A stretch of DNA of 64,000 bases from the NCBI RefSeq assembly GCF_000768315.1, contig NZ_AQQX01000005.1:62001-126000 (forward strand), read 5' to 3'. Both the position numbers and the translations under genes were made by a program. Of this stretch, positions 1 to 64,000 are shown piece after piece. The notes below the pieces were generated by a model. That model was not told the DNA's origin and searched no databases. It saw only the letters and a program-made list of their open reading frames with translations. Positions within the stretch are counted from its first letter, which is position 1. Each line of letters starts with the position of its first letter. Source of the stretch: Pseudooceanicola atlanticus. GTDB taxonomy: Bacteria; Pseudomonadota; Alphaproteobacteria; Rhodobacterales; Rhodobacteraceae.

Positions 1-670
1 GATCAACGTAAAGGTCCGCATCCGGCGCAACCAGAAGCAGGCTGGCCATGGCCCCGGCCCCGCCCCCGATGGCGGAACGGTTCATCAGGGCCTGCGGTTG
101 GCCCGACAGGCGCAGGTTGTCGGCAAAGCACAAGTCGCCGCCCCGCATGACGCGCCAGCGGTCCGTCAGATGTCCGGTTTCGACGATTTCCCCCATGGCG
201 CGCCGCCCGAAAATCAGCGGCTCCACGGCAAGGAAACGGGCATCTTCGGCCAGGTCGACCTCGATCCGGCGATCCAGAGCGGCAGCCTCGAACAGGATGG
301 TTTCCTGCGGCAGCCAGTCCATCCGCGCGCCCGCCGCCACCGATAGAGCGGTGCGGACCTGACCGATCTCGCCTGGTTGCGCGCGGTAGATACGTTCAGC
401 GGCCTGGGTGGTCAGAACCATCTGCGCGTCTTCATCGGCACGTGCGGTCAGGTGAAACCGGTCGCCCCCGGTCACGCCACCGGCCGTGTTCAGAACAACG
501 GCCTGCAGCGCTTGCGAGGCACCATGCGGAAACAACAATTTGAAGGACCCGGCCTGGTGCAGATCGCCGATCCGGGACCGCCCCGCGCGCAGCTTGGCGG
601 ACAGATCGATGCGACCGCGCGCACGGGGCTGGCTGGCCCTCGGCGCGGCGGGGTCTGACACCCGGTTCAT
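1..670 (-). CDS. ureD: UreD urease accessory protein (C-terminus cut by window edge)
   Basis: The first 223 codons of a minus-strand gene whose 3' end lies outside the window. The translation shows UreD-family features: a GGVTGGD motif near residue 60, then an all-beta protein with a segment reading TTQAAERIYR. UreD (UreH) binds the urease apoenzyme and, with UreF and UreG, forms the complex that delivers nickel to the active site. In most alphaproteobacteria ureD is the first gene of ureDABCEFG, so the rest of the cluster should lie to the left. The ATG at 670 fits the family N-terminus, but the nearest purine-rich stretch is about 25 bases upstream, so the exact start is uncertain. Confidence 0.85.
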   Translation of the reverse strand, partial: MNRVSDPAAPRASQPRARGRIDLSAKLRAGRSRIGDLHQAGSFKLLFPHGASQALQAVVLNTAGGVTGGDRFHLTARADEDAQMVLTTQAAERIYRAQPGEIGQVRTALSVAAGARMDWLPQETILFEAAALDRRIEVDLAEDARFLAVEPLIFGRRAMGEIVETGHLTDRWRVMRGGDLCFADNLRLSGQPQALMNRSAIGGGAGAMASLLLVAPDADLYVD

Positions 671-896
671 TGTCGCGTCGGCGTTGATCTTCGGTCCCTC
701 CGTCGGACCGAGAGTATCGTCTTTGTCGCCGATGGGGAGGGGAATTTTACCGCCCGCGCAAATTTTGGCCGTGACGGTATGGGCTGCCTAAAAACCGTGC
801 GCAGGTGTGGGGTTGGGCAACTGCGCGCTGACGCCGCCAGACGGGTCGCGTTGCCAAAACCATCGCGGAACACGGCGCCAACCTACCGGGCACAGC

Positions 897-935
897 AAAA
901 GCGCCGGCGCATCACGAAGGATGACGCCGGCGCTT
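897..935 (-). terminator. Rho-independent terminator of folE2
   Basis: A perfect 11-bp stem AAGCGCCGGCG/CGCCGGCGCTT with a 15-base loop is followed on the minus strand by TTTT. It lies 24 bases past the folE2 stop codon. The rest of the 671-958 gap must hold the ureD promoter, but I see no convincing -35/-10 pair there. Confidence 0.75.
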
Positions 936-958
936 GATGCCATTGAAACGATTGAGCT

Positions 959-2053
959 TTAGCCCCGATGGATCAGCGTCGAGAAGAAGTTCGGATCAAG
1001 GCTGGCCGAGGCAAAAGTCTCCCCTTCCGTCAGAACCGATACCGCGTCGTGGGAATGCAGGCTTTCCTGGTGGCTGGCCGCGATGCGGAAATCGCCAACG
1101 CGCTCGTCCGCCTCCAACTGCGCCGCGAACAGGCGCGCCGCATCCTCGACGAAGATCGGGTTGGCGGCGTTCAGCTCTGCAAAGGCCTGTTCATCCTCGC
1201 GCTTCACCATGACCTGCGTTTCCGTCGGCACCGCACGGCGCGCCATATCGATCAGGTCTTCGAACCAAAGCCGCTTGTCGTCGTCGTCCAATACCACCGA
1301 CAATCGCGCGACCGAGCGCTGCGAATGCGGCGTCGCCAACTGGCCCCGATCCCGCCGCGCATGTTCGGACAGTTCCAGTGAGCAGGGGCAGGTCGAGGAA
1401 TAGACGTAGTCGAGGTGCACGATCCGCAGCCGCTGACCGGCGCTTTCCACCAGTTCGAGCGCAATGTCGTAATACTGATAGCCCTGCAGGCCAGATCGCA
1501 GCGACGGCACCTTCATCGGGTACGAAAACCGCATCTGGATGCGCGCATCAAAGCTCTCCAGATCGGCCTTGTAATCGTCCAGCGCCGCCTCGATCACCGC
1601 GAAGGAGAAGGTTTTTTCTGCATGTGCATAGAAGGACCGCATGATGCGGCTCATGTTGATGCCCTTCTTGTCCGCCTCAAGGCTGACCGTGCCCGTGACC
1701 GAACTCTCCAGCATGATGGCGTCGCCATCGCGGGTCTCGTAGCGGATCGGAAGGCGGAAATTGGAAATCCCCACATGCTGGATGGCCCGGCGCGCGCCCC
1801 GGATCAGGCTGGCCGGCCCGTTTTGCAGGTCAGGCAAAGTGGCACGGTAATCGGGGTCGACCGTGAACTCCTCCGGATAATCCCTTGCCAGGGTTGGATA
1901 ATCGCTGTTGCTCAGCAGGCGCGCAATGGCCGGGTCCAGATCGTTGATCTGCCGATCAGAGGCCTGCGCGGCCCATTTGCGCAACTTGTCAAGCGCGGCT
2001 TTTGCCTCGTCGCGGTCGGGCTGCGGCTGCATATCGTTCGGATGGATGTTCAT
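959..2053 (-). CDS. folE2: GTP cyclohydrolase FolE2 (type IB)
   Basis: A 364-residue member of the FolE2/MptA family (PF02649). It converts GTP to 7,8-dihydroneopterin triphosphate, the first step of tetrahydrofolate synthesis, in the cytoplasm. The family CPCS motif is present near residue 230 in a YSSTCPCSLELSEH context. The ATG at 2053 is chosen because AGGGGG lies 5-6 bases upstream. The open frame extends further upstream, but that part is arginine/alanine-rich and looks non-coding. FolE2 enzymes use several divalent metals, and some bacteria keep them as zinc-sparing replacements for FolE. I see no Zur-like site, and it may simply be the only GTP cyclohydrolase here. The gene stands alone, with a clear terminator. 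Confidence 0.92.
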   Translation of the reverse strand: MNIHPNDMQPQPDRDEAKAALDKLRKWAAQASDRQINDLDPAIARLLSNSDYPTLARDYPEEFTVDPDYRATLPDLQNGPASLIRGARRAIQHVGISNFRLPIRYETRDGDAIMLESSVTGTVSLEADKKGINMSRIMRSFYAHAEKTFSFAVIEAALDDYKADLESFDARIQMRFSYPMKVPSLRSGLQGYQYYDIALELVESAGQRLRIVHLDYVYSSTCPCSLELSEHARRDRGQLATPHSQRSVARLSVVLDDDDKRLWFEDLIDMARRAVPTETQVMVKREDEQAFAELNAANPIFVEDAARLFAAQLEADERVGDFRIAASHQESLHSHDAVSVLTEGETFASASLDPNFFSTLIHRG

Positions 2054-2261
2054 CTGTACCCCCTGTTCCTGGGCGGCTGTCCGGCTGTCACCGACCATAA
2101 GTAGGGCGAATGCACCGTGATTGCCAATTTCGTCAGGTATTACGCTGAAACCGGCAGGGCGGATCATTCTTTGCCGCGACGCCGCACCATCACGGAAGGT
2201 CCCACCAAAACAGGCAGGACGGCGCGGGCCCCGGACGACCGCCGGGGCCACACGCTGCAGG

Positions 2262-3440
2262 TCAAATCTTGTCGAGCGCCTGAATCAGGTCGGCAACCAG
2301 ATCTTCGGGGTCTTCCAGACCCGCCGACAGCCGCACCATCCCGTCCGAAATGCCGAGCGCATCCTTCTGCTCCTGCGGCAGGCGCTGGTGGGTGGTGGTC
2401 GAGGGATGCGTGACGATGGACTTCGCATCGGCGAAATTGTTCGAGATCGTGAAAACTTCGAGCGAGTTCAGCATCTTGAAACAGGCCTCCTTGCCGCCCT
2501 TCACCTCGAAGGCCACGACGGTGCCGCCAATCGGCGCCTGTTTCATCGCCACCGCATGTTCGGGATGCGAGGGCAGTTGCGGGTACCGCACGACGTTCAG
2601 CTTCGGATGGCCTTCCAGCGCCTCGGCGATCTGCATCGCGGTCGCGGCCTGGGCCCGGACCCGCAGGTCCAGCGTATCGAGCGATTTCAGCTGCACCCAG
2701 GCGGTGAACGGGTTCATCGCGCCGCCGGTATGTTTCAGGTAGGTCTCGATCGGGCCGCGGATCATCTCTTTCGAACCACAAACGATCCCGCCCAGCATCC
2801 GGCCCTGCCCGTCCACATGCTTGGTCGTTGAAATCACGCAGAAATCCGCGCCATACCGCTCGGAATAGGAAAAGACGGGCGTGGCCATCGCGTCATCGAC
2901 AACGACCAGCGCGTCATGGGCATGGGCCACTTTCACGACATGCTCCAGGTCCACGACCTCGAGCGTCGGGTTGGAAATCCCTTCGAGGAAGACCAGCGTC
3001 GTCTTGTCGGTGATCGCGGCCTCCCAGGCGGCATTGTCGGTGCCGTCGACCAGGATGATCTCGACCCCGAAGCGGGCCAGGACCTCCTCCAGCACGTAGA
3101 GGCAGGACCCGAACAGCGCGCGGGACGACACGACCTGGTCCCCGCCCTTCAGCAGCGCCATCAGCGCGCCGTTCACCGCCGCCATGCCCGAGGCACAGGC
3201 AAAGGCATCCTCGTAACCGGTGATCTGCGCGATCCGGTTCTCGAACATGCGCACGGTGGGGTTGCCGTAGCGGGCATAGATGAATTCATCGTCGCCGAGG
3301 TTCTGGAACCGGGCCTCTGCGGCTTCGGCACTGTCATAGACAAAGCCCTGGGTCAGGAAGATCGCTTCGCTGACCTCCCCGTATTGCGAACGGCGGGTGC
3401 CGCCATGGACCAGCGTGGTGCGTTTTTTCCAATCGCTCAT
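2262..3440 (-). CDS. metZ: O-succinylhomoserine sulfhydrylase
   Basis: A 392-residue PLP enzyme of the Cys/Met metabolism family. It makes homocysteine directly from an O-acylhomoserine and sulfide. The PLP lysine is Lys207 in a STTKHVDGQGR context, and the cofactor-binding segment ASGMAAVNGAL precedes it. The start ATG at 3440 has GGAGAG 5 bases upstream; the upstream extension of the frame runs through a riboswitch and terminator and cannot be coding. Expression is predicted to be shut off by S-adenosylmethionine through the SAM-II element. MetZ and MetY are hard to tell apart by eye; the SAM-II context and alphaproteobacterial origin favour MetZ. Confidence 0.92.
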   Translation of the reverse strand: MSDWKKRTTLVHGGTRRSQYGEVSEAIFLTQGFVYDSAEAAEARFQNLGDDEFIYARYGNPTVRMFENRIAQITGYEDAFACASGMAAVNGALMALLKGGDQVVSSRALFGSCLYVLEEVLARFGVEIILVDGTDNAAWEAAITDKTTLVFLEGISNPTLEVVDLEHVVKVAHAHDALVVVDDAMATPVFSYSERYGADFCVISTTKHVDGQGRMLGGIVCGSKEMIRGPIETYLKHTGGAMNPFTAWVQLKSLDTLDLRVRAQAATAMQIAEALEGHPKLNVVRYPQLPSHPEHAVAMKQAPIGGTVVAFEVKGGKEACFKMLNSLEVFTISNNFADAKSIVTHPSTTTHQRLPQEQKDALGISDGMVRLSAGLEDPEDLVADLIQALDKI

Positions 3441-3452
3441 CGTCACTCTCCG

Positions 3453-3479
3453 GACCGACCTCTCGGGGGTGGGTCGGTC
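3453..3479 (-). promoter_or_regulatory. Hairpin abutting the metZ ribosome binding site
   Basis: Perfect 8-bp inverted repeat GACCGACC/GGTCGGTC with an 11-base loop. It ends one base before the metZ GGAGAG ribosome binding site (3446-3451). It is downstream of the intrinsic terminator, so it is present only in read-through transcripts and may affect initiation or stability. Confidence 0.5.
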
Positions 3480-3480
3480 A

Positions 3481-3514
3481 AATAAAAACCCCCAGACGCG
3501 GCCAAGCGTGGGGG
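3481..3514 (-). terminator. Intrinsic terminator inside the metZ leader
   Basis: Stem CCCCCA/TGGGGG, extended inward by CGC/GCG, followed by TTTTTATT on the minus strand. It lies between the SAM-II aptamer and the metZ start, which suggests transcriptional attenuation rather than a simple upstream terminator. Confidence 0.78.
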
Positions 3515-3526
3515 TCCCCGACGACT

Positions 3527-3581
3527 GACCTTTTAGCGGAATATTTTCCGTGGCCCGCAATCCGGTAACAAATCGCCACGG
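3527..3581 (-). promoter_or_regulatory. SAM-II riboswitch
   Basis: The minus-strand RNA has the SAM-II layout. P1 is CCGTGGC/GCCACGG. The loop contains GATTT and ACCGGATTGC, as in characterised SAM-II aptamers. The 3' segment reads GCTAAAAGG, matching the conserved tail that forms the H-type pseudoknot. SAM-II elements typically precede metA, metC or metZ genes of alphaproteobacteria, exactly this context. The GGTC just after the aptamer could pair with the GACC that begins the terminator's 5' arm, giving a possible antiterminator; that pairing is inference. Confidence 0.9.
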
Positions 3582-3587
3582 GTTTCT

Positions 3588-3616
3588 GTCTAGCGCTGCA
3601 TCGCGGCAAGGGTCAA
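3588..3616 (-). promoter_or_regulatory. Sigma-70-type promoter for the metZ leader
   Basis: On the minus strand TTGACC is followed after exactly 17 bases by CTAGAC. Transcription would start about 7 bases later, at the very 5' edge of the SAM-II P1 stem, which supports both calls. Confidence 0.65.
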
Positions 3617-3704
3617 GAGTTACCGTTCTGTCACCCAACCATCACCCAAGTTTCGTATCCAGGCCGTAAAGAAACCCCAAATGATGGATCGGGGGCTTCG
3701 GGAC

Positions 3705-4643
3705 ATGGCCTTGCTACGGGTCAATCTTGGCGAAAACGGCCTGGAACTGCACGAGGGCGGCGACGACCCAGGCCCGACCCTCACCGCGCAGGCGGATGGC
3801 AGCGGCCCGATCATCGTGATGATCCATGGCTTCAAGTTCGCGCCCGGCGATCCCGTCCATTGTCCCCATGATCACATCCTGTCACTGGCCCGGGACCACA
3901 CCTGCTGGAAGGCCAAGAGCTGGCCGCGAGAGCTGGGCCTCGACCGCGACGACCGGCTGGGCATTGCCTTCGGCTGGCCCGCGCGTGGCTCGATCTGGCA
4001 GGCCTATGAGCGGGCCGAGGCCGCCGGGCTGGCGCTGGCCGACCTGATCCGGCACTTGCATCGCGCCGCGCCCCACAGGCCCATCCATGCCATCGCTCAT
4101 TCGCTGGGCGCGCGCGTGGTCCTGTCGGCCCTGCCGCACCTGCCGCCGGGCGCGCTGAACCGGGCGATCCTGCTTGCGGGGGCGGAGTATTCTGGCCGGG
4201 CCGAAGCGGCGCTCGACAGCGCGGCGGGACGCAAAATCGAGGTCATCTCGGTCACAAGCCGCGAAAACCGGCTCTACGATCGCCTGCTGGAAAGCGTGAT
4301 CCCGTCGCCGGAGCGCGGCGACCTGTCGCTGGGACGCCGCGCCCCCGACCGGCCCAACTGGCTGACCCTGCCGATCGACCGCCCCGACCTGCTGACCGGG
4401 CTCGCGGCCCAGGGCTTCCGCATCGCGGGGCCCGAACGGCGCATCTGCCATTGGTCCGCCTATCTGCGCCCCGGTGTCTTTGCGCTCTACGCGGCCCTTG
4501 TGGCCGAGCCGACACCGCTGCCCCTCACCCGCCTGCAACGGCTGGTCGCAACCGACCCACCACCCTTGCGTCCGGCGCGTCGGCGGTATCGCATGCCGCA
4601 GATCAGCCTGCCCCTGCCATTGATGCGGAACGCCTCCTCCTGA
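3705..4643 (+). CDS. Alpha/beta hydrolase of unknown substrate
   Basis: A 312-residue alpha/beta-hydrolase-fold protein. It has an oxyanion-hole HGFKF motif near residue 40, a Ser nucleophile in AHSLGAR, and a likely catalytic His near residue 250 in RICHWSAYL. Esterase or lipase-like activity is a fold-level inference; I cannot name a substrate. No signal peptide is visible, so it is probably cytoplasmic. The ATG at 3705 is preferred over 3681 and 3684 because GGGGG lies about 12 bases upstream. It diverges from metZ, with the SAM-II promoter region between them. A C-terminal proline/arginine-rich tail of about 30 residues looks disordered. Confidence 0.7.
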   Translation: MALLRVNLGENGLELHEGGDDPGPTLTAQADGSGPIIVMIHGFKFAPGDPVHCPHDHILSLARDHTCWKAKSWPRELGLDRDDRLGIAFGWPARGSIWQAYERAEAAGLALADLIRHLHRAAPHRPIHAIAHSLGARVVLSALPHLPPGALNRAILLAGAEYSGRAEAALDSAAGRKIEVISVTSRENRLYDRLLESVIPSPERGDLSLGRRAPDRPNWLTLPIDRPDLLTGLAAQGFRIAGPERRICHWSAYLRPGVFALYAALVAEPTPLPLTRLQRLVATDPPPLRPARRRYRMPQISLPLPLMRNASS

Positions 4644-4691
4644 TCCCATTGATCCAAGGGGCCAGCGATGTCTCAGCGCAGGCGCTTCCCC

Positions 4692-4857
4692 TTTCATCTG
4701 GCCGAAGAATATCCTGGGGGGAGTTTGTCAAAGCCTGCTTTGACAGACGGGGGGCAAAGCCCCCTGCCCGGTCGATCTCCAAGGGAGATCGAAACAAGGG
4801 ACGTGCCGCCCGTCGCTGGGCGACCGGCGGCACCGAAATACTTTGGCCGAATGACAG
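4692..4857. repeat. Dispersed palindromic element, full copy with inverted ends
   Basis: The element fills the gap between the hydrolase and gcrA. Its left end TTTCATCTGGCCGAAGAAT and right end ATACTTTGGCCGAATGACA are imperfect inverted repeats. Inside are nested GC hairpins: CAAAGCCTGCTTTG, GGGGGCAAAGCCCCC and GATCTCCAAGGGAGATC. End fragments of the same element recur at 9091-9160 and 35047-35095. No transposase is associated. MITE-like origin is inference; it could also act as a bidirectional transcript end for the two convergent genes. Confidence 0.65.
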
Positions 4858-4867
4858 GGAGGCCGCG

Positions 4868-5473
4868 TTACCGGCGGCGATCGCGGCGCGAGGACATGGG
4901 CTGGAACGCCACGCCCACATGCGCTTCGCAATAGGGTTTGCCCGCCTGGACCGGCAGGCCGCAGAACCAGAATTTCTCGGTTGCGGGGTCGCCAACGGGC
5001 CATTTGCAGGTCCGCTCGGTCAGCTCCATCAGGGTGAGCTTCTTGGCCTTCTTTTCGATCTCGTTGACCTTGGCCAGCGCCTCGGGGCTGATCTCGTTCG
5101 CGGAGGGCTGCGGCGGCAGCGGCTGGCCGGCCGGCACGATGGCCTTGCGCGACGGCGCGCCGGCGGGTGCGGCAGAGGTGGTGCGAGGTTCATCATCGGC
5201 CTCTTCCTCAACCTCGGGCGCGGCCTTGGCTGCCGGCTGGGCCGCGGGTTTGGCCGCGGGCTTCGGCTTGGCCTCCGCCTTGGGAGCCGCGCTGGCCGCA
5301 GGTGCAGCCGCGGCGCCGCCGCCACCGGAACGGTTGGAGAGCCCGAGGCGATGCACCTTGCCGATCACGGCATTGCGGGTGACCCCGCCCAGTTCCTTGG
5401 CGATCTGGCTGGCGGATTGCCCCTCGGTCCACATCTTCTTGAGCAGCTCGACGCGTTCATCGGTCCAGGACAT
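4868..5473 (-). CDS. gcrA: Cell-cycle regulator GcrA
   Basis: A 201-residue GcrA protein. The N-terminal 45 residues match the GcrA DNA-binding domain (MSWTDERVELLKKMW start, SASQIAKELGG, RNAVIGKVHRLGL). The middle, about residues 47-125, is a low-complexity Ala/Lys/Pro linker. The C-terminus has a Cys/His cluster (CKW, FCGLP, YCEAHV), the sigma-70-binding SID region. GcrA binds sigma-70 holoenzyme at GANTC-methylated promoters and, in Caulobacter, drives CcrM-dependent cell-cycle genes. The start at 5473 has AGGA upstream and the canonical N-terminus. A GATTC site lies at 5601-5605 in the intergenic region shared with carB. Confidence 0.95.
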   Translation of the reverse strand: MSWTDERVELLKKMWTEGQSASQIAKELGGVTRNAVIGKVHRLGLSNRSGGGGAAAAPAASAAPKAEAKPKPAAKPAAQPAAKAAPEVEEEADDEPRTTSAAPAGAPSRKAIVPAGQPLPPQPSANEISPEALAKVNEIEKKAKKLTLMELTERTCKWPVGDPATEKFWFCGLPVQAGKPYCEAHVGVAFQPMSSRRDRRR

Positions 5474-5642
5474 GGACGATATCCTTTTCTTGGCTTGGAG
5501 GCCCCTTGGCCGGGGCTTTCGTGTCAAAGGCGGCACGCTTTCCGCACCGCCCTTCGTTGGGTCCCTATTCTAATCACCAAGGCCGGAGATACAAGGGAAC
5601 GATTCGCACGACCTTAAGGCCGAGAAATACCGCCAACGGCCC

Positions 5643-5670
5643 TTGCGCGCGTCCCTGCCATGACTATAAC
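5643..5670 (+). promoter_or_regulatory. Candidate sigma-70 promoter for carB
   Basis: TTGCGC, a 16-base spacer and TATAAC. The start of transcription would fall about 26 bases before the carB ATG at 5703. Confidence 0.5.
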
Positions 5671-5702
5671 CCGCATAATTTTGCGCTGCCCCGGGGAAGA
5701 CC

Positions 5703-8700
5703 ATGCCAAAAAGAACCGATATCTCCTCGATCATGATCATTGGTGCGGGGCCGATCATCATCGGCCAGGCCTGTGAGTTCGATTATTCGGGGGCCCAGGC
5801 CTGCAAGGCCCTGCGAGAAGAGGGGTACCGGGTGATCCTGGTCAACTCCAACCCCGCGACGATCATGACCGATCCCGGCCTCGCCGACGCCACCTATATC
5901 GAACCGATCACCCCCGAAGTGGTCGCCAAGATCATCGAGAAGGAACGCCCCGACGCGCTGCTGCCGACCATGGGCGGACAGACCGGGCTGAACACCTCGC
6001 TGGCGCTGGCCGATATGGGCGTGTTGGAAAAGTTCAACGTCGAACTGATCGGGGCCAACCGTGAAGCCATTGAAATGGCAGAAGATCGCAAGCTCTTCCG
6101 CGAGGCGATGGACCGGATCGGACTGGAAAACCCCAAGGCCACCATCGTCTCCGCGCCCAAGACCGAAAAGGGTTACGACATCGCCGCCGGCGTCGCCGAA
6201 GCGATGGAGGCGCTGGAAGAGATCGGCCTGCCCGCCATCATCCGCCCCGCCTTTACCCTCGGCGGCACCGGCGGTGGCGTCGCCTATAACCGCGACGATT
6301 ACGAATATTACTGCCGGTCGGGCATGGAGGCCTCTCCGGTGGCGCAGATCCTCGTCGACGAGTCCCTCCTTGGCTGGAAGGAATTCGAGATGGAGGTCGT
6401 GCGCGACAAGGCCGACAACGCGATCATCGTCTGCTCGATCGAGAACGTGGACCCGATGGGCGTGCATACGGGCGATTCCATCACCGTGGCCCCGGCCCTG
6501 ACCCTGACCGACAAGGAATACCAGGCGATGCGCGCCGCCTCGATCGCGGTTCTGCGCGAGATCGGCGTGGAAACCGGCGGGTCCAACGTGCAATGGGCCG
6601 TGAACCCCGAGGATGGCCGCATGGTCGTGATCGAGATGAACCCCCGGGTTTCGCGCTCCTCCGCGCTGGCATCCAAGGCCACCGGCTTCCCGATTGCCAA
6701 GATCGCTGCGAAACTGGCCGTGGGCTACACGCTGGACGAGCTGGACAACGACATCACCAAGGTGACGCCCGCGTCGTTCGAACCGACCATCGACTACGTG
6801 GTCACCAAGATCCCGCGCTTCGCCTTCGAGAAGTTCCCCGGCTCCGAACCGCACCTGACCACGGCGATGAAATCCGTGGGCGAGGCGATGGCGATCGGCC
6901 GGTCCTTCCATGAATCGCTGCAAAAGGCGCTGACCTCGATGGAAACCGGGCTGACCGGCCTTGACGAGATCGAGATCGAAGGCGCGCCAGACAAGGCCGC
7001 CATCACCAAGGCCCTGGCCAAGCAGACGCCCGACCGGATCCGCGTGATCGCCCAAGCCATGCGCCACGGGCTGACCGATGACGAAATCCACGGCGTGACC
7101 TCGTTCGATCCCTGGTTCCTGGCCCGTATCCGCGAAATCGTGCGCGCCGAGGCCGAGATCAAGGTCAACGGCCTGCCGGTGACCGAGGAAGGGCTGCGGC
7201 GCTACAAGATGCTGGGCTTCACCGATGCCCGGCTGGCCCAGCTCTCGGCGCGGGACGAGGAACAGGTGCGCCGCGCGCGGCACAACCTCGGCGTCACCGC
7301 CGTCTTCAAGCGGATCGACACGTGCGCCGCCGAATTCGAAGCTCAGACCCCCTACATGTACTCGACCTACGAAGCCCCGATGATGGGCGAGGTCGAAGAC
7401 GAGGCGCGCCCCTCCGAACGCAACAAGGTCGTCATCCTGGGCGGCGGTCCGAACCGGATCGGCCAGGGGATCGAGTTCGACTACTGCTGCTGCCACGCCT
7501 GTTTCGCCCTGACCGAAGCGGGCTATGAAACCATCATGGTCAACTGCAACCCGGAAACCGTGTCGACCGACTATGACACCTCGGACCGGCTGTATTTCGA
7601 ACCGCTGACTTTCGAGCACGTGATGGAGATCCTGCGGGTCGAACAAAGCAAGGGCACCCTGCATGGCGTGATCGTCCAGTTCGGCGGCCAGACCCCGCTG
7701 AAGCTGGCCAACGCGCTGGAAGAGGCCGGGATCCCGATCCTGGGCACCACGCCCGACGCCATCGACCTGGCCGAAGATCGCGAGCGTTTCCAGGACCTTG
7801 TGAACCGCCTGTCGCTGAAGCAGCCGAAGAACGGGATCGCCCATTCCGACGCTGAGGCGCTGGAGATCGCGGACAGCATCGGCTTCCCGCTGGTCATCCG
7901 CCCCTCCTACGTGCTGGGCGGCCGTGCGATGGAAATCGTGCGCGACATGGACGGCCTGAAACGCTACATCCGCGACGCCGTCGTCGTGTCGGGTGACAGC
8001 CCGGTCCTGCTGGACAGCTACCTCGCCAACGCGGTCGAGCTGGATGTCGACGCGCTCTGCGATGGCACCAACGTGCATGTCGCGGGCATCATGCAGCATA
8101 TCGAGGAAGCCGGCGTGCATTCGGGCGACAGCGCCTGCTCCCTGCCCCCGCATTCCCTGCCACAGGATATCCTCGACGTGGTCAAGCAGCAGACCCGTGA
8201 CCTGGCTCTTGAGCTGGGCGTCGTGGGCCTGATGAACGTGCAATTCGCGGTGAAGGACGGCGAGGTCTACCTGATCGAGGTGAACCCGCGGGCCTCGCGC
8301 ACCGTGCCCTTCGTGGCCAAGGCGGTGAATTCGCCGATCGCCTCCATCGCGGCGCGGGTCATGGCGGGCGAGACGCTGGATGCCTTCACCCTGGTCGATC
8401 CGCAGACCGGGCGGTTCGCCGTGAAAGAAGCGGTACTGCCCTTCGCGCGCTTCCCCGGTGTCGACACGCTGCTGGGACCGGAAATGCGCTCCACCGGCGA
8501 GGTGATGGGCTCGGACACGACCTTCGCCAAGGCCTTCCTCAAGGCACAGCTGGGGGCCGGCAACCTGCTGCCCTCGCAGGGCCGCGCCTTCATCTCGATC
8601 CGGGACGAGGACAAGACGGCCGCCATGCTGGATGCCGCCAAGTCCCTGTCGGATATGGGGTTTGTCCTGGTCGCGACGCGCGGCACGGCGGCCTGGCTGA

Positions 8701-8975
8701 AAGAGGCAGGGCTGAGCTGTGACACGGTGAACAAGGTCTACGAGGGCCGTCCGAACATCGTCGACCAGCTGAAGGACGGAGAGATCGCCCTGGTGCTGAA
8801 CACGACCGAAGGCGCGCAATCCATCGAGGACAGCCGAGAGATCCGGTCGGTGGCGCTTTATGACAAGATCCCCTATTTCACCACCGCCGCCGGGGCCCAG
8901 GCCGCGGCGCAGGCGATCGCGTCCCGCGATGCCGGGGAGATCGTCGTGACCTCGCTTCAGGAGCTGGCGCAGTGA
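5703..8975 (+). CDS. carB: Carbamoyl-phosphate synthase large subunit
   Basis: A full-length 1090-residue CarB. With glutaminase subunit CarA it makes carbamoyl phosphate from glutamine, bicarbonate and 2 ATP, feeding arginine and pyrimidine synthesis in the cytoplasm. Two homologous ATP-grasp halves are visible, each opening with a [16 protein letters not shown]-type loop (residues ~17 and ~580) and the [16 protein letters not shown] pair. The C-terminal ~140 residues form the MGS-like allosteric domain, which binds UMP/ornithine in relatives. The ATG at 5703 follows GGGGAAG. carA is not in this window, so the subunits are encoded apart. The stop codon overlaps the start of a small lipoprotein gene. 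Confidence 0.97.
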
Positions 8976-9070
8976 GCCCGCGCCTGCTCTTTCCGCTGCT
9001 GGCGCTGATGGCGCTGGCAGCCTGCGGGTCGCCGCTGAGCTCGGGTCCGCTGAGCTCTTTCCCCTTCTGA
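8972..9070 (+). CDS. Tiny predicted lipoprotein (32 residues) overlapping carB
   Basis: A GTG start overlaps the carB stop codon as GTGA, a coupling arrangement. The product would be 32 residues: a basic/hydrophobic signal of 17 residues ([17 protein letters not shown]), a lipobox LAAC with Cys18, then a short Ser/Gly/Pro tail with a repeated PLSS motif. If real, Lgt (gene at 17784) and signal peptidase II would process it to a lipopeptide of only about 15 residues. No homologous family is recognised. A perfect lipobox plus exact overlap is unlikely to be chance, but expression is unproven. Confidence 0.6.
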
Positions 9071-9090
9071 ATTCGCTTTGACGTCAGGGT

Positions 9091-9160
9091 GTTGGGGGCT
9101 CTGCCCCCGCCGCCCTGCGGGCGTCTCCCCCGGAGTATTTCCGGCAAGATGAAGCAGGGG
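9091..9160. repeat. Dispersed palindromic element, partial copy
   Basis: Contains a GGGGGCTCTGCCCCC hairpin, a second CGCCCTGCGGGCG hairpin and the terminal motif GTATTTCCGGCAAGATGAAG. The last matches, in reverse complement, the left end of the element at 4692. It could serve as a transcript terminator after carB. Confidence 0.55.
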
Positions 9161-9239
9161 ACCCGCGCGGGAAGGTGACGTCGGCGCGAACCTGTCCGGG
9201 GTGTCTGGACAGCGGCGGCCGGGCTGGCCTAATTGGCGC

Positions 9240-9827
9240 ATGGCCAAGCTTTACTTCCACTACTCCACCATGAATGCGGGCAAATCGACGGTTCTGTTGC
9301 AAGCCTCGCACAATTACCGCGAACGGGGGATGCAGACCTATCTGCTGACCGCGCAGCTGGACGATCGTGCCGGGACCGGACGGATCGCCAGCCGGATCGG
9401 GATCGGCGAGGAGGCCGATACGTTCCGCGGCGATGACGACCTTTTTGCGAGGATTGCCAAGCGGTTGGAGGATGGGCCCTGCGCCTGTGTGTTCGTCGAC
9501 GAGGCGCAGTTCCTGACCTCAACCCAGGTCTGGCAACTGGCGCGCGCGGTGGATGACCTGGGCGTGCCGGTCATGTGCTACGGGCTGCGGGTCGATTTCC
9601 TGGGCGAGTTGTTCGAGGGGTCCGCGGCGCTTCTGGCGCTGTCGGACGAGATGCGCGAAGTGCGCACGATCTGCCATTGCGGACGCAAGGCCACGATGGT
9701 CGTGCGGCGGGGGCCGGATGGCCAGGCGCTGCGCGAAGGGGCGCAGGTTCAGGTGGGCGGGAACGAGACCTACGTGTCGCTCTGCCGGAGTCACTGGCGC
9801 CAGGAAATGGGCGATCCGCACGCCTGA
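9240..9827 (+). CDS. tdk: Thymidine kinase (type II)
   Basis: A 195-residue type II thymidine kinase. It phosphorylates thymidine to dTMP in nucleotide salvage. The P-loop MNAGKST lies at residues 11-17, and the Walker B-like FVDEAQFL near residue 84. The C-terminal zinc-site cysteines are in ICHCGRK and, further on, SLCRSHW. The start is ATG at 9240; the longer frame from 9201 adds an unlikely GC-rich extension. It stands alone, with a repeat element upstream and a hairpin plus an 11-bp repeat array downstream. Confidence 0.93.
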   Translation: MAKLYFHYSTMNAGKSTVLLQASHNYRERGMQTYLLTAQLDDRAGTGRIASRIGIGEEADTFRGDDDLFARIAKRLEDGPCACVFVDEAQFLTSTQVWQLARAVDDLGVPVMCYGLRVDFLGELFEGSAALLALSDEMREVRTICHCGRKATMVVRRGPDGQALREGAQVQVGGNETYVSLCRSHWRQEMGDPHA

Positions 9828-9840
9828 TGGCCTCGCTGTC

Positions 9841-9910
9841 GGGGCCGCGAAACGGCCCCGAAACCCGCATCGGTATCACGTCGGTACAACGTCGGTATTA
9901 CGTCGGTGCC
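9841..9910. repeat. 11-bp-period direct repeat array, copy A, with hairpin
   Basis: A hairpin GGGGCCG/CGGCCCC (9841-9859) is followed by GAAACC-CGCAT. Then come 3.6 copies of CGGTATCACGT-like units at 9871, 9882, 9893 and 9904, with exact 11-base spacing. The same order (GGCC, GAAACC, GCATCGG, 11-base units) occurs on the minus strand at 48722-48800. It lies 3' of tdk and faces the 3' end of the TadG-like gene. Confidence 0.7.
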
Positions 9911-9925
9911 TTTGCGGTGTCGCCC

Positions 9926-11239
9926 TCAGTGCAGCGAGACCCGGTCGGTCGACAGCATCGTGTCCATGCCGATGCAGAGCCCGGCGAGCCCCGGCAGGTC
10001 GAGCGTCTGGCTGGCGACCTCGTCCACCACGTCGAGCAGGCCGCCGACGAGATTGATCGTCTCGTTCACCGTATCGCCCACCACCCCGATCGTGTCGTCG
10101 AGGAACCCGCCAAGCGGGCTGTCCGGATCGGCCAGCGCCGGCACGGCGAGCCGGATGGACGCATCCGCGAAGAGGTAGATCCTGGCCCCCTCCCCCGGCG
10201 GGCAGGAGGTCGTGCGCTTCAGCACCGCATCCGAAGGCACCGCGATGGAATTGCCACGCGGCAGAACGCCCAGCAGGTTCGAAATCACCAGCCCGGCCTG
10301 GATCGACACGTCGCCATCGATGCGGATCGGGCAATCGCTGATCAGCACCGTGTTCGTCAGATCGAGCGGCCCGTCCAGCACCAGCACCCCGTTGGAAGGA
10401 CAGGACACATGGAACCGGCCGCCGGTTGCCAGCTGCGCCTCGTCCGTCAGTGCATCGCCGGCCAGACGCGTGGTGCTGTGGATCAGCCCGTTCAGCGCGG
10501 AGCGCAGCCCGGGGCCGTCCATGTAATCCGGTTCTCCGCCCAGCAACGACACGTTCTGGATCAGCGAGGTCGGCTGCGGCAGCATGTCGACCAGCAGCGC
10601 GTTCACGAAATCCGCGGTGTCGTCGGTGACCCAACCCGGTACGCCGCCGTAATCGATCTGGGCCGAGGCATAGAGGCAGATCCCCGCGAATAGCCGCCCG
10701 GACCCGACCTGCAATCCGGCCTTCAGCGACAGGAGCGGATCGACACAGGGCAGGCCTTCATGGGTGCGGATGCGCGCGATGGAGGACACGCGGATATCCC
10801 ATTCCGAGATGCCCAGCATCGACAGCAGGAACGTGCGCTCTCCATTACCGGTCGATGGCGAGCGGCTGAGCTTGACCCGGACCGCGTTGGCATCCTGAGC
10901 GCCCGGCTGGAACGAACCGTTATCAGCATTGTAATGGCCCAACTCGAAACTCTGTTCGTGCCAGGCATCGGCCAGGGTGGTGCCGCCCAGGGAAAAGGCC
11001 GTGGTCCTGCGGGCCTGTGCCTCGGGCGTGTCCAGCGAGATCGGTTCGCTGAGGCGGATCGCGGCGCTGGCGGCCGAGACATCGGCGGCGGATTGCAGGA
11101 TCGATTCGACGCGGTGGCGGTTGGCGAAATCCAGCATGATCCCCCCCACCATCAGCATGATACCGATCCCGTAAAGCATCAGGATGGTCGCGGCGCCGTC
11201 CTGCTGCCGGGCGAAGCGGGCCAGGAATGCGCGCAGCAT
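9926..11239 (-). CDS. TadG-like pilus-assembly protein
   Basis: A 437-residue protein with a TadG-type layout. A short basic N-terminus leads into one membrane anchor (residues ~20-40, ATILMLYGIGIMLMVGGIML), followed by a long periplasmic region. The GAATILML segment resembles the prepilin-like start of TadE/F/G proteins. TadG is a minor component of tight-adherence (Flp) pilus systems. The core tad genes (cpaF, tadB, tadC) are not nearby, so its role rests on pairing with the TadE-like gene, which it overlaps by one base (TGATG). Cysteines are mostly in the second half. It might alternatively belong to an uncharacterised secretion system. Confidence 0.65.
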   Translation of the reverse strand: MLRAFLARFARQQDGAATILMLYGIGIMLMVGGIMLDFANRHRVESILQSAADVSAASAAIRLSEPISLDTPEAQARRTTAFSLGGTTLADAWHEQSFELGHYNADNGSFQPGAQDANAVRVKLSRSPSTGNGERTFLLSMLGISEWDIRVSSIARIRTHEGLPCVDPLLSLKAGLQVGSGRLFAGICLYASAQIDYGGVPGWVTDDTADFVNALLVDMLPQPTSLIQNVSLLGGEPDYMDGPGLRSALNGLIHSTTRLAGDALTDEAQLATGGRFHVSCPSNGVLVLDGPLDLTNTVLISDCPIRIDGDVSIQAGLVISNLLGVLPRGNSIAVPSDAVLKRTTSCPPGEGARIYLFADASIRLAVPALADPDSPLGGFLDDTIGVVGDTVNETINLVGGLLDVVDEVASQTLDLPGLAGLCIGMDTMLSTDRVSLH

Positions 11240-11652
11240 CAGACCGGTTCCCGCAGCATCGCCACGCGGGCCACCCAATCGCCGGGAACCGTGCCGGTGG
11301 CGACATTGACAACGCCCGACTGGGCGATCGGCATGCGCAGGGTGACGGAGACCTGGTCGCGATCCTCGACGATGGAGACGCTCACATCGTGCTGCGTCCA
11401 TTGAAGCCCGTTGCGGATCAACGCCTCGGCCTCGGTCGGGGTCAGTTCGTGCATCGACAGGCCACGCGCGGCGATCCGCGCCTGGTTCCACATCGTGCTG
11501 TTCACGGTAAAGGAATGGGAAAAGTCCAAAAGGGTGGCGAACATCACCAGGATCAACGGGATCCAGAGGACAAATTCCAGGGTCGACGCACCGGACGTGT
11601 CGCGCATGAACCGCGCGAACGGGGCCCGGCAACGTGCCAGACATCTTAACAT
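11239..11652 (-). CDS. TadE-like pilus-assembly protein
   Basis: A 137-residue TadE-family protein. The N-terminus has the TadE signature: basic residues, then SGASTLEFVLWIPLILVMFATLLDFSH with a conserved Glu just before the membrane segment (residues ~25-46), as in pseudopilins. TadE is processed by the prepilin peptidase TadV/CpaA and is needed for Flp pilus assembly. The start ATG at 11652 follows GGAG at a spacing of 6. Its stop overlaps the TadG-like start, so the two are translationally coupled. No other pilus genes lie in the window. Confidence 0.7.
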   Translation of the reverse strand: MLRCLARCRAPFARFMRDTSGASTLEFVLWIPLILVMFATLLDFSHSFTVNSTMWNQARIAARGLSMHELTPTEAEALIRNGLQWTQHDVSVSIVEDRDQVSVTLRMPIAQSGVVNVATGTVPGDWVARVAMLREPV

Positions 11653-11830
11653 AACAAACTCCAGTTAACTGGATTCACTCATACACATTTAAGATGTGGT
11701 CAGAGATTCTGGCGGAATTGTGGCGGCGGGGAAATACCCACCGGATTCCCGGTGGATACACACTGTTTCCCGCTCCAGGGCAGGATGCCGCAACGTCATT
11801 TTGATCCGAAATGGCGCGGCACACGTAGGA

Positions 11831-12784
11831 TCACGCGACTCGGTTCGGCACCTCTTCACCGGCGAAATAGGCCTTGAGATTGGCGACGGCCATCAGCCCC
11901 ATTTCCTCCCGTACCTCCATGGAGGCGGTGCCGAGATGCGGCAGCAGGGTGACCTGTTCCATCTTGAGAAGCGCCGGGGTCACCTTGGGCTCCTCTTCGT
12001 AGACATCGAGGCCGGCGCCCGCGATCGTGCCTTTTTCGAGCGCGCGGGCCAGGGCCGCTTCGTCGATGATATTGCCCCGGGCGATGTTCACCAGGATGGC
12101 ATGGGACTGCATGGCCGACAGCACTGTGTCGTCGATCAGGTGGTGCGTCTCAGCCCCGCCCGGCGCGGCGACGATGACCACGTCGGCCTGGGCGGCGACC
12201 TCCTCCAGCGGGGCCTGGCGGGCGGGGAAATCCACCGATTTTTCCGACCGGTTGGCATAGAGCACCTGCATGCCGAAGCCGAAGTGACAGCGCCGCGCGA
12301 TGGCCTGGCCGATGCGGCCCATCCCGACGATGCCGACGGTGCGACCGGTCAGGTGCAGGCCCAGCAGCTGGGTCGGATGCCAGCCGTCCCATTGGCCGGC
12401 GCGGACCATGCGTTCGCCTTCGCCGGCACGGCGGGCGGTCATCAGCATCAGGGTCATCGCGATATCGGCGGTGGCGTCGGTCACGGCGCCGGGCGTGTTG
12501 GTCACGGTGACGCCGTGGCGGCCGCAGGTATCAACGTCGATATGATTGTAGCCGACACCGAAATTCGCGACCATCCGGCAGCGCGGGCGGCCGAAATCCT
12601 GCAGGGTTTCCGCGGTGATGGCATCGCCCAGCGTGACCATCATCCCGTCATAGAGCGCAAAGGCCGCGCGCAATTCGCCCTGCGACATCGGCTTGTTGGA
12701 GTTGCGGCACTCGACCTCGAACAATTCCTCTGCGGCGGCCTGGGTGCGCGGCGGCATCGGGCGGGAGATCAGGATGCGGGTCAA
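11831..12784 (-). CDS. D-2-hydroxyacid dehydrogenase (glyoxylate/hydroxypyruvate reductase type)
   Basis: A 317-residue NAD(P)-dependent D-isomer-specific 2-hydroxyacid dehydrogenase. The Rossmann motif is GMGRIGQ. The catalytic trio is in NIARGNIIDE (Arg), DVYEEEP (Glu) and LLPHLGTAS (His). Family members reduce glyoxylate or hydroxypyruvate. The second enzyme of this type, at 43688, belongs to the GhrA branch. The start is TTG at 12784 and overlaps the csaA stop (TTGA), so translation is probably coupled. It forms an operon with proC and csaA. Confidence 0.85.
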   Translation of the reverse strand: MTRILISRPMPPRTQAAAEELFEVECRNSNKPMSQGELRAAFALYDGMMVTLGDAITAETLQDFGRPRCRMVANFGVGYNHIDVDTCGRHGVTVTNTPGAVTDATADIAMTLMLMTARRAGEGERMVRAGQWDGWHPTQLLGLHLTGRTVGIVGMGRIGQAIARRCHFGFGMQVLYANRSEKSVDFPARQAPLEEVAAQADVVIVAAPGGAETHHLIDDTVLSAMQSHAILVNIARGNIIDEAALARALEKGTIAGAGLDVYEEEPKVTPALLKMEQVTLLPHLGTASMEVREEMGLMAVANLKAYFAGEEVPNRVA

Positions 12785-13122
12785 TGCAGCCTCCCGCCGG
12801 GGGCGACGTCCTGGTCGGGGGTGACGAGGATCACGCCGCCCTTGTCGTCGGACACGCCCAGCGTCAGCACTTCGGACATGAAGGGGCCGATCTGGCGGGG
12901 CGGGAAGTTGACGACGGCCATCACCGTTTTGCCGACCAGCGTTTCCGGGTCGTAATGATCGGTGATCTGGGCCGAGGTCTTCTTCTCTCCGATCTCGGGG
13001 CCAAAATCGATCCAGAGCTTGATCGCGGGCTTGCGCGCTTCGGGGAAGGGTTCGGCACGGACCACGCGGCCCGCGCGGATATCGACCTTGAGGAAATCGT
13101 CAAAGCTGATCTGGTCAGTCAC
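12781..13122 (-). CDS. csaA: CsaA-type tRNA-binding/chaperone protein
   Basis: A 113-residue single EMAP-II-like OB-fold domain. CsaA proteins bind tRNA and, in Bacillus, act as export-related chaperones; the role here is not known. Family motifs are FLKVDIRAGRVV near the N-terminus, KLWIDFG and VVNFPPRQIGPF. The start is GTG at 13122 with AAGGAG 8 bases upstream, and it overlaps the 3' end of proC by 8 bases. The longer frame to 13188 runs into proC and has no ribosome binding site. Confidence 0.9.
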   Translation of the reverse strand: MTDQISFDDFLKVDIRAGRVVRAEPFPEARKPAIKLWIDFGPEIGEKKTSAQITDHYDPETLVGKTVMAVVNFPPRQIGPFMSEVLTLGVSDDKGGVILVTPDQDVAPGGRLH

Positions 13123-13927
13123 GGGAAAGCTCCTTCGAGCGGTCGGCGGCGGCCTTGATGGCGCGGCGCAGCAGCACCGGGAAGCCATCCTCTTCGTTCA
13201 TCAGCACCTCGAGCGCGGCCTGGGTCGTGCCATTGGGGCTGGTCACGTTGACGCGCAGTTGGTCGGGGCCTTCCCCGGCCTCTTCGGCCAGGGCCCCTGC
13301 CCCGGCGACGGTGGCACGGGCCAGGGTGAGGGCGAGATCGGGGCTGAGCCCTTCGGCCTCGCCCGCGGCGGCCATGGTTTCGATCAGGTGGAAGACATAG
13401 GCCGGACCGGAGCCCGACACGGCGGTGACCGCATCCATCTGCGTTTCACTTTCCAGCCGGACGACCTGGCCCACGGCGGATAGCAGATCTTCGGCCAGTT
13501 GCAGGTGGGTTTCGGTCACCTTGGCATTGCCGATGATCGCGGTGATGCCCCGGCCCACGGCGGCGGGCGTGTTTGGCATGGCGCGGATAATCGGAGTGTC
13601 GGCGCCGAACGTGTCCTCGAATTTCGAGATCGGCGTGCCGGCGGCGACCGAGATCACCAGCGTGTCACCGCCACCCAGGGCGGACATCTGCGGCAATGCC
13701 TCGCCCATCATCTGGGGTTTCACGGCGATCAGGGCTACGGCGGGGGCGTCTGGCAGATCAGTGTTGATCTGAACGCCGCTGGCCTGCAGCCAGTCCGACG
13801 GGTTCGGGTCCTTGACCCAAACGGCCTTGGGCGAAAGACTGCCCTTCAGCCATCCCGCCAGCATCGCGCTGCCCATCTTGCCGCAGCCCATCAGGACCAT
13901 GCCCTGCCGGGCCACCGCTTCCATCAT
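13115..13927 (-). CDS. proC: Pyrroline-5-carboxylate reductase
   Basis: A 270-residue ProC. It reduces 1-pyrroline-5-carboxylate to proline with NAD(P)H, the last step of proline synthesis. The dinucleotide-binding GCGKMGSAM motif is at the N-terminus, and the substrate signature MDAVTAVSGSGPAY is near residues 160-175. The RVNVTSPNGTTQAAL motif follows, as expected. The first of two adjacent ATG codons (13927) is used here. It heads a tight minus-strand operon with csaA and the 2-hydroxyacid dehydrogenase. Confidence 0.95.
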   Translation of the reverse strand: MMEAVARQGMVLMGCGKMGSAMLAGWLKGSLSPKAVWVKDPNPSDWLQASGVQINTDLPDAPAVALIAVKPQMMGEALPQMSALGGGDTLVISVAAGTPISKFEDTFGADTPIIRAMPNTPAAVGRGITAIIGNAKVTETHLQLAEDLLSAVGQVVRLESETQMDAVTAVSGSGPAYVFHLIETMAAAGEAEGLSPDLALTLARATVAGAGALAEEAGEGPDQLRVNVTSPNGTTQAALEVLMNEEDGFPVLLRRAIKAAADRSKELSRD

Positions 13928-13981
13928 ATCCTTGCTCCCTCTTGGGGGGCGCTTGTGCCGCGCCCCTTGTTGGAGCGAAGT

Positions 13982-14482
13982 TTAGGCCCGGCCGTAGGCC
14001 TCTGCAATGGCGACCTGCATCGCCTCGGCGGGGGGTTGCCCGCCCCAGATATTCAGCTGGATCGCCGGGTAATAGCGTTCGGCCGACCCGACGGCGGAGG
14101 CGATCATCGTGTCGATCTGTTCCGGCGTCGCGATCTGGTCCCCGGTCAGGATCAGGCCGTAGCGGTAGACCATCAGCTTCTGTTCGGGCCAGTAGGTGAA
14201 GGCCCCGGCCCAGCACTGGTCATTGACCAGGTTGAGCAATTCGTACAATTCGGTCAGCGCCTCTTCGGGCGGTTCCATTTCGAACGTACAGACGAGACGC
14301 AGGGTCTGGTCGTAGTTGGACCAGGCCAGGGTCACGGAATAGGTGCGCCACTGACCCTCGACCGCCATGGCGATCTGGTCGTCGGCGATGCGGTCGAAAT
14401 CCCACTCGTGGTGTTCGGCCAGCAACTCGACGATATCAATGGGATGAAGTTCCTCGGTCAGAAACTGTTCGGACAATGCCAT
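13982..14482 (-). CDS. YbjN-domain protein
   Basis: A 166-residue YbjN-family protein (PF10722), a fold related to type III secretion chaperones; its molecular function is unknown. The sequence alternates charged helices and beta strands, with the typical HPIDIVELLAEHHEWDFDR N-terminus. It is acidic, with no signal peptide or membrane segment. GAGGTG precedes the ATG at 14482. In alphaproteobacteria this gene often neighbours proC, as it does here, but 54 bases separate them. Confidence 0.85.
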   Translation of the reverse strand: MALSEQFLTEELHPIDIVELLAEHHEWDFDRIADDQIAMAVEGQWRTYSVTLAWSNYDQTLRLVCTFEMEPPEEALTELYELLNLVNDQCWAGAFTYWPEQKLMVYRYGLILTGDQIATPEQIDTMIASAVGSAERYYPAIQLNIWGGQPPAEAMQVAIAEAYGRA

Positions 14483-14689
14483 GCGCCACCTCTTTTTGGT
14501 TGTAGCGCGCAGGGCGGGTAGACGCCCCTAACGCTAGGTGCCTGCTCTAGAGGCTGGGCGATTTCCCGTAGCCCCTACGAGATATGGTGAGGGCCGGGGG
14601 GCGTTGTGGCAAGCTAAAACTTGGGGATAAACGCAGGAAGTTGTGGAATAGTCCAAGAACACCGCAAGAATTGGCGCCGGAATAGCATG

Positions 14690-14722
14690 ACATGTCGTGC
14701 AGGTAACGGCCGAACGACATGT
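14690..14722. repeat. Perfect inverted repeat ACATGTCGT...ACGACATGT
   Basis: Two 9-base perfect inverted arms (14690-14698 and 14714-14722) are separated by 15 bases, giving 24 bases between arm starts. It sits about 210 bases upstream of the YbjN start. It could be a repressor operator or an RNA hairpin; there is no T-tract, so it is not a terminator. Confidence 0.5.
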
Positions 14723-14782
14723 AGATGACGATTCGAGTGTTTATTTCGGCGCGGCACTTTGGGTCCGGTCACGCCAGGATCT

Positions 14783-14811
14783 GCGAAAACCGCCCTCGGT
14801 GAGGGCGGTTT
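14783..14811 (-). terminator. Rho-independent terminator after the chemoreceptor gene
   Basis: Perfect 11-bp stem AAACCGCCCTC/GAGGGCGGTTT with a 3-base loop, followed on the minus strand by TTTTCGC. It lies about 90 bases past the chemoreceptor stop codon. Confidence 0.8.
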
Positions 14812-14899
14812 GAAGGCATAACGCCCGAGATGTACGCAATTTCTGTCGTGACGCGGTTCGCCTGGCGGCCTTGGCCGAGGTGCGGCGACAGCTGGCCGG

Positions 14900-17314
14900 T
14901 CAGGCGCGCAGCTTTTGGTCCGGCGTCGCGCCCTGCCCCCGTCCGCCAGTATTCCGAGCGGTGCCGGTGGTGAAGCGCGAGCCCGCCTGCATCAGGTCCT
15001 GGGACCGGGAGCGTAGCGCGGCGGTGGAGGCGGTGGTTTCCTCGAACATGGCGACGTTCTGCTGGGTGACGGAGTCCAGCTCGTTCATCGCCGCCGTCAC
15101 CTCGTCGAGCGAGATGGATTGTTCCGAGGTCGCGGTGGCCACGGTATCGATGGCCTGGCGCAGCTGCACGACATAATCGGCGATCTCGCGGATGGCATCG
15201 CCGGCATGGCTGATCTGGCGCGCGCCGGCGCCGATCTCGTCCCCGCTGGTGGCGATCAGGGCGTTGATCTCCTTCGCGGCCTCGGAGGAGCGATGCGCGA
15301 GCGCCCGCACCTCGGTTGCCACGACCGCGAAGCCCCGGCCGCTTTCACCGGCGCGGGCGGCCTCGACCCCGGCATTGAGCGCGAGCAGGTTGGTCTGGAA
15401 GGCGATATCGTCGATCACCGCGGTGACCTTGGAGATCTTGGACGAGCTTTCGACAATCCGGTCCATGGCCGCCACGGCCTCGTCGACCACGGCGCCGCTT
15501 TGATCGGCGACCTTGCCGGCGCGACCGGCCATGCCCCGCGCCTCGCCCGAATTTTCCGCGACCGAGCGGACGGAGGCCGAGAGCTGCGTCACTGCGGCGG
15601 CTGTTTCCTCGAGCGTGGCGGCCTGGCGTTCGGTGCGCTGCGACAGGTCGGCAGAGGCGGTGGCGATGGAACTTGCCTCCGTCTCGATGGAGCCGGCATT
15701 GATGAGGACCTCGTCGACGAGGCTCGCGACCTCGCTCATCGCCTCGTTGATCGACGCCTGAAGCCCGGCGAAGACACCGTCGAACTGACCCTCGACACGC
15801 GCGGACAGGTCGCCGCCGGCCATGCGGCGGGAAACGACGGACACCGCCTCCACCCCGCGTTCGACACTGGCCAGCAGGTCGTTGAAATGGGTGACGAAGG
15901 CATCAAGCTCTTCTTCGCCGTAATCGCGGTCGATCCGGATTGAGAAATCGCCCGCCACGGCGGCGGCGACGGCGCGGGCCAGTTCGCGCTGCAGGTCTTC
16001 CTGGCGGTCCTGGTGTGTCTTGCGTTCGGCGTTTTCCTGGTCGATCCGGGCCTGAAGCGCCTTCTGTTCCTCCAGCAGCCCGGCCTGTTCGGCGGCCATG
16101 GCGCGCTGCGTGTCGGCCTGCGCTTCGGACTCGGCGCGGAGCTTCTGGTTGTGGCGAAGGGTGTCGGCGAATTGCGTGGCCACGGTGGCGATGATCCCGA
16201 TCTCCGTCCGGTCGTTGCGGTCGGGGAAATCGACATCGGTATCGCCTTCGGCCAACTGCTTCATGCTGTCGGCGATGCGGGCCGCGGGGCGGACGGCGCC
16301 GCGCGACAGGACGATCGCCACGGCGATGGAGATCATCACCCCGGACACGGCCGTTAACAGCGCCAGCCAGGTGGAGACGCGGCGCACATTGGTCACGCCG
16401 CGGTTCAGCGCCTCGGAGGTCAGGTCGTTCTCGATCAGGGTCGCGTTGGAGAGCACGCCCAGCGCCTCGATCGCCGGGGCGTCGGAGACGCGGACCATCG
16501 CGTCGATCTTTTCGGCGGTGGTCCCCTCTGCGATGGCGCGGGCGGCAACGTCCAGCCCCTGCACGTAATCCTCGATCATCGCCTCGATCGTGTCGAGCGC
16601 CCGATCCTCGCGTTGGCTGTGCCCCCGGGCGCGATATTCTTCGGCCATGGCATGGGCTTCGGCAAAGCTGGTGCGGGCGGCCTCTGCCATCGCGGGGTCC
16701 TGATGGAGGAGGTAATCCTTGAAGTGATGCACCGCCCCGTTATAGCCCAGCATGCCGCGCAGCCAGCGCAGGTAGGTCACCTTGTATTGCGGGTTGGTCC
16801 CGTCGGAGGTCAGGGCGATCAGGTTGAGCAGCGACTGCCAGGCGGGACCGTCATCCAGCGTCATCGTCTCACTGACCTGCTGTGCGGGCGTGCCGGAGAG
16901 CCGCATGATGCGCACCCGGTCGACCGCGGCCTCGTAGGCGTGGACGGTGTCGCGCAGAACGGTGACATCCTCCAGCGTCTCGGGCTTGAGGACGGCGATA
17001 TTGTCCAGCGCGGCGAGCACCGCCCCGGTGCCACGCTTCGCGGCCTCCGCATAGCTTTTGTCGCCGCGCAGGACCGCGTTCTTGTAGTTGTGGATCATGC
17101 CGCCATAGCCCATTTCCGCGGTCAGCGTGGCAACGGCGATATTGTAGGGATCGGCCGAGACGGCCAGGCGGTCCGCCTTGTCCTCGACCTGGCGAACCTG
17201 GAACGAGATGAACGCCATCGCCGCCGCCAGAATGAATGTCGCGACCAGGGTCGTGGTGATGATCATCCACGACAGGTTGCGGAGCGAAAGGCGGGACGAA
17301 AGGTTCTGAAACAC
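14900..17314 (-). CDS. Methyl-accepting chemotaxis protein
   Basis: An 804-residue transmembrane chemoreceptor. It has membrane segment 1 (~16-38), a ~275-residue periplasmic sensor, membrane segment 2 (~316-337), a HAMP domain, and a cytoplasmic coiled coil with a second HAMP-like segment near 495-550. The signalling domain ends in the hairpin tip [19 protein letters not shown]. It would control a CheA kinase. There is no CheR-docking pentapeptide at the C-terminus, and no che genes are nearby. I chose GTG at 17314 because AGGA precedes it; a TTG five codons earlier is possible but has no ribosome binding site. The ligand is unknown. Confidence 0.88.
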
Positions 17315-17363
17315 GCGACTATCCTGCAAACGAAGGTTGTCTGCAGCTAAACCGCGTCAGGTA

Positions 17364-17391
17364 AATGGCAGGTTTAGATCACCCTGCCATT
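17364..17391 (-). terminator. Hairpin downstream of ubiK, possible weak terminator
   Basis: Stem AATGGCAGG/CCTGCCATT with a 10-base loop, 19 bases past the ubiK stop. There is no T-run, so it may act only as a transcript-end stabiliser or lie in the chemoreceptor leader. Confidence 0.4.
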
Positions 17392-17409
17392 CCCCTCAAA
17401 TTGAACATG

Positions 17410-17655
17410 TCAGCCCTGTTTGGCCTCCAGCGCGTCAAGCCGGGCCTTCAGCGCCTCGTTCTCTTCGCGCGCCTTCTGGGCCATGGCGCGCACGGCATCG
17501 AATTCCTCGCGGGTGACGAGGTCACGATCGGCCAGCCAGCGGTCGATCATGGAGTTGAAGGCCGTTTCGGCCTCGTCCTTGGCGCCCTGCGCCACGCCCA
17601 TGGCATTGGTCATGAGCTGGGACATGTCGTCGAAAAATTTGGACCGCTGCTGCAT
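17410..17655 (-). CDS. ubiK: UbiK-family ubiquinone biosynthesis accessory factor
   Basis: An 81-residue BMFP-domain protein. Helical N-terminal segments (FFDDMSQLMTNAMGVAQG) are followed by a C-terminal coiled coil (EENEALKARLDALEA). Family members trimerise and in E. coli help the UbiJ/Ubi metabolon in ubiquinone synthesis; a Brucella homologue has membrane-fusogenic activity. The ATG at 17655 has GGAG 7-8 bases upstream, and I prefer it to the GTG at 17673. It diverges from lgt. Confidence 0.85.
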   Translation of the reverse strand: MQQRSKFFDDMSQLMTNAMGVAQGAKDEAETAFNSMIDRWLADRDLVTREEFDAVRAMAQKAREENEALKARLDALEAKQG

Positions 17656-17783
17656 CGCTGTCTCCGTTGTCACGTTTGATCCCTATATGGGCCGCAAACC
17701 GGCGCGTCACAAGCCCGTGGGCCTGCCGGAGGGCGGCGCGCGGCCGGTTGACTTCCCCGACGGGCCAAAGGCATGTCACATCC

Positions 17784-18665
17784 ATGATCGCCGTTATCCC
17801 CTTCCCCGATATCTCGCCCGAGGTGTTTTCGATTTCCGCCTTCGGGATGGAGTTCGCGCTGCGCTGGTACGCGCTGGCCTACATGGTCGGGATCGGCCTG
17901 GGCTGGTTCCTGGCGCGCACGGCCCTGGGCATGCCGCGCCTCTGGCCCGCCGACCAGCCGCCGATGACCCGCGCGCAGCTGGAAGACCTGATGACCTGGA
18001 TCATCGTCGGCATCATCCTGGGCGGTCGGCTGGGCTTCGTGCTGTTCTACCAGCCGGGATATTACCTGTCGCATCCCGCCGAGATCCTCATGATCTGGCA
18101 GGGCGGCATGGCCTTCCATGGCGGGTTCCTGGGCGTCGCGCTGGCCTGGTGGGTGTTCTGCGCCCGCAACAGCATCCCCAGGATGCAGGCGGCCGACATG
18201 ATGGCGCTGGCCACGCCGGTGGGCATCATGCTGGGCCGGATCGCGAATTTCATCAATGCCGAGCTCTGGGGCCGGCCGACCGATGCGCCCTGGGGCGTGA
18301 TCTTCCCGGTTCAGGGCGCGCTTTGTGATGGTGAGCCCTGTGCCCGCCACCCCTCTCAGCTATACGAGGCGGGGCTGGAAGGACTGCTGCTGGGGTCGTT
18401 GCTGATCGTGCTGGCCTTCGGCTTTGGCGCGTTGCGCAAGCCGGGGCTGATCACCGGGCTGTTCGTCGCGGGCTATGGCGCGGCGCGGTTCGTCGTCGAG
18501 TTCTTCCGCCTGGCCGATGCGCAATACATCACCCCCGACAATCCCTATGGCCATGTTCTGCGCCTGACCGACACGGTCGGGATCACGATGGGGCAGATGC
18601 TGTCGCTGCCGATGGTGCTGGCGGGGCTGATCATCATCGCGATCGGGCGCCGGCAATGGCGGTGA
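17784..18665 (+). CDS. lgt: Prolipoprotein diacylglyceryl transferase
   Basis: A 293-residue inner-membrane enzyme. It transfers diacylglycerol from phosphatidylglycerol to the lipobox cysteine of prolipoproteins. Several membrane segments are visible. The Lgt signature GRIANFINAELWGRPTD lies near residue 155, and the conserved MAFHGGFLG motif near residue 110. It heads a three-gene overlapping operon with midA and pgeF, ending 10 bases inside the next gene. Candidate substrates in this window are the lipoproteins at 8972 and 45853. Confidence 0.96.
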   Translation: MIAVIPFPDISPEVFSISAFGMEFALRWYALAYMVGIGLGWFLARTALGMPRLWPADQPPMTRAQLEDLMTWIIVGIILGGRLGFVLFYQPGYYLSHPAEILMIWQGGMAFHGGFLGVALAWWVFCARNSIPRMQAADMMALATPVGIMLGRIANFINAELWGRPTDAPWGVIFPVQGALCDGEPCARHPSQLYEAGLEGLLLGSLLIVLAFGFGALRKPGLITGLFVAGYGAARFVVEFFRLADAQYITPDNPYGHVLRLTDTVGITMGQMLSLPMVLAGLIIIAIGRRQWR

Positions 18666-19759
18666 CCCCGCTGATGAAGACCCTGCGCCTGAAGATCGCG
18701 GCGGAGGGACCGATGCGGCTGTCGGATTACATGGCGGCCTGCCTGCTGGATCCGCAGCATGGTTATTATACCACCCGCGATCCGCTGGGCGCGGCGGGCG
18801 ATTTCACCACCGCGCCCGAGATTAGCCAGATGTTCGGCGAGATGCTGGGCCTCGCCCTGGCGCAAAGCTGGCTGGACCAGGGCGCTCCGGCCCCGTTCAC
18901 CCTGGCCGAGGCCGGGCCGGGCCGTGGCACGCTGATGGCCGACATCCTGCGCGCGACGCGCGGCGTGCCGGGGTTCCACAATGCGGCCGAGGTGGTGCTG
19001 ATCGAGGCCTCCCCCGCCCTGCGGAAAGCGCAGCAGGCGCTGCTTGAGGGCCACGCGGTGCGCTGGATCGACACCGTCGACCACTTGCCCGAGCGGCCGC
19101 TGTGGTTCGTGGCGAACGAGTTCTTCGACGCCCTGCCGATCCGCCAGTTCCAGCGTCAGGGCGGCGGCTGGGCCGAGCGCTGCGTCGCGCTGGCCGAAGG
19201 CGAGGACGGGACGGAGGCGCTGAAACCGGGCCTCGCCCCACCGCGCCCGGAAACCCTGCTGGCCGGGCGGATGGAGAACACGAAGGACGGCGATATCGTC
19301 GAACTCCGCCCCGCCGCCAATGCCATCGCCGCCACGCTGGGCGCGCGAATCGCGGATCATGGCGGTGCGGCGCTGATCGTGGATTATGGCGGCTGGCGGT
19401 CGGTGGGCGATACGTTCCAGGCGCTGCAGGGTCACCGGATGGTCGATCCCTTCGCCACACCGGGCGAGGCCGACCTGACCGCGCATGTGGATTTCGAACC
19501 GATCGCCCGCGCTGCCGCGCCCGCCATCGCGGCGCCGCTGGTGGGCCAGGGCCTGTTCCTGGAACGGCTAGGGATCACGCAGCGCGCCCAGGCGCTGGCC
19601 GACCGCATGACCGGGGATGCGCTGACATCCCATATTGCCGCACATCGCCGCTTGACCCACCCCGAGGAAATGGGGACGCTCTTCAAGGTACTGGCGCTGA
19701 CGCCCGTGGGGGCGGCGCCCATCCCCGGTACCGAGGGCCCAGGACCCGCACCCGCATGA
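18656..19759 (+). CDS. MidA-family SAM-dependent methyltransferase (NDUFAF7 homologue)
   Basis: A 367-residue DUF185/MidA protein. The human homologue NDUFAF7 dimethylates an arginine of complex I subunit NDUFS2. A class I SAM-binding motif EAGPGRGTLMADIL lies near residues 84-97, and the family motif VANEFFDALPIRQFQ near residue 150. The N-terminal YMAACLLDPQHGYYTTRDPLG is also typical. The start overlaps lgt by 10 bases, and the stop overlaps pgeF as ATGA. Methylation of a complex I subunit here is inference from homology. Confidence 0.9.
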   Translation: MAVTPLMKTLRLKIAAEGPMRLSDYMAACLLDPQHGYYTTRDPLGAAGDFTTAPEISQMFGEMLGLALAQSWLDQGAPAPFTLAEAGPGRGTLMADILRATRGVPGFHNAAEVVLIEASPALRKAQQALLEGHAVRWIDTVDHLPERPLWFVANEFFDALPIRQFQRQGGGWAERCVALAEGEDGTEALKPGLAPPRPETLLAGRMENTKDGDIVELRPAANAIAATLGARIADHGGAALIVDYGGWRSVGDTFQALQGHRMVDPFATPGEADLTAHVDFEPIARAAAPAIAAPLVGQGLFLERLGITQRAQALADRMTGDALTSHIAAHRRLTHPEEMGTLFKVLALTPVGAAPIPGTEGPGPAPA

Positions 19760-20511
19760 CGCTGGAGATCATAACCTCACCGAATCTGGCCCCGATCCGC
19801 CACGGGTTCTTCACCCGGCGCGGCGGTGCGTCCTCTGGCATCTTCTCGGGGCTGAATTGCGGCCACGGGTCGTCGGACCAGCGCGAGATCGTCGAGATCA
19901 ACCGCGCCCGCGTCGCCCTGGCCATGGGGGTGGGGGACGGCGACCTGGTCTCCGTCCGGCAGATCCATTCCGCCGATGTGGCCACGCTGGACGCGGTGCC
20001 CGACGCCCTGCCCGAGGCCGACGCGATCGTGACGGCGACGCCGGGGCTGGCCCTGGCGATCCTGACCGCGGATTGCCAGCCGGTGCTGTTCGCCGATGCC
20101 AATGCGCAGGTGATCGGCGCGGCCCATGCGGGCTGGCGCGGGGCGCTGGACGGCGTGCTGGAGGCGACGCTGGACGCGATGGAGGCGCTTGGCGCCCGGC
20201 GCGAGGATATCCGCGCGGTCATCGGCCCCTCGATCAGCCAGCGCGCCTACGAGGTCGGGCCGGAATTCCTCGACCAGTTCCTGATGGAAGATCCCGAGAA
20301 CAGCCGCTTCTTCGCGGGCGGTGACGGCGACCGGGTGCATTTCGATCTGCCCTCCTACGGGCTGCACCGTCTGCGCAGCGCGGGAATCGGCGAAGCCGAA
20401 TGGACGCGGCACTGCACCTACAGCGATCCGGACAGATTCTACTCCTACCGCCGGACCACCCATGCCGGTGAGGCCGATTACGGGCGGCTGATCTCGGTCA
20501 TCCGGCTCTAG
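19756..20511 (+). CDS. pgeF: Peptidoglycan editing factor PgeF (YfiH/DUF152 family)
   Basis: A 251-residue YfiH-family protein. In E. coli, PgeF is a cytoplasmic amidase that removes wrongly incorporated L-Ser from UDP-MurNAc intermediates; other homologues show purine or phenol oxidase-like activity. The zinc-site motifs are RQIHSADV, LTADCQPVLFAD and AHAGWRGALDGV. RTTHAGEADYGR near the C-terminus is also characteristic. Its ATG overlaps the midA stop (ATGA). Grouping with lgt suggests a cell-envelope operon. Confidence 0.92.
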   Translation: MTLEIITSPNLAPIRHGFFTRRGGASSGIFSGLNCGHGSSDQREIVEINRARVALAMGVGDGDLVSVRQIHSADVATLDAVPDALPEADAIVTATPGLALAILTADCQPVLFADANAQVIGAAHAGWRGALDGVLEATLDAMEALGARREDIRAVIGPSISQRAYEVGPEFLDQFLMEDPENSRFFAGGDGDRVHFDLPSYGLHRLRSAGIGEAEWTRHCTYSDPDRFYSYRRTTHAGEADYGRLISVIRL

Positions 20512-20571
20512 GCGCCCCATTTCTGTCGAATTCTGCAAAACCGTTGCCGCGATTTTGTCTTGTATACATGG

Positions 20572-20586
20572 TTACCGGTTCGTTAA
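20572..20586 (+). promoter_or_regulatory. CtrA-like site TTAC-N7-TTAA
   Basis: TTAC, 7 bases, TTAA: one mismatch from the CtrA consensus TTAA-N7-TTAA. It lies about 135 bases upstream of the 46-residue protein gene. Such short motifs occur by chance, so this is only a candidate. Confidence 0.3.
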
Positions 20587-20721
20587 CCGCCTATTTTCAA
20601 GGCCGTTAAAGAAATCTTCAAATTGCCCTCTTTCGTCCTAGGAAGGCCTCAAACCCCCGGCATATTCGCCTCATACGCCAAACAAAAATCGGCATGGGTA
20701 GAAAAATTTAGAGGGTTAGTC

Positions 20722-20862
20722 ATGAAGGCCAAACAGAAACGCTGGATCCAGTCCGTGGTCGCAACCGCCAAGACCACCGATACCAAGCTTCCGTATCAGC
20801 GGGGCAACCGCTCTGCCGTTGCAGCCCGCCTGCGACAGGCCGCTGAGCGCAAGGCCGCCTGA
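20722..20862 (+). CDS. Small basic protein of unknown function (46 residues)
   Basis: The ATG at 20722 is preceded by GAGGG, and the ORF ends at 20862. The protein is strongly basic: MKAKQKRWIQSVVATAKTTD, then a Gln/Arg-rich helix ending RQAAERKAA. The longer frame to 20623 lacks a ribosome binding site. I believe similar small proteins are common in Rhodobacterales, but I cannot name a function. Nucleic-acid binding is conceivable from the charge. The AT-rich leader upstream (20530-20720) suggests its own regulated promoter. Confidence 0.7.
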   Translation: MKAKQKRWIQSVVATAKTTDTKLPYQRGNRSAVAARLRQAAERKAA

Positions 20863-21335
20863 CAACCCCGACGCATAGGACCTGGCACGTCCCTATCGAG
20901 CATAAGCGCGGCCGCCGAAACAGGCCGAGCAACCAAAAACCGGCCCCTTGCCAAGGGTCACCGACAGCGCGTTCTGCACCGCGCCGTCACGCAGGGAAAC
21001 GGGGTCCTGCTCGGCCCGTTTTCCGCACCCGTTCCGGACCCCGCGCGCCCTGTCGCCGGGGGCCGGTTCCGGGACCTTCGTCGCGCGCAAAGTGACGCGA
21101 AAAGGCGATTCGGATTACCCGTATGACGGGAAATCGAGATTGCGGCAGGATTATCCAGACACCACGAAACAATGCCCCGACGACCGAGATGATTGCCGTC
21201 CAAGCGTCTTCAATCGGTGCCATTCTTTGACTTTTGCCCCCTCACCCGCCAGATTTTCCCCATCTGAGCCACAGAGTCCTTCTGTGTTGTCGGTGGGGGC
21301 CGACACGGATGTGACGCCGAGAAGAAGGTGTTGCT
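20863..21335. other. 473-base intergenic region with no convincing gene
   Basis: A minus-strand ORF (20987-21223) begins with a hydrophobic stretch but has no ribosome binding site and poor codon use. A CACAGA/TCTGTG mini-hairpin lies near 21270. The last 60 bases presumably hold the promoter of the Hint-domain gene. Confidence 0.5.
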
Positions 21336-22079
21336 ATGTCTGGTCCTCTTTCGTCCTTCGGGACGGATGACTCTCCGCATGCGCGGGTTACTCATTCGCT
21401 GCCAAAGATGCGGCGGTTCTACACGATGTCCCTATCCGAATCCGGGGATGTGCACGAAGAGGAGATCCGTGCACCCGCCACGCCGGATTTCGAGGCCGCG
21501 TTCAACGCGCTTGCGCACGGGTCGCTGATCGCCACCCGCAAGGGCGAGGTCGCGATCGAGGATCTGCGCCCCGGCATGGATGTCATCAGCCGCGAACACG
21601 GTGTGCAGAAGGTGCTGTGGATCGGCATCATGACCCATATGCCCGAACCCGGGAACGGCCCGCTGCTGACGCGGGTGACCTCGGACCGGTTCGGGCCCGG
21701 CCAGCCCTCGCCCGATCTGCTGGCAGGTCCCGGGGCGCGGCTGCTGCACCGCCCGGCGGGCATCCAGTTCGAACAGCCGGGCAAGATGGCCTATTCGCCG
21801 CTGCGCGATTTCATCGACGGCGACACGGTGATCGGGATCAGCCCGCGCAGCGCGGTGGACACCTACCATGTCTGCGTCGAACGGCACGGCTCGATCCGCG
21901 CCGGCGGGCTGGACCTGGAAACCTTCCATCCCGGGCGCGGCCTTCAGGACCGGATGGGCCCGCATACCCGCGAGCTGTTCCTGTCGATGTTCCCGCATGT
22001 CCGCAGCCTCGCCGATTTCGGCGCAATGGCGCATCCGCGGATGGCCCGCGCACGGACCGGCGCCGGCGATTACGCGTGA
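21336..22079 (+). CDS. Hint-domain protein lacking the catalytic cysteine
   Basis: A 247-residue protein with a Hint_2-type (PF13403-like) domain. The signature region reads HGSLIATRKGEVAIEDLRPG (~61-80), followed by VLWIG and DTYHVCVERHGSIRAGGLDLETF. In active Hint domains the segment begins Cys-Phe-Thr-Pro-Gly-Thr; here the first position aligns with Ala58, so autoproteolysis through Cys1 looks impossible. There is no signal peptide. GAAGAAGG precedes the ATG at 21336. Roseobacter genomes carry many Hint_2 proteins, usually attached to RTX-type secreted proteins; this one is free-standing. Confidence 0.75.
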   Translation: MSGPLSSFGTDDSPHARVTHSLPKMRRFYTMSLSESGDVHEEEIRAPATPDFEAAFNALAHGSLIATRKGEVAIEDLRPGMDVISREHGVQKVLWIGIMTHMPEPGNGPLLTRVTSDRFGPGQPSPDLLAGPGARLLHRPAGIQFEQPGKMAYSPLRDFIDGDTVIGISPRSAVDTYHVCVERHGSIRAGGLDLETFHPGRGLQDRMGPHTRELFLSMFPHVRSLADFGAMAHPRMARARTGAGDYA

Positions 22080-22108
22080 TGTCAGATAGTTAGGAAGGGT
22101 CGGACGGG

Positions 22109-22609
22109 TCAGGCCGTCCGGCTCAACCGTTCCTCGAGGATGTCGAAGGGCACGCCCGGTTCATCCTTGGCGCCGCGGATCACCAGCGAGGTCTTCACGC
22201 TGGCGACGTTCTCGGCCGAAGTCAGCTGACCGGTCAGGAAGCTCTGGAAGGTCGACAGGTCGGGGGCCACGCATTTCAGGATGAAATCCACCTCGCCGTT
22301 CAGCATGTGGCATTCGCGGACCAGCGGCCAGCCGCGGCATTTCTCTTCGAAGGCGGACAGGTCGGATTCGGCCTGGCTGACCAGCCCGACCATGGCGAAG
22401 ACCTGCACCTCGAAGCCCAGTTCGCGGCTGTCGACCTGGGCGTGGTATCCCTTGATGTAGCCCGATTCCTCCAGCGTGCGGACACGGCGCAGGCAGGGCG
22501 GGGCAGAGATGCCAACACGCTTGGCCAATTCGACATTGGTCATGCGGCCATCGGCCTGCAACTCAGCCAGAATTTTCCGGTCGATCTGATCCAGACGGGT
22601 TCCCGCCAT
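22109..22609 (-). CDS. Lrp/AsnC-family transcriptional regulator
   Basis: A 166-residue Lrp/AsnC regulator. It has an N-terminal helix-turn-helix (LDQIDRKILAELQADGRMTN through CLRRVRTLEESGYI) and a C-terminal RAM/ligand-binding alpha-beta domain. These proteins sense amino acids and form octamers. The ATG at 22609 has GGAGG at a spacing of 6; the TTG at 22621 is less likely. It diverges from trxB. This pairing recurs in Rhodobacteraceae, but no regulatory link is proven. Its own promoter and the trxB promoter share 22610-22801. Confidence 0.93.
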   Translation of the reverse strand: MAGTRLDQIDRKILAELQADGRMTNVELAKRVGISAPPCLRRVRTLEESGYIKGYHAQVDSRELGFEVQVFAMVGLVSQAESDLSAFEEKCRGWPLVRECHMLNGEVDFILKCVAPDLSTFQSFLTGQLTSAENVASVKTSLVIRGAKDEPGVPFDILEERLSRTA

Positions 22610-22759
22610 TTGGGCCTCCAAGAATTTGCGTTTGTTATATCAGCGCGGCGCTAACACGCAATAATATTTCAACGTGACGCAACATCCCGTCCGCATGGCA
22701 GGATTGCCACAGGCGCACCCGTCCTTCGGTTGCAGCCTGCACCGGGCGAGATTACATAG

Positions 22760-23809
<1,050 letters not shown>

Positions 23810-23880
23810 GCCCCCGCCCCGGCGGGTCCGAACCCGACCGCAGGGTTAAAAATATTGCCTTTGTATAAGGATCTTGCCTA

Positions 23881-23907
23881 GTCTCCCCAGCATTGGGGGG
23901 ACTTTTT
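23881..23907 (+). terminator. Rho-independent terminator of trxB
   Basis: Stem GTCTCCCCA/TGGGGGGAC (one G-T pair) with a GCAT loop, followed by TTTTTG. Confidence 0.85.
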
Positions 23908-23958
23908 GACGGTGCATTGCGCCGCCCTCCTGCATTTTGACCTGGAGGGGCAATTTCA

Positions 23959-25398
23959 ATGGGACGTTTCAATTCTCACCGCCATGGCGGTCACGATCAC
24001 GGCCACCACGGACATGACCACGGGCATGGCCACGGGCGGTTCGATTTCTTCGGTTTCTTCGACAGCCTTCTGGCGCGGCTGTTCCCGGTGCGGGTGGATG
24101 ACGGGGTTTTCGACTTCGTGCTGGATTCCGACTACACGATTGATTTCAAAAACAACTTCGTTCAGATCAAGGTCGATGGCGGGCGCACGACCAACCTGTC
24201 CCTGGCCAAGTGGGAGGCCAATTCCGTCGATGCGGCCGACCTGGACAAACTGACCTTCAAGGATGGTGTGCCGGCCTCGCTGAATATCTCGGGCGTCGGG
24301 TTCGTCGGCGCCGATGTCAGCGGCACGGGCGGCGCGGAAACCGGAACCAACATCGACGATTTCCTCACCGAGCAACTGGCCCTGACCGATGCGGGCAGCC
24401 TGGCCGAGGCGCTGACCATCGACGGATCGCAGGCCGGCACCTTTGCCGTGCTTTGGGAATTCCTCGACGACGGATATGTCGAAGAGGGCTATTTCGCCTC
24501 CGTGAACGAGAACTTCGTGCGGCTGGGCATCGCCTATGCGGAATACCTAGAGGATGGCGGTGCGCCGCTGACCGAGATGATCGGCAAGTTCGCCCCGGAC
24601 GGGCCGGATGCGGACCTGACGCCGGAACGGCTGCAATCGCTGCATGACAACCTGCTGGGCAATTTGGGCGAGGCACCGATCAATTCGCGCTTTGCCTCCG
24701 ACCCCGCCACCGGGGCCGAGCTGATTTCCCTGATCGAGGCGATCGACCCGGACCTGCTGGACCGGCCCTATTATTCCGGTAACGACAATTCCGAGGCCGC
24801 CTATGACGCCGTGCGCGCCTATGATTTCGACAAGGGCTATGCCCGGACCGATTTCATCGACACGTTCTTTGGTGCCGTTGATGACCGCGCCACCAATGGC
24901 GGCGCCGGGGTCGAGATGATCTTTGGTGACGGCAATTCCACCGATGGCTACGCCATCACCCGCCACGAAGGCGCGGGCGTCGAACTGGCGCTGAAGGCCA
25001 AGCTGCGCGGCGTCGGCGACCTGGACCCGTCGGACGTCACCTACAATGCCGATGGCACCGCCACCTTCCGGGTGGAGGCCGACCCGGCCTCGGCCGACCG
25101 CATGGAATGGAATATCGACTGGGCTGCCACGGTGACCGAGGCCGGGGACGATGACAGCTTTGTCTTCAAGTTCCTCGCCGACGTGGATGGCAGCGCCGCC
25201 GAGGATTTCATCGACCTGACTGCCACGGGCAGCGAATATACCAGCAATGGCGATTTGCAGAATTCGTGGAATTACGGCTTCTTCCCCGATACCGACTTCG
25301 ACACGACCGCGGCCGAGGGGCTCTATACCGTCCGGCTCGAGGCCTATGACGACGGCGCGCTGATCGCCACGCAGGACATCTACCTCGAGGTTCTCTGA
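23959..25398 (+). CDS. Protein of unknown function with His-rich N-terminus
   Basis: A 479-residue acidic protein I do not recognise as a whole. Residues 1-27 carry more than ten histidines in His-Gly/His-Asp alternation, a likely metal-binding tail. A short hydrophobic stretch (FDFFGFFDSLLARLF) follows, too short and charged for a clear signal peptide. The middle (100-300) is acidic and helical. The C-terminal ~180 residues are beta-rich, with a NSWNYGFF...YTVRLEAYDDG...TQDIYLEVL ending typical of extracellular Ig-like or PEP-CTERM-era proteins. GGAGGGG precedes the ATG. No transporter genes are nearby. Surface or secreted location is a guess. Confidence 0.7.
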   Translation: MGRFNSHRHGGHDHGHHGHDHGHGHGRFDFFGFFDSLLARLFPVRVDDGVFDFVLDSDYTIDFKNNFVQIKVDGGRTTNLSLAKWEANSVDAADLDKLTFKDGVPASLNISGVGFVGADVSGTGGAETGTNIDDFLTEQLALTDAGSLAEALTIDGSQAGTFAVLWEFLDDGYVEEGYFASVNENFVRLGIAYAEYLEDGGAPLTEMIGKFAPDGPDADLTPERLQSLHDNLLGNLGEAPINSRFASDPATGAELISLIEAIDPDLLDRPYYSGNDNSEAAYDAVRAYDFDKGYARTDFIDTFFGAVDDRATNGGAGVEMIFGDGNSTDGYAITRHEGAGVELALKAKLRGVGDLDPSDVTYNADGTATFRVEADPASADRMEWNIDWAATVTEAGDDDSFVFKFLADVDGSAAEDFIDLTATGSEYTSNGDLQNSWNYGFFPDTDFDTTAAEGLYTVRLEAYDDGALIATQDIYLEVL

Positions 25399-25673
25399 CC
25401 TTCCGCCCGGCGGGCCCTGACGGGGTTTGCCGGGCGCGACATGCGACGGGCGGAAAACCGCTGTTCCACATGCCACCCCATGCGGACCATTTCGGACCAA
25501 ACCGGGCGGCAAAGGCGGAAATCCTCTCCATTTTCCGCCGCGCTGCAGCATTTTTGCCCATTTTGAGCCGAAAATCCCTGCTTCTCTTGCCTTTGAGCGA
25601 CCCACGGTCTACGCCCCGGAGCGTGCGAACCGCCGCCGTCCGGGCGGACATTGACATGAATGAGAGTTACTCG

Positions 25674-27389
25674 ATGCAAATTCCAAATCTCGCTCCGATC
25701 CCCGAGCTGTTTGTTTCCTACGATTCCGCCCAGAAACTCAAAGTCGAAGCCGCCGACCTGACGAGCTGGGATTTGTCCCCGCGCCAGATCTGCGACCTCG
25801 AGCTGCTGATGAATGGCGGGTTCTACCCGCTCAAGGGCTTCCTGACCGAGGAAGATTACAACGGCGTCGTCGACAACATGCGTCTGGCGGACGGCACCCT
25901 GTGGCCGATGCCGATCACGCTCGACGTGTCCGAGAAGTTCGCCGACAGCATCGAGATCGGGCAGGACATCGCTCTGCGCGACCAGGAAGGCGTGATCCTG
26001 GGCACCATGACCGTCACCGACCGCTGGGCCCCGGACAAGTCCAAGGAAGCGGAAAAGGTCTTTGGCGCCGATGACGACGCGCATCCGGCCGTCAACTACC
26101 TGCACAACACCGCCGGCAAGATTTACCTCGGCGGCCCGGTCACCGGCATCCAGCAGCCCGTGCACTACGATTTCCGCGCCCGTCGCGACACCCCCAACGA
26201 GTTGCGCGCCCATTTCCGCAAGCTGGGCTGGCGCAAGGTCGTGGCCTTCCAGACCCGCAACCCGCTGCACCGCGCGCACCAGGAACTGACCTTCCGCGCC
26301 GCCAAGGAAGCCCAGGCCAACCTGCTGATCCACCCGGTCGTCGGCATGACCAAGCCGGGCGACGTCGATCACTTCACCCGCGTGCGCTGCTACGAGGCGG
26401 TTCTGGACAAGTATCCGGGCTCGACCACCGCGATGTCGCTGCTGCCGCTCGCCATGCGCATGGCCGGCCCCCGCGAAGCGGTCTGGCACGGCCTGATCCG
26501 TGCCAATTACGGCTGCACCCACTTCATCGTCGGCCGTGACCATGCCGGCCCGGGCTCGAACTCGCAGGGCGAGGATTTCTACGGTCCCTACGACGCGCAG
26601 GAGCTGTTCAAGCAGCACGAAGAGGAAATGGGCATCGCGATGGTGCCGTTCAAACACATGGTCTATGTGCAGGAACGCGCCCAGTACGAACCCAATGACG
26701 AGATCACCGACAAGGATGACGTGACCATCCTGAACATCTCGGGCACCGAACTGCGTCGCCGCCTGGCCGAGGGCCTGGAGATACCCGAGTGGTTCTCCTT
26801 CCCCGAGGTTGTCGCGGAACTGCGCAAGACCAAGCCGCCGCGCTCCAAGCAGGGCTTTACCGTGTTCTTCACCGGCTTCTCCGGCTCGGGCAAGTCGACG
26901 ATCGCGAACGCGCTGATGGTCAAGCTGATGGAAATGGGCGGCCGTCCGGTCACCCTGCTCGACGGCGATATCGTGCGGAAGAACCTCAGCTCCGAGCTTG
27001 GCTTCTCGAAAGAGCATCGCGACCTGAACATCCGCCGCATCGGCTATGTCGCCTCCGAGATCACCAAGAACGGCGGTATCGCGATCTGTGCGCCGATCGC
27101 CCCCTACGCGACCACCCGCCGCGCGGTGCGTGAAGACATCGAACAATTCGGTGCCTTCATCGAAGTGCATGTCGCGACCTCGATCGAAGAATGCGAAAAG
27201 CGCGACCGCAAGGGTCTCTACAAGCTGGCCCGCGAAGGCAAGATCAAGGAATTCACCGGGATCTCCGACCCCTATGACGTTCCGGAAAACCCGGAACTGC
27301 GCGTGGAAACCGAAGGCACCGACGTGGACAACTGCGCCCACCAGGTGGTGCTGAAGCTGGAAAGCATGGGCCTGATCGCCGGCCACTGA
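25674..27389 (+). CDS. Bifunctional sulfate adenylyltransferase/APS kinase
   Basis: A 571-residue Sat-CysC fusion. The ATP-sulfurylase part (1-~380) has the catalytic QTRNPLHRAHQEL motif and the GRDHAGPG motif. The APS-kinase part (~395-571) has P-loop GFSGSGKST and the DGDIVRKNLSSELGFS segment. Together they convert sulfate to PAPS via APS for assimilation, replacing the CysD/CysN pair. The start at 25674 (GAGAG upstream) matches the usual family N-terminus; ATG 25656 would add six residues. It stands alone between a 275-base leader with no gene and a strong terminator. A GTCCGGGCGGAC palindrome lies just upstream of the start. Confidence 0.95.
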   Translation: MQIPNLAPIPELFVSYDSAQKLKVEAADLTSWDLSPRQICDLELLMNGGFYPLKGFLTEEDYNGVVDNMRLADGTLWPMPITLDVSEKFADSIEIGQDIALRDQEGVILGTMTVTDRWAPDKSKEAEKVFGADDDAHPAVNYLHNTAGKIYLGGPVTGIQQPVHYDFRARRDTPNELRAHFRKLGWRKVVAFQTRNPLHRAHQELTFRAAKEAQANLLIHPVVGMTKPGDVDHFTRVRCYEAVLDKYPGSTTAMSLLPLAMRMAGPREAVWHGLIRANYGCTHFIVGRDHAGPGSNSQGEDFYGPYDAQELFKQHEEEMGIAMVPFKHMVYVQERAQYEPNDEITDKDDVTILNISGTELRRRLAEGLEIPEWFSFPEVVAELRKTKPPRSKQGFTVFFTGFSGSGKSTIANALMVKLMEMGGRPVTLLDGDIVRKNLSSELGFSKEHRDLNIRRIGYVASEITKNGGIAICAPIAPYATTRRAVREDIEQFGAFIEVHVATSIEECEKRDRKGLYKLAREGKIKEFTGISDPYDVPENPELRVETEGTDVDNCAHQVVLKLESMGLIAGH

Positions 27390-27412
27390 GCCGCCGCAGA
27401 CCCCTGAGTTGG

Positions 27413-27446
27413 AAACACCCCGGTCCGAAAGGTCCGGGGTGTTTTC
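27413..27446 (+). terminator. Rho-independent terminator of sat/cysC
   Basis: AACACCCCGG and CCGGGGTGTT form a long stem with an inner TCC/GGT extension and a GAAA tetraloop, followed by TTCGTTT. Confidence 0.85.
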
Positions 27447-27498
27447 GTTTGGCCTGTGCGTGGCGGGCCGCCCTGGGCTGGCGCTTGAAGGGCTGAGA

Positions 27499-28539
27499 TC
27501 AGATGATCTCGTCTTCGTCGAACAGCGGATCGCGGGACAGGTGCAGGGCCACGTCCTCGGCCACGATGCCTTCGACCTGGCGCTCGATCTCGGCCAGGTG
27601 AAACACCGCGTCGCCTTCGTTCACCACGGGCATGACAGCCTGGCCGACGATGATCCCCGCATTCGGCGCCCGGATCTCGAGGTCTTCGCCGCCGAACGGG
27701 CTGGCGACCAGCGCCATCAGGTCGCCCTTGGCCACGACCTGCCCGTCCCGGCGCAGCGTGCGCAACATGCCGCCGCCGGGCGCCCTCAGCCAGGTGCTGC
27801 TGCGCGCCAGGAGCGGCGGACGTTTCGGCCCCGTGGGCACCCGGCCCCCCAGCATGCCCCGGTGCCGCAGCACCCGCAGGATACCGGCCAGCCCAATGCG
27901 CACGGCGCTTTCGTCGATCCTCAGCCCCTCCCCCGCCTCGTAAAGCAGGGTTTCCACGCCGCGATCCGCCGCCTCGGCGCGCAGCGATCCGTCGCGTTCC
28001 TTCGAGGGCAGGATGACCGGCGCGCCAAAGACGCGGGCCAGTTCCATCAGGCCCAGGTTGTCGGGGCTGACCCGGACCTGCGGCAGGTTGGTCCGGTTGA
28101 TCGCGGCGGAATGCAGGTCAATCCCGAAATCGCAGCGGGCAACGACCTCATGCAGGAAGAGATGCGCCAGACGTGAGGCCAACGACCCGGTTTCACTCCC
28201 CGGAAACGACCGGTTCAGGTCGCGACGGTCAGGCAGGTAGCGGGAATGATGCAGGAAGCCGAACGTGTTCACGATGGGCACGACCAGCAGGGTGCCCCGC
28301 ACCCCGTCCAGCGCCTTCTGGTCCAGCAGGCGGCGGGCGATTTCGACGCCGATCACCTCGTCCCCGTGCACCGCGGCACTGACGAAGGAGACCGGCCCCT
28401 CGCGGCGGCCATGGATCACGTGAACCCTGAGCGATACGGGTGTATGGTCGGGCAGCATCGAGACCGGCAGACCGATCGTCGCCCGCTGCCCGGCGGGAAT
28501 GGTATGGTCACCGATCCGGAACGGCGCGCGTCCCGGCAT
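27499..28539 (-). CDS. Succinylglutamate desuccinylase/aspartoacylase-family protein
   Basis: A 346-residue M14-like zinc amidohydrolase (AstE/AspA family). The zinc site is made by HGDE (near residue 59) and DLHSAA (near residue 140), with the DLNRSFPGSETGSLASRLA arginine motif between them. The ~90 C-terminal residues form a biotinyl-lipoyl-like beta-domain, common in AstE-like proteins that are not part of arginine catabolism. The substrate is unknown; neighbours give no pathway clue. It ends on the opposite strand from the sat/cysC terminator. Confidence 0.85.
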   Translation of the reverse strand: MPGRAPFRIGDHTIPAGQRATIGLPVSMLPDHTPVSLRVHVIHGRREGPVSFVSAAVHGDEVIGVEIARRLLDQKALDGVRGTLLVVPIVNTFGFLHHSRYLPDRRDLNRSFPGSETGSLASRLAHLFLHEVVARCDFGIDLHSAAINRTNLPQVRVSPDNLGLMELARVFGAPVILPSKERDGSLRAEAADRGVETLLYEAGEGLRIDESAVRIGLAGILRVLRHRGMLGGRVPTGPKRPPLLARSSTWLRAPGGGMLRTLRRDGQVVAKGDLMALVASPFGGEDLEIRAPNAGIIVGQAVMPVVNEGDAVFHLAEIERQVEGIVAEDVALHLSRDPLFDEDEII

Positions 28540-28609
28540 CAGGCCGCGCCCGGACCGCGGCGCCCGGTCGGCGCCGCAAACGCGTCAGCGGACCCGATCA
28601 ATGGCCCAC

Positions 28610-28834
28610 TCAATGTACAGTGACAGGGGCCAGGTCGTTCTGGCGCGCCAGCACGAAGGCCAGGTGGCGGTCCTTCACCAGCGCCAGGCGTTCGCCGGTC
28701 GCGTCATGCACGGCATAGAGCCGGTCCAGCCCTTCGGCCTGCGCCCGGACATCTTCGGGCAGGTCGGCCACTTCGACCGCGCGGACATAAACGATCCGGT
28801 CGGCCTCTTGCTTGAATTCATATTGCGTGTCCAT
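28610..28834 (-). CDS. DUF1150 protein paired with Hsp20
   Basis: A 74-residue DUF1150 protein of unknown function. In alphaproteobacteria it is regularly encoded beside small heat-shock proteins. It begins 3 bases after the hsp20 stop, so the two share a transcript and probably the same heat-shock control. Confidence 0.85.
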   Translation of the reverse strand: MDTQYEFKQEADRIVYVRAVEVADLPEDVRAQAEGLDRLYAVHDATGERLALVKDRHLAFVLARQNDLAPVTVH

Positions 28835-28837
28835 GAC

Positions 28838-29251
28838 TTACCCCCTTCTGATCTGAATGGTCTGGACGATCTTCTCGGGCTCGACCCGGGTCAGATCCAC
28901 ATGAAGCAATCCGTTCTCCATGATCGCTTCGCCGACCTCGACACCCTCGGCCAGCACGAAAGACCGCTGGAACTGGCGGGCCGCGATCCCGCGATGCAGG
29001 AAGTGCCGGCCATCGCTGTCATCGCTCTGCCGGCCGCGGATCACCAACTGGCTGTCTTCCAACGTAATGCTCAGATCGCCTTCGGCGAATCCGGCCACGG
29101 CCAGGGTGATGCGGTACGATGTCTCGGAGGTCTGTTCGATATTGAACGGCGGGTATCCGTCATTCCCGGTCTTGGCCGACCGTTCCAGAAGCCGTTCCAG
29201 CTGCTCGAACCCCAGCATGTAGGGATGGGTCCCCAGGGTCAGTTTCGTCAT
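28838..29251 (-). CDS. Small heat-shock protein (Hsp20/alpha-crystallin)
   Basis: A 137-residue alpha-crystallin-domain chaperone, likely forming oligomers that hold unfolding proteins in the cytoplasm. The ACD spans ~35-130, with PPFNIEQTSETSYRITLAVAGF at its start, RGIAARQFQRSFVLAEGVEV in the middle and NGLLHVDL near the end. The C-terminal IQI motif used for oligomer contacts is present. The ATG at 29251 has AAGGA upstream; the longer frame is shadow. It is of the IbpA/HspH alphaproteobacterial type. Confidence 0.93.
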   Translation of the reverse strand: MTKLTLGTHPYMLGFEQLERLLERSAKTGNDGYPPFNIEQTSETSYRITLAVAGFAEGDLSITLEDSQLVIRGRQSDDSDGRHFLHRGIAARQFQRSFVLAEGVEVGEAIMENGLLHVDLTRVEPEKIVQTIQIRRG

Positions 29252-29310
29252 GACACGTCCTTGGTCTTTAAGCGACAGTCTATCGGGGCCCCTTTCGGCG
29301 ACCCTGAAGG

Positions 29311-29341
29311 AAATATGGGCACCCCGCAGCCCCTGCGCAAG
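29311..29341 (-). promoter_or_regulatory. Candidate RpoH (sigma-32) promoter for hsp20-DUF1150
   Basis: On the minus strand, CTTG is followed after 18 bases by CCCATAT. This resembles the alphaproteobacterial RpoH pattern CTTG-N17/18-CYTATNT. It lies 60 bases upstream of the hsp20 ATG. Confidence 0.45.
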
Positions 29342-29367
29342 GGTTTTACCAATCCATCGCAAGGGCT

Positions 29368-29396
29368 TTGCCTGACGGTTGAAACTCTTGTATGTT
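29368..29396 (+). promoter_or_regulatory. Candidate sigma-70 promoter for the DUF465 gene
   Basis: TTGCCT, exactly 17 bases, TATGTT. The transcript would start about 28 bases before the ATG at 29431. Confidence 0.5.
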
Positions 29397-29430
29397 GAAG
29401 ACCTTGAGCGAAGCAGGGGAATCAAACGGA

Positions 29431-29655
29431 ATGAACGCTGAGAGCGACATTTCGATGAAGACCGAAGAGGTCCTGCGGGTGGAACTTGAAGTGTTCCGCC
29501 GCGAACATGCCGATTTGGACGAAGCGATCCAGGCGTTGCACGACCGTGGCACCGCCGACATGCTGACGCTTCAGCGCCTGAAAAAGCAGAAGCTGCGCCT
29601 GAAGGACAAGATCGCCGCGATCGAGGACCGACTGACCCCGGACATCATCGCCTGA
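29431..29655 (+). CDS. DUF465 (YdcH-family) small coiled-coil protein
   Basis: A 74-residue, highly charged helical protein of the YdcH/DUF465 family. The core is VFRREHADLDEAIQAL followed by LKKQKLRLKDKIAAIE. Function unknown; such proteins are abundant and often stress-linked. It diverges from hsp20. GGGGAA lies upstream of the ATG at 29431; an internal ATG at 29455 would give the core alone. Confidence 0.85.
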   Translation: MNAESDISMKTEEVLRVELEVFRREHADLDEAIQALHDRGTADMLTLQRLKKQKLRLKDKIAAIEDRLTPDIIA

Positions 29656-29864
29656 TCGGACGGGTCTGGGACCCTTCGGGCGGCCCATTGGCGACCGGCA
29701 GACTTTCCATCCCTGACCCGGGTGCGCGGTAAGCGTTGCCGCCTCCCCCATCCAAGCCGTGCGAGCACCGCCCCACATCGAAGCCGCACAAGACCCCACA
29801 ACCGATTGCGAAAACCGCCCGAGCGCTTATAACCCGGAACCTGCACCAGCCATGGGGAAGGCCG

Positions 29865-30353
29865 ATGAGCGACATCAAGGTAGGGATCATCATGGGCAGC
29901 CAGTCCGACTGGCCCACGATGAAAGAAGCAGCCACGATCCTCGATGAATTGGGGATCGCCTACGAGACCAAGATCGTCTCGGCGCATCGCACGCCCGACC
30001 GGCTGTGGTCCTATGGCAAGACGGCCGCCGAACGGGGCCTGCATGTCATCATCGCGGGCGCCGGCGGCGCCGCGCATCTGCCCGGCATGATGGCATCGAA
30101 GACGCGTATTCCCGTGGTCGGCGTGCCGGTCCAGACCCGGGCGCTGTCGGGCGTCGACAGCCTCTATTCCATCGTCCAGATGCCAAAGGGCTTCCCGGTC
30201 GCGACCATGGCCATCGGGGCCGCCGGCGCGGCCAATGCCGGGCTGATGGCCGCGGGGATCCTCGCCGTGTCCGACCCCGCCCTTGCCCAGCGCCTCGATG
30301 CCTGGCGCGAGGCCCTGTCCGCCTCCATTCCAGACGAGCCTTCCGATGACTGA
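29865..30353 (+). CDS. purE: N5-carboxyaminoimidazole ribonucleotide mutase
   Basis: A 162-residue class I PurE. It rearranges N5-CAIR to CAIR in purine synthesis. The GSQSDWPTM motif, [10 protein letters not shown] with the catalytic His, and [11 protein letters not shown] are all present. GGGGAAGG lies upstream of the ATG at 29865. Its 3' end overlaps purK by 8 bases. Confidence 0.96.
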
Positions 30354-31410
30354 TCCCCTTCCCTCCGGTTCCACCATCGGCATCCTCGGCGGCGGCCAGC
30401 TGGGCCGGATGCTGTCGGTTGCCGCCGCGCGGCTTGGCTACAAGACCTGCATCTTTGAACCGGGCGGCGATTGCCCGGCCTCGCATGTCGCCAATTTCCA
30501 CCTCAAGGCGGACTATGACGACGCCGAAGCGCTGAAGCAGTTCGCCCAGTCCGTCGACGTCATCACCTATGAATTCGAGAACATCCCGACCGAGGCGCTG
30601 GACCTGCTGGAAGATCTCAAGCCGATCCGCCCGGGCCGCGAGGCGCTGCGCATCTCGCAGGACCGGCTGACCGAAAAGGACTTCCTGACCGAACTGGGCC
30701 TGCAAACCGCGCCCTATGCCGATATTCCCGACGCCGCCGCGCTGAAGGCCGCGCTTGCCGAGATCGGAACGCCCGCGATCCTGAAGACCCGCCGCTTCGG
30801 CTATGACGGCAAGGGCCAGGCGCGGATCATGTCGCCGGACGACGCCGACACGGCCCTGGCCGAAATGAACGGCGCCCCGGCGATCCTGGAAGGCTTCGTC
30901 GATTTCACGTCCGAGGTGTCGATCATCGCGGCGCGTGGCCTCGACGGGTCGGTGTCGTGCTACGATCCGGGCGAGAACGTGCATCGCGAGGGCATCCTGC
31001 GCACCACGACCGTGCCCGCCGCCCTGCCCGCCTCGGCCCGCACGGATGCCGTGCTGCTGGCAGCCAAGGTGCTGAACGCGCTGGATTATGTCGGCGTGAT
31101 GGGGGTCGAGCTTTTCGTGACGCCCAAGGGCCTGATCGTGAACGAGATCGCGCCGCGCGTGCACAATTCCGGCCACTGGACGCAGAATGGCTGCGCGGTG
31201 GACCAGTTCGAACAACACATCCGCGCCGTGGCCGGCTGGCCGCTGGGTGACGGGGCCCGGCATTCGGACGTGGTGATGGAAAACCTGATCGGTGACGACA
31301 TGGACCGCGTGCCCGACCTCGCGAAAGAGCCGAACACCGCGCTGCACCTGTACGGCAAGGCGCAGGTCAAGGCCGGCCGCAAGATGGGTCACGTCAACCG
31401 GGTCGGCTGA
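30346..31410 (+). CDS. purK: 5-(carboxyamino)imidazole ribonucleotide synthase
   Basis: A 354-residue ATP-grasp enzyme that carboxylates AIR with bicarbonate and ATP to give N5-CAIR, the substrate of PurE. The N-terminal GGGQLGRML motif, [12 protein letters not shown] near residue 145 and [13 protein letters not shown] near residue 265 are family signatures. The start ATG at 30346 lies within the purE 3' end, so the two are translationally coupled. Confidence 0.96.
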
Positions 31411-31444
31411 TCCGGTCCCTAACGTCTTGCGACAGGCGGGACTG

Positions 31445-31765
31445 TCAGGCGCGCGCTGTCCTGCGGTCGTCTTCGGATTCGTCTTCGGCCTTCCGCCCGT
31501 CGGCCTCGTCTTCGTCGGTCCCTTCCTCATCGGAGGTCCGCAATTCGAGGTCGCGATAATTGCTGGGGTCGAAATCGTCGGGGTCGAAGGCTTCTTCGTC
31601 CTCTGGAATGCCGGTCACATGGGTGGTCCCGGTATCCTCGTCGTAAACCAGCCCGTAGGTGGCGCGGCCATCGGATTTGTAGCGCAGGTATTCATGAACC
31701 CCCGCATAGATGAACGCCGCGGCGAAAGGCAGGATAAGAACGGCTGTGATCACTTGGGCTGTCAT
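31445..31765 (-). CDS. Small membrane protein with an acidic cytoplasmic tail
   Basis: A 106-residue protein of unknown function. Residues 5-25 form one membrane segment (ITAVLILPFAAAFIYAGV). The remainder is very acidic (runs of Asp/Glu, including ETGIPEDEEAFDPDDFDP-like composition), ending in a basic cap. It converges with purK. I recognise no family. The strongly biased codons support a real gene. Confidence 0.65.
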   Translation of the reverse strand: MTAQVITAVLILPFAAAFIYAGVHEYLRYKSDGRATYGLVYDEDTGTTHVTGIPEDEEAFDPDDFDPSNYRDLELRTSDEEGTDEDEADGRKAEDESEDDRRTARA

Positions 31766-32054
31766 GAGAGATCTCCCTTGCGGTCATGTCTGTCTGGTCG
31801 TGTTCGGGGCCATGCCGGACGGCCCGTGCGAGGCCCCGTTCTCCTTAAGATTGAGTGTCGCATAAACATCAGGTGGTTCAAACCCCGGCTCCGTCAAACC
31901 CGTGGCGCATGTCACCGGACATGGCACGATCGTTCGATTTTCCCCACGATTTTGCGATGCCCGGCCTGATCCTCGCGCCCGCCTGCGACCTCATCCCCTG
32001 CTCTCCCGACCAAATCTGACTTCCCTCCGGTCACAAAAGCCTTACAATCAGACC

Positions 32055-32750
32055 ATGTCCAGTACCGTTCTTCGCGCCTTTTCCGTTCATCTGCTGACCG
32101 CCACCGGCGCGGTCTTTGCCATGCTCGCCCTTCTGGCGGCGGTCGACGAGAAATGGGGCATCATGTTCCTGTGGCTCGTCGTGGCCTTCGCGGTCGATGG
32201 AATCGACGGACCGCTGGCGCGCAAATACGACGTCACCACCAACGCGCCGCATATCGACGGGGCGCTGCTGGACCTGATCATCGACTACCTGACCTACGTG
32301 TTCATCCCGGTCTACGCGCTGTTCCAGTCGGGCATCCTGCCGGGCATCTGGGCTTGGGTCGTGCTGATCGGGGTCACGTTCTCCAGCGGGCTCTATTTCG
32401 CGGGCAGCTGGATGAAGACCGCGGACAAGAGCTTTCACGGCTTCCCCGGCTGCTGGAACATGCTGGTGCTGGTGCTCTTTGCCACCACGCCGCCGCCCGG
32501 GGTGATTCTGCCGATCATCACGGCTCTGGCCATCGCGATGTTCCTGCCGCTGCGCTTCATCCACCCGGTGCGGACCAAGCGCTGGCGCCCGGTGTCGCTG
32601 TCGGTTGCGGCGCTCTGGACCGTGCTGGCGCTGATCGCCGCGCTGACCCGCTTCGATCCGGGCATGGCGGTGCAGGTCGGCCTGATCGTGTCGAGCCTTT
32701 ACCTGCTGGGCGCCGGCATGGCGCAGCAGCTGATCGACCGCCTGCGCTGA
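32055..32750 (+). CDS. pcs: Phosphatidylcholine synthase
   Basis: A 231-residue integral membrane CDP-alcohol phosphotransferase, predicted to have eight membrane segments. The motif DGIDGPLARKYDV...HIDGALLDLIIDY (~48-80) matches the Pcs-specific variant of the DG-AR-G-D-D motif. Pcs condenses choline with CDP-diacylglycerol to phosphatidylcholine. This one-step route, which needs exogenous choline, is best known from Rhizobiales, Legionella and other host-associated or marine bacteria. The GC-rich start region upstream (31766-32054) is a divergent promoter region with the acidic membrane protein. Confidence 0.9.
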   Translation: MSSTVLRAFSVHLLTATGAVFAMLALLAAVDEKWGIMFLWLVVAFAVDGIDGPLARKYDVTTNAPHIDGALLDLIIDYLTYVFIPVYALFQSGILPGIWAWVVLIGVTFSSGLYFAGSWMKTADKSFHGFPGCWNMLVLVLFATTPPPGVILPIITALAIAMFLPLRFIHPVRTKRWRPVSLSVAALWTVLALIAALTRFDPGMAVQVGLIVSSLYLLGAGMAQQLIDRLR

Positions 32751-32754
32751 ACGT

Positions 32755-34278
32755 TCAATACCCGGTTTCCAGCCCGTCCAGGAAGTCCTCGGCCTCCGAC
32801 AGGATCTGACGCCGCTTGTCCTCGGCCATCTTGTCCCAGCTGGAATAGACCACGCCCATGCGCCGGTTGCCCTTGAACCGGTCGCGGTGGCGATCCAGGA
32901 AATGCCAGTATAGCAGGTTGAACGGGCAGGCCCCCTCGCCCACCTTCGTGTCCACCGAATAGGCGCAGCCGCTGCAATAATCGCTCATCTTGTTGATGTA
33001 GCTGCCGGACGAGACATAGGGCTTCGACGCCACCACCCCGCCATCGGCCCATTGCGACATGCCCACCGTATTGGGCGCCTCGACCCATTCGAAGGCATCC
33101 GCATAGACCGCCAGGTACCATTCATGCACCTGCGCCGGATCGACGCCCGCCAGAAGGGCAAAGTTGCCGGTCACCATCAGCCGCTGGATATGATGCGCAT
33201 AGGCCAGGTCGCGGGTCTGGGCCACGGCCTCCCGCAGGCAGGTCATGTCGGTCTCGGCGCCCCAGTAGAGCGCGGGAAGATCGCGCCCCTGTTCCAGTGT
33301 GTTCGAGGCCACGTAATCCGGTCCCTTCAGGAAATAGATGCCGCGGATATATTCACGCCAGCCCAGGATCTGGCGGATGAACCCCTCGGCCGAGTTGATC
33401 GGCACGTCCCCCGCCTTCCAGGCCGCTTCCGCCGCCGCGCAGACCTCCCGCGGCGAGAGCAGCCCGATATTCATGTAGATCGACAACACGCCATGGTTCA
33501 GGAACGGCTCGTCCCGCAGCATCGCGTCCTGGTAATCGCCGAATTCGGGGAGCTGGGTCTTCACGAAATGGCTCAGCGCGCGGCGGGCCTGGCCGCGCGT
33601 CACGCCAAAGACGAAGCCGTCCAGCGACCCGAAATTTTCGCCGAACCGGTCGCCCACCAGCGCCAGCACCTCTTCGGTGATGGCGTCAGGGGTGAATTCC
33701 ATGGGTTTCGCCTGCAACAGCGACCGCTCCGCCGGCTTGCGGTTCTCCTTGTCGTAATTCCACTTGCCCCCCGCCGGATCACTGCCCTCCATCAGCAGCC
33801 CGCTTTCGCGCCGCATCTCGCGGTAGAACCACTCCATGCGCAGTTCCTTGCGGCCATCGGCCCAGTCCTCGAACCGTTTGTGCGAGGCGTAGAACCGGTC
33901 ATCCTCCACCATGCGCACGCCCACCGGGCAGGCCTCCAGCGCGTCGATCAGGCGCCATTCGCCCGGCTCGACCGCGACGACCTCCTCCGGCGACAAATCC
34001 TGCACCACCCGCATCAGCGCACCGCAGATCGAGCGCGGCGCCTCGTCCCCGTCCAGCCGGAAATAGCGCACATCCCAGCCGCCCTCGCGCAGCTCCTCGG
34101 CGAAGTGGCGCATGGCCGAAAAGATCAGGGCGATCTTCTTGGGGTGATGGGGCACATAGCCCGCCTCGTCCGCGACCTCGGCCATGACGACGACATCCTG
34201 CTCGGGATCGCCGTCGCGCAGAACGGCCAGGTCGGGCGACAGCTGGTCCCCCAGGACCAGGATGACGCGCCTCACCAT
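32755..34278 (-). CDS. phrB: Iron-sulfur cryptochrome/photolyase (PhrB/CryB clade)
   Basis: A 507-residue photolyase-like protein of the bacterial Fe-S group (Agrobacterium PhrB, Rhodobacter CryB). It binds FAD, usually with a lumazine antenna, and a 4Fe-4S cluster. PhrB repairs (6-4) photoproducts; CryB also affects photosynthesis-gene expression. The four cluster cysteines appear as Cys347, Cys435, Cys438 and Cys451, each exactly 3 less than the A. tumefaciens numbering (350, 438, 441, 454). The N-terminal LVLGDQLSPDLAVL and C-terminal GWREYIRGIYF segments also match. It overlaps the downstream end of the SDR gene by 7 bases. Confidence 0.92.
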   Translation of the reverse strand: MVRRVILVLGDQLSPDLAVLRDGDPEQDVVVMAEVADEAGYVPHHPKKIALIFSAMRHFAEELREGGWDVRYFRLDGDEAPRSICGALMRVVQDLSPEEVVAVEPGEWRLIDALEACPVGVRMVEDDRFYASHKRFEDWADGRKELRMEWFYREMRRESGLLMEGSDPAGGKWNYDKENRKPAERSLLQAKPMEFTPDAITEEVLALVGDRFGENFGSLDGFVFGVTRGQARRALSHFVKTQLPEFGDYQDAMLRDEPFLNHGVLSIYMNIGLLSPREVCAAAEAAWKAGDVPINSAEGFIRQILGWREYIRGIYFLKGPDYVASNTLEQGRDLPALYWGAETDMTCLREAVAQTRDLAYAHHIQRLMVTGNFALLAGVDPAQVHEWYLAVYADAFEWVEAPNTVGMSQWADGGVVASKPYVSSGSYINKMSDYCSGCAYSVDTKVGEGACPFNLLYWHFLDRHRDRFKGNRRMGVVYSSWDKMAEDKRRQILSEAEDFLDGLETGY

Positions 34279-34934
34279 TCGACACGCTCCCCGCGCCAGT
34301 CGAAGAACCCGCCGCTATCCACCGATCTCAGGTTGCCGATCACGTTCAGCAGGTTCTCCGCCGCTTCCGCTGGCGGCACCGCCGGGTGGCGACCCAGGTA
34401 CTTGGCGGTCAGGTCGCTCTGCACCGTGCCGGGATGCAGCGCGACGCAGATCGCCTGCTTGTGGCTGCGCCCCAGCTCGATCGCGGCGCCATGCACGATC
34501 TGGTTCGCCGCCGCCTTGGCCGCGCGATAGCTGTACCAGCCGCCCAGCCGGTTATCCCCGATCGACCCGACCCGCGCCGTCAGCACTGCAAAGACCGACC
34601 GCCCCTCGCGCGGCAGCAGGTCGGCGGCATGGCGCAGCACCAGCGCCGGCCCGATGGCGTTCAGGGCGAACTGCGCCGCCATGGCCGTCCCGTCGATGTC
34701 GCGCAGAGCCTTTTCCGGCCCCGCCTCGCCGATTTCCAGCGCGCCGGTGGCCACCAGGACCAGGTCGAACGGGCCCAGCCCCTCCAGCGCCGCCGCGACC
34801 GAGGCCCCGTCGGTCACGTCCAGCCCGTCCGCGCTGCGCGACAGGCCCGTCACCTCGCAGCCCTGCCCCCTCAGATGCGCCGCGACGGCCCCGCCGATCG
34901 CACCGCTCTCACCGATGATCAAAACACGTTCCAT
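34272..34934 (-). CDS. Short-chain dehydrogenase/reductase
   Basis: A 220-residue classical-like SDR. The dinucleotide motif is GESGAIGGAVA, slightly off the GxxxGxG norm. The catalytic Tyr-x3-Lys is YRAAK in WYSYRAAKAAANQ. No substrate can be assigned. In this clade an SDR of this type commonly sits beside the Fe-S photolyase, and the two genes overlap by 7 bases, so the SDR may act in the same light response or in cofactor handling; this is inference. Confidence 0.85.
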   Translation of the reverse strand: MERVLIIGESGAIGGAVAAHLRGQGCEVTGLSRSADGLDVTDGASVAAALEGLGPFDLVLVATGALEIGEAGPEKALRDIDGTAMAAQFALNAIGPALVLRHAADLLPREGRSVFAVLTARVGSIGDNRLGGWYSYRAAKAAANQIVHGAAIELGRSHKQAICVALHPGTVQSDLTAKYLGRHPAVPPAEAAENLLNVIGNLRSVDSGGFFDWRGERVEW

Positions 34935-35257
34935 GAAAGGCTTACGTGCGGCGATACGCGCCCGGATCAATCGAAACCATCGCCCGAATGTCCCGCCAGA
35001 TCGGACCAACCAACAGAAAAGCCCACGCAACGCAGGGCCTGGCCAAAACCCCCTCTTTCATCTGGCCCGTCAATATCCCCGCCGGAGGCACCGCGACGCG
35101 TCCGCAGGACGCGGCGCAAAACATCCTGTGCGGCCCCGCCAGGGGCCGCTCCGCTTGGCAACGGCCGACCCTGCCGCAAACGGCGCCAAAGGCGGATGCT
35201 GCCCTGCGGCGTGATTGACGGGTTTTCAATCATTCCCCGCGAAGTTATAGAGACACC
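34935..35257. other. Leader region between SDR and leu leader peptide
   Basis: 323 bases. It contains the palindromic-element fragment at 35047 and a perfect GCGGCCCC/GGGGCCGC hairpin (35130-35149). A candidate -10 box TTATAG lies at 35245-35250, with a weak -35 TTTTCA 16 bases upstream, placing the transcription start close to the leader-peptide ATG (35258). No gene is convincing. Confidence 0.5.
35047..35095. repeat. Dispersed palindromic element, end fragment
   Basis: Carries CTTTCATCTGGCCCGTCAAT followed by ATCCCCGCCGGAGG. It matches the left end of the element at 4692 in the same orientation. Confidence 0.55.
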
Positions 35258-35338
35258 ATGTTGACCCAGGGCCATATCACCACCGCAGCACGCCTTTCGC
35301 GTGCCGTTGCCCTGCGCCTACTCCTAATCCGCCTCTGA
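35258..35338 (+). CDS. Leucine leader peptide of leuA
   Basis: An ORF of 26 codons whose second half encodes ALRLLLIRL before TGA. Five leucines fall among the last eight residues, and two are CTA, a codon that is rare in this GC-rich DNA. It ends 77 bases upstream of leuA. This is the classic layout of a leucine-sensing attenuator: ribosome stalling on Leu codons would alter folding of the hairpins that follow. The product itself is not expected to have a function. If the candidate -10 is right, the message is nearly leaderless. Confidence 0.75.
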   Translation: MLTQGHITTAARLSRAVALRLLLIRL

Positions 35339-35385
35339 GCGTGCCACATCCGGCGCGACCGCTCAGGGGTATGCCGTTTCGCGCC
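35332..35385 (+). promoter_or_regulatory. Alternative hairpins of the leuA attenuator
   Basis: Arm pair 1: CCTCTGAGCG (35332-35341) with CGCTCAGGGG (35360-35369); its first arm covers the leader-peptide stop codon. Arm pair 2: GGCGCGA (35352-35358) with TCGCGCC (35379-35385). The arms interleave, so both cannot form as simple hairpins at once. No T-run follows, so the effect could be Rho-dependent termination or control of leuA translation. Confidence 0.6.
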
Positions 35386-35415
35386 ATGGCTTTAGGAGAA
35401 TGAAAGAGACATCCC

Positions 35416-36984
35416 ATGACTGATACCAAACAGGACAAGGTCCTGATCTTCGACACGACGCTCCGTGACGGCGAACAAAGCCCCGGTGCCACCATGACCC
35501 ACGAGGAAAAGCTCGAGATCGCCGCGGCGCTCGACGAGATGGGCGTGGACATCATCGAGGCCGGTTTCCCGATCGCCTCCGAAGGCGATTTCAACGCCGT
35601 GTCCGAGATCGCGAAGAATTCGAAAAATTCGGTGATCTGCGGCCTCTCCCGCGCGAATTTCAAGGATATCGACCGCAATTGGGAGGCCGTGAAACACGCC
35701 GCCCAGCCCCGGATCCACACCTTCATCGGCACCTCGCCGCTGCACCGGGCGATCCCGAACCTGACCATGGACGAAATGGCCGACCGCATCCACGAGACGG
35801 TCACCCATGCGCGCAACCTGTGCGACAACGTCCAGTGGTCGCCGATGGATGCCACCCGGACCGAACATGACTACCTCTGCCGCGTGGTGGAAATCGCCAT
35901 CAAGGCCGGGGCCACCACGATCAACATCCCCGATACCGTCGGCTATACCGCCCCCCGCGAATCCGCCGACCTGATCCGGATGCTGCTCGAACGCGTCCCC
36001 GGCGCGGACGAGGTGGTGTTCTCCACCCATTGCCACAACGACCTTGGCATGGCGACGGCGAACAGCCTCGCCGCGGTCGAGGCCGGCGCGCGCCAGATCG
36101 AATGCACGATCAACGGCTTGGGCGAACGCGCGGGCAACACGGCGCTCGAAGAGGTCGTGATGGCGCTGCGCGTGCGCAACGACATCATGCCCTATGCCAC
36201 CGGCATCGACACAACCAAGATCATGAAGCTGTCGCGCCGCGTCGCGACCGTCTCGGGCTTCCCGGTGCAGTACAACAAGGCGATCGTCGGCAAGAACGCC
36301 TTCCTGCACGAATCCGGCATCCACCAGGATGGCGTGCTCAAGAACGTCGAGACCTTCGAGATCATGAAGCCCGCCGATATCGGCCTGAACGAGGACAATA
36401 TCGTCCTCGGCAAGCATTCCGGCCGGGCGGCGCTGAAATCCAAGCTCTCCGCGCTCGGGATCGACCTGGGCCAGAACCAGCTCAACGATATCTTCGTGCG
36501 GTTCAAGGACCTCGCGGACCGCAAGAAAGAGGTCTACGAGGATGATCTCTGGACCCTGATCCGCGACGCCGAGGACGAAACCCCCGACCGGCTGGAGCTC
36601 AAGGATCTCAAGGTGATTTGCGGCACCGGCGGCCAGTCGGCCGAGATGGTGATGATCGTCGACGGCGAGGAAAAGCGCGCCGAGACCACGGGCGACGGCC
36701 CGGTCGATGCCTGCTTCAACGCCGTGAAAGAGCTGTTCCCCCACAAGGCCAAGCTCGAGCTTTACCAGGTGCATGCCGTGACCCAGGGCACCGACGCCCA
36801 GGCCACCGTCTCTGTCCGCCTGAACGAGGACGGCCGCATCGTCACCGGTCAATCGGCGGATACCGACACGGTCGTGGCTTCGGTCAAGGCCTATATCCAC
36901 GCGCTCAACCGCCTGCTGGTGCGCCGCGGCAAGGTCGGCGAAGGCGCCGATAACCGCGAGATCAGCTACAAGGACGTCAGCTGA
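35416..36984 (+). CDS. leuA: 2-isopropylmalate synthase
   Basis: A 522-residue bacterial LeuA. It condenses acetyl-CoA with 2-oxoisovalerate, the first committed step of leucine synthesis. The DRE-TIM core begins FDTTLRDGEQSPG; the metal site STHCHNDLG is near residue 205 and INGLGERAGN near residue 235. The C-terminal ~130 residues form the leucine-feedback regulatory domain. AAAGAG lies upstream of the ATG at 35416. A 7-codon mini-ORF (35400-35423) with an AGGAG site overlaps the start and may be a translation-coupling device or chance. A terminator follows. Confidence 0.97.
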   Translation: MTDTKQDKVLIFDTTLRDGEQSPGATMTHEEKLEIAAALDEMGVDIIEAGFPIASEGDFNAVSEIAKNSKNSVICGLSRANFKDIDRNWEAVKHAAQPRIHTFIGTSPLHRAIPNLTMDEMADRIHETVTHARNLCDNVQWSPMDATRTEHDYLCRVVEIAIKAGATTINIPDTVGYTAPRESADLIRMLLERVPGADEVVFSTHCHNDLGMATANSLAAVEAGARQIECTINGLGERAGNTALEEVVMALRVRNDIMPYATGIDTTKIMKLSRRVATVSGFPVQYNKAIVGKNAFLHESGIHQDGVLKNVETFEIMKPADIGLNEDNIVLGKHSGRAALKSKLSALGIDLGQNQLNDIFVRFKDLADRKKEVYEDDLWTLIRDAEDETPDRLELKDLKVICGTGGQSAEMVMIVDGEEKRAETTGDGPVDACFNAVKELFPHKAKLELYQVHAVTQGTDAQATVSVRLNEDGRIVTGQSADTDTVVASVKAYIHALNRLLVRRGKVGEGADNREISYKDVS

Positions 36985-37008
36985 ACGCCGTGAAAGGCAC
37001 GAAACATC

Positions 37009-37036
37009 AAGGCCCGGCCCCGCGCCGGGCCTTTTT
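37009..37036 (+). terminator. Rho-independent terminator of leuA
   Basis: Stem AAGGCCCGGC/GCCGGGCCTT with a CCCGC loop, then TTTCG. Confidence 0.85.
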
Positions 37037-37072
37037 CGTCAACAGTGACGGCGCGCCGCGGCCCCTGATCCC

Positions 37073-37846
37073 TCAGCCCTTGAACATCGCCTCGATCCGC
37101 GCCGCTTCCTCGGCCAGGCCATAGGGCGCGTTGATCACGAAGAGGCCCGATCCGATCATCCTGTGCCCGTCCCGCACCGGCGGGAACCGGACCTCGTGGC
37201 GTTCCGTCTTGGTGAACCCCGACAGCTCCAAGGAGGTCAGCATTTCCAGATGCGCCGCATCCCGCAGGATCGGGTACCACAGCGCCAGCACCCCGACGTT
37301 CCAGGCCTTGTGCAGCTGCCGCATCACCTTGGGGATCGTCTCGTAATCGGCCTTCACCTCGAAACTCGGGTCGATCAGCAAGAGGCCCCGGCGCGGATCG
37401 GGTGGGGCCAGCGAAAGGGCCAGTTCGAACCCGTCCTGGCGATGCACCCGCGCCCGCCAGCCGACCGCGCCTTCCAGCGCCGCATGTTCCTGCGGGTGCA
37501 GTTCGGCCAGGTGCATGGTGTCACCCTCGCGCAGCAGATGCGCGGCCAGGGCGGGCGAGCCGGGATAGGCCTCTGCCCCCTCGGCCTCGCGCAGCGCCTC
37601 GATGGTCGTGCGATAGGGATGGTCGGGCGCGAAACGCGGCAGCATCCGCCCGATCCCCGCCGCCGCTTCTCCGGTCTTGACCGCCTCGGGCGCGGACAGG
37701 TCGTAGATCCCCCGCCCCGCATGGGTTTCGATATAGGTCAGCGGTTTCGGCTTCTCGCCCAGCCGCGCCAGCATCCAGGCCAGAAGGGCATGTTTGTGCA
37801 CGTCGGCCGGGTTCCCGGCATGGTAAAGATGTTGATAGCTCAGCAT
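37073..37846 (-). CDS. rlmJ: 23S rRNA (adenine-2030-N6)-methyltransferase
   Basis: A 257-residue RlmJ-family enzyme that methylates A2030 of 23S rRNA. The N-terminus MLSYQHLYHAGNPADVHKH is diagnostic. The SAM site is YIETHAGRGIYDL, and the catalytic motif is LLIDPSFE, where the usual DPPYE has Ser-Phe in place of Pro-Tyr. GGGGAGG lies just upstream of the ATG. It converges with leuA. Confidence 0.93.
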   Translation of the reverse strand: MLSYQHLYHAGNPADVHKHALLAWMLARLGEKPKPLTYIETHAGRGIYDLSAPEAVKTGEAAAGIGRMLPRFAPDHPYRTTIEALREAEGAEAYPGSPALAAHLLREGDTMHLAELHPQEHAALEGAVGWRARVHRQDGFELALSLAPPDPRRGLLLIDPSFEVKADYETIPKVMRQLHKAWNVGVLALWYPILRDAAHLEMLTSLELSGFTKTERHEVRFPPVRDGHRMIGSGLFVINAPYGLAEEAARIEAMFKG

Positions 37847-37987
37847 GGTCCTCCCCTAGCGCCCCGCAACGCCCGCGGCAACGTGTCCTGTGCGGGGCGA
37901 ACCGGGCGAAATGGCGCTGATAAACCCGGTCAGGCCCTTTTGTCTGCGCCCTGCCCCCGCTAAAAGGGCGAACAGCCCGCCTCTTAA

Positions 37988-39079
<1,092 letters not shown>

Positions 39080-39110
39080 TCTGCCCACCCTCTTTTGAGT
39101 AGGGGAAACT

Positions 39111-40025
39111 TTGGCGAACGATCGCAAACAGGACGAGGATTATTTCAGACCCCTGCGCCGCCTGCTGGCCGGCGTGGTGATCCTGCTGTTGTTCGGCCTG
39201 TTCCTCGTCTGGCGCATCGACAGCCCCCGGGTCGAACGGTTCCGCGCCCAGGTGATCGACCAGGTCGTGCCCTCCTTCGACTGGGTCATGGCGCCGGTTC
39301 ACGGGGGTTTGAACATCCTGCGCGACTTCCAATCCTATGCTCGGATTCATCAGCAGAATCAGGAACTCCGTCGGGAACTTCAGCAGATGAAGGCGTGGAA
39401 AGAGGCCGCCCTGCAGCTCGAGCAGGAAAATGCGCGGCTTCTCGATCTCAACAAGGTGCGGCTCGACCCGCGGCTGACCCATGTCACCGGGGTGGTCCTG
39501 GCCGATAGCGGGTCGCCCTTCCGGCAATCCGTGCTGCTGAACGTGGGCGCCCGCGACGGCATCGTCGACGGCTGGGCCACGATGGACGGGATCGGGCTGG
39601 TCGGGCGTATCTCGGGCGTTGGCGACAAGACCGCCCGCGTCCTGCTGCTGACCGACACGTCCTCGCGCCTGCCGGTGACGATCCAGCCCTCGGGCCAGCG
39701 CGCCCTGATCGAGGGCGACAATTCCGCCGCGCCCCCCATCGACTTCATCGAGGCCCCGGACCTGGTGCGCCCGGGCGACCGGGTGATTTCCTCCGGTGAT
39801 GGCGGGGTGTTCCCGGCCGGCCTGCTCGTGGGCCGTGTCGCGCAGGATCCGGGCGGGCGCCTTCGCGTGCGCCTGGCGGCCGATTTCGAACGGCTGGAAT
39901 ACCTGCGGGTGCTGCGTCACCTCGGCACCGAAACGATCCGCGACCCCGGGTCTCTGATCGAACCCGATGGGGACCCCGCCGACCCCGCCGCGCTCGATCT
40001 CACGCGGGAGGATGTCGATGGCTGA
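39111..40025 (+). CDS. mreC: Rod shape-determining protein MreC
   Basis: A 304-residue bitopic membrane protein. It has a membrane anchor (~17-37), a coiled coil (~70-108, rich in Gln/Glu/Leu) and a periplasmic beta-domain with GARDGIVDGWATMDGIGLVGRI. MreC binds PBP2 and scaffolds the elongasome. The start is TTG at 39111 with AGGGGAA upstream. It overlaps mreD by 8 bases. Confidence 0.93.
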   Translation: MANDRKQDEDYFRPLRRLLAGVVILLLFGLFLVWRIDSPRVERFRAQVIDQVVPSFDWVMAPVHGGLNILRDFQSYARIHQQNQELRRELQQMKAWKEAALQLEQENARLLDLNKVRLDPRLTHVTGVVLADSGSPFRQSVLLNVGARDGIVDGWATMDGIGLVGRISGVGDKTARVLLLTDTSSRLPVTIQPSGQRALIEGDNSAAPPIDFIEAPDLVRPGDRVISSGDGGVFPAGLLVGRVAQDPGGRLRVRLAADFERLEYLRVLRHLGTETIRDPGSLIEPDGDPADPAALDLTREDVDG

Positions 40026-40566
40026 TCCGGTCGCCACCTCCGCCACCCGCATCTGGACCATGCGCGCGGCCTATCTGGGGATCGGGCTGGGCGTCTACAT
40101 GCTGGAACTTGTTCCGCTGCAGACCACGCCGCGCGATTTCGCCGGGCCGGACCTGATCCTGCTGATGACCTTCGCCTTCGCCCTGCGGCGGCCGGAATTC
40201 GTGCCGCCCGCGCTGGTGGCGCTGGTCATCGTGCTGGGCGATCTGCTGCTGCTGCGCCCGCCCGGGCTGATGGCCGGCCTCGTCGTCGTCACCACCGAGG
40301 CGCTGCGCGCCCGCGCCGACGGGCTGCGCACCCTGCCCTTCACCGTGGAATGGCTGACCGCCGGGCTAGGTCTGGTCGGCGTCCTGCTGGGCTACCGCAT
40401 CGTCATGGCGATCTTCCTGATCCCGCAGCCGCCGTTGCTGCTTTCGGTCAGCCAGCTGGCCATGTCGATCCTGGCCTACCCGATCATGGTGCTGGCCGTG
40501 GCCGCGCTCTTCGGGGTGCGCCGCGTCGCCCTGGGCGAGGTCGACACGCTGGGGCACAAGCTATGA
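40018..40566 (+). CDS. mreD: Rod shape-determining protein MreD
   Basis: A 182-residue polytopic membrane protein with about five membrane segments. It belongs to the elongasome with MreC, PBP2 and RodA. GGGAGG precedes the ATG at 40018; the ATG at 40012 is too close to that site. The sequence is poorly conserved, as expected, so the call relies on size, topology and the operon. It overlaps mrdA as ATGA. Confidence 0.88.
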   Translation: MADPVATSATRIWTMRAAYLGIGLGVYMLELVPLQTTPRDFAGPDLILLMTFAFALRRPEFVPPALVALVIVLGDLLLLRPPGLMAGLVVVTTEALRARADGLRTLPFTVEWLTAGLGLVGVLLGYRIVMAIFLIPQPPLLLSVSQLAMSILAYPIMVLAVAALFGVRRVALGEVDTLGHKL

Positions 40567-42506
40567 GACGCCCGACCAAGGATACCGCCCGCGGCGCCCG
40601 CAAGATCAGCCGCCGCGCGCTGATCGTCGGCGGGCTTCAGGCCGGGTTCATGGGCGTGCTGGCCCTGCGGATGCGCTACATGCAGGTCGAGGAGGCCGAC
40701 AAGTTCCGCCTGCTGGCCGAGGAAAACCGCGTCAACATCCGCCTCATCCCCCCGGCGCGGGGCGAGATCTTCGACCGCAATGGCCAGCCGATCGCGGTCA
40801 ACCAGCCCTCCTACCGGATCACCCTGACGCGCGAGGATGCCGGCGATGTCGACGAGGTCATCGCCCGCCTGTCGCACCTGATCGAACTCGACGAGGAAGA
40901 GCTGAACCGCGCCATGACCGAGCTGCGGCGCACCTCACCCTTCTTCCCGGTCACCATCGCCGACAAGGTCAGCTGGTCCGACGTCACCCAGATCGCCGTG
41001 AACGCCCCCGCCCTGCCCGGCGTCACCCCCGAGGTCGGCCTGACCCGCACCTATCCGATGGGATCGGATTTCGCCCATGTGATCGGCTATGTCGGCCCGG
41101 TCTCGGATTACGACCTGGAAAAGATCGAGGCACCGGATCAGCTGCTGTTCATCCCGCGCTTCCAGATCGGCAAGGTCGGTCTCGAATCCAAGCTCGAGGA
41201 CGAGTTGCGCGGCAAGGCCGGCGCCCGCCGGGTCGAGGTCAACCATGTCGGTCGCGAGATGCGCGAACTGGACCGCCGCGAAGGCATCCAGGGCCAGAAC
41301 CTCCAGCTGACCATCGACCACGAGCTGCAGAACTATGTGCAGGCCCGGCTGGACGGCGAAAGCGCCGCGGCGGTGGTCATGGACGTCCACAACGGCGACC
41401 TGCTGGCCATCGCCTCCGCCCCGACCTTTGATCCGAACCTCTTCGTGCGCGGTATTTCCGTCAGCGATTACAAGGCGCTGACCGAGAACAAGTACCGCCC
41501 CCTCGCCGCCAAGTCGGTGCAGGGCATCTACCCGCCCGGCTCCACCTTCAAGATGGTCGTCGCGCTGGCCGGTCTCGACGAGGGCATCATCGGCCCCGAA
41601 GACACCTATTACTGCCCCGGCCACCTCGAGGTTTCGGGCCGCCGCTTCCATTGCTGGAAACGCGCGGGCCACGGCCACATGAACGTCGAATCCTCCCTCC
41701 GCGAAAGCTGCGACGTCTTCTATTACGAACTGGCCCTCGAACTGGGCATCGAAAAGATCTCGGCCATGGCGCGCAAGATGGGGCTGGGCGAACGCTTCGA
41801 CATCCCGATGTCCGCCGTCGCCTCGGGCCTCACGCCGACCAAGGAATGGAAACGCCGCGCCCGCGATGCGGAATGGGTGATCGGGGACACCGTGAACTCC
41901 GCCATCGGCCAGGGCTTCGTGCTGGCCTCGCCGCTGCAACTGGCGGTGATGACGGCGCGGATCGCGTCGGGCCGCGCCGTGTCGCCGCGCCTCATCAAGA
42001 CGATCGAGGGGATCGAACAGACCTCCGGCGACGGCGAAAGCCTCGGGTTGAACGAAAACCACCTGCGCCAGGTGCGCAAGGCCATGTTCGCCGTCTCCAA
42101 CAACCGCCGGGGCACCGCTTACGGGTCGCGCATCATCGCCGAAGGCATGCGCATGGCCGGTAAGACCGGCACCTCGCAGGTGCGCAACATCACCGCCGCC
42201 GAACGCGCGGCCGGGGTGCGGTCCAACGCCGACCTGCCCTGGGAACGCCGCGACCACGCGCTTTTCGTCGATTTCGCCCCCTATGACGATCCCCGGATCG
42301 CCGTGGCGGTCATCATCGAACATGGCGGCGGCGGGTCGTCCGCCGCGGCCCCCGTGGCCCGTGACATCACGCTTCAGGCGCTTTACGGCGAAGACCCGCC
42401 GCTCGATGCCTACCCGACCAAGGATCGCGGCCGGATCGAGGCCCTGCAGGAAAAACTGCGCAAGTACCGTCCCGACGCCAAGACCGACGGAAGCAGCCGC
42501 GCATGA
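40563..42506 (+). CDS. mrdA: Penicillin-binding protein 2 (elongation transpeptidase)
   Basis: A 647-residue class B PBP that crosslinks peptidoglycan during elongation. It has one N-terminal membrane segment (~18-36), the pedestal domain with PPARGEIFDRNGQPIA, and a transpeptidase domain. The active-site SxxK is Ser327-Thr-Phe-Lys330 in YPPGSTFKM; the SxN-equivalent is SCD in RESCDVFYYELA; the KTG motif is in MAGKTGTSQVR. It overlaps both mreD and rodA by four bases (ATGA). Confidence 0.96.
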   Translation: MRRPTKDTARGARKISRRALIVGGLQAGFMGVLALRMRYMQVEEADKFRLLAEENRVNIRLIPPARGEIFDRNGQPIAVNQPSYRITLTREDAGDVDEVIARLSHLIELDEEELNRAMTELRRTSPFFPVTIADKVSWSDVTQIAVNAPALPGVTPEVGLTRTYPMGSDFAHVIGYVGPVSDYDLEKIEAPDQLLFIPRFQIGKVGLESKLEDELRGKAGARRVEVNHVGREMRELDRREGIQGQNLQLTIDHELQNYVQARLDGESAAAVVMDVHNGDLLAIASAPTFDPNLFVRGISVSDYKALTENKYRPLAAKSVQGIYPPGSTFKMVVALAGLDEGIIGPEDTYYCPGHLEVSGRRFHCWKRAGHGHMNVESSLRESCDVFYYELALELGIEKISAMARKMGLGERFDIPMSAVASGLTPTKEWKRRARDAEWVIGDTVNSAIGQGFVLASPLQLAVMTARIASGRAVSPRLIKTIEGIEQTSGDGESLGLNENHLRQVRKAMFAVSNNRRGTAYGSRIIAEGMRMAGKTGTSQVRNITAAERAAGVRSNADLPWERRDHALFVDFAPYDDPRIAVAVIIEHGGGGSSAAAPVARDITLQALYGEDPPLDAYPTKDRGRIEALQEKLRKYRPDAKTDGSSRA

Positions 42507-43642
42507 GTTATCTCGAGTATAACGTCAAGACCGTGCCCTCCGGCGCGCGCAAGGTGTTGTACCTGAACTGGCCGCTGGTGCTGCTGCTGACGGCCGTGGC
42601 CTCCTTCGGGTTCCTGATGCTCTACTCGGTCGCGGGCGGGTCACTGTCGCCCTGGGCCGAACCGCAGATGAAGCGCTTCCTGATCGGCCTGGCAGCTATG
42701 TTCGTCGTCGCCATGGTGCCGATCTGGCTGTGGCGCAACCTGTCGGTCGTGGCCTATCTGGGCTCCATCCTTCTGCTGGTCGGCGTGGAATTCTTCGGCG
42801 CGGTCGGCATGGGCGCGCAGCGCTGGATCGACCTCGGCTTCATGCGCCTGCAACCGTCCGAGCTGACCAAGATCACGCTGGTGATGATCCTCGCCGCCTA
42901 TTACGACGCCCTGCCGATCAAGCGGACCTCGCGGCCGATCTGGGTCATCATCCCGGTCCTGCTGATCCTGCTGCCGACCTTCCTGGTGCTGCGCCAGCCC
43001 GACCTCGGCACCGCGCTTTTGCTGATGATCGGCGGCGGGGCGGTGATGTTCCTGGCCGGTGTGCACTGGGCCTATTTCGTCGCCGTGATCTCGGCCGGGA
43101 TCGCCACCGTGGCCACCGTGTTCCAGTCCCGTGGCACCGATTGGCAGCTGATCAAGGATTACCAGTTCCGCCGCATCGACACCTTCATCGACCCGTCCAA
43201 CGATCCGCTGGGGGCCGGCTATCACATCACCCAGGCCAAGATCGCGCTCGGCTCCGGCGGCTGGACGGGGCGCGGCTTCATGCAGGGCACGCAATCGCGG
43301 CTCAACTTCCTGCCCGAGAAACATACCGATTTCATCTTCACCACCCTGGCCGAGGAATTCGGCTTCATCGGCGCGTTTTCCCTGCTCGCGCTCTATGCGC
43401 TTATCCTCGTCTTCTGCGTCTCCTCGGCGCTGGCCAACAAGGATCGCTTCGCCTCCCTGCTGACGCTCGGGATCGCGACGACCTTCTTCCTGTTCTTCGC
43501 CGTGAACATGTCGATGGTGATGGGCCTCGCGCCCGTCGTCGGCGTGCCGCTGCCGCTGGTCTCCTACGGGGGGTCCGCCATGCTGGTCCTGCTGACCGCG
43601 TTCGGCCTGGTGCAAAGCGCGCATATCCACCGCCCGCGCTGA
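42503..43642 (+). CDS. rodA: Rod shape-determining peptidoglycan polymerase RodA
   Basis: A 379-residue SEDS-family glycosyltransferase with about ten membrane segments. It polymerises glycan strands in partnership with PBP2. SEDS landmarks include QRWIDLGFMRLQPSELTK, VLRQPDLGTALL and the C-terminal GVPLPLVSYGGSAML. It closes the mre operon. Confidence 0.96.
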   Translation: MSYLEYNVKTVPSGARKVLYLNWPLVLLLTAVASFGFLMLYSVAGGSLSPWAEPQMKRFLIGLAAMFVVAMVPIWLWRNLSVVAYLGSILLLVGVEFFGAVGMGAQRWIDLGFMRLQPSELTKITLVMILAAYYDALPIKRTSRPIWVIIPVLLILLPTFLVLRQPDLGTALLLMIGGGAVMFLAGVHWAYFVAVISAGIATVATVFQSRGTDWQLIKDYQFRRIDTFIDPSNDPLGAGYHITQAKIALGSGGWTGRGFMQGTQSRLNFLPEKHTDFIFTTLAEEFGFIGAFSLLALYALILVFCVSSALANKDRFASLLTLGIATTFFLFFAVNMSMVMGLAPVVGVPLPLVSYGGSAMLVLLTAFGLVQSAHIHRPR

Positions 43643-43687
43643 TCCGCGGGCGCCCTCCTGATCCCTTCAACCAGCAAAGGTCGCTTC

Positions 43688-44620
43688 ATGCCCGTCAACG
43701 TCCTCTTTTCCGCCCCGCCTGCCCTCTGGTCGGAGTACGAGGATCCGCTGGGCCGGGCCCTGTCTGAGGCCGGGATCGACGCGACGCTGTCGACCGACCT
43801 GCCCGCCGAGGACGTCGATTACATCGTCTACGCGCCCAACGACCACATGTCGGATTTCACCCCCTTCACCCGCGCCCGCGCCGTGCTCAGCCTCTGGGCC
43901 GGGGTCGAGGGGATCGTCGGCAATGACACCATCACAATGCCGCTGACACGCATGGTCGATCCGGGCCTGACCCAGGGCATGATCGACTGGGTGACGGGCC
44001 ATGCCCTGCGCCATCACCTCGACATCGACTATTTCCTCGCCAACCAGTCCGGCGCGTGGAAACCCAAGGTGCCGCCGCTGGCGACCGATCGCCCCGTCAC
44101 CGTCCTGGGGCTGGGCGAACTGGGCGCGGCCTGCGCCCAGGCGCTGGCCGGCCTCGGCTTTCCCGTCACCGGATGGAGCCGCTCGCCCAAATCCATAGAC
44201 GGCATCACCTGCCTGCATGGCGATGACGGCCTGGCCAAGGCCCTGTCCAGCGCACAGATCCTGGTCCTTCTCCTGCCCCGCACCCCGCAGACCGAGGACC
44301 TGCTGGATGCCGAGGCCCTGAACCTGCTGCCGCGCGGCGCGGTGATCCTGAACCCCGGCCGCGGCCCGCTGATCGTCGACGACGCGCTGCTGTCGGCGCT
44401 CGACCGCGGCGCCGTGGCCCATGCCACGCTCGACGTCTTCCGGGTCGAGCCGCTGCCCGCCGATCACCCCTACTGGGCGCATCCGCAGGTCACCGTGACG
44501 CCCCATATCGCGTCCGAAACCCGCCCTGCCTCTGCCTCCCGCGTGATCGCCGACAACATCCGCCGCGCCGAAGCCGGAGAGCCCCTCCTCCACCTCGTCG
44601 ACCGCGCCCGCGGGTATTGA
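43688..44620 (+). CDS. ghrA: Glyoxylate/hydroxypyruvate reductase A
   Basis: A 310-residue GhrA-type D-2-hydroxyacid dehydrogenase. It reduces glyoxylate and hydroxypyruvate with NADPH. The Rossmann motif is GLGELGAA, the catalytic Arg is in NPGRGPLIVDD, Glu in VEPLPADHP, and His in VTPHIASETRP. AAAGG precedes the ATG. It is less than 50 bases from rodA, but its function is unrelated to cell shape. It is a paralogue of the enzyme at 11831. Confidence 0.9.
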   Translation: MPVNVLFSAPPALWSEYEDPLGRALSEAGIDATLSTDLPAEDVDYIVYAPNDHMSDFTPFTRARAVLSLWAGVEGIVGNDTITMPLTRMVDPGLTQGMIDWVTGHALRHHLDIDYFLANQSGAWKPKVPPLATDRPVTVLGLGELGAACAQALAGLGFPVTGWSRSPKSIDGITCLHGDDGLAKALSSAQILVLLLPRTPQTEDLLDAEALNLLPRGAVILNPGRGPLIVDDALLSALDRGAVAHATLDVFRVEPLPADHPYWAHPQVTVTPHIASETRPASASRVIADNIRRAEAGEPLLHLVDRARGY

Positions 44621-45102
44621 GCGCCCAAGGGCGCGCATCCCGGCCTCCGCCCGATCCAAGGCAAGTCGACAAGAGAAGACCGGCAACCGTCAGAGCTTGG
44701 TCCGTTGAGCTGCGCATCTGGGAGCATCAAAGGGTCTCTGTCGATACCGACACCCCACATCACTCCAAGCCGTGAGAGCGCCGTCCCGCGGGGCGGCGCT
44801 CCGACCGATCCGCTCCGGCGCTTTCATGGTGCAATCCACATCTTCGCACATGGCTAGTCGCTAACTTCACCAAAGCGCCGCCCCGTGGGGGCGGGACGGC
44901 GCTCGCACGGCGCCTTCGGCTTGATTCCGTGCGGAGAAGAGTGGTGATCGGGAAAAAATTATTTCACTGGGTCGAGAACTTCGTCCCCCACAGCACACCA
45001 AATTTCTAAGTCGCAACGGGCCGTCCGCCCCCCCCAAGCCGTGCGTAGAAGAGCAAGGGCGATGCGATCAATTCGATCCAGCACGCTTTAACGGATGCCC
45101 CC
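44621..45102. other. 482-base intergenic region with inverted palindromes
   Basis: No gene is visible. It holds the palindrome pair listed separately. The part from 44940 to 45010 is AT-richer (GGGAAAAAATTATTTCA), unlike the surrounding sequence. Base composition changes make remnant or foreign DNA possible. Confidence 0.55.
44776..44904. repeat. Inverted pair of GC-rich palindromes (REP/BIME-like)
   Basis: Unit 1 (44776-44800) and unit 2 (44874-44904) each fold on themselves (AGCGCCG...CGGCGCT). They are also inverted copies of each other: GAGCGCCGTCCCG...GGGGCGGCGCT against its complement. The spacer is 73 bases. The arrangement resembles paired REP elements. Confidence 0.6.
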
Positions 45103-45849
45103 TCAGACCCCCGCCGCCCCCCGAACCGCCGGGAACCGGTCCGCGATGTCGTGGGCGATGCGGCAATCCTCGGGCTCCAGCGGACCGCGCGCCTCGGCCG
45201 CCCAGGGGCGGAACCGCAGCCGGAAGGCCCAGAGCAGCAGCGCCTCCGGCGCCTCGGCCGGGGGCAGGTGATAGCCGATCCGGGCCAGGTCCGCCGCGAA
45301 ACGCTCTGCATCGACCTCCCCTGCCGGGCCCTCAGACGGCCAGACCGCCAGGCCACGCCGCGCCAGCCGCGCCCAGTCGAAACGGGGGCCGGGATCGGAT
45401 TTGCGGTGCGGCGCCATGTCGGAATGGCCGATGACCCGCTCGACCGGGATCGACCAGCGCTCGAGGATGCCGGGCAGCAAGGCCTCCAGCGCGGCCATCT
45501 GCGGCTCCGGGTAGGGATGCGTCGCGGTATTGGCCAGCTCGATCCCGATGGAGCGGGAATTCACCTCGTCCACATCCGCCCAGGCGCCCAGACCGGCATG
45601 CCAGGCGCGGTCGCGTTCATCCACCATCTGCCACAGATGGCCGGTTTCCGAGATCAGGTAATGGCACGACACCGGTGGCAGCCCCTCGGGCGGATCGGTG
45701 TCACACAGACGCTCCAGCGCGGCCTCGGCGGTCGCCATGGCCGTGTGGTGCACGATCACGATATCCGGCCCGCCGCCATGGCGCCGTTCGTTGATATTGG
45801 GGGACGGGACCCACTCGGCCCCGGGGTGACGATAGCCGCGAAGGCCCAA
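45103..45849 (-). CDS. N-acetylmuramoyl-L-alanine amidase (AmpD/AmiD family)
   Basis: A 248-residue Amidase_2 zinc enzyme that cleaves the amide between MurNAc and L-Ala. Zinc ligands are in IVIVHHTAM, IGHSDMAPHRKSDPGPRFDW and the conserved SRSIGIELAN segment. No clear signal peptide is present, which favours cytoplasmic recycling of anhydro-muropeptides (AmpD-like), although ~80 extra C-terminal residues resemble a peptidoglycan-binding domain as in AmiD. The TTG start at 45849 is 3 bases past the upstream stop. Start choice is moderately certain. Confidence 0.85.
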   Translation of the reverse strand: MGLRGYRHPGAEWVPSPNINERRHGGGPDIVIVHHTAMATAEAALERLCDTDPPEGLPPVSCHYLISETGHLWQMVDERDRAWHAGLGAWADVDEVNSRSIGIELANTATHPYPEPQMAALEALLPGILERWSIPVERVIGHSDMAPHRKSDPGPRFDWARLARRGLAVWPSEGPAGEVDAERFAADLARIGYHLPPAEAPEALLLWAFRLRFRPWAAEARGPLEPEDCRIAHDIADRFPAVRGAAGV

Positions 45850-45852
45850 GCC

Positions 45853-46602
45853 TCAGCCGCCCGCCGCCTTGCGGAAGGGCCGCGGATCCCAGGAACAGGC
45901 ATAGCCGTCCCCATCCGGATCCAGCCCCTTGCGATCCCGCTCCGGCCCGCCGGCTTTCAGGAAATCGGTCTGCGCCAGATCGGGCGAAGGATAGCCCGCA
46001 CAATTGCGCTCATAGCGCGAGGCACCGCCGAAATTGGTCCGCCGGTATTGCTGCTGCCCCACCGCATGCGAGGTCTGCAACGCATAGGCCACGATGTTCG
46101 GCCCGGTATTGCTGCGCGCGGGCAACGCCTCGGGCTGGACCTGGGTGTAATTGGCGCGGTTCTCTTCGATCAGGGCACGGTCGCTCGCGATGGAACGCTG
46201 CTCGCCCACCGCGTCGAAATCGTTTTCCTGCGAAATGCCCATCTGGTTCACCGCAACCGGCGCCGGGTTCGACGGGCTGGCATCCAGCGGCTGCTGACCG
46301 CTGTTGGACCCGGCGCGCGCGATTGCAGCGCTGGCCTCGGCGGCCAGGGCTTCGGCATCGCTTGCCGGGTCGGCGGCATTGGCCGTGCCGGTCCCGTCCA
46401 GCGGCTGCGAGGTCACCATCGGCGCCGCCGGCACCGCACTGGCGCGGCCCGCCAGCTGCGCCTCGCGCTGGCGCTGGTACTCGGAATAATCGCCAAAACC
46501 GACACCGGCCCCGCTATCGGGAACCACCGGTTGACAGGCTGCAATCCCCGTCAGGGCCAGGGCCATCATCCCCAGCCGGAACTGCCGCTTCGTCATGTCC
46601 AT
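45853..46602 (-). CDS. Lipoprotein with a C-terminal Excalibur-like motif
   Basis: A 249-residue predicted lipoprotein. The signal ends in GIAAC (lipobox Cys ~26). The middle (30-190) is Ala/Ser/Gln-rich and unstructured. The C-terminal ~45 residues carry NCAGYPSPD and LDPDGDGYACSWDP, matching the Excalibur calcium-binding type found in secreted nucleases and surface proteins. ATG 46602 is preferred, with GGTGAG upstream. It is co-transcribed with the amidase, so a cell-wall role is reasonable. No exact homologue is recognised. Confidence 0.75.
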   Translation of the reverse strand: MDMTKRQFRLGMMALALTGIAACQPVVPDSGAGVGFGDYSEYQRQREAQLAGRASAVPAAPMVTSQPLDGTGTANAADPASDAEALAAEASAAIARAGSNSGQQPLDASPSNPAPVAVNQMGISQENDFDAVGEQRSIASDRALIEENRANYTQVQPEALPARSNTGPNIVAYALQTSHAVGQQQYRRTNFGGASRYERNCAGYPSPDLAQTDFLKAGGPERDRKGLDPDGDGYACSWDPRPFRKAAGG

Positions 46603-46658
46603 GATCTGCTCACCCAAATCTCACCGAACTGCGCCGGTCCAAAAGGAATGGACCGTCT

Positions 46659-48146
46659 TTACCACCATTTAGCCGGTTTCGCCACAAATCCAGCCGCCTT
46701 TTCCAGCGCATAGGCGGTGTTCAGCAGATCCGCCTCTTCCCAGGGCTTGCCGATCAGCTGAAGCCCAAGCGGCAGGCCCTGCTTGTCCAGACCGGCCGGC
46801 ACCGCGATGCCCGGCAGGCCGGCCAGGTTGACCGTCACCGTGAACACGTCGTTGAGGTACATCTGCACCGGATCGGCGTCCTTCATCTCGCCCAGCCCGA
46901 AAGCGGCCGAGGGCGTGGCCGGCGTCAGGATCGCGTCGACCCCTACGGCAAAGACCTCGTCGAAGTCGCGCTTGATCAGCGCCCGCACCTTGCGCGCGCG
47001 GTTGTAATAGGCGTCGTAGAAGCCCGCGGACAGCACGTAGGTGCCGACCATGACGCGGCGCTGCACTTCGGCCCCAAAGCCCTCGGCGCGGGTCTTCTCG
47101 TACATCTCGGTGATGCCATCGCCCTGGGCCAGCTTGGCGCGGTGGCCATAGCGCACACCGTCATAGCGGGCGAGGTTCGAAGACGCCTCGGCCGGCGCGA
47201 TCACGTAATAGGCCGGCAGCGCGTATTTCGTGTGCGGCAGCGTGATATCGACCACCTTCGCGCCCGCATCGGCCAGCATTTCCTTGCCGCGGGTCCACAG
47301 GTCCTCGATCTCGTCGGGCATCCCATCCATATGATATTCCTTGGGAATACCGATGGTCTTGCCCTTGATGTCACCGGTCAGCGCCGCTTCGAAATCCGGC
47401 ACGGCCAGATCGACCGAGGTACTGTCCTTCGGGTCGTGCGAACACATCGCCTCCAGCATGATGGCGGCGTCGCGCACGTCCTTGGTCATCGGGCCCGCCT
47501 GGTCCAGCGACGAGGCAAAGGCGATCGTGCCCCACCGGGAACAGCGACCATAGGTCGGCTTGATCCCGGTGATGCCGGTGAAGGCGGCGGGCTGGCGGAT
47601 GGACCCGCCGGTATCGGTCCCGGTCGCCGCGAGGCAGAGGTCCGCCGCCACCGCCGAGGCCGAGCCGCCCGAGGACCCGCCCGGGGTCAGCTGTGCCTCG
47701 TCATTGCCACGACGCCACGGGTTCACCGCGTTGCCATAGGTCGAGGTCTCGTTGGATGAGCCCATGGCGAATTCGTCCATGTTCAGCTTTCCCACCATCA
47801 CGGCGCCCGCGTCGATCAGGTTCTGGCTGATCGTGGATTCGTATTCCGGCTTGAACCCTTCCAGGATCCGGCTCGCCGCCTGGCTTTCGACACCCTTGGT
47901 GCAGAACAGGTCCTTGATGCCCACCGGGATGCCGCACATGGCCGGCGCGTCGCCTGCCTTGAGGCGCTCATCGGCGGCGCGGGCCCGCTCCATCGCGATC
48001 TCGGGGGTCTTGTGCACGAAGGCGTTCAGCGCGTCCGCGGCGTCAATGGCCTTCAGGCTGGCCTCGGTCAGCTCGACGCTGGTCACGTCGCCCTTGCGCA
48101 GCGCATCACGGGCTTCGGCGATGGTCAGTTTGGTCAGCTCGCTCAT
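46659..48146 (-). CDS. gatA: Asp-tRNA(Asn)/Glu-tRNA(Gln) amidotransferase subunit A
   Basis: A 495-residue amidase-signature enzyme. It generates ammonia from glutamine to convert misacylated Glu-tRNA(Gln) or Asp-tRNA(Asn). The Ser-cisSer-Lys triad lies in VGIKDLF (Lys), [16 protein letters not shown] (cis-Ser) and [12 protein letters not shown] (Ser). The ATG at 48146 gives the standard N-terminus. gatC is immediately upstream; gatB is not in the window. Confidence 0.96.
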
Positions 48147-48150
48147 CGTC

Positions 48151-48438
48151 TCACTCCACGACTTTGGGGACGGCGAAGAACCCTTCGCGGGCATCGGGCG
48201 CGTTCTTCAGGACCTTGTCCTGCTGGTCGCCCTCGGTCACCACGTCCTCGCGCCGCTTCAGCCGCTGCGGCGTCACGCTGGTCATCGGTTCGATCCCCTC
48301 GACATCCACCTCGTTCAGCTGTTCGATGAAGCCGAGGATGGTGTTGAATTCCTGCGCGAGCGCGGGCAGAGCGTCATCCTCGACCTTGATACGCGCAAGC
48401 TTTGCGACGCGGGCGGCTGTGGCTGTGTCAATCGACAT
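48151..48438 (-). CDS. gatC: Asp-tRNA(Asn)/Glu-tRNA(Gln) amidotransferase subunit C
   Basis: A 95-residue GatC that wraps around and stabilises the GatA-GatB pair. The N-terminal [13 protein letters not shown] and the C-terminal [16 protein letters not shown]...FFAVPKVVE are typical. The start ATG at 48438 follows GGGAG. It ends 4 bases before gatA. Confidence 0.95.
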
Positions 48439-48539
48439 GGGGACTCCCGAACTTGGTTCGGCCCCGTTTACCGCCCTGCCCCCTTGGCCGCAAGCGCTCC
48501 CGCAGGGTCCGGCGGGGGTGTCGCGCGCCTTTTCTGCGC

Positions 48540-48569
48540 TTTGCAAAGCCGTGTGGCGCCGTTTGCAAA
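48540..48569. promoter_or_regulatory. Twin TTTGCAAA palindromes upstream of gatC
   Basis: GCTTTGCAAAGC and GTTTGCAAAC: identical 8-base cores at 48540-48547 and 48562-48569, 22 bases apart (two helical turns). The first sits within a 12-base perfect palindrome. This is a typical layout for a dimeric regulator binding the same face of DNA. The regulator is unknown. Confidence 0.5.
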
Positions 48570-48721
48570 CCGGAACCGGGCCGGGACTGCGGATTTGACC
48601 GCGCTACGCTGGTCGAGCGGGGTTCTGTTGCGGCGGACTTCCGTCCCGGCGGACCGCGAATGTGACATGTCTCTGTTGCCGGATATCGCCTGCTCCGCAC
48701 GGTCCCTTAACACCCGCCCCG

Positions 48722-48800
48722 TACCGACGGCATACCGACGCAATACCGACGTGATACCGACGCGATGCCGATGCCGGTTTTCGGCCCCAAGCCCTTGTTA
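48722..48800. repeat. 11-bp-period direct repeat array, copy B
   Basis: TACCGACG occurs at 48722, 48733, 48744 and 48755, with a variant TGCCGATG at 48766: exactly 11 bases each. Read on the minus strand, the array is preceded by GGGGCCGAAAACC and GCATCGGCATCG, the same order as copy A at 9841. It begins about 60 bases past the ceramidase-like gene's stop, on that gene's strand. Confidence 0.7.
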
Positions 48801-48832
48801 ACCCGGCCCTTCCCCCGATTCGGGCGGGCCCG

Positions 48833-49474
48833 TTAACCTTTGACCAGGAACCGCCACAGAACCTCGATCATCCAGCCCAGCATCACGGCGTTCAGGATGT
48901 GCCACATGAAATGCGTCCCCAGCGGCCAACCCGTGCAGACCCCCATGTCCAAGGCCCTGAACAATATGGACAAAACCAGTATGCCTGCCCCGATCGCCAG
49001 TCCCTGCGCGACCTCGGGCAGACGGTGCCGCAGCGCCACGGCATAGGCAAAGATCAACAGCGGCACCGGCGCATATCCTGCCGACCCGCCCAGCCCCGGC
49101 ACCATCGCGAACAAGGGCACGGTCGCCGCCGCATAGGGGAAAAACAGCGCCGTCCCGACCCCGGACCAGACCCAGCTCAGACCCAAAAAGTGCTTATTTG
49201 CCAGATAGATATAGGTCAGGATGTAGATCAGGATCGGCACCACATCCGCCACCCCGGCCCAGCGCGTGGCCAGCGTGTGGAAGAGCCCCGACCCCACCCC
49301 GATGGCAAACAGGATCGCCGCCAGCACCCGCACCGGCACCACCCCCTCGCCCCGCCGCCAGGCCCAGATCGCCGCGACGATAAAGGCGAGGTTTGTCAAT
49401 GCGTTGACCGGCTCCGCCCAGAAACCGGGCCCCAGCCTTTCGCAATATCCGTCGACCTGAGCGCTCCATTCCAT
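48833..49474 (-). CDS. Ceramidase-like (CREST-family) membrane protein
   Basis: A 213-residue protein with about seven membrane segments, of the alkaline ceramidase-like family (PF05875; CREST superfamily). Metal-ligand motifs are GSGLFHTLATRWAGVADVVPI (His, Asp) and GTHFMWHILNAVM (two His). Eukaryotic relatives cleave ceramide; bacterial members are widespread in Rhodobacteraceae and their substrate is unknown. AGGA precedes the ATG at 49474. It diverges from the UPF0173 gene. Confidence 0.8.
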   Translation of the reverse strand: MEWSAQVDGYCERLGPGFWAEPVNALTNLAFIVAAIWAWRRGEGVVPVRVLAAILFAIGVGSGLFHTLATRWAGVADVVPILIYILTYIYLANKHFLGLSWVWSGVGTALFFPYAAATVPLFAMVPGLGGSAGYAPVPLLIFAYAVALRHRLPEVAQGLAIGAGILVLSILFRALDMGVCTGWPLGTHFMWHILNAVMLGWMIEVLWRFLVKG

Positions 49475-49533
49475 CGGGGGTTTCCTTATGCCGTTCCTGC
49501 GCTACGCTCTCGCCAAAGTCATAGGAGGACAAC

Positions 49534-50217
49534 ATGAAAATCACCTGGCTCGGCCATTCCGGCTTCCGTATTGAAATCGCAGGGGAAATCCTGCTGATCG
49601 ATCCGTTCCTGACGGGCAATCCGCTGTTCCCCGAAGACCGCCGCGCCGAAGCGATCGAGGGCGTTACCCATATCCTCGCCTCCCACGGTCATGGCGACCA
49701 TGTCGGCGACCTGATCGACATCGCGAAATCCAACGACCTGCCCGTCTCCGGCATGGTCGAGCTGATGGGGTGGCTGGGCAATAATGGCGTCGAAAAAGCC
49801 AATGGATTCAACAAGGGTGGCACGATTTCCATCGGCGACGTGAAGGTCACGATGGTCCATGCCACGCATTCCTCCTCCACCCCCGATGGCAGCTATGCGG
49901 GCGGGGAATCCGGCTTCATGATCTCGGGCGAAGGCCATACGATCTACTTCTCCGGTGACACCGACGTCATGGCGGACATGAAGATTTTCAATGACTTGCA
50001 CGAACCCGACATCGGGCTGCTCTGCTCCGGCGGGCATTTCACGATGGACATGAAGCGCGCCGCCTATGCCGCGAAAACCTTCTTTGATTTCAAGACGATC
50101 ATCCCGTGCCACTACAAGACCTTCCCGCTGCTCGCCCAGTCGGCGCAGGAGATGATCGACGCCCTGCCCGGCACCAACGTGGTCGAGCCCGAAGTGCTGA
50201 AACCGATCGAATTCTGA
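49534..50217 (+). CDS. UPF0173 metal-dependent hydrolase (MBL fold)
   Basis: A 227-residue metallo-beta-lactamase-fold hydrolase of the UPF0173 group. The metal site is LASHGHGDHVGD, with additional ligands in YFSGDTD and IPCHYKTFP. The N-terminus MKITWLGHSGFRIE is standard. AGGAGG precedes the ATG. Its substrate is unknown; phosphodiester or lactone cleavage is typical of the fold. Confidence 0.9.
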   Translation: MKITWLGHSGFRIEIAGEILLIDPFLTGNPLFPEDRRAEAIEGVTHILASHGHGDHVGDLIDIAKSNDLPVSGMVELMGWLGNNGVEKANGFNKGGTISIGDVKVTMVHATHSSSTPDGSYAGGESGFMISGEGHTIYFSGDTDVMADMKIFNDLHEPDIGLLCSGGHFTMDMKRAAYAAKTFFDFKTIIPCHYKTFPLLAQSAQEMIDALPGTNVVEPEVLKPIEF

Positions 50218-50223
50218 TCGTCG

Positions 50224-50244
50224 GGGGCGGCGACACGCCGCCCC
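50224..50244. terminator. Hairpin between converging genes
   Basis: Stem GGGGCGGCG/CGCCGCCCC with an ACA loop. No T-run on either side. It lies in the 55-base gap between the UPF0173 gene and the kinase. Confidence 0.45.
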
Positions 50245-50272
50245 AACCCCTCTGAAATACTGGTGAAAACCG

Positions 50273-52477
50273 TCAGGTCCTCTGCAGGGCGCAGCCATTG
50301 AGGAAGGTGAAGAACTCTGTCCAGTCGATAGGCTTGGGCAGCAGGTTCACCCCCGCCGCGCGGCAGGCCATGTTCAGCTCCGGCCCGCGGTTGGCACTGA
50401 CGATCCGGGCGGGCACGTCTCCGTGCAATCGCCTGATCTTGTGCAATAATTCCAGACCGTTCATGCCGTCGCCCAGCTGGTAATCCAGCACCAGCGCGTC
50501 TGGTCGCAGGTCGATCTCCGACAGCAATTGCAGGCCCTCTTCGCCATTCCAGGCATGGATGACCTCGCCGCCCCAGCCCTCGATGGTGAGGGTCATCGCC
50601 TTGGCAATGCTTTCGTCATTTTCCACGAGGAAGACAATTTCCCCGTTCAATTCCGGGGCTTTGCGGCGGACCGGGATCGGCGCCGGCGCCTCTGCCACAC
50701 CGAGGCGCACGGGCAGATCGACACTGAAGACGCTGCCCTGCCCGGGTTCGGAGAACAGCGACAGCGAATGATCGAGGCTCTTGCAGGCGCGCTCCACGAT
50801 GGCCAGGCCGAGGCCAAGGCTGTGTTCGGTGTGGCTGGTGTCCAAGCGCTTGAATTCCTGGAAGATACTCGCCTGATCCTCTTTCGCGATCCCGCGCCCG
50901 GTATCCCAGACCTGGACCCGCGCCACGCCACCGACCCGTCGCACCCCGACCAGCACCTTGCCCCTGTCGGTGTAGCGGATCGCGTTGGACACGAGGTTCT
51001 GGATGATCCGGCGCAGGTAGCCCGGATCGCTGCGCACCGACAGGCCGGAGCCGACGACCCGCAGGTCGATCCCCTTGGCCGCCGCGACGGGTGTCAGCTC
51101 GTCCCGCAGCGGGTCCAGCACCGCCGACAGCCGCACGGTGCGGACGTCGAAATTGGGCCGTCGCGCATCCAGCCGCGAGATGTCGAGAAGCGCCTCGATG
51201 ATCTGTTCGACGCTGGACAGCGCGCTTTCCGCTTTGGTCACAACGTCTTGTTGTTCCACGCTTTCCACGCTGTTGGCGAGGGAATTGATGAACAGTTTCG
51301 CGGCCGAGAGCGGTTGCAGCAGGTCGTGGCTGGCCGCCGCCACGAAGCGCGACTTGGAGGCATTGGCGCGCTCGGCCTCGGACAGGGCGATGCCCAGTTC
51401 GCGGGTGCGATCCTGGACGCGACGTTCCAGCATCTCGTTCATCTCGGACAGGGCGCGCGCGGCCTCTCGTTCCGCCGTCACGTCGGTGAAGCTGATGACG
51501 AAGCCGCGATCCGGCATCTCCTGCGCGAAGACGTTGAGGATCTGGCGTTCCGCGCGCACCACTTCGAAGGCGACGGGGGGACGGCCCTCGTTGTTGTTGG
51601 CCCAGCGGACCAGCATATCTCCGTCGAATTCATCAACGAATTCAAGCTGATCGCGCAACCGCTCCAGCAGGATCATGAAGTTGCGCCCCAGGGCGAGCTC
51701 CTGCGGGGGCAGGTCCAGCAGGTAATCCATCCGCTTGTTCCAGCCGACCAGGTTCTTGTCCTTGTCGAAGATGCAGACGCCCTGGTTGAGGTGGTCGAGC
51801 GTAGCCTGAAGGATGCGGGCCTGTTCATCCCGCATCTTCTCGCGTTCCTTGCGTTCCAGCCGGATGATGTTGGTCACGTCGGTCTGAAGGATCACCGTGC
51901 CGCCGCGCGCAGTGCGGTGTTCGCTGACCTGAAGCCAGCGGTCATGGGTCAGGGACACGTTGAAGGTGACGCGATCATCCCGGTGCCGCCGCGTCCGCTG
52001 CGTCGCCCAGAGCTGCGGTGTCATGGGCGTGGGCAACGACAGGTGACGGCTGTTGGAGATCAGGCGCACGTAGTTGGAAAAGGTCAGCCCCTCGTGCAGG
52101 CGCGGTTCGACATCGGACAATTCGCGGCAGAAGCGGCTGTTATAAAGGACCAGACGGTCGTCGGGACCGAACAGCGCAAAGCCCTCGCTGACGGTCTCGA
52201 TCGCCTCGATCAGGTTTTCGCGCGCGATCAGGGTTTCGCGGTTCGCCGCCTCGAGCCGGGAATTGGATTCCTGCAGCAGGTCCAGCGTGCGTTCCAGGTC
52301 GATCGTGCGTTCGCGCACCTGCACCTCGAGCAGGGCGGCGCGTTCGAACTGGGCATAGGCGACGCCGGATTGTTCGTTCTTTTTCTCGACCTTGCGCATC
52401 AGCGCGCCGACGATCTGAAGCAGCTTTTCGTTCTGCCGTTCCAGGGAATCCTTGGGGTCTATGAGGGAGGTCGACAT
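50273..52477 (-). CDS. PAS/PAS hybrid histidine kinase next to the alcohol dehydrogenase
   Basis: A 734-residue cytoplasmic sensor kinase. An N-terminal coiled coil (10-90) leads to two PAS domains (~92-205, ~222-335), a second coiled coil, HisKA with phospho-acceptor His384 in SHDLLQPLSAAKLF, an ATPase domain (N-box Asn494, DTGRGI at 525-530, GLGLAI) and a C-terminal receiver (Asp665 in LVLDYQ, Lys715). The HDLLQPL H-box resembles that of FlhS/ErcS-type kinases that control PQQ-dependent alcohol oxidation. There are no membrane segments, so it senses an internal or FIST-relayed signal. The ATG at 52477 overlaps the FIST stop (TGATG). Confidence 0.9.
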   Translation of the reverse strand: MSTSLIDPKDSLERQNEKLLQIVGALMRKVEKKNEQSGVAYAQFERAALLEVQVRERTIDLERTLDLLQESNSRLEAANRETLIARENLIEAIETVSEGFALFGPDDRLVLYNSRFCRELSDVEPRLHEGLTFSNYVRLISNSRHLSLPTPMTPQLWATQRTRRHRDDRVTFNVSLTHDRWLQVSEHRTARGGTVILQTDVTNIIRLERKEREKMRDEQARILQATLDHLNQGVCIFDKDKNLVGWNKRMDYLLDLPPQELALGRNFMILLERLRDQLEFVDEFDGDMLVRWANNNEGRPPVAFEVVRAERQILNVFAQEMPDRGFVISFTDVTAEREAARALSEMNEMLERRVQDRTRELGIALSEAERANASKSRFVAAASHDLLQPLSAAKLFINSLANSVESVEQQDVVTKAESALSSVEQIIEALLDISRLDARRPNFDVRTVRLSAVLDPLRDELTPVAAAKGIDLRVVGSGLSVRSDPGYLRRIIQNLVSNAIRYTDRGKVLVGVRRVGGVARVQVWDTGRGIAKEDQASIFQEFKRLDTSHTEHSLGLGLAIVERACKSLDHSLSLFSEPGQGSVFSVDLPVRLGVAEAPAPIPVRRKAPELNGEIVFLVENDESIAKAMTLTIEGWGGEVIHAWNGEEGLQLLSEIDLRPDALVLDYQLGDGMNGLELLHKIRRLHGDVPARIVSANRGPELNMACRAAGVNLLPKPIDWTEFFTFLNGCALQRT

Positions 52478-53643
52478 CACGAGGCCTCCGTATCCTTCGC
52501 GTAGAGCGCCACGCCGGTCATCGTGTGGTTGACGTGCAGCGGGCCGATCTGTTCGCCGTAGGTCGAAAAGCCGATCACCTTGTGACGGGCCAGGATGTCA
52601 GAGAGATCGCGGGTCGCCTGGTTCTGTTCGGCCTGGATGCGGCGCAGGATGCAGTCGCAGCCTAGGATATCGGTCAGCGGCCCTGCCCCGGCGATCAGGT
52701 TCAGCTGTTCCTCGAGATGTTCGACGAGGTTGCGGGGTTCGGCCACGGTCAGGACCATGCCCTCGTCCACGGCGGAAAAGAAGACCAGTTCTCCATCCGC
52801 GTTGACCTGCTGGATCGCGCGGACATGGTGGCTGTCGCCGATGCGGACGACGACCGGGTGCGAGGCAAAGGTGAAGCGGTCCAGTTGATCGGGATCCTTG
52901 CCGACGATGCGGGCATATTCGCGGGCCGCGGGTTCGGCGTTGATGGATTTGACGATGCGCCGGTCCGGGTCGGCGCCGGTCACGACCATCTGCCGTTCCG
53001 TGGGCACGAGGTGGTCGATGCTGAAGACCTGCGCCTGAAGATCGGTCTGGATAAGGGTCAGCACGGCCGCGTCCTGGCGGGCCTCACCGTTGAGCGAGAC
53101 CTGCGTGCGCCCGAAATTCAGCCCATCCCCCGCAGAGCCACCGAAGAGCGGCATGTCCCGCAGGGCGGGCGCGATCAGCGAGGTCAGCGTATCTTCGCGC
53201 AGGGACAGCCCGTCGATGGCGAGGAAGGCAAAGCCCTGGGGCTTGTCCTCGTGCTGTTCCTGCAGGGCGACGCGGGCCAGGGCGATACGGTCGATGACCC
53301 CTTGCGAGGTCTGATCGGTCAGCCCCTCGATCAGGATCGAGGTGGACACGAAGTGATCTGCCGGGAAGCCGATGGCGATCACCTCGCCCTCGACATAGCC
53401 GCCGGCGCCGATCTCTCCGGCGGTGGTGCAGGCGACGACATCGGTGTCGAGGAAATGCGCCCGGAACCGCGAGACGAAAGCCGCGAAGTCGGTATCGGGT
53501 GAAACAAAGAGGATGACCAGCGACATGGGGGTGTTCCCCAGGTCTTTCAGCAGTTTTTCAACGGCTTGCGGGTCATGCGCCGACGCCTGCGCACGGCACA
53601 GAGAGTGCCGCGACCCCGCTGGCGGGTCGAAGTCCTGTCGCAT
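52477..53643 (-). CDS. FIST-domain sensor protein
   Basis: A 388-residue protein with FIST_N (~35-230) and FIST_C (~240-370) domains. FIST_N features include VACTTAGEIGAGGY and PLFGGSAGDGLNFG. FIST domains are proposed small-molecule (amino-acid-like) sensors linked to signal transduction. It is directly upstream of, and overlaps, the hybrid kinase, so a ligand-bound FIST protein probably regulates the kinase. There is no signal peptide. ATG 53643 follows GGGAGG. FIST-kinase pairs next to PQQ alcohol dehydrogenases recur in proteobacteria, to my knowledge, but the ligand is not known. Confidence 0.88.
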   Translation of the reverse strand: MRQDFDPPAGSRHSLCRAQASAHDPQAVEKLLKDLGNTPMSLVILFVSPDTDFAAFVSRFRAHFLDTDVVACTTAGEIGAGGYVEGEVIAIGFPADHFVSTSILIEGLTDQTSQGVIDRIALARVALQEQHEDKPQGFAFLAIDGLSLREDTLTSLIAPALRDMPLFGGSAGDGLNFGRTQVSLNGEARQDAAVLTLIQTDLQAQVFSIDHLVPTERQMVVTGADPDRRIVKSINAEPAAREYARIVGKDPDQLDRFTFASHPVVVRIGDSHHVRAIQQVNADGELVFFSAVDEGMVLTVAEPRNLVEHLEEQLNLIAGAGPLTDILGCDCILRRIQAEQNQATRDLSDILARHKVIGFSTYGEQIGPLHVNHTMTGVALYAKDTEAS

Positions 53644-53677
53644 CAATTGTGGCCTCCCTTCCACAACGATAGAGGCG

Positions 53678-54358
53678 CTAGTCTTCGCTTGGCAATAGGC
53701 TTGTAAACCTGGCCTCATGCGCCACAAGGACGGCCTGGGTGCGGCTTTGAACACCGAGTTTCCGCATGATCGCAGTGACATGCGCCTTCACCGTGGTTTC
53801 GGCAATCGACAGGTCGAAGGCGATCTGCTTGTTCAGCTTGCCTTCGCAAATCAGGTGCAGGATGCGGGCCTGCTGGTTGGTCAGCGACGACAGGCGTTCC
53901 ACGCTCTGGGTATCGACTGCGCTGTCCTCGCCTTCGACGAAGCCGCCGGGCTTGTAGACATTGCCGGCGCGGATCTCGTCCATTGCTTCCTTGAAGGTGC
54001 TGCGGCTGGAATGCTTGGGCACGTAGCCCGAGGCCCCAGCGGCGATGGCCGAATTTATCACGGCGTTTTCCGTCAGGGACGAGACGATGATGATCTCGGA
54101 TTTCTCCGACTTGCGCTTGAGGCTCAACAGCCCGTCCAGCCCGCTGACATCGGGCAGGTTGAGGTCGAGAAGGATGATCGACGGGGCGGGAAGGCCCTCA
54201 AGTTCGTCCAGGGCCGCGGCCAGGCTGTTGGCGGTGCGGACCATGGTGAAGTCGGCGACGGATTTCAGGGTCAGTTCCAGCGCATCGCAGAACAGGGGGT
54301 GATCATCGACGATCAGCGCCCAACGACCGATGGACGGGTTGGTGACGGTGTCGGACAT
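53678..54358 (-). CDS. LuxR-family response regulator
   Basis: A 226-residue NarL/LuxR-type regulator. The receiver has phospho-Asp65 in ILLDLNLPD, acidic pocket VDDHP, and Lys in YVPKHS. The C-terminal helix-turn-helix reads LTNQQARILHLICEGKLNKQIAFDLSIAETTVKAHV. It lies downstream of no operon partner but beside the FIST-kinase pair (transcribed the same way) and is separated from the dehydrogenase by a terminator. It is the likely target of the hybrid kinase and the likely binder of the TTGGTCG motif. The start is uncertain: ATG 54358 has AGCAGG; ATG 54379 would be nearly leaderless from a TATAGT box. Confidence 0.9.
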   Translation of the reverse strand: MSDTVTNPSIGRWALIVDDHPLFCDALELTLKSVADFTMVRTANSLAAALDELEGLPAPSIILLDLNLPDVSGLDGLLSLKRKSEKSEIIIVSSLTENAVINSAIAAGASGYVPKHSSRSTFKEAMDEIRAGNVYKPGGFVEGEDSAVDTQSVERLSSLTNQQARILHLICEGKLNKQIAFDLSIAETTVKAHVTAIMRKLGVQSRTQAVLVAHEARFTSLLPSED

Positions 54359-54448
54359 GGGGACCTGCTGTACTTTCATGAGATCACTATAGCCCCATTT
54401 CGCGCGTCGGGATGTTACCAAAAGGTATTATGCCCGCATGCCGGGCAC

Positions 54449-54481
54449 GAAAAAATGCGCCCCCTCGGCGGGGGGCGCATT
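54449..54481 (-). terminator. Rho-independent terminator of the alcohol dehydrogenase
   Basis: Stem AATGCGCCCCC/GGGGGCGCATT with TTTTT following on the minus strand. It isolates the abundant dehydrogenase message from the regulator gene. Confidence 0.9.
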
Positions 54482-54502
54482 CCAGGGGGTCAAGCGCGGG
54501 GC

Positions 54503-56266
54503 TTACTTGGCCGCGAACTGCTCCGGGAGGCGGAAGGTCCACAGCAGGCCACCCTGGTTGAGGTAGTTCACCTTCTTGGCGACCTCGCCACCCCAGAGCG
54601 GAACCGCGCCACCCCAGCCTGAGATCACGGTGACATACTGGGTGCCGTCCTGTTCCCAGGTGATCGGCTGCCCGACGATGCCGGAGCCGGTCTGGAAGGA
54701 CCACAGCTCTTCCCCGCTATCGGCGTCGAAGGCCTTGAACTCACCTTCGGGGGTTCCGGTGAAGACCAGCCCGCCGGCGGTCGCCATCACGCCACCCCAG
54801 AGCGGGGCATCGTTCTTGTATTCCCACTTCACCTCGCCGGTGTCGGGGTCGATGGCCTTGAGCGATCCGATATGGTCCTCGTAGTTCGGCTTGATCGTGA
54901 AGCCGGACCCCAGGTAGGCCGCGCCCTTCTTGTAGGAAATCGGCTCGTTCCAGATATCCATGCCCCATTCGTTCGACGGCACGTAGAAAAGACCGGTATC
55001 GGGCGAATGCGCCATCGGCATCCAGTTCTTGCCGCCCAGGAAGGACGGGGAAGAGAAGACGACCTCGCCCTTCTTCCCATCTGCGGCGTCTGCCGGATTG
55101 CCGGGACGGTTGGCCTCGTTGAAGATCGGGCGACCGGTGTCGTCGATGCCCTCGGCCCAGGTGATGTCCTTCACGAAGGGCGTGGCCGAAACGAACGCAC
55201 CGTCTTCGCGGTTCAGCACGTAGAAGAAGCCGTTCCGGTCCGCGGTGGCGTAACGCTGGTTGCCCGAGCGGTCGGTATAGGCCACGACCTCGTTCACGCC
55301 GTCATAATCCCAGCCCTCGCGCGGGGTGGTCTGGAAGTGCCACTTGATCTCGCCGGTCGCCGGGTCGATGCCGAGGCGCGAGGCGGCATAGAGGTTGTCG
55401 CCCGCATTGCCCTCGACCGGAGTGCCTGCGTTGCGCAGGTGGCTGTTCCAGGGCGCCGGGTTCCCGGTACCGAAGACCAGCGTGTCGGTGTCCGCGTCGT
55501 AGGAGCCGCCCAGCCAGGTCGCCCCGCCACCGGTTTTCCACATGTCGCCCGGCCAGGTCGCGTTCAGCGTACCGGTCATTGTGGATTCCTCGCCGTTGAG
55601 CGTGCCCATGTGGCCTTCGATCACCGGGCGGGTCCAGACCAGTTCGCCGGTTTCGGCGTCACGCGCCTGCACTTCGCCGACGATCCCGAACTCGCCGCCG
55701 GAATTGCCGGTGATGACCAGGCCCTTCACGATCAGCGGGGCGGCGGTATAGCTGTAGCCCGCCTTGTAATCCGCGATCTTCTTGTTCCAGACGACGTCGC
55801 CGGTATCCTTGTTCAGCGCAACGATGCGCGCGTCCAGCGTGCCGAAATAGATGTTGTCGCCGTAGATCGCTGCACCGCGGTTCACCACGTCACAGCAGGG
55901 CAGGATGCCCTCGGGCAGACGCGCATCATATTGCCAGAGCTCTTCGCCGGTGCGGGCGTCGATGGCGTAGAGACGCGAATAGGAGCCGGTGATGTACATG
56001 ATCCCGTCATGCACGATCGGCTGGGTTTCCTGGCCGCGCTGCTTTTCCCCGCCCAGCGAGAAGGCGTAGGCCGGCACCAGGTTATCGATATTGTCCCGGT
56101 TCAGCGTGTCCAGCGGCGAGAACCGCTGCAGGTGGCGGCCCATCCCGTTGGTCAGCACGTCGCCGGTCGTGGCGGCATCGTTGGCAAGGTCTTCCTCCGT
56201 GACCTGTGCCGAAGCCATGCTCGCCGCCACCATGGACGCCGTCAGGGCAAGTATGAATCTGTTCAT
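54503..56266 (-). CDS. PQQ-dependent alcohol dehydrogenase, lanthanide type (ExaF/PedH-like)
   Basis: A 587-residue periplasmic quinoprotein. The signal peptide ends near residue 20. It follows ExaA closely: adjacent cysteines Cys124-Cys125 (the PQQ-shielding disulfide ring), and the eight-bladed propeller of Trp-docking repeats. Metal/PQQ ligands are Glu192, Asn269 and catalytic Asp320. The position two residues after the catalytic Asp is Asp322 (WDYDGVNE; codon 55301-55303), where Ca-dependent ExaA has Ser and MxaF has Ala. That extra aspartate is the accepted mark of lanthanide-dependent enzymes (XoxF, ExaF, PedH). It oxidises primary alcohols and passes electrons to cytochrome c. GGAGG precedes the ATG. 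Confidence 0.93.
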
Positions 56267-56369
56267 TGCGTTTCCTCCCATAGGGTCATTGCCGCCCGGC
56301 GCGGGACAGACAGCGCGGGACGAACTGGACGGGAGTATTCGGGCAAACACGGCATCCGGGTATTGAACA

Positions 56370-56408
56370 TTGGTCGTACGACCCTGCCCTGCTCTACAAC
56401 CAAAGTCG
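56370..56408. promoter_or_regulatory. Shared inverted motif at the dehydrogenase promoter
   Basis: TTGGTCG, 20 bases, CAACCAAAGTCG; the outer arms TTGGTCG/CAACCAA are inverted. The motif recurs at 63221-63256 with a 17-base spacer and the same orientation. Its near edge is about 104 bases from the dehydrogenase ATG. Confidence 0.6.
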
Positions 56409-56460
56409 CGATGCGACATCCGCGCCATCGGGCTAACCTGTCCGGCAGGGAGGAAACATC

Positions 56461-56637
56461 ATGCACGAAAGCGCTCTGCCGGGGCCGTCTGTGCCCGTTC
56501 CCGCATGGGGAACGGGTGGGGAGCCCTATGCGCGCAGTCCGTGGATGATGAACCGAGACATGTTGGTACGATCCTCCTGCCCCTCAGGCCATGCAACCTC
56601 TGGCTGCACAAAGACATCGCAAGGAGCATCATCGTGA
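56461..56637 (+). CDS. Candidate 58-residue protein upstream of the orphan ABC genes
   Basis: ATG 56461 has AGGGAGG at a spacing of 7, the strongest ribosome binding site nearby. The 58-codon frame ends in TGA at 56635, overlapping the GTG start of the next gene as GTGA, which suggests translational coupling. The peptide has no hydrophobic signal. Its first part holds VPAWGTGGEPYARSPWMMNR; its last part is Ser/Thr/Cys-rich (Cys40, Cys49). I recognise no family; it lacks the Glu-x3-Tyr of PqqA. Codon use in the last 20 codons is less typical, so it may be a coupling leader rather than a working protein. Confidence 0.45.
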   Translation: MHESALPGPSVPVPAWGTGGEPYARSPWMMNRDMLVRSSCPSGHATSGCTKTSQGASS

Positions 56638-57608
56638 CACGCATCAGAACCTTCCTGGCCGCCGCGCTGTGCGGCCTCCTCTCCACCGGAGCGGCGCTGG
56701 CCGAGGCGCCCGTTCTTAAAGTGGCCGTGCTGAAGATCGGTACGGTGAACTGGGAGCTCGACAGCATCCGCCACAATGGCGACGACACGGCCAACGGCTT
56801 CGCGCTTGAGGTGCAGGGCATGGCCGGCGGATCGGCCAGCCAGATCGCCTTCCAGGGCGGAGAGGCCGATGCGATGGTCACGGACTGGCTGTGGGTGGCG
56901 CGGCAGCGGGCGGCGGGCAAGGACTACGTCTTCATACCCTATTCCCGCGCCGTGGGCGGCCTGCTGGTCAGGCAGGACAGCCCCGCCCAAAGCCTGTCGG
57001 ACATGCAGGGCAAGGCAATCGGCATCGCGGGCGGGCCGCTCGACAAGAGCTGGTTGATCCTGCAGGCCTACGCGGAGCAGGAATACGAGCTGGACCTGAA
57101 GGCCGGGACCGAACAGGTGTTCGGCGCGCCGCCGCTGATCTTCAAATCCGCCCTGTCGGGCGAGGTCGATGGCGCGCTGAACTACTGGCATTTCAACGCC
57201 AAGATGCAGGCCGCCGGCATGCGGACGCTGATCGACGTGGCCGACGCGGCGCGGGCGCTTGGCCTCGATCCCGACACCCCGCTGCTGGGCTATGTCGTGA
57301 AGGGCGAATTCCTGCGCGACAATCCCGACCTCGTGCAGGGCTTTGCCGCCGCCAGCCGGGCCGCCAAGATGCGCCTGGCCGAGGATGACGCGGAATGGGA
57401 TCGGCTGCGCCCGATCATGAACGTGAAGAACGACGCCCAGTTCGAGGCGCTGAAGGCCGGGTTCCGCGCCGGCATCCCTGCGCCGGGCCCGATCGACGAA
57501 GCCGCCGCGGCCCGGATGCTGGCCCTGATGGCGAAGCTGGGCGGGCCGGAGCTGGTCGGAACCACCGACACGCTGCCCGATGGCGTCTTCCTGAACACGG
57601 GCGGCTGA
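56634..57608 (+). CDS. ABC-type substrate-binding protein (NMT1/TauA-like)
   Basis: A 324-residue periplasmic binding protein. The signal peptide is about 23 residues (basic start, hydrophobic core, ALA-E cleavage). The body is of the nitrate/sulfonate/taurine-type binding family (NMT1-like). The GTG start at 56634 has AAGGAG at a spacing of 7. It overlaps the ATPase gene by one base. No permease gene lies in the window, so the partner is elsewhere or missing. Its position opposite the dehydrogenase and beside the shared motif suggests import of something required for PQQ alcohol oxidation; the ligand is unknown. Confidence 0.85.
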   Translation: MTRIRTFLAAALCGLLSTGAALAEAPVLKVAVLKIGTVNWELDSIRHNGDDTANGFALEVQGMAGGSASQIAFQGGEADAMVTDWLWVARQRAAGKDYVFIPYSRAVGGLLVRQDSPAQSLSDMQGKAIGIAGGPLDKSWLILQAYAEQEYELDLKAGTEQVFGAPPLIFKSALSGEVDGALNYWHFNAKMQAAGMRTLIDVADAARALGLDPDTPLLGYVVKGEFLRDNPDLVQGFAAASRAAKMRLAEDDAEWDRLRPIMNVKNDAQFEALKAGFRAGIPAPGPIDEAAAARMLALMAKLGGPELVGTTDTLPDGVFLNTGG

Positions 57609-58240
57609 TGCTGGACGCCCTGCCCCCCACCACCGTCGCGCGGCTGGAACTTGCCAGTTTCTCGCGCGGCGGGTCGGTCATCCTGCGCAACATCCACCTG
57701 GACCTGCTGCGCGGGCAGACCCTGGCGCTGGTCGGCCCGTCGGGGATCGGCAAGACCACGCTGCTGCGTATCCTTGCGGGCCTTGAGGACGGGTATTCCG
57801 GGCGGGTTTCGGTCGAGGGGCGGGTTGCCGTCGTTTTCCAGGAACCGGCGCTGCTGCCCTGGCGGAGCCTTCGCGACAATATCTGCCTGCCCACCGGCGC
57901 GACGCGCGACGCGGCCGAAGCGATGCTGGCAGAGGTCGGCCTGGCCGGACGCAGCGGCGATTTCCCCGGTCAGCTGTCCCTGGGGCAGCAACGGCGCGTG
58001 GCCCTGGCCCGCGCTTTTGCCGCGGCGCCTGACCTTTTGTTGCTGGACGAACCCTTCGTGTCTCTGGACGCGGCCCTGGTGCAGGACATGATGGACCTGT
58101 TCCTGAAGCTCAGGGACCGGCACCGGGTCGCGACGCTGTTTGTCACCCATGCAGAAGCCGAGGCGCGCTACCTGTCAGACCGGATCATCCGCTTGCAGGG
58201 CAGCCCGGCCAGCCTCGCCCCGCTCAGCGCGATCACCTAG
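57608..58240 (+). CDS. ABC transporter ATPase without a permease partner
   Basis: A 210-residue ATPase of the nitrate/taurine/sulfonate family. Walker A is GPSGIGKTT, the signature is LSLGQQRRVALARA (LSxGQ form), Walker B is LLLLDEP, and the switch His is in FVTHAEAEA. It overlaps the binding-protein gene by one base (TGATG), and its stop overlaps the convergent Sel1 gene's stop by four bases (CTAG). Confidence 0.9.
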   Translation: MLDALPPTTVARLELASFSRGGSVILRNIHLDLLRGQTLALVGPSGIGKTTLLRILAGLEDGYSGRVSVEGRVAVVFQEPALLPWRSLRDNICLPTGATRDAAEAMLAEVGLAGRSGDFPGQLSLGQQRRVALARAFAAAPDLLLLDEPFVSLDAALVQDMMDLFLKLRDRHRVATLFVTHAEAEARYLSDRIIRLQGSPASLAPLSAIT

Positions 58241-58779
58241 AAAAGCGGCGCGTATTTCCAATCATCGGCATCCGGCGTGACCTCGTCGAGGTCATAGCCC
58301 GCGCCTTGCAGGCGTTTGGCCACGTCCAGCCCTTCGGCGGCGGCGGTGTCCACATATTGGCGGCCAAGCGCCTCGTCCTTCGCCACGCCATGGCCACGCA
58401 TCAGGTCCAAACCGTAATTGAACTTGCCCACCGGATCACCGGCCTCGGCCGCGCGGCGATCCCATTCGGCGGCGGCGTCCGGGTCGTAGTCTCCGCCCAG
58501 GCCGTTATTGTCCAACTGGCTCATCCAGGTCATCGCGCCGGTATATCCGGCGGCGGCACAGGCCTCGAAGATCGCGCGGGCCGAGGCATGGTCCCCGGAT
58601 TTCGTCATCAGGTAACCGCTGGCGCAGACCATCATGTCGATCTTACCCTTGCGGGCCTTGTCGACATTGGATTGCCACGTCATCTCATCCGGGTTGAGCG
58701 TGCCGTGGGCGTTCGGGTCCTCCTCGGCCAGGGCGGGGGTCGCGACCAGAAGGGCGGCAAGGATCAGTGCATGTTTCAT
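58237..58779 (-). CDS. Sel1-repeat periplasmic protein
   Basis: A 180-residue secreted protein. The signal peptide is MKHALILAALLVATPALAEE. Two or three Sel1/TPR-like helical repeats are visible (YTGAMTWMSQLDNNGLGGDYDPDAAAEWDRRAAEAGDPVGKFNYGLDLMRGHGVAKD...). Sel1 repeats mediate protein contacts. The genomic setting suggests a role in maturation or assembly of the alcohol-oxidation system, by inference only. GGAGG precedes the ATG. Half of the TTGGTCG motif (ATGGTCGTAG, 58835) lies upstream. Confidence 0.8.
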   Translation of the reverse strand: MKHALILAALLVATPALAEEDPNAHGTLNPDEMTWQSNVDKARKGKIDMMVCASGYLMTKSGDHASARAIFEACAAAGYTGAMTWMSQLDNNGLGGDYDPDAAAEWDRRAAEAGDPVGKFNYGLDLMRGHGVAKDEALGRQYVDTAAAEGLDVAKRLQGAGYDLDEVTPDADDWKYAPLF

Positions 58780-58850
58780 CGGGTCCTCCTTGGTGCGCAG
58801 GATAAGAGGCCTGCGCGCATGGGTCATCCCCGCCATGGTCGTAGTTCGGG

Positions 58851-59642
58851 TCAGCCCTTGCGACCTTTCAGGCCGCGCGCCGGGTCGTAACCGTAGATCG
58901 CGCCGCAGGTGAAAACGACCGTTGCCAGCAGCGTCCAGCCCAGTGCGGCGGCGTTGAACTGGCCGTAGAGCGCGAAGCGGAGCAGCTCTACCGCGTGGGT
59001 GAACGGGTTCAGGGCACAGATCGTGTAGAGCAGCTCCGAACTTTCTGCCATTTTCCACAGCGGATAGAGCGCGGAGGACAGGAAGAACATCGGGAAGATG
59101 ACGAAGTTCATCACGCCCGCGAAGTTCTCCAACTGCTTGATGAAACTGGACAGGACCAGCCCGAGCGCGCCCAGCATCAGCCCGACCACGACCAGCGCCG
59201 GAAATAATGTCAGGTAGCCTTTCCAGGGGGGCGTGATGCCGAAAGCCCCGGCGATGGCGAGGAAGGCATAGACCTGAAGGATCGAGATCGCGGTAGAGCC
59301 GACGAGTTTCGAGAACAGCAGCCACCAGCGTGGCAGCGGGCTGGTCAGAAGCAGTTTCATCGACCCGGTTTCGCGGTCGTAGACCAGGCTGAGGGAGGAC
59401 TGCATCCCGTTGAAGAGCATGATCATTCCGCAGAGACCGGGCACGATGTAGGTCTCGTAGGTGATGTAGGTCTGGTAGGGCGGAATGATACTGACACCGA
59501 GGGCCGCGCGGAAGCCGGCAGCGAAGACCAGCAGCCAGACCAGGGGCCGGACCAGCGCGGCGACGAACCGTTCGCGCTGATGCACGAAACGCAGGGCCTC
59601 GCGCAGGATGATGGCGCGCAGGGCAGTCAGGTGGCCGGTCAC
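58851..59642 (-). CDS. ABC-2 type permease of the PQQ alcohol-oxidation system
   Basis: A 263-residue ABC-2 membrane protein with about six membrane segments, conserved in the RxxLW/ETGSMKLLLTSPLPRWWLLFSKL loop. It matches the permease (PedC-type) that accompanies PQQ-dependent alcohol dehydrogenases; the exporter's cargo is unknown. The GTG start at 59642 has AGGA upstream. The ATPase gene ends 168 bases upstream; that gap is not obviously coding. Confidence 0.87.
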   Translation of the reverse strand: MTGHLTALRAIILREALRFVHQRERFVAALVRPLVWLLVFAAGFRAALGVSIIPPYQTYITYETYIVPGLCGMIMLFNGMQSSLSLVYDRETGSMKLLLTSPLPRWWLLFSKLVGSTAISILQVYAFLAIAGAFGITPPWKGYLTLFPALVVVGLMLGALGLVLSSFIKQLENFAGVMNFVIFPMFFLSSALYPLWKMAESSELLYTICALNPFTHAVELLRFALYGQFNAAALGWTLLATVVFTCGAIYGYDPARGLKGRKG

Positions 59643-59810
59643 GGGGCGCTGTCCTGTAGGTCTGGCGAAATGCGATGACGGTCAGGACCGGCGGACCTTT
59701 GGCTTGAAGGGGTTTGATAAACGGAACGTCCTGTCAGGGGCTGGAGGATGCATCCCTGCCCCCGGTTCGCGGCGCGACCAAGACAGGCCGAACCCGAAAC
59801 CTCCGCCATT

Positions 59811-60569
59811 CTACGCAACGGATCCCCCGGCCCTTTGAAGCGCAGTTCCGTTTGTGCCCCCGTCGCCGGTCATCGCCAGAAACCGCTCGGCCATGCCCTG
59901 CCCTGCGGCGATATCGCCTGCGGTGCCGACGGCCAGAACGCGGGAACGGTGCAGAACGACCAGTTGGTCTTCGGGCCGGATTTCGTCGGTCAGATGCGTC
60001 GCCCATAGGACAGAGATACCGTCCGCCGCAAGGTCGTGAACATGGCCGGTGATCGCATGGCGGGCCGCGGCATCCAGACCCACGGTCGGTTCGTCCAGCA
60101 ACAGGACCTGCGGATCGTGCAACAGGGCGCGGGCGATCTCGGTCCGGCGCTTGTGGCCGCCATTCAGGTGACGCGCCTTTTCCCCGGCCCTCGGCAACAT
60201 GTCGAGCCGGTCGAGCGCCGCGTCGACACGCCGCCGCGCGTCGCGCCCCGCAATCCCGTGCAGGGCGGCGAAATAGGTCAGGTTCTGGCGCACGGTCAGG
60301 TCCAGATCGAGCGTCGTTTGCTGGAACACGATCCCCAGCCTGGCCAGCGCCCGGCGAGGGTGGCGCGACAGGTCGTGCCCCGCGATCTCGATCCGGCCGT
60401 GTCGGCTGGTCAGCAGCCGGGTCAGTAGCGCGAAGAGGGTTGATTTCCCCGCCCCGTTCGGCCCCAGCAAAGCGCAGAAGTGGCCCGGCGCGACCGAAAA
60501 CGACACGTCCTCCAGCGCCTGATTGCCGCCATAGGCATAGCTGAGACCAGAAACCGAAAGCCCGCTCAT
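59811..60569 (-). CDS. ABC-2 type ATPase of the PQQ alcohol-oxidation system
   Basis: A 252-residue ATPase. Walker A is GPNGAGKST, the signature is LNGGHKRRTEIARAL (Asn replacing the usual Ser, His-Lys replacing Gln/Met), and Walker B is LLLDEPTVGLD. It works with the permease at 58851. It starts 16 bases after the upstream gene, within one long minus-strand operon from 63163 to 58237. Confidence 0.9.
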   Translation of the reverse strand: MSGLSVSGLSYAYGGNQALEDVSFSVAPGHFCALLGPNGAGKSTLFALLTRLLTSRHGRIEIAGHDLSRHPRRALARLGIVFQQTTLDLDLTVRQNLTYFAALHGIAGRDARRRVDAALDRLDMLPRAGEKARHLNGGHKRRTEIARALLHDPQVLLLDEPTVGLDAAARHAITGHVHDLAADGISVLWATHLTDEIRPEDQLVVLHRSRVLAVGTAGDIAAGQGMAERFLAMTGDGGTNGTALQRAGGSVA

Positions 60570-60585
60570 CCGCGCCGCGCCTGCG

Positions 60586-61026
60586 TCATTCGATAGTGAT
60601 ATCAAGGCGTTGCGTTTCCCCGATCGTGCCGGGCACCTTGATGTGATAGCGGCCGGGCTTCACCGCGATGAAGCCGATCTCCATCTCGCCCGCCTCGTCG
60701 AATTCGACGCTGTCGAGGCCCAAGGGGCGGATCTCCAGCCCCTCCACCACGATCTCGTCGATCCAGATGGCGCGGAAGAATTCCGGGCCGACCAGCGCCA
60801 ATTCCTGGCTGCCGTCGCCCTGTATCTCGAACTCGTAGTAGGTGCCGGATTTCAGCACCCAGGGCGCGTCGGCGAGGGGCATGCCGGCCGACAGGATCAC
60901 CGGCGGCAGGTCTTCCTTGTTCTTGCCCGACAGCAGGCCAGCCGCCCCGAAGGACGGACGTTCGTCATCGGCAATGGCGTAAGTTGCGGTCAGCATGGCG
61001 ATCAGCGTGATCCAGAGCAGTTTCAT
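60586..61026 (-). CDS. Secreted protein of unknown function in the alcohol-oxidation operon
   Basis: A 146-residue protein with a signal peptide (MKLLWITLIAMLTATYAIA). The mature part is predominantly beta-strand and acidic, with the pattern GRYHIKVPG near the C-terminus and no Cys or His-rich metal site. A cupredoxin-like fold is conceivable but the copper ligands are not apparent. It lies between the propeller gene and the ATPase gene, in the same operon, so a periplasmic role in the same system is likely. Confidence 0.7.
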   Translation of the reverse strand: MKLLWITLIAMLTATYAIADDERPSFGAAGLLSGKNKEDLPPVILSAGMPLADAPWVLKSGTYYEFEIQGDGSQELALVGPEFFRAIWIDEIVVEGLEIRPLGLDSVEFDEAGEMEIGFIAVKPGRYHIKVPGTIGETQRLDITIE

Positions 61027-61034
61027 GGGGGGCC

Positions 61035-62003
61035 TCATTCAGTGGGGCGGAAGGCGGCACCCCAGGGGAACCGGCCGACTTTGATGGATTTGATGGCTTC
61101 GCGGTTGGCGACGTCGATAACGGTCACATCCCCCGAAACCCCGTTGGTGGTGAACAGACGCGAGCGGTCGCGATTGAATTCCATGTGCCAGACCCGGCGA
61201 CCGACTAGGATGTAATCCTCGACCTCGTAGGTGTCTGCGTTGACGACGGCCACGTGGTTCGACGGGCCGAGCGCGACATAGGCATGGCTGTCGCCGGCGG
61301 TGAATTCAAAGCCGACGGGCTGCACGCGGTCGGGATGCACGCCCTTGACCTCGAAGGCGATCTTGGCCTTTTCCGTCTGCGTGGCCGTGTCGAAAACGGT
61401 GATCGTGCCACCGATTTCCGAACTCACCCACATCTCGGCCCCGTCCTTGATGAACTCGGCATGGCGGGGGCGGCTGTCGACCAGGGTGTTCGCGAAAAGC
61501 TGCTGCGTTTCGGTGTCGATCCAATGCGCCATGTTGGTGGTCTCAGAAGTGGTGATCGCGATCTTGCCATCGGGCGAGACGGCCATGCCTTCGGGCTCCA
61601 CCCCCACGTCAATCTGGGCCACGACCTTGCGGGACCGGGTATCGACCACCGTGGTGATCGCGTCATCCTCGTTCGCGATATAGAGGTGCACGTCGTCGGG
61701 ATGCAGCACGAATTGTTCCGGGTCCTCGCCCGAGGGCAGGTCATGCAGGATCTCTCCGGTCTCGGGATCCATCACCTGCACGGCGTCACTGTCAGAGGCG
61801 CAGATGTAGAGGTGCGAGAAATCCTTGGAAAAGGTGATGCCGCGGGGGCGTTCGCCGGTCGGATAGGTCTTGATGACCTCGAGCGTTTCGATGTCGATCA
61901 CGCTGACCGTGTCGTCCTTTTCGTTGGTCACCCAGATCTCGTCGGCCAGCGCCGGGACGGCGGCGAGCGTCAGGATCGTCACAAGAGCGGTCATGGTTTT
62001 CAT
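61035..62003 (-). CDS. YncE-like beta-propeller protein (PQQ-system associated)
   Basis: A 322-residue periplasmic seven-bladed propeller with a signal peptide (~20 residues). Repeated units read like VTNEKDDTVSVIDIET and YIANEDDAITTVVDTRS. It matches the beta-propeller proteins that neighbour PQQ-dependent alcohol dehydrogenases and their ABC-2 exporter; their function is unknown. It overlaps the upstream gene by 4 bases (ATGA). Confidence 0.9.
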   Translation of the reverse strand: MKTMTALVTILTLAAVPALADEIWVTNEKDDTVSVIDIETLEVIKTYPTGERPRGITFSKDFSHLYICASDSDAVQVMDPETGEILHDLPSGEDPEQFVLHPDDVHLYIANEDDAITTVVDTRSRKVVAQIDVGVEPEGMAVSPDGKIAITTSETTNMAHWIDTETQQLFANTLVDSRPRHAEFIKDGAEMWVSSEIGGTITVFDTATQTEKAKIAFEVKGVHPDRVQPVGFEFTAGDSHAYVALGPSNHVAVVNADTYEVEDYILVGRRVWHMEFNRDRSRLFTTNGVSGDVTVIDVANREAIKSIKVGRFPWGAAFRPTE

Positions 62004-63163
62004 CGAAAGGCCTCGCATTTGCTTTCGGGTTCATCGAGCCCGATCGTGTCGAGCTCGTTCACGCGGTGCAGGAAGCCGTCGAGCGGCGCCTGCGCGACCA
62101 GCGCGCGGGGGTGGACGACGGCGATCGGCTGGCGGAGCTGACCGTTCCAGCGGCGATATGACAGCGGGCGTCCCTTGAACCCGGCCAGTTCGAACGCCTC
62201 CGACAGGATGTAGGCGCGCAGCTCCGCCGGGTCGGCAGAGCCGGTGCGTGTCACCGCCTCGCCGATCGTGCGCAGGGCGGCCCAGGCGGCGTAATCTTCC
62301 GGGGCCATGTCGCGGGCATGGGCCTCGGCAAAGCGGCTTTGCAGTTGGGCGGCGCCCCATTGTTCGATCACCGGGCTCCAGCCCACGGGGCTGAGCCCTT
62401 CGGACCCGATCACCGGCCGCGCGACCCATGTGTTGTAAAGCACGTAGCGGCCGAAATCGTGCAGCTCATCCGCCACGATCAGCGCGTCGTAATCGCCCAG
62501 GTCCTGGGTAAAAAGCGGGACCTCCTGCGACGCATTGCGGCGCATGTCCGCGTCGAAGGCCCAGGTCTTTTCCTTGCGCAGCTTCAGCCCGAACTTGGAG
62601 AGAGAGCGGCGCATCGCGTCGGCATAGGCGATATCGTCCGGATGTGTGCCGGTGATCAAAGCGAGGTCGGTCCAGCGTTTCTGCACCAGAACCTGCGCCA
62701 GCGCATCGGTGCGCATCGCGTCTGAGGGCAGCGTATGCAACAGGTTCGCCCGGCATTCCGCATCGCGCAGATGCCCTGCCCCCTCGGATATGTTGAAGAG
62801 CAGCGCACCCTCGGCCTCGGGCAGGTCGGCGATGGCCAGCTGCACCTCGGGCGCGGCGTCGAGCAGCAGGAACCGATGCTCGGCCAGCATGGTTCGGGCA
62901 GCCGACAGCGGGTCGTCGCCTTCGGGCACGTCACGGTCCGACAAGGCGTAGCTGTGGCCCAGGAACCGCCCTGTCGTCGCGTTGTCTGACAGTCCGGTCA
63001 GCGCCCCGGCCAGGCCCAGATCGCCGGGCACCGGGTCGAGGTTCGACAGGGTCGGCGGCAAGGGCTGCGCAACCCTGAGATGTCCGATACTGACCGCAAC
63101 CTCTGCCACGGCCGCCTGGGCGCAGCATAGCAGAGCGGCCGCACAGAGCATGCGGTTGAGCAT
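62000..63163 (-). CDS. ABC substrate-binding-like protein (PQQ-system associated)
   Basis: A 387-residue protein with a signal peptide (MLNRMLCAAALLCCAQAAVA) and a periplasmic-binding-protein (Leu/Ile/Val-type) fold. It is the leading gene of the minus-strand operon 63163-58237. Family members accompany PQQ alcohol dehydrogenases, yet the associated exporter is ABC-2, which does not usually use such a protein. GGGAGG precedes the ATG. The shared inverted motif lies 58 bases upstream. Confidence 0.87.
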   Translation of the reverse strand: MLNRMLCAAALLCCAQAAVAEVAVSIGHLRVAQPLPPTLSNLDPVPGDLGLAGALTGLSDNATTGRFLGHSYALSDRDVPEGDDPLSAARTMLAEHRFLLLDAAPEVQLAIADLPEAEGALLFNISEGAGHLRDAECRANLLHTLPSDAMRTDALAQVLVQKRWTDLALITGTHPDDIAYADAMRRSLSKFGLKLRKEKTWAFDADMRRNASQEVPLFTQDLGDYDALIVADELHDFGRYVLYNTWVARPVIGSEGLSPVGWSPVIEQWGAAQLQSRFAEAHARDMAPEDYAAWAALRTIGEAVTRTGSADPAELRAYILSEAFELAGFKGRPLSYRRWNGQLRQPIAVVHPRALVAQAPLDGFLHRVNELDTIGLDEPESKCEAFR

Positions 63164-63220
63164 TGTCAATTCCTCCCGACCTGCAGCGTAACGACGGCAT
63201 CGGTCGCGGCGTATTAGACC

Positions 63221-63256
63221 TTGGTCGCGCTTCGCGCCGGGCCGCAACCAAAGTCG
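63221..63256. promoter_or_regulatory. Shared inverted motif in the exporter/cytochrome divergon
   Basis: TTGGTCG, 17 bases, CAACCAAAGTCG. The 12-base right half is identical to that at 56397-56408. It lies between the minus-strand operon (ATG 63163) and the plus-strand cytochrome gene (ATG 63325). Confidence 0.6.
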
Positions 63257-63324
63257 AATACCGCGAAAGATGAGTGCCCCATACAACATCGGGCAATTCA
63301 TCATTCTGCCGGAGGAGACCAGAG

Positions 63325-64000
63325 ATGACCCAAGCCTTCCCCAAAGCGTTCGGCGCCGCCGCGGCCGCGATCGCGATTGCCACGCTTGCCCATGCCCATG
63401 GCGATGTCGCGCCCCAGGCCGTCGATACGACCGGACTGCCCGAGGTGGGCGAGGAATGGCTGACCGAGAACCCCTACCGCGCCGACAAGGTGGGCGAAGA
63501 TGTCTGGAAGACCTCGATCGAGATCGGCGCATCGGGCTACAATCAGAACTGCGCGCGCTGTCACGGGCTGGATGCTGTGTCCGGCGGGCTGGCCCCCGAC
63601 CTGCGGTTCCTGGAGGCCGAGGAATACGGCGATGAATGGTACGTGGAGCGGTTCCGCTACGGCTATACCCAGAACGGGATCACCAAGATGCCGGAGTTCG
63701 GCGAATTGCTGGGCCAGGAAGCGGCTTGGGCGATCCGGACCTATATCGAAACCCGCCCCGACACCGACCAGATGGAAGAGGTCTCGGCCGAGCTGAAAAC
63801 GATCCGCGACCAGTTGCAGGGCTATGCCGAGGATGCCAGCGGCGCCGATGCCGATGCGCTGAAAACGCGACTGTCCGAGATCGCGGAGGGGATCGAAACC
63901 CTGTCCGGTGCGCCGGTGGCCGATTCCGTGGCCTACAAGGCGGCGAACATGATCGACGGCACCGAAGCCGCCTACAAGGACGCGGCCGAGACGCTGACGA
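63325..64000 (+). CDS. PedF-like cytochrome c (C-terminus cut by window edge)
   Basis: At least 225 residues of a periplasmic cytochrome c. The signal peptide ends at AHA (~24). The mature start HGDVAPQAVDTTGLPEVGEEW is typical of PedF-type cytochromes c-550. The heme site is Cys76-Ala-Arg-Cys79-His80, and Met122 (TKMPEF) is the likely sixth ligand. It would accept electrons from the quinoprotein dehydrogenase. Beyond residue ~150 there is a further, mostly helical, ~75-residue stretch (EVSAELKTIRDQLQ) not usual for the family; it continues past the window. GGAGGAG precedes the ATG. Confidence 0.88.
   Translation, partial: MTQAFPKAFGAAAAAIAIATLAHAHGDVAPQAVDTTGLPEVGEEWLTENPYRADKVGEDVWKTSIEIGASGYNQNCARCHGLDAVSGGLAPDLRFLEAEEYGDEWYVERFRYGYTQNGITKMPEFGELLGQEAAWAIRTYIETRPDTDQMEEVSAELKTIRDQLQGYAEDASGADADALKTRLSEIAEGIETLSGAPVADSVAYKAANMIDGTEAAYKDAAETLT

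Follow-up and report, generated by a model that had tools for sequence, protein, structure and literature searches.

Lanthanide-type PQQ dehydrogenases are reported to be common in the ocean (PMC11996626), and the roseobacter Marinibacterium anthonyi La 6 is described as needing La for growth on ethanol via XoxF5 (PMC5934484). The stretch of DNA analysed here (64,000 nucleotides from Pseudooceanicola atlanticus, in the following "the window") holds a PQQ-dependent alcohol dehydrogenase gene that carries the lanthanide-marker aspartate, in a genome in which we found no pqqB, pqqC, or pqqE. This raises the question of which metal the enzyme uses, and from where the cell obtains the metal and PQQ.

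The dehydrogenase and its marker aspartate

54503..56266, minus strand: PQQ-dependent alcohol dehydrogenase of the PedH/ExaF type, 587 aa, signal-peptide-like N-terminus, TIGR03075
55307-55309, minus strand: codon of Asp320, the catalytic base
55301-55303, minus strand: codon of Asp322, the lanthanide marker (within 55301..55309)

Both codon positions were calculated from the start codon at 56266. The product scored 773.7 bits against the NCBIfam profile TIGR03075 (cut-off 480). Alignment placed the catalytic aspartate at residue 320 and the marker aspartate at residue 322 of the motif GWDYDGVNE, and thereby confirmed the preliminary description, which had read WDYDGVNE as an aspartate two residues after the catalytic base; ExaA (PDB 1flg) has WDFSGNNE. 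Glu192, Asn269, and the pair Cys124-Cys125 are also in place, and the residue set of the PedH/ExaF type (E192, N269, D320, D322) is complete. In a PDB search, the best matches were 6zcv (829 bits), which we take to be a PedH variant, and 6zcw (826 bits), both with WDFDGVNE, while ExaA (1flg) reached 716 bits. The entry 6ZCW is named as PedH (PMC11996626).

The marker aspartate was found in all 80 named relatives (54 with WDYDGVNE, 26 with WDFDGVNE), which are the best 80 of 591 candidates and, at 81% identity or more, represent close kin only. In a survey of 295 family genomes, 57 of 57 clade members of full length carried it as well, a count that leaves out the two fragmentary members G198 and G216. 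We then calculated a tree of 40 proteins, in which the marker columns were kept in the alignment and an ExaF sequence was not included. The dehydrogenase was grouped with PedH and an Azospirillum Asp-type enzyme (support 99/96), outside the calcium-type clade of ExaA and three Ser-type enzymes (100/100), which forms the sister clade. The placement within the ExaA clade that the preliminary description had named as counter-evidence was thus not observed. The tree program warned of long branches meeting at deeper forks (MxaF, Burkholderia, and VWDLD rows), without naming the Asp/Ser fork. Identity with XoxF was ruled out by the tree, as the dehydrogenase lies in a clade separate from 36 XoxF-type proteins, to which it is 34-39% identical.

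No second TIGR03075 protein above cut-off was detected in the source genome, neither a Ca-type partner nor XoxF. The other PQQ_2 matches, considered as candidates for a second PQQ alcohol dehydrogenase, lie on contig C46 in a repeat protein that is presumably BamB-like, as its Pfam title suggests.

The preliminary description had treated the aspartate as diagnostic for rare-earth use. However, the lanthanide motif also occurs in characterised membrane glucose dehydrogenase, which is considered metal-promiscuous, and metal heterogeneity has been reported within type 2b (PMC11996626). The residue alone is therefore no proof of lanthanide use and not strictly diagnostic, although here the motif agrees with the tree and with the importer described below. 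Metal promiscuity as proposed for the glucose dehydrogenase, i.e., lanthanides when present and calcium otherwise, would also suit an enzyme that is the only PQQ alcohol dehydrogenase of its genome, for which an obligate lanthanide need would be costly. We nevertheless regard it as unlikely, as PedH of Pseudomonas putida, the nearest solved relative, is reported to have shown no activity under the conditions chosen for PedE, the Ca enzyme, whereas La, Ce, Pr, Nd, and Sm supported activity and Gd and Tb did so weakly (PMC5487730).

A lanthanide-type importer and the other neighbouring genes

58851..59642, minus strand: PedC, permease (TIGR03861, 447.1 bits, cut-off 241.35)
59811..60605, minus strand: PedB, ATPase (TIGR03864, 337.3 bits, cut-off 302.25)
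60586..61038, minus strand: secreted-looking protein of 150 aa, encoded between PedA2 and PedB and matched in 51 of 80 loci
61035..62018, minus strand: PedA2, beta-propeller (TIGR03866, 524 bits, cut-off 287.3)
62000..63163, minus strand: PedA1, substrate-binding protein (TIGR03863, 466.4 bits, cut-off 413.6); start set at an internal Met of ORF 62000-63532
63325..64000 and past the window end, plus strand: cytochrome c550, PedF-like (60.5% identity over 119 residues to annotated PedF)

The preliminary description had seen no lanthanide-uptake gene in the window, which proved wrong: the four components of a PedA1A2BC/lut-type lanthanide importer are all encoded at 58851-63532, with scores that exceed the respective NCBIfam cut-offs. 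P. putida without pedA1A2BC is reported to require about 100-fold more La for PedH-dependent growth, and every bacterium reported up to that time to produce Ln-dependent PQQ-ADHs was described as having pedA1A2BC homologues (PMC6839425). By analogy, the importer would supply lanthanide to the dehydrogenase. The 150-aa product of 60586-61038 had no match in Pfam or NCBIfam and is possibly an unrecognised part of the importer.

Across the 295 family genomes, PedC above cut-off was present in 86 of the 90 genomes with an Asp-type PQQ dehydrogenase vs. 5 of the 205 others (p = 1e-62, kinship ignored). The Asp-type group comprises the ExaF clade, XoxF, and three smaller groups (PFDYDATNE, VWDLD, and DYDE); the ExaF clade alone accounts for 55 of 59, and the overall figure rests much on XoxF too. 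The four Asp-type genomes without PedC are drafts of 81-94% completeness, and an MxaF-type enzyme is present in one (G083) of the five PedC genomes without an Asp-type enzyme. The counts do not include the distant proteins L197, L200, and L201 of G014 and G048, in which an Asp is aligned at the marker without Glu, Asn, and Cys-Cys, nor the distant protein of G018. None of these three genomes has PedC above cut-off, and the count becomes 86 of 92 with G014 and G048 added.

L150 and L151 form a small Asp-type group with the motif PFDYDATNE, 41-44% identical, and each lies near PedA1/PedA2 homologues. L193, L194, and L195 are PQQ dehydrogenases with DYDEVG and without the Cys-Cys pair, of which two are located near PedABC-like genes.

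The importer also bears on the view that the enzyme is calcium-dependent and of the ExaA/PedE type, with the aspartate as a neutral change. Such an enzyme would account for the 716-bit similarity to ExaA and for the sister position of the ExaA clade. However, the marker position, a Ser in the ExaA/PedE type, is Asp322 here and Asp in each of the 80 best and 57 full-length relatives counted above, and the tree keeps the clades apart. Furthermore, a PedABC-type importer adjoins the gene, whereas the parts inspected of two annotated Ser-type islands showed none, i.e., those of Paracoccus pantotrophus pPAN1 (where the stretch begins at the record start) and Azospirillum TSH58. On the basis of motif, tree, and gene context, we thus reject the calcium-type assignment, and regard a neutral aspartate in such an enzyme as very improbable. 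The earlier proposal that the island is lanthanide-dependent is instead backed by the motif, the tree position, and the adjoining complete lanthanide-type ABC importer, and lanthanide use by the dehydrogenase is a well-supported prediction from these sequence features.

Around the dehydrogenase and the importer, we identified several further genes:

50273..52480, minus strand: PAS hybrid histidine kinase, PedS1/NahK-like as judged from its position and domain content
52477..53781, minus strand: FIST-domain protein, NosP-like (374 bits, under the cut-off of 450)
53678..54421, minus strand: LuxR-type response regulator, ErdR/AgmR-like (156 bits to ErdR, under the cut-off of 390)
58237..58779, minus strand: small secreted protein, whose Phaeobacter plasmid counterpart is annotated as sel1 repeat, with a match in 55 of 80 loci

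The regulators at 50273-54421 resemble the nosP-nahK/PP_2663-PedS1 pair, for which PMC12997753 served as the source of comparison, plus a LuxR-type regulator. As there is no second PQQ alcohol dehydrogenase, a lanthanide switch of the PedE/PedH type would have no object here. The cytochrome c550 at the window end (63325..64000) is the likely electron acceptor of the dehydrogenase. A similar island without the regulators is found on a Phaeobacter gallaeciensis plasmid, where its genes are annotated as encoding PedF, a binding protein, a beta-propeller, an ATPase, and a permease.

Plasmid-borne relatives were seen in 73 records, with 80-95% identity at the best place, including Pseudosulfitobacter and Phaeobacter plasmids. 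Directly past the island, L005 2006-6268 holds a gene matched in 19 of 80 loci, presumably CoxG-like, and a three-gene set that we take to be carbon monoxide dehydrogenase-like. Two genes further beyond the window end (L005 6343-9551), presumably NosR-like and ApbE-like, had matches within the retrieved flanking sequence of 27 and 29 of the 80 loci, respectively. In the neighbour table, L092-L121 are loci of at most 4.8 kb, for which blanks are uninformative.

A PqqT-type binding protein in a genome without recognised PQQ biosynthesis genes

The source genome (4.94 Mb, 47 contigs) is 99.4% complete. Profile searches gave no match for pqqC, and the best matches for pqqE (51 bits, 381 needed) and pqqB (22 bits, 245 needed) were far from sufficient, so that the genome has the gene content of a PQQ auxotroph. 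Since such a cell makes no PQQ, it would have to take it from its surroundings. One could instead assume an unrecognised pathway for PQQ synthesis or pqq genes that were missed in assembly, as the genome is a draft of 47 contigs. Against this stand its completeness and the absence of pqqC from a second genome of the same genus (G192), as well as the joint absence of pqqC and pqqE from 20 of 49 named genomes, for which completeness is not stated; we therefore rate it as very unlikely.

The absence of pqq genes extends beyond this genus. pqqC was absent from 28 of the 59 family genomes with an ExaF-type enzyme, or 23 of 52 at a completeness of at least 95%, and from 5 of the 36 XoxF genomes; in these counts, a match of 48.6 bits in G226 was scored as absent, and partial matches in G110, G119, and G273 as present. 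The named set consists of isolates only (49 for pqqC, reached through 50 of the 80 named loci, with L061, L065, L070, L080, and L087 left out; 50 genomes for pqqE, with L061 added and matches accepted up to E = 1e-40). The same 20 named genomes lack both genes, and include Pseudooceanicola onchidii, Litoreibacter ascidiaceicola, Amylibacter kogurei, Loktanella salsilacus, Shimia ponticola, and Gemmobacter aquatilis. On the enzyme tree (52 genomes, a quick tree that does not tell gain from loss), at least 16 switches between presence and absence of pqq are required. In 16 of 80 loci, pqqBCE lie within the retrieved flanking sequence, which indicates that pqq genes can belong to the island. In L131 (G110), the dehydrogenase frame has one TAA and pqqC is in two pieces, reflecting either joint decay or poor assembly.

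A comparison with P. onchidii, which also lacks pqqC and pqqE, yielded dN/dS values of 0.063 for the dehydrogenase, 0.15 for PedC, 0.14 for PedA2, and 0.20 for the binding protein described below. The simplest reading is that the dehydrogenase has been under purifying selection after pqq loss, provided that the loss predates the split from P. onchidii.

Beside the dehydrogenase gene lies a candidate route for PQQ uptake:

56640..57605 (ORF 56370-57608), plus strand: periplasmic binding protein, PqqT homologue (match to PDB 9b1u)
57608..58240, plus strand: ABC ATPase of the PqqT-type system, adjoining the binding protein; start set at an internal Met
G000:C43:134431-135192, 8.4 kb past the window end: permease homologue of the PqqT-type system

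The preliminary description had called the binding protein an orphan, a view that does not hold given the adjoining ATPase and the permease homologue; the latter also speaks against a loss of the permease, and it occurs in 61 of 63 genomes with a PqqT orthologue. The binding protein matched PDB 9b1u/9b1v over the whole chain (E = 7e-66), with 120 of 297 residues identical (40%), which makes it a whole-chain homologue of PqqT. Lys115 of the 9b1u chain belongs to the residues that at least 95% of 41 aligned sequences have in common, and is probably the Lys142 of PqqT in the literature, given an offset of 27 residues. The further strong match 9ooz appears to be a PqqT variant, as its letters are near-identical. 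According to the literature, the entry 9B1V shows PqqT in complex with PQQ and Gd, and PqqT is reported to bind PQQ with a Kd of 50 nM and to let cells take up exogenous PQQ (PMC12828617). A role of the binding protein as a lanthanide binder is unsupported, as the PDB entries that it matched strongly are 9b1u/9b1v and 9ooz, and 9B1V among them is PqqT; an identity of 40% to PqqT does not, in turn, prove the ligand.

We then asked whether PqqT, with orthologues defined by at least 55% identity, tracks the loss of pqq. Among ExaF-clade genomes of at least 95% completeness, it was present in 22 of 23 without pqqC vs. 15 of 29 with pqqC (p = 5e-4), and in 22 of 23 vs. 7 of 21 after removal of the XoxF genomes (p = 1.4e-5); the pqqC-less G153 has only paralogues of 42-43%. 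PqqT is thus not confined to auxotrophs, although it is present in nearly every auxotroph that has the enzyme. XoxF genomes showed no difference (3 of 5 without vs. 22 of 31 with pqqC). In the named genomes, the binding protein lies beside the dehydrogenase gene in 17 of 20 without vs. 7 of 29 with pqqC (p = 3e-5), and the adjoining ATPase gave the same counts (17/20 vs. 7/29, p = 3e-5). The p-values for twelve other island genes were 0.06 or higher (PedC: 17/20 vs. 17/29, p = 0.06). Allowing for kinship, the link between PqqT and auxotrophy was not significant, with too few independent pairs: of seven usable pairs, 2.5 were with the link, 1 against, and 3.5 without difference, and of six pairs after removal of the XoxF genomes, 3.2 were with, 1 against, and 1.8 without difference.

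The shortage of pairs leaves some room for a different reading, in which the adjoining NMT1-type ABC system carries an alcohol-derived compound or another cofactor and the link to pqq loss is inherited kinship, and its occurrence in about half of the pqqC-bearing near-complete ExaF genomes would fit. However, the whole-chain match to PqqT with the conserved Lys at chain position 115 argues against it, as does the near-restriction of the orthologue to genomes with such enzymes (3 of 201 genomes without a listed PQQ-ADH); we give this reading a low, though appreciable, probability.

As candidates for an outer-membrane route of PQQ and lanthanide, three TonB receptors were found in the source genome, whose nearest solved structures are iron or heme receptors, and by this measure no PqqU-type receptor was recognised among them. 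PqqU was reported from one alphaproteobacterium only, with the class judged as likely primarily producers of PQQ (PMC12124388).

Proposed mechanism and comparison with known systems

The observations comprise the sequence with its motifs, the tree, the synteny, the missing pqqB, pqqC, and pqqE, the co-occurrence patterns, and purifying selection. From these we infer that the bacterium is probably a PQQ auxotroph, in which the island serves the lanthanide-dependent oxidation of alcohols and PqqT captures PQQ. The dehydrogenase would be a periplasmic, lanthanide-dependent PQQ enzyme of the PedH/ExaF kind, in which Asp322 would complete the coordination of a light lanthanide brought in by the adjoining PedA1A2BC. 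Its substrates may be ethanol-like alcohols and aldehydes, and electrons would pass to the neighbouring cytochrome c550, with the NosP/NahK/AgmR-type cassette presumably controlling the island genes. PQQ would be captured from the surroundings by the adjoining PqqT-type binding protein with its ABC partners, for which both PQQ binding and an inward direction of transport are predicted from homology.

A broader proposal, to which we give an even chance, is that many Rhodobacteraceae with a lanthanide-type enzyme lack PQQ synthesis, after repeated loss of pqq, and obtain their neighbours' PQQ, perhaps lanthanide-bound, via the PqqT-type ABC route and not via PqqU, while the enzyme and the importer are kept. 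If this holds, both cofactors of the enzyme, PQQ and lanthanide, would be scavenged, and alcohol oxidation in many species of the family would rely on neighbours for PQQ and on scarce lanthanides. The dehydrogenase and the importer are of known kinds, and it is their combination with pqq loss and PqqT that is new; it is unexpected that the enzyme should be kept under selection in genomes without PQQ synthesis, beside a PqqT-type protein. The proposal runs against the published view of Alphaproteobacteria as likely PQQ producers and not scavengers (PMC12124388). Among the articles listed in searches of the open-licence PMC library, we saw no earlier report of PQQ-auxotrophic lanthanide-type systems in Rhodobacteraceae.

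Regarding known systems, the scavenging of PQQ through PqqU in E. coli has in common with the present case a quinoprotein without PQQ biosynthesis, but differs in that no PqqU-like receptor was recognised here. With the type 2b enzymes PedH (P. putida KT2440) and ExaF (Methylorubrum extorquens AM1), the dehydrogenase shares the set of Glu, Asn, Asp-x-Asp, and Cys-Cys, and PedH is both its best PDB match and a member of the same clade; in contrast, the source genome lacks a Ca-type partner enzyme, and hence a two-enzyme lanthanide switch, as well as PQQ synthesis. The Ca-type enzymes ExaA and PedE belong to the same family, and a Ser-type island on Paracoccus pPAN1 has the same regulator trio adjoining, but they carry Ser instead of Asp at the marker and fall into a separate clade. 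As in PedA1A2BC of P. putida and lut of M. extorquens, all four importer components adjoin each other, whereas here a 150-aa protein of no known family lies between PedA2 and PedB. PqqT of M. extorquens shares with the binding protein the 40% identity over 297 residues, the Lys at 9b1u position 115, and the ABC ATPase alongside, but the permease lies about 14 kb from the ATPase in the present genome. Finally, PqqT has been described as supplementing endogenous synthesis (PMC12828617), whereas its homologues in Rhodobacteraceae often occur in genomes unable to make PQQ.
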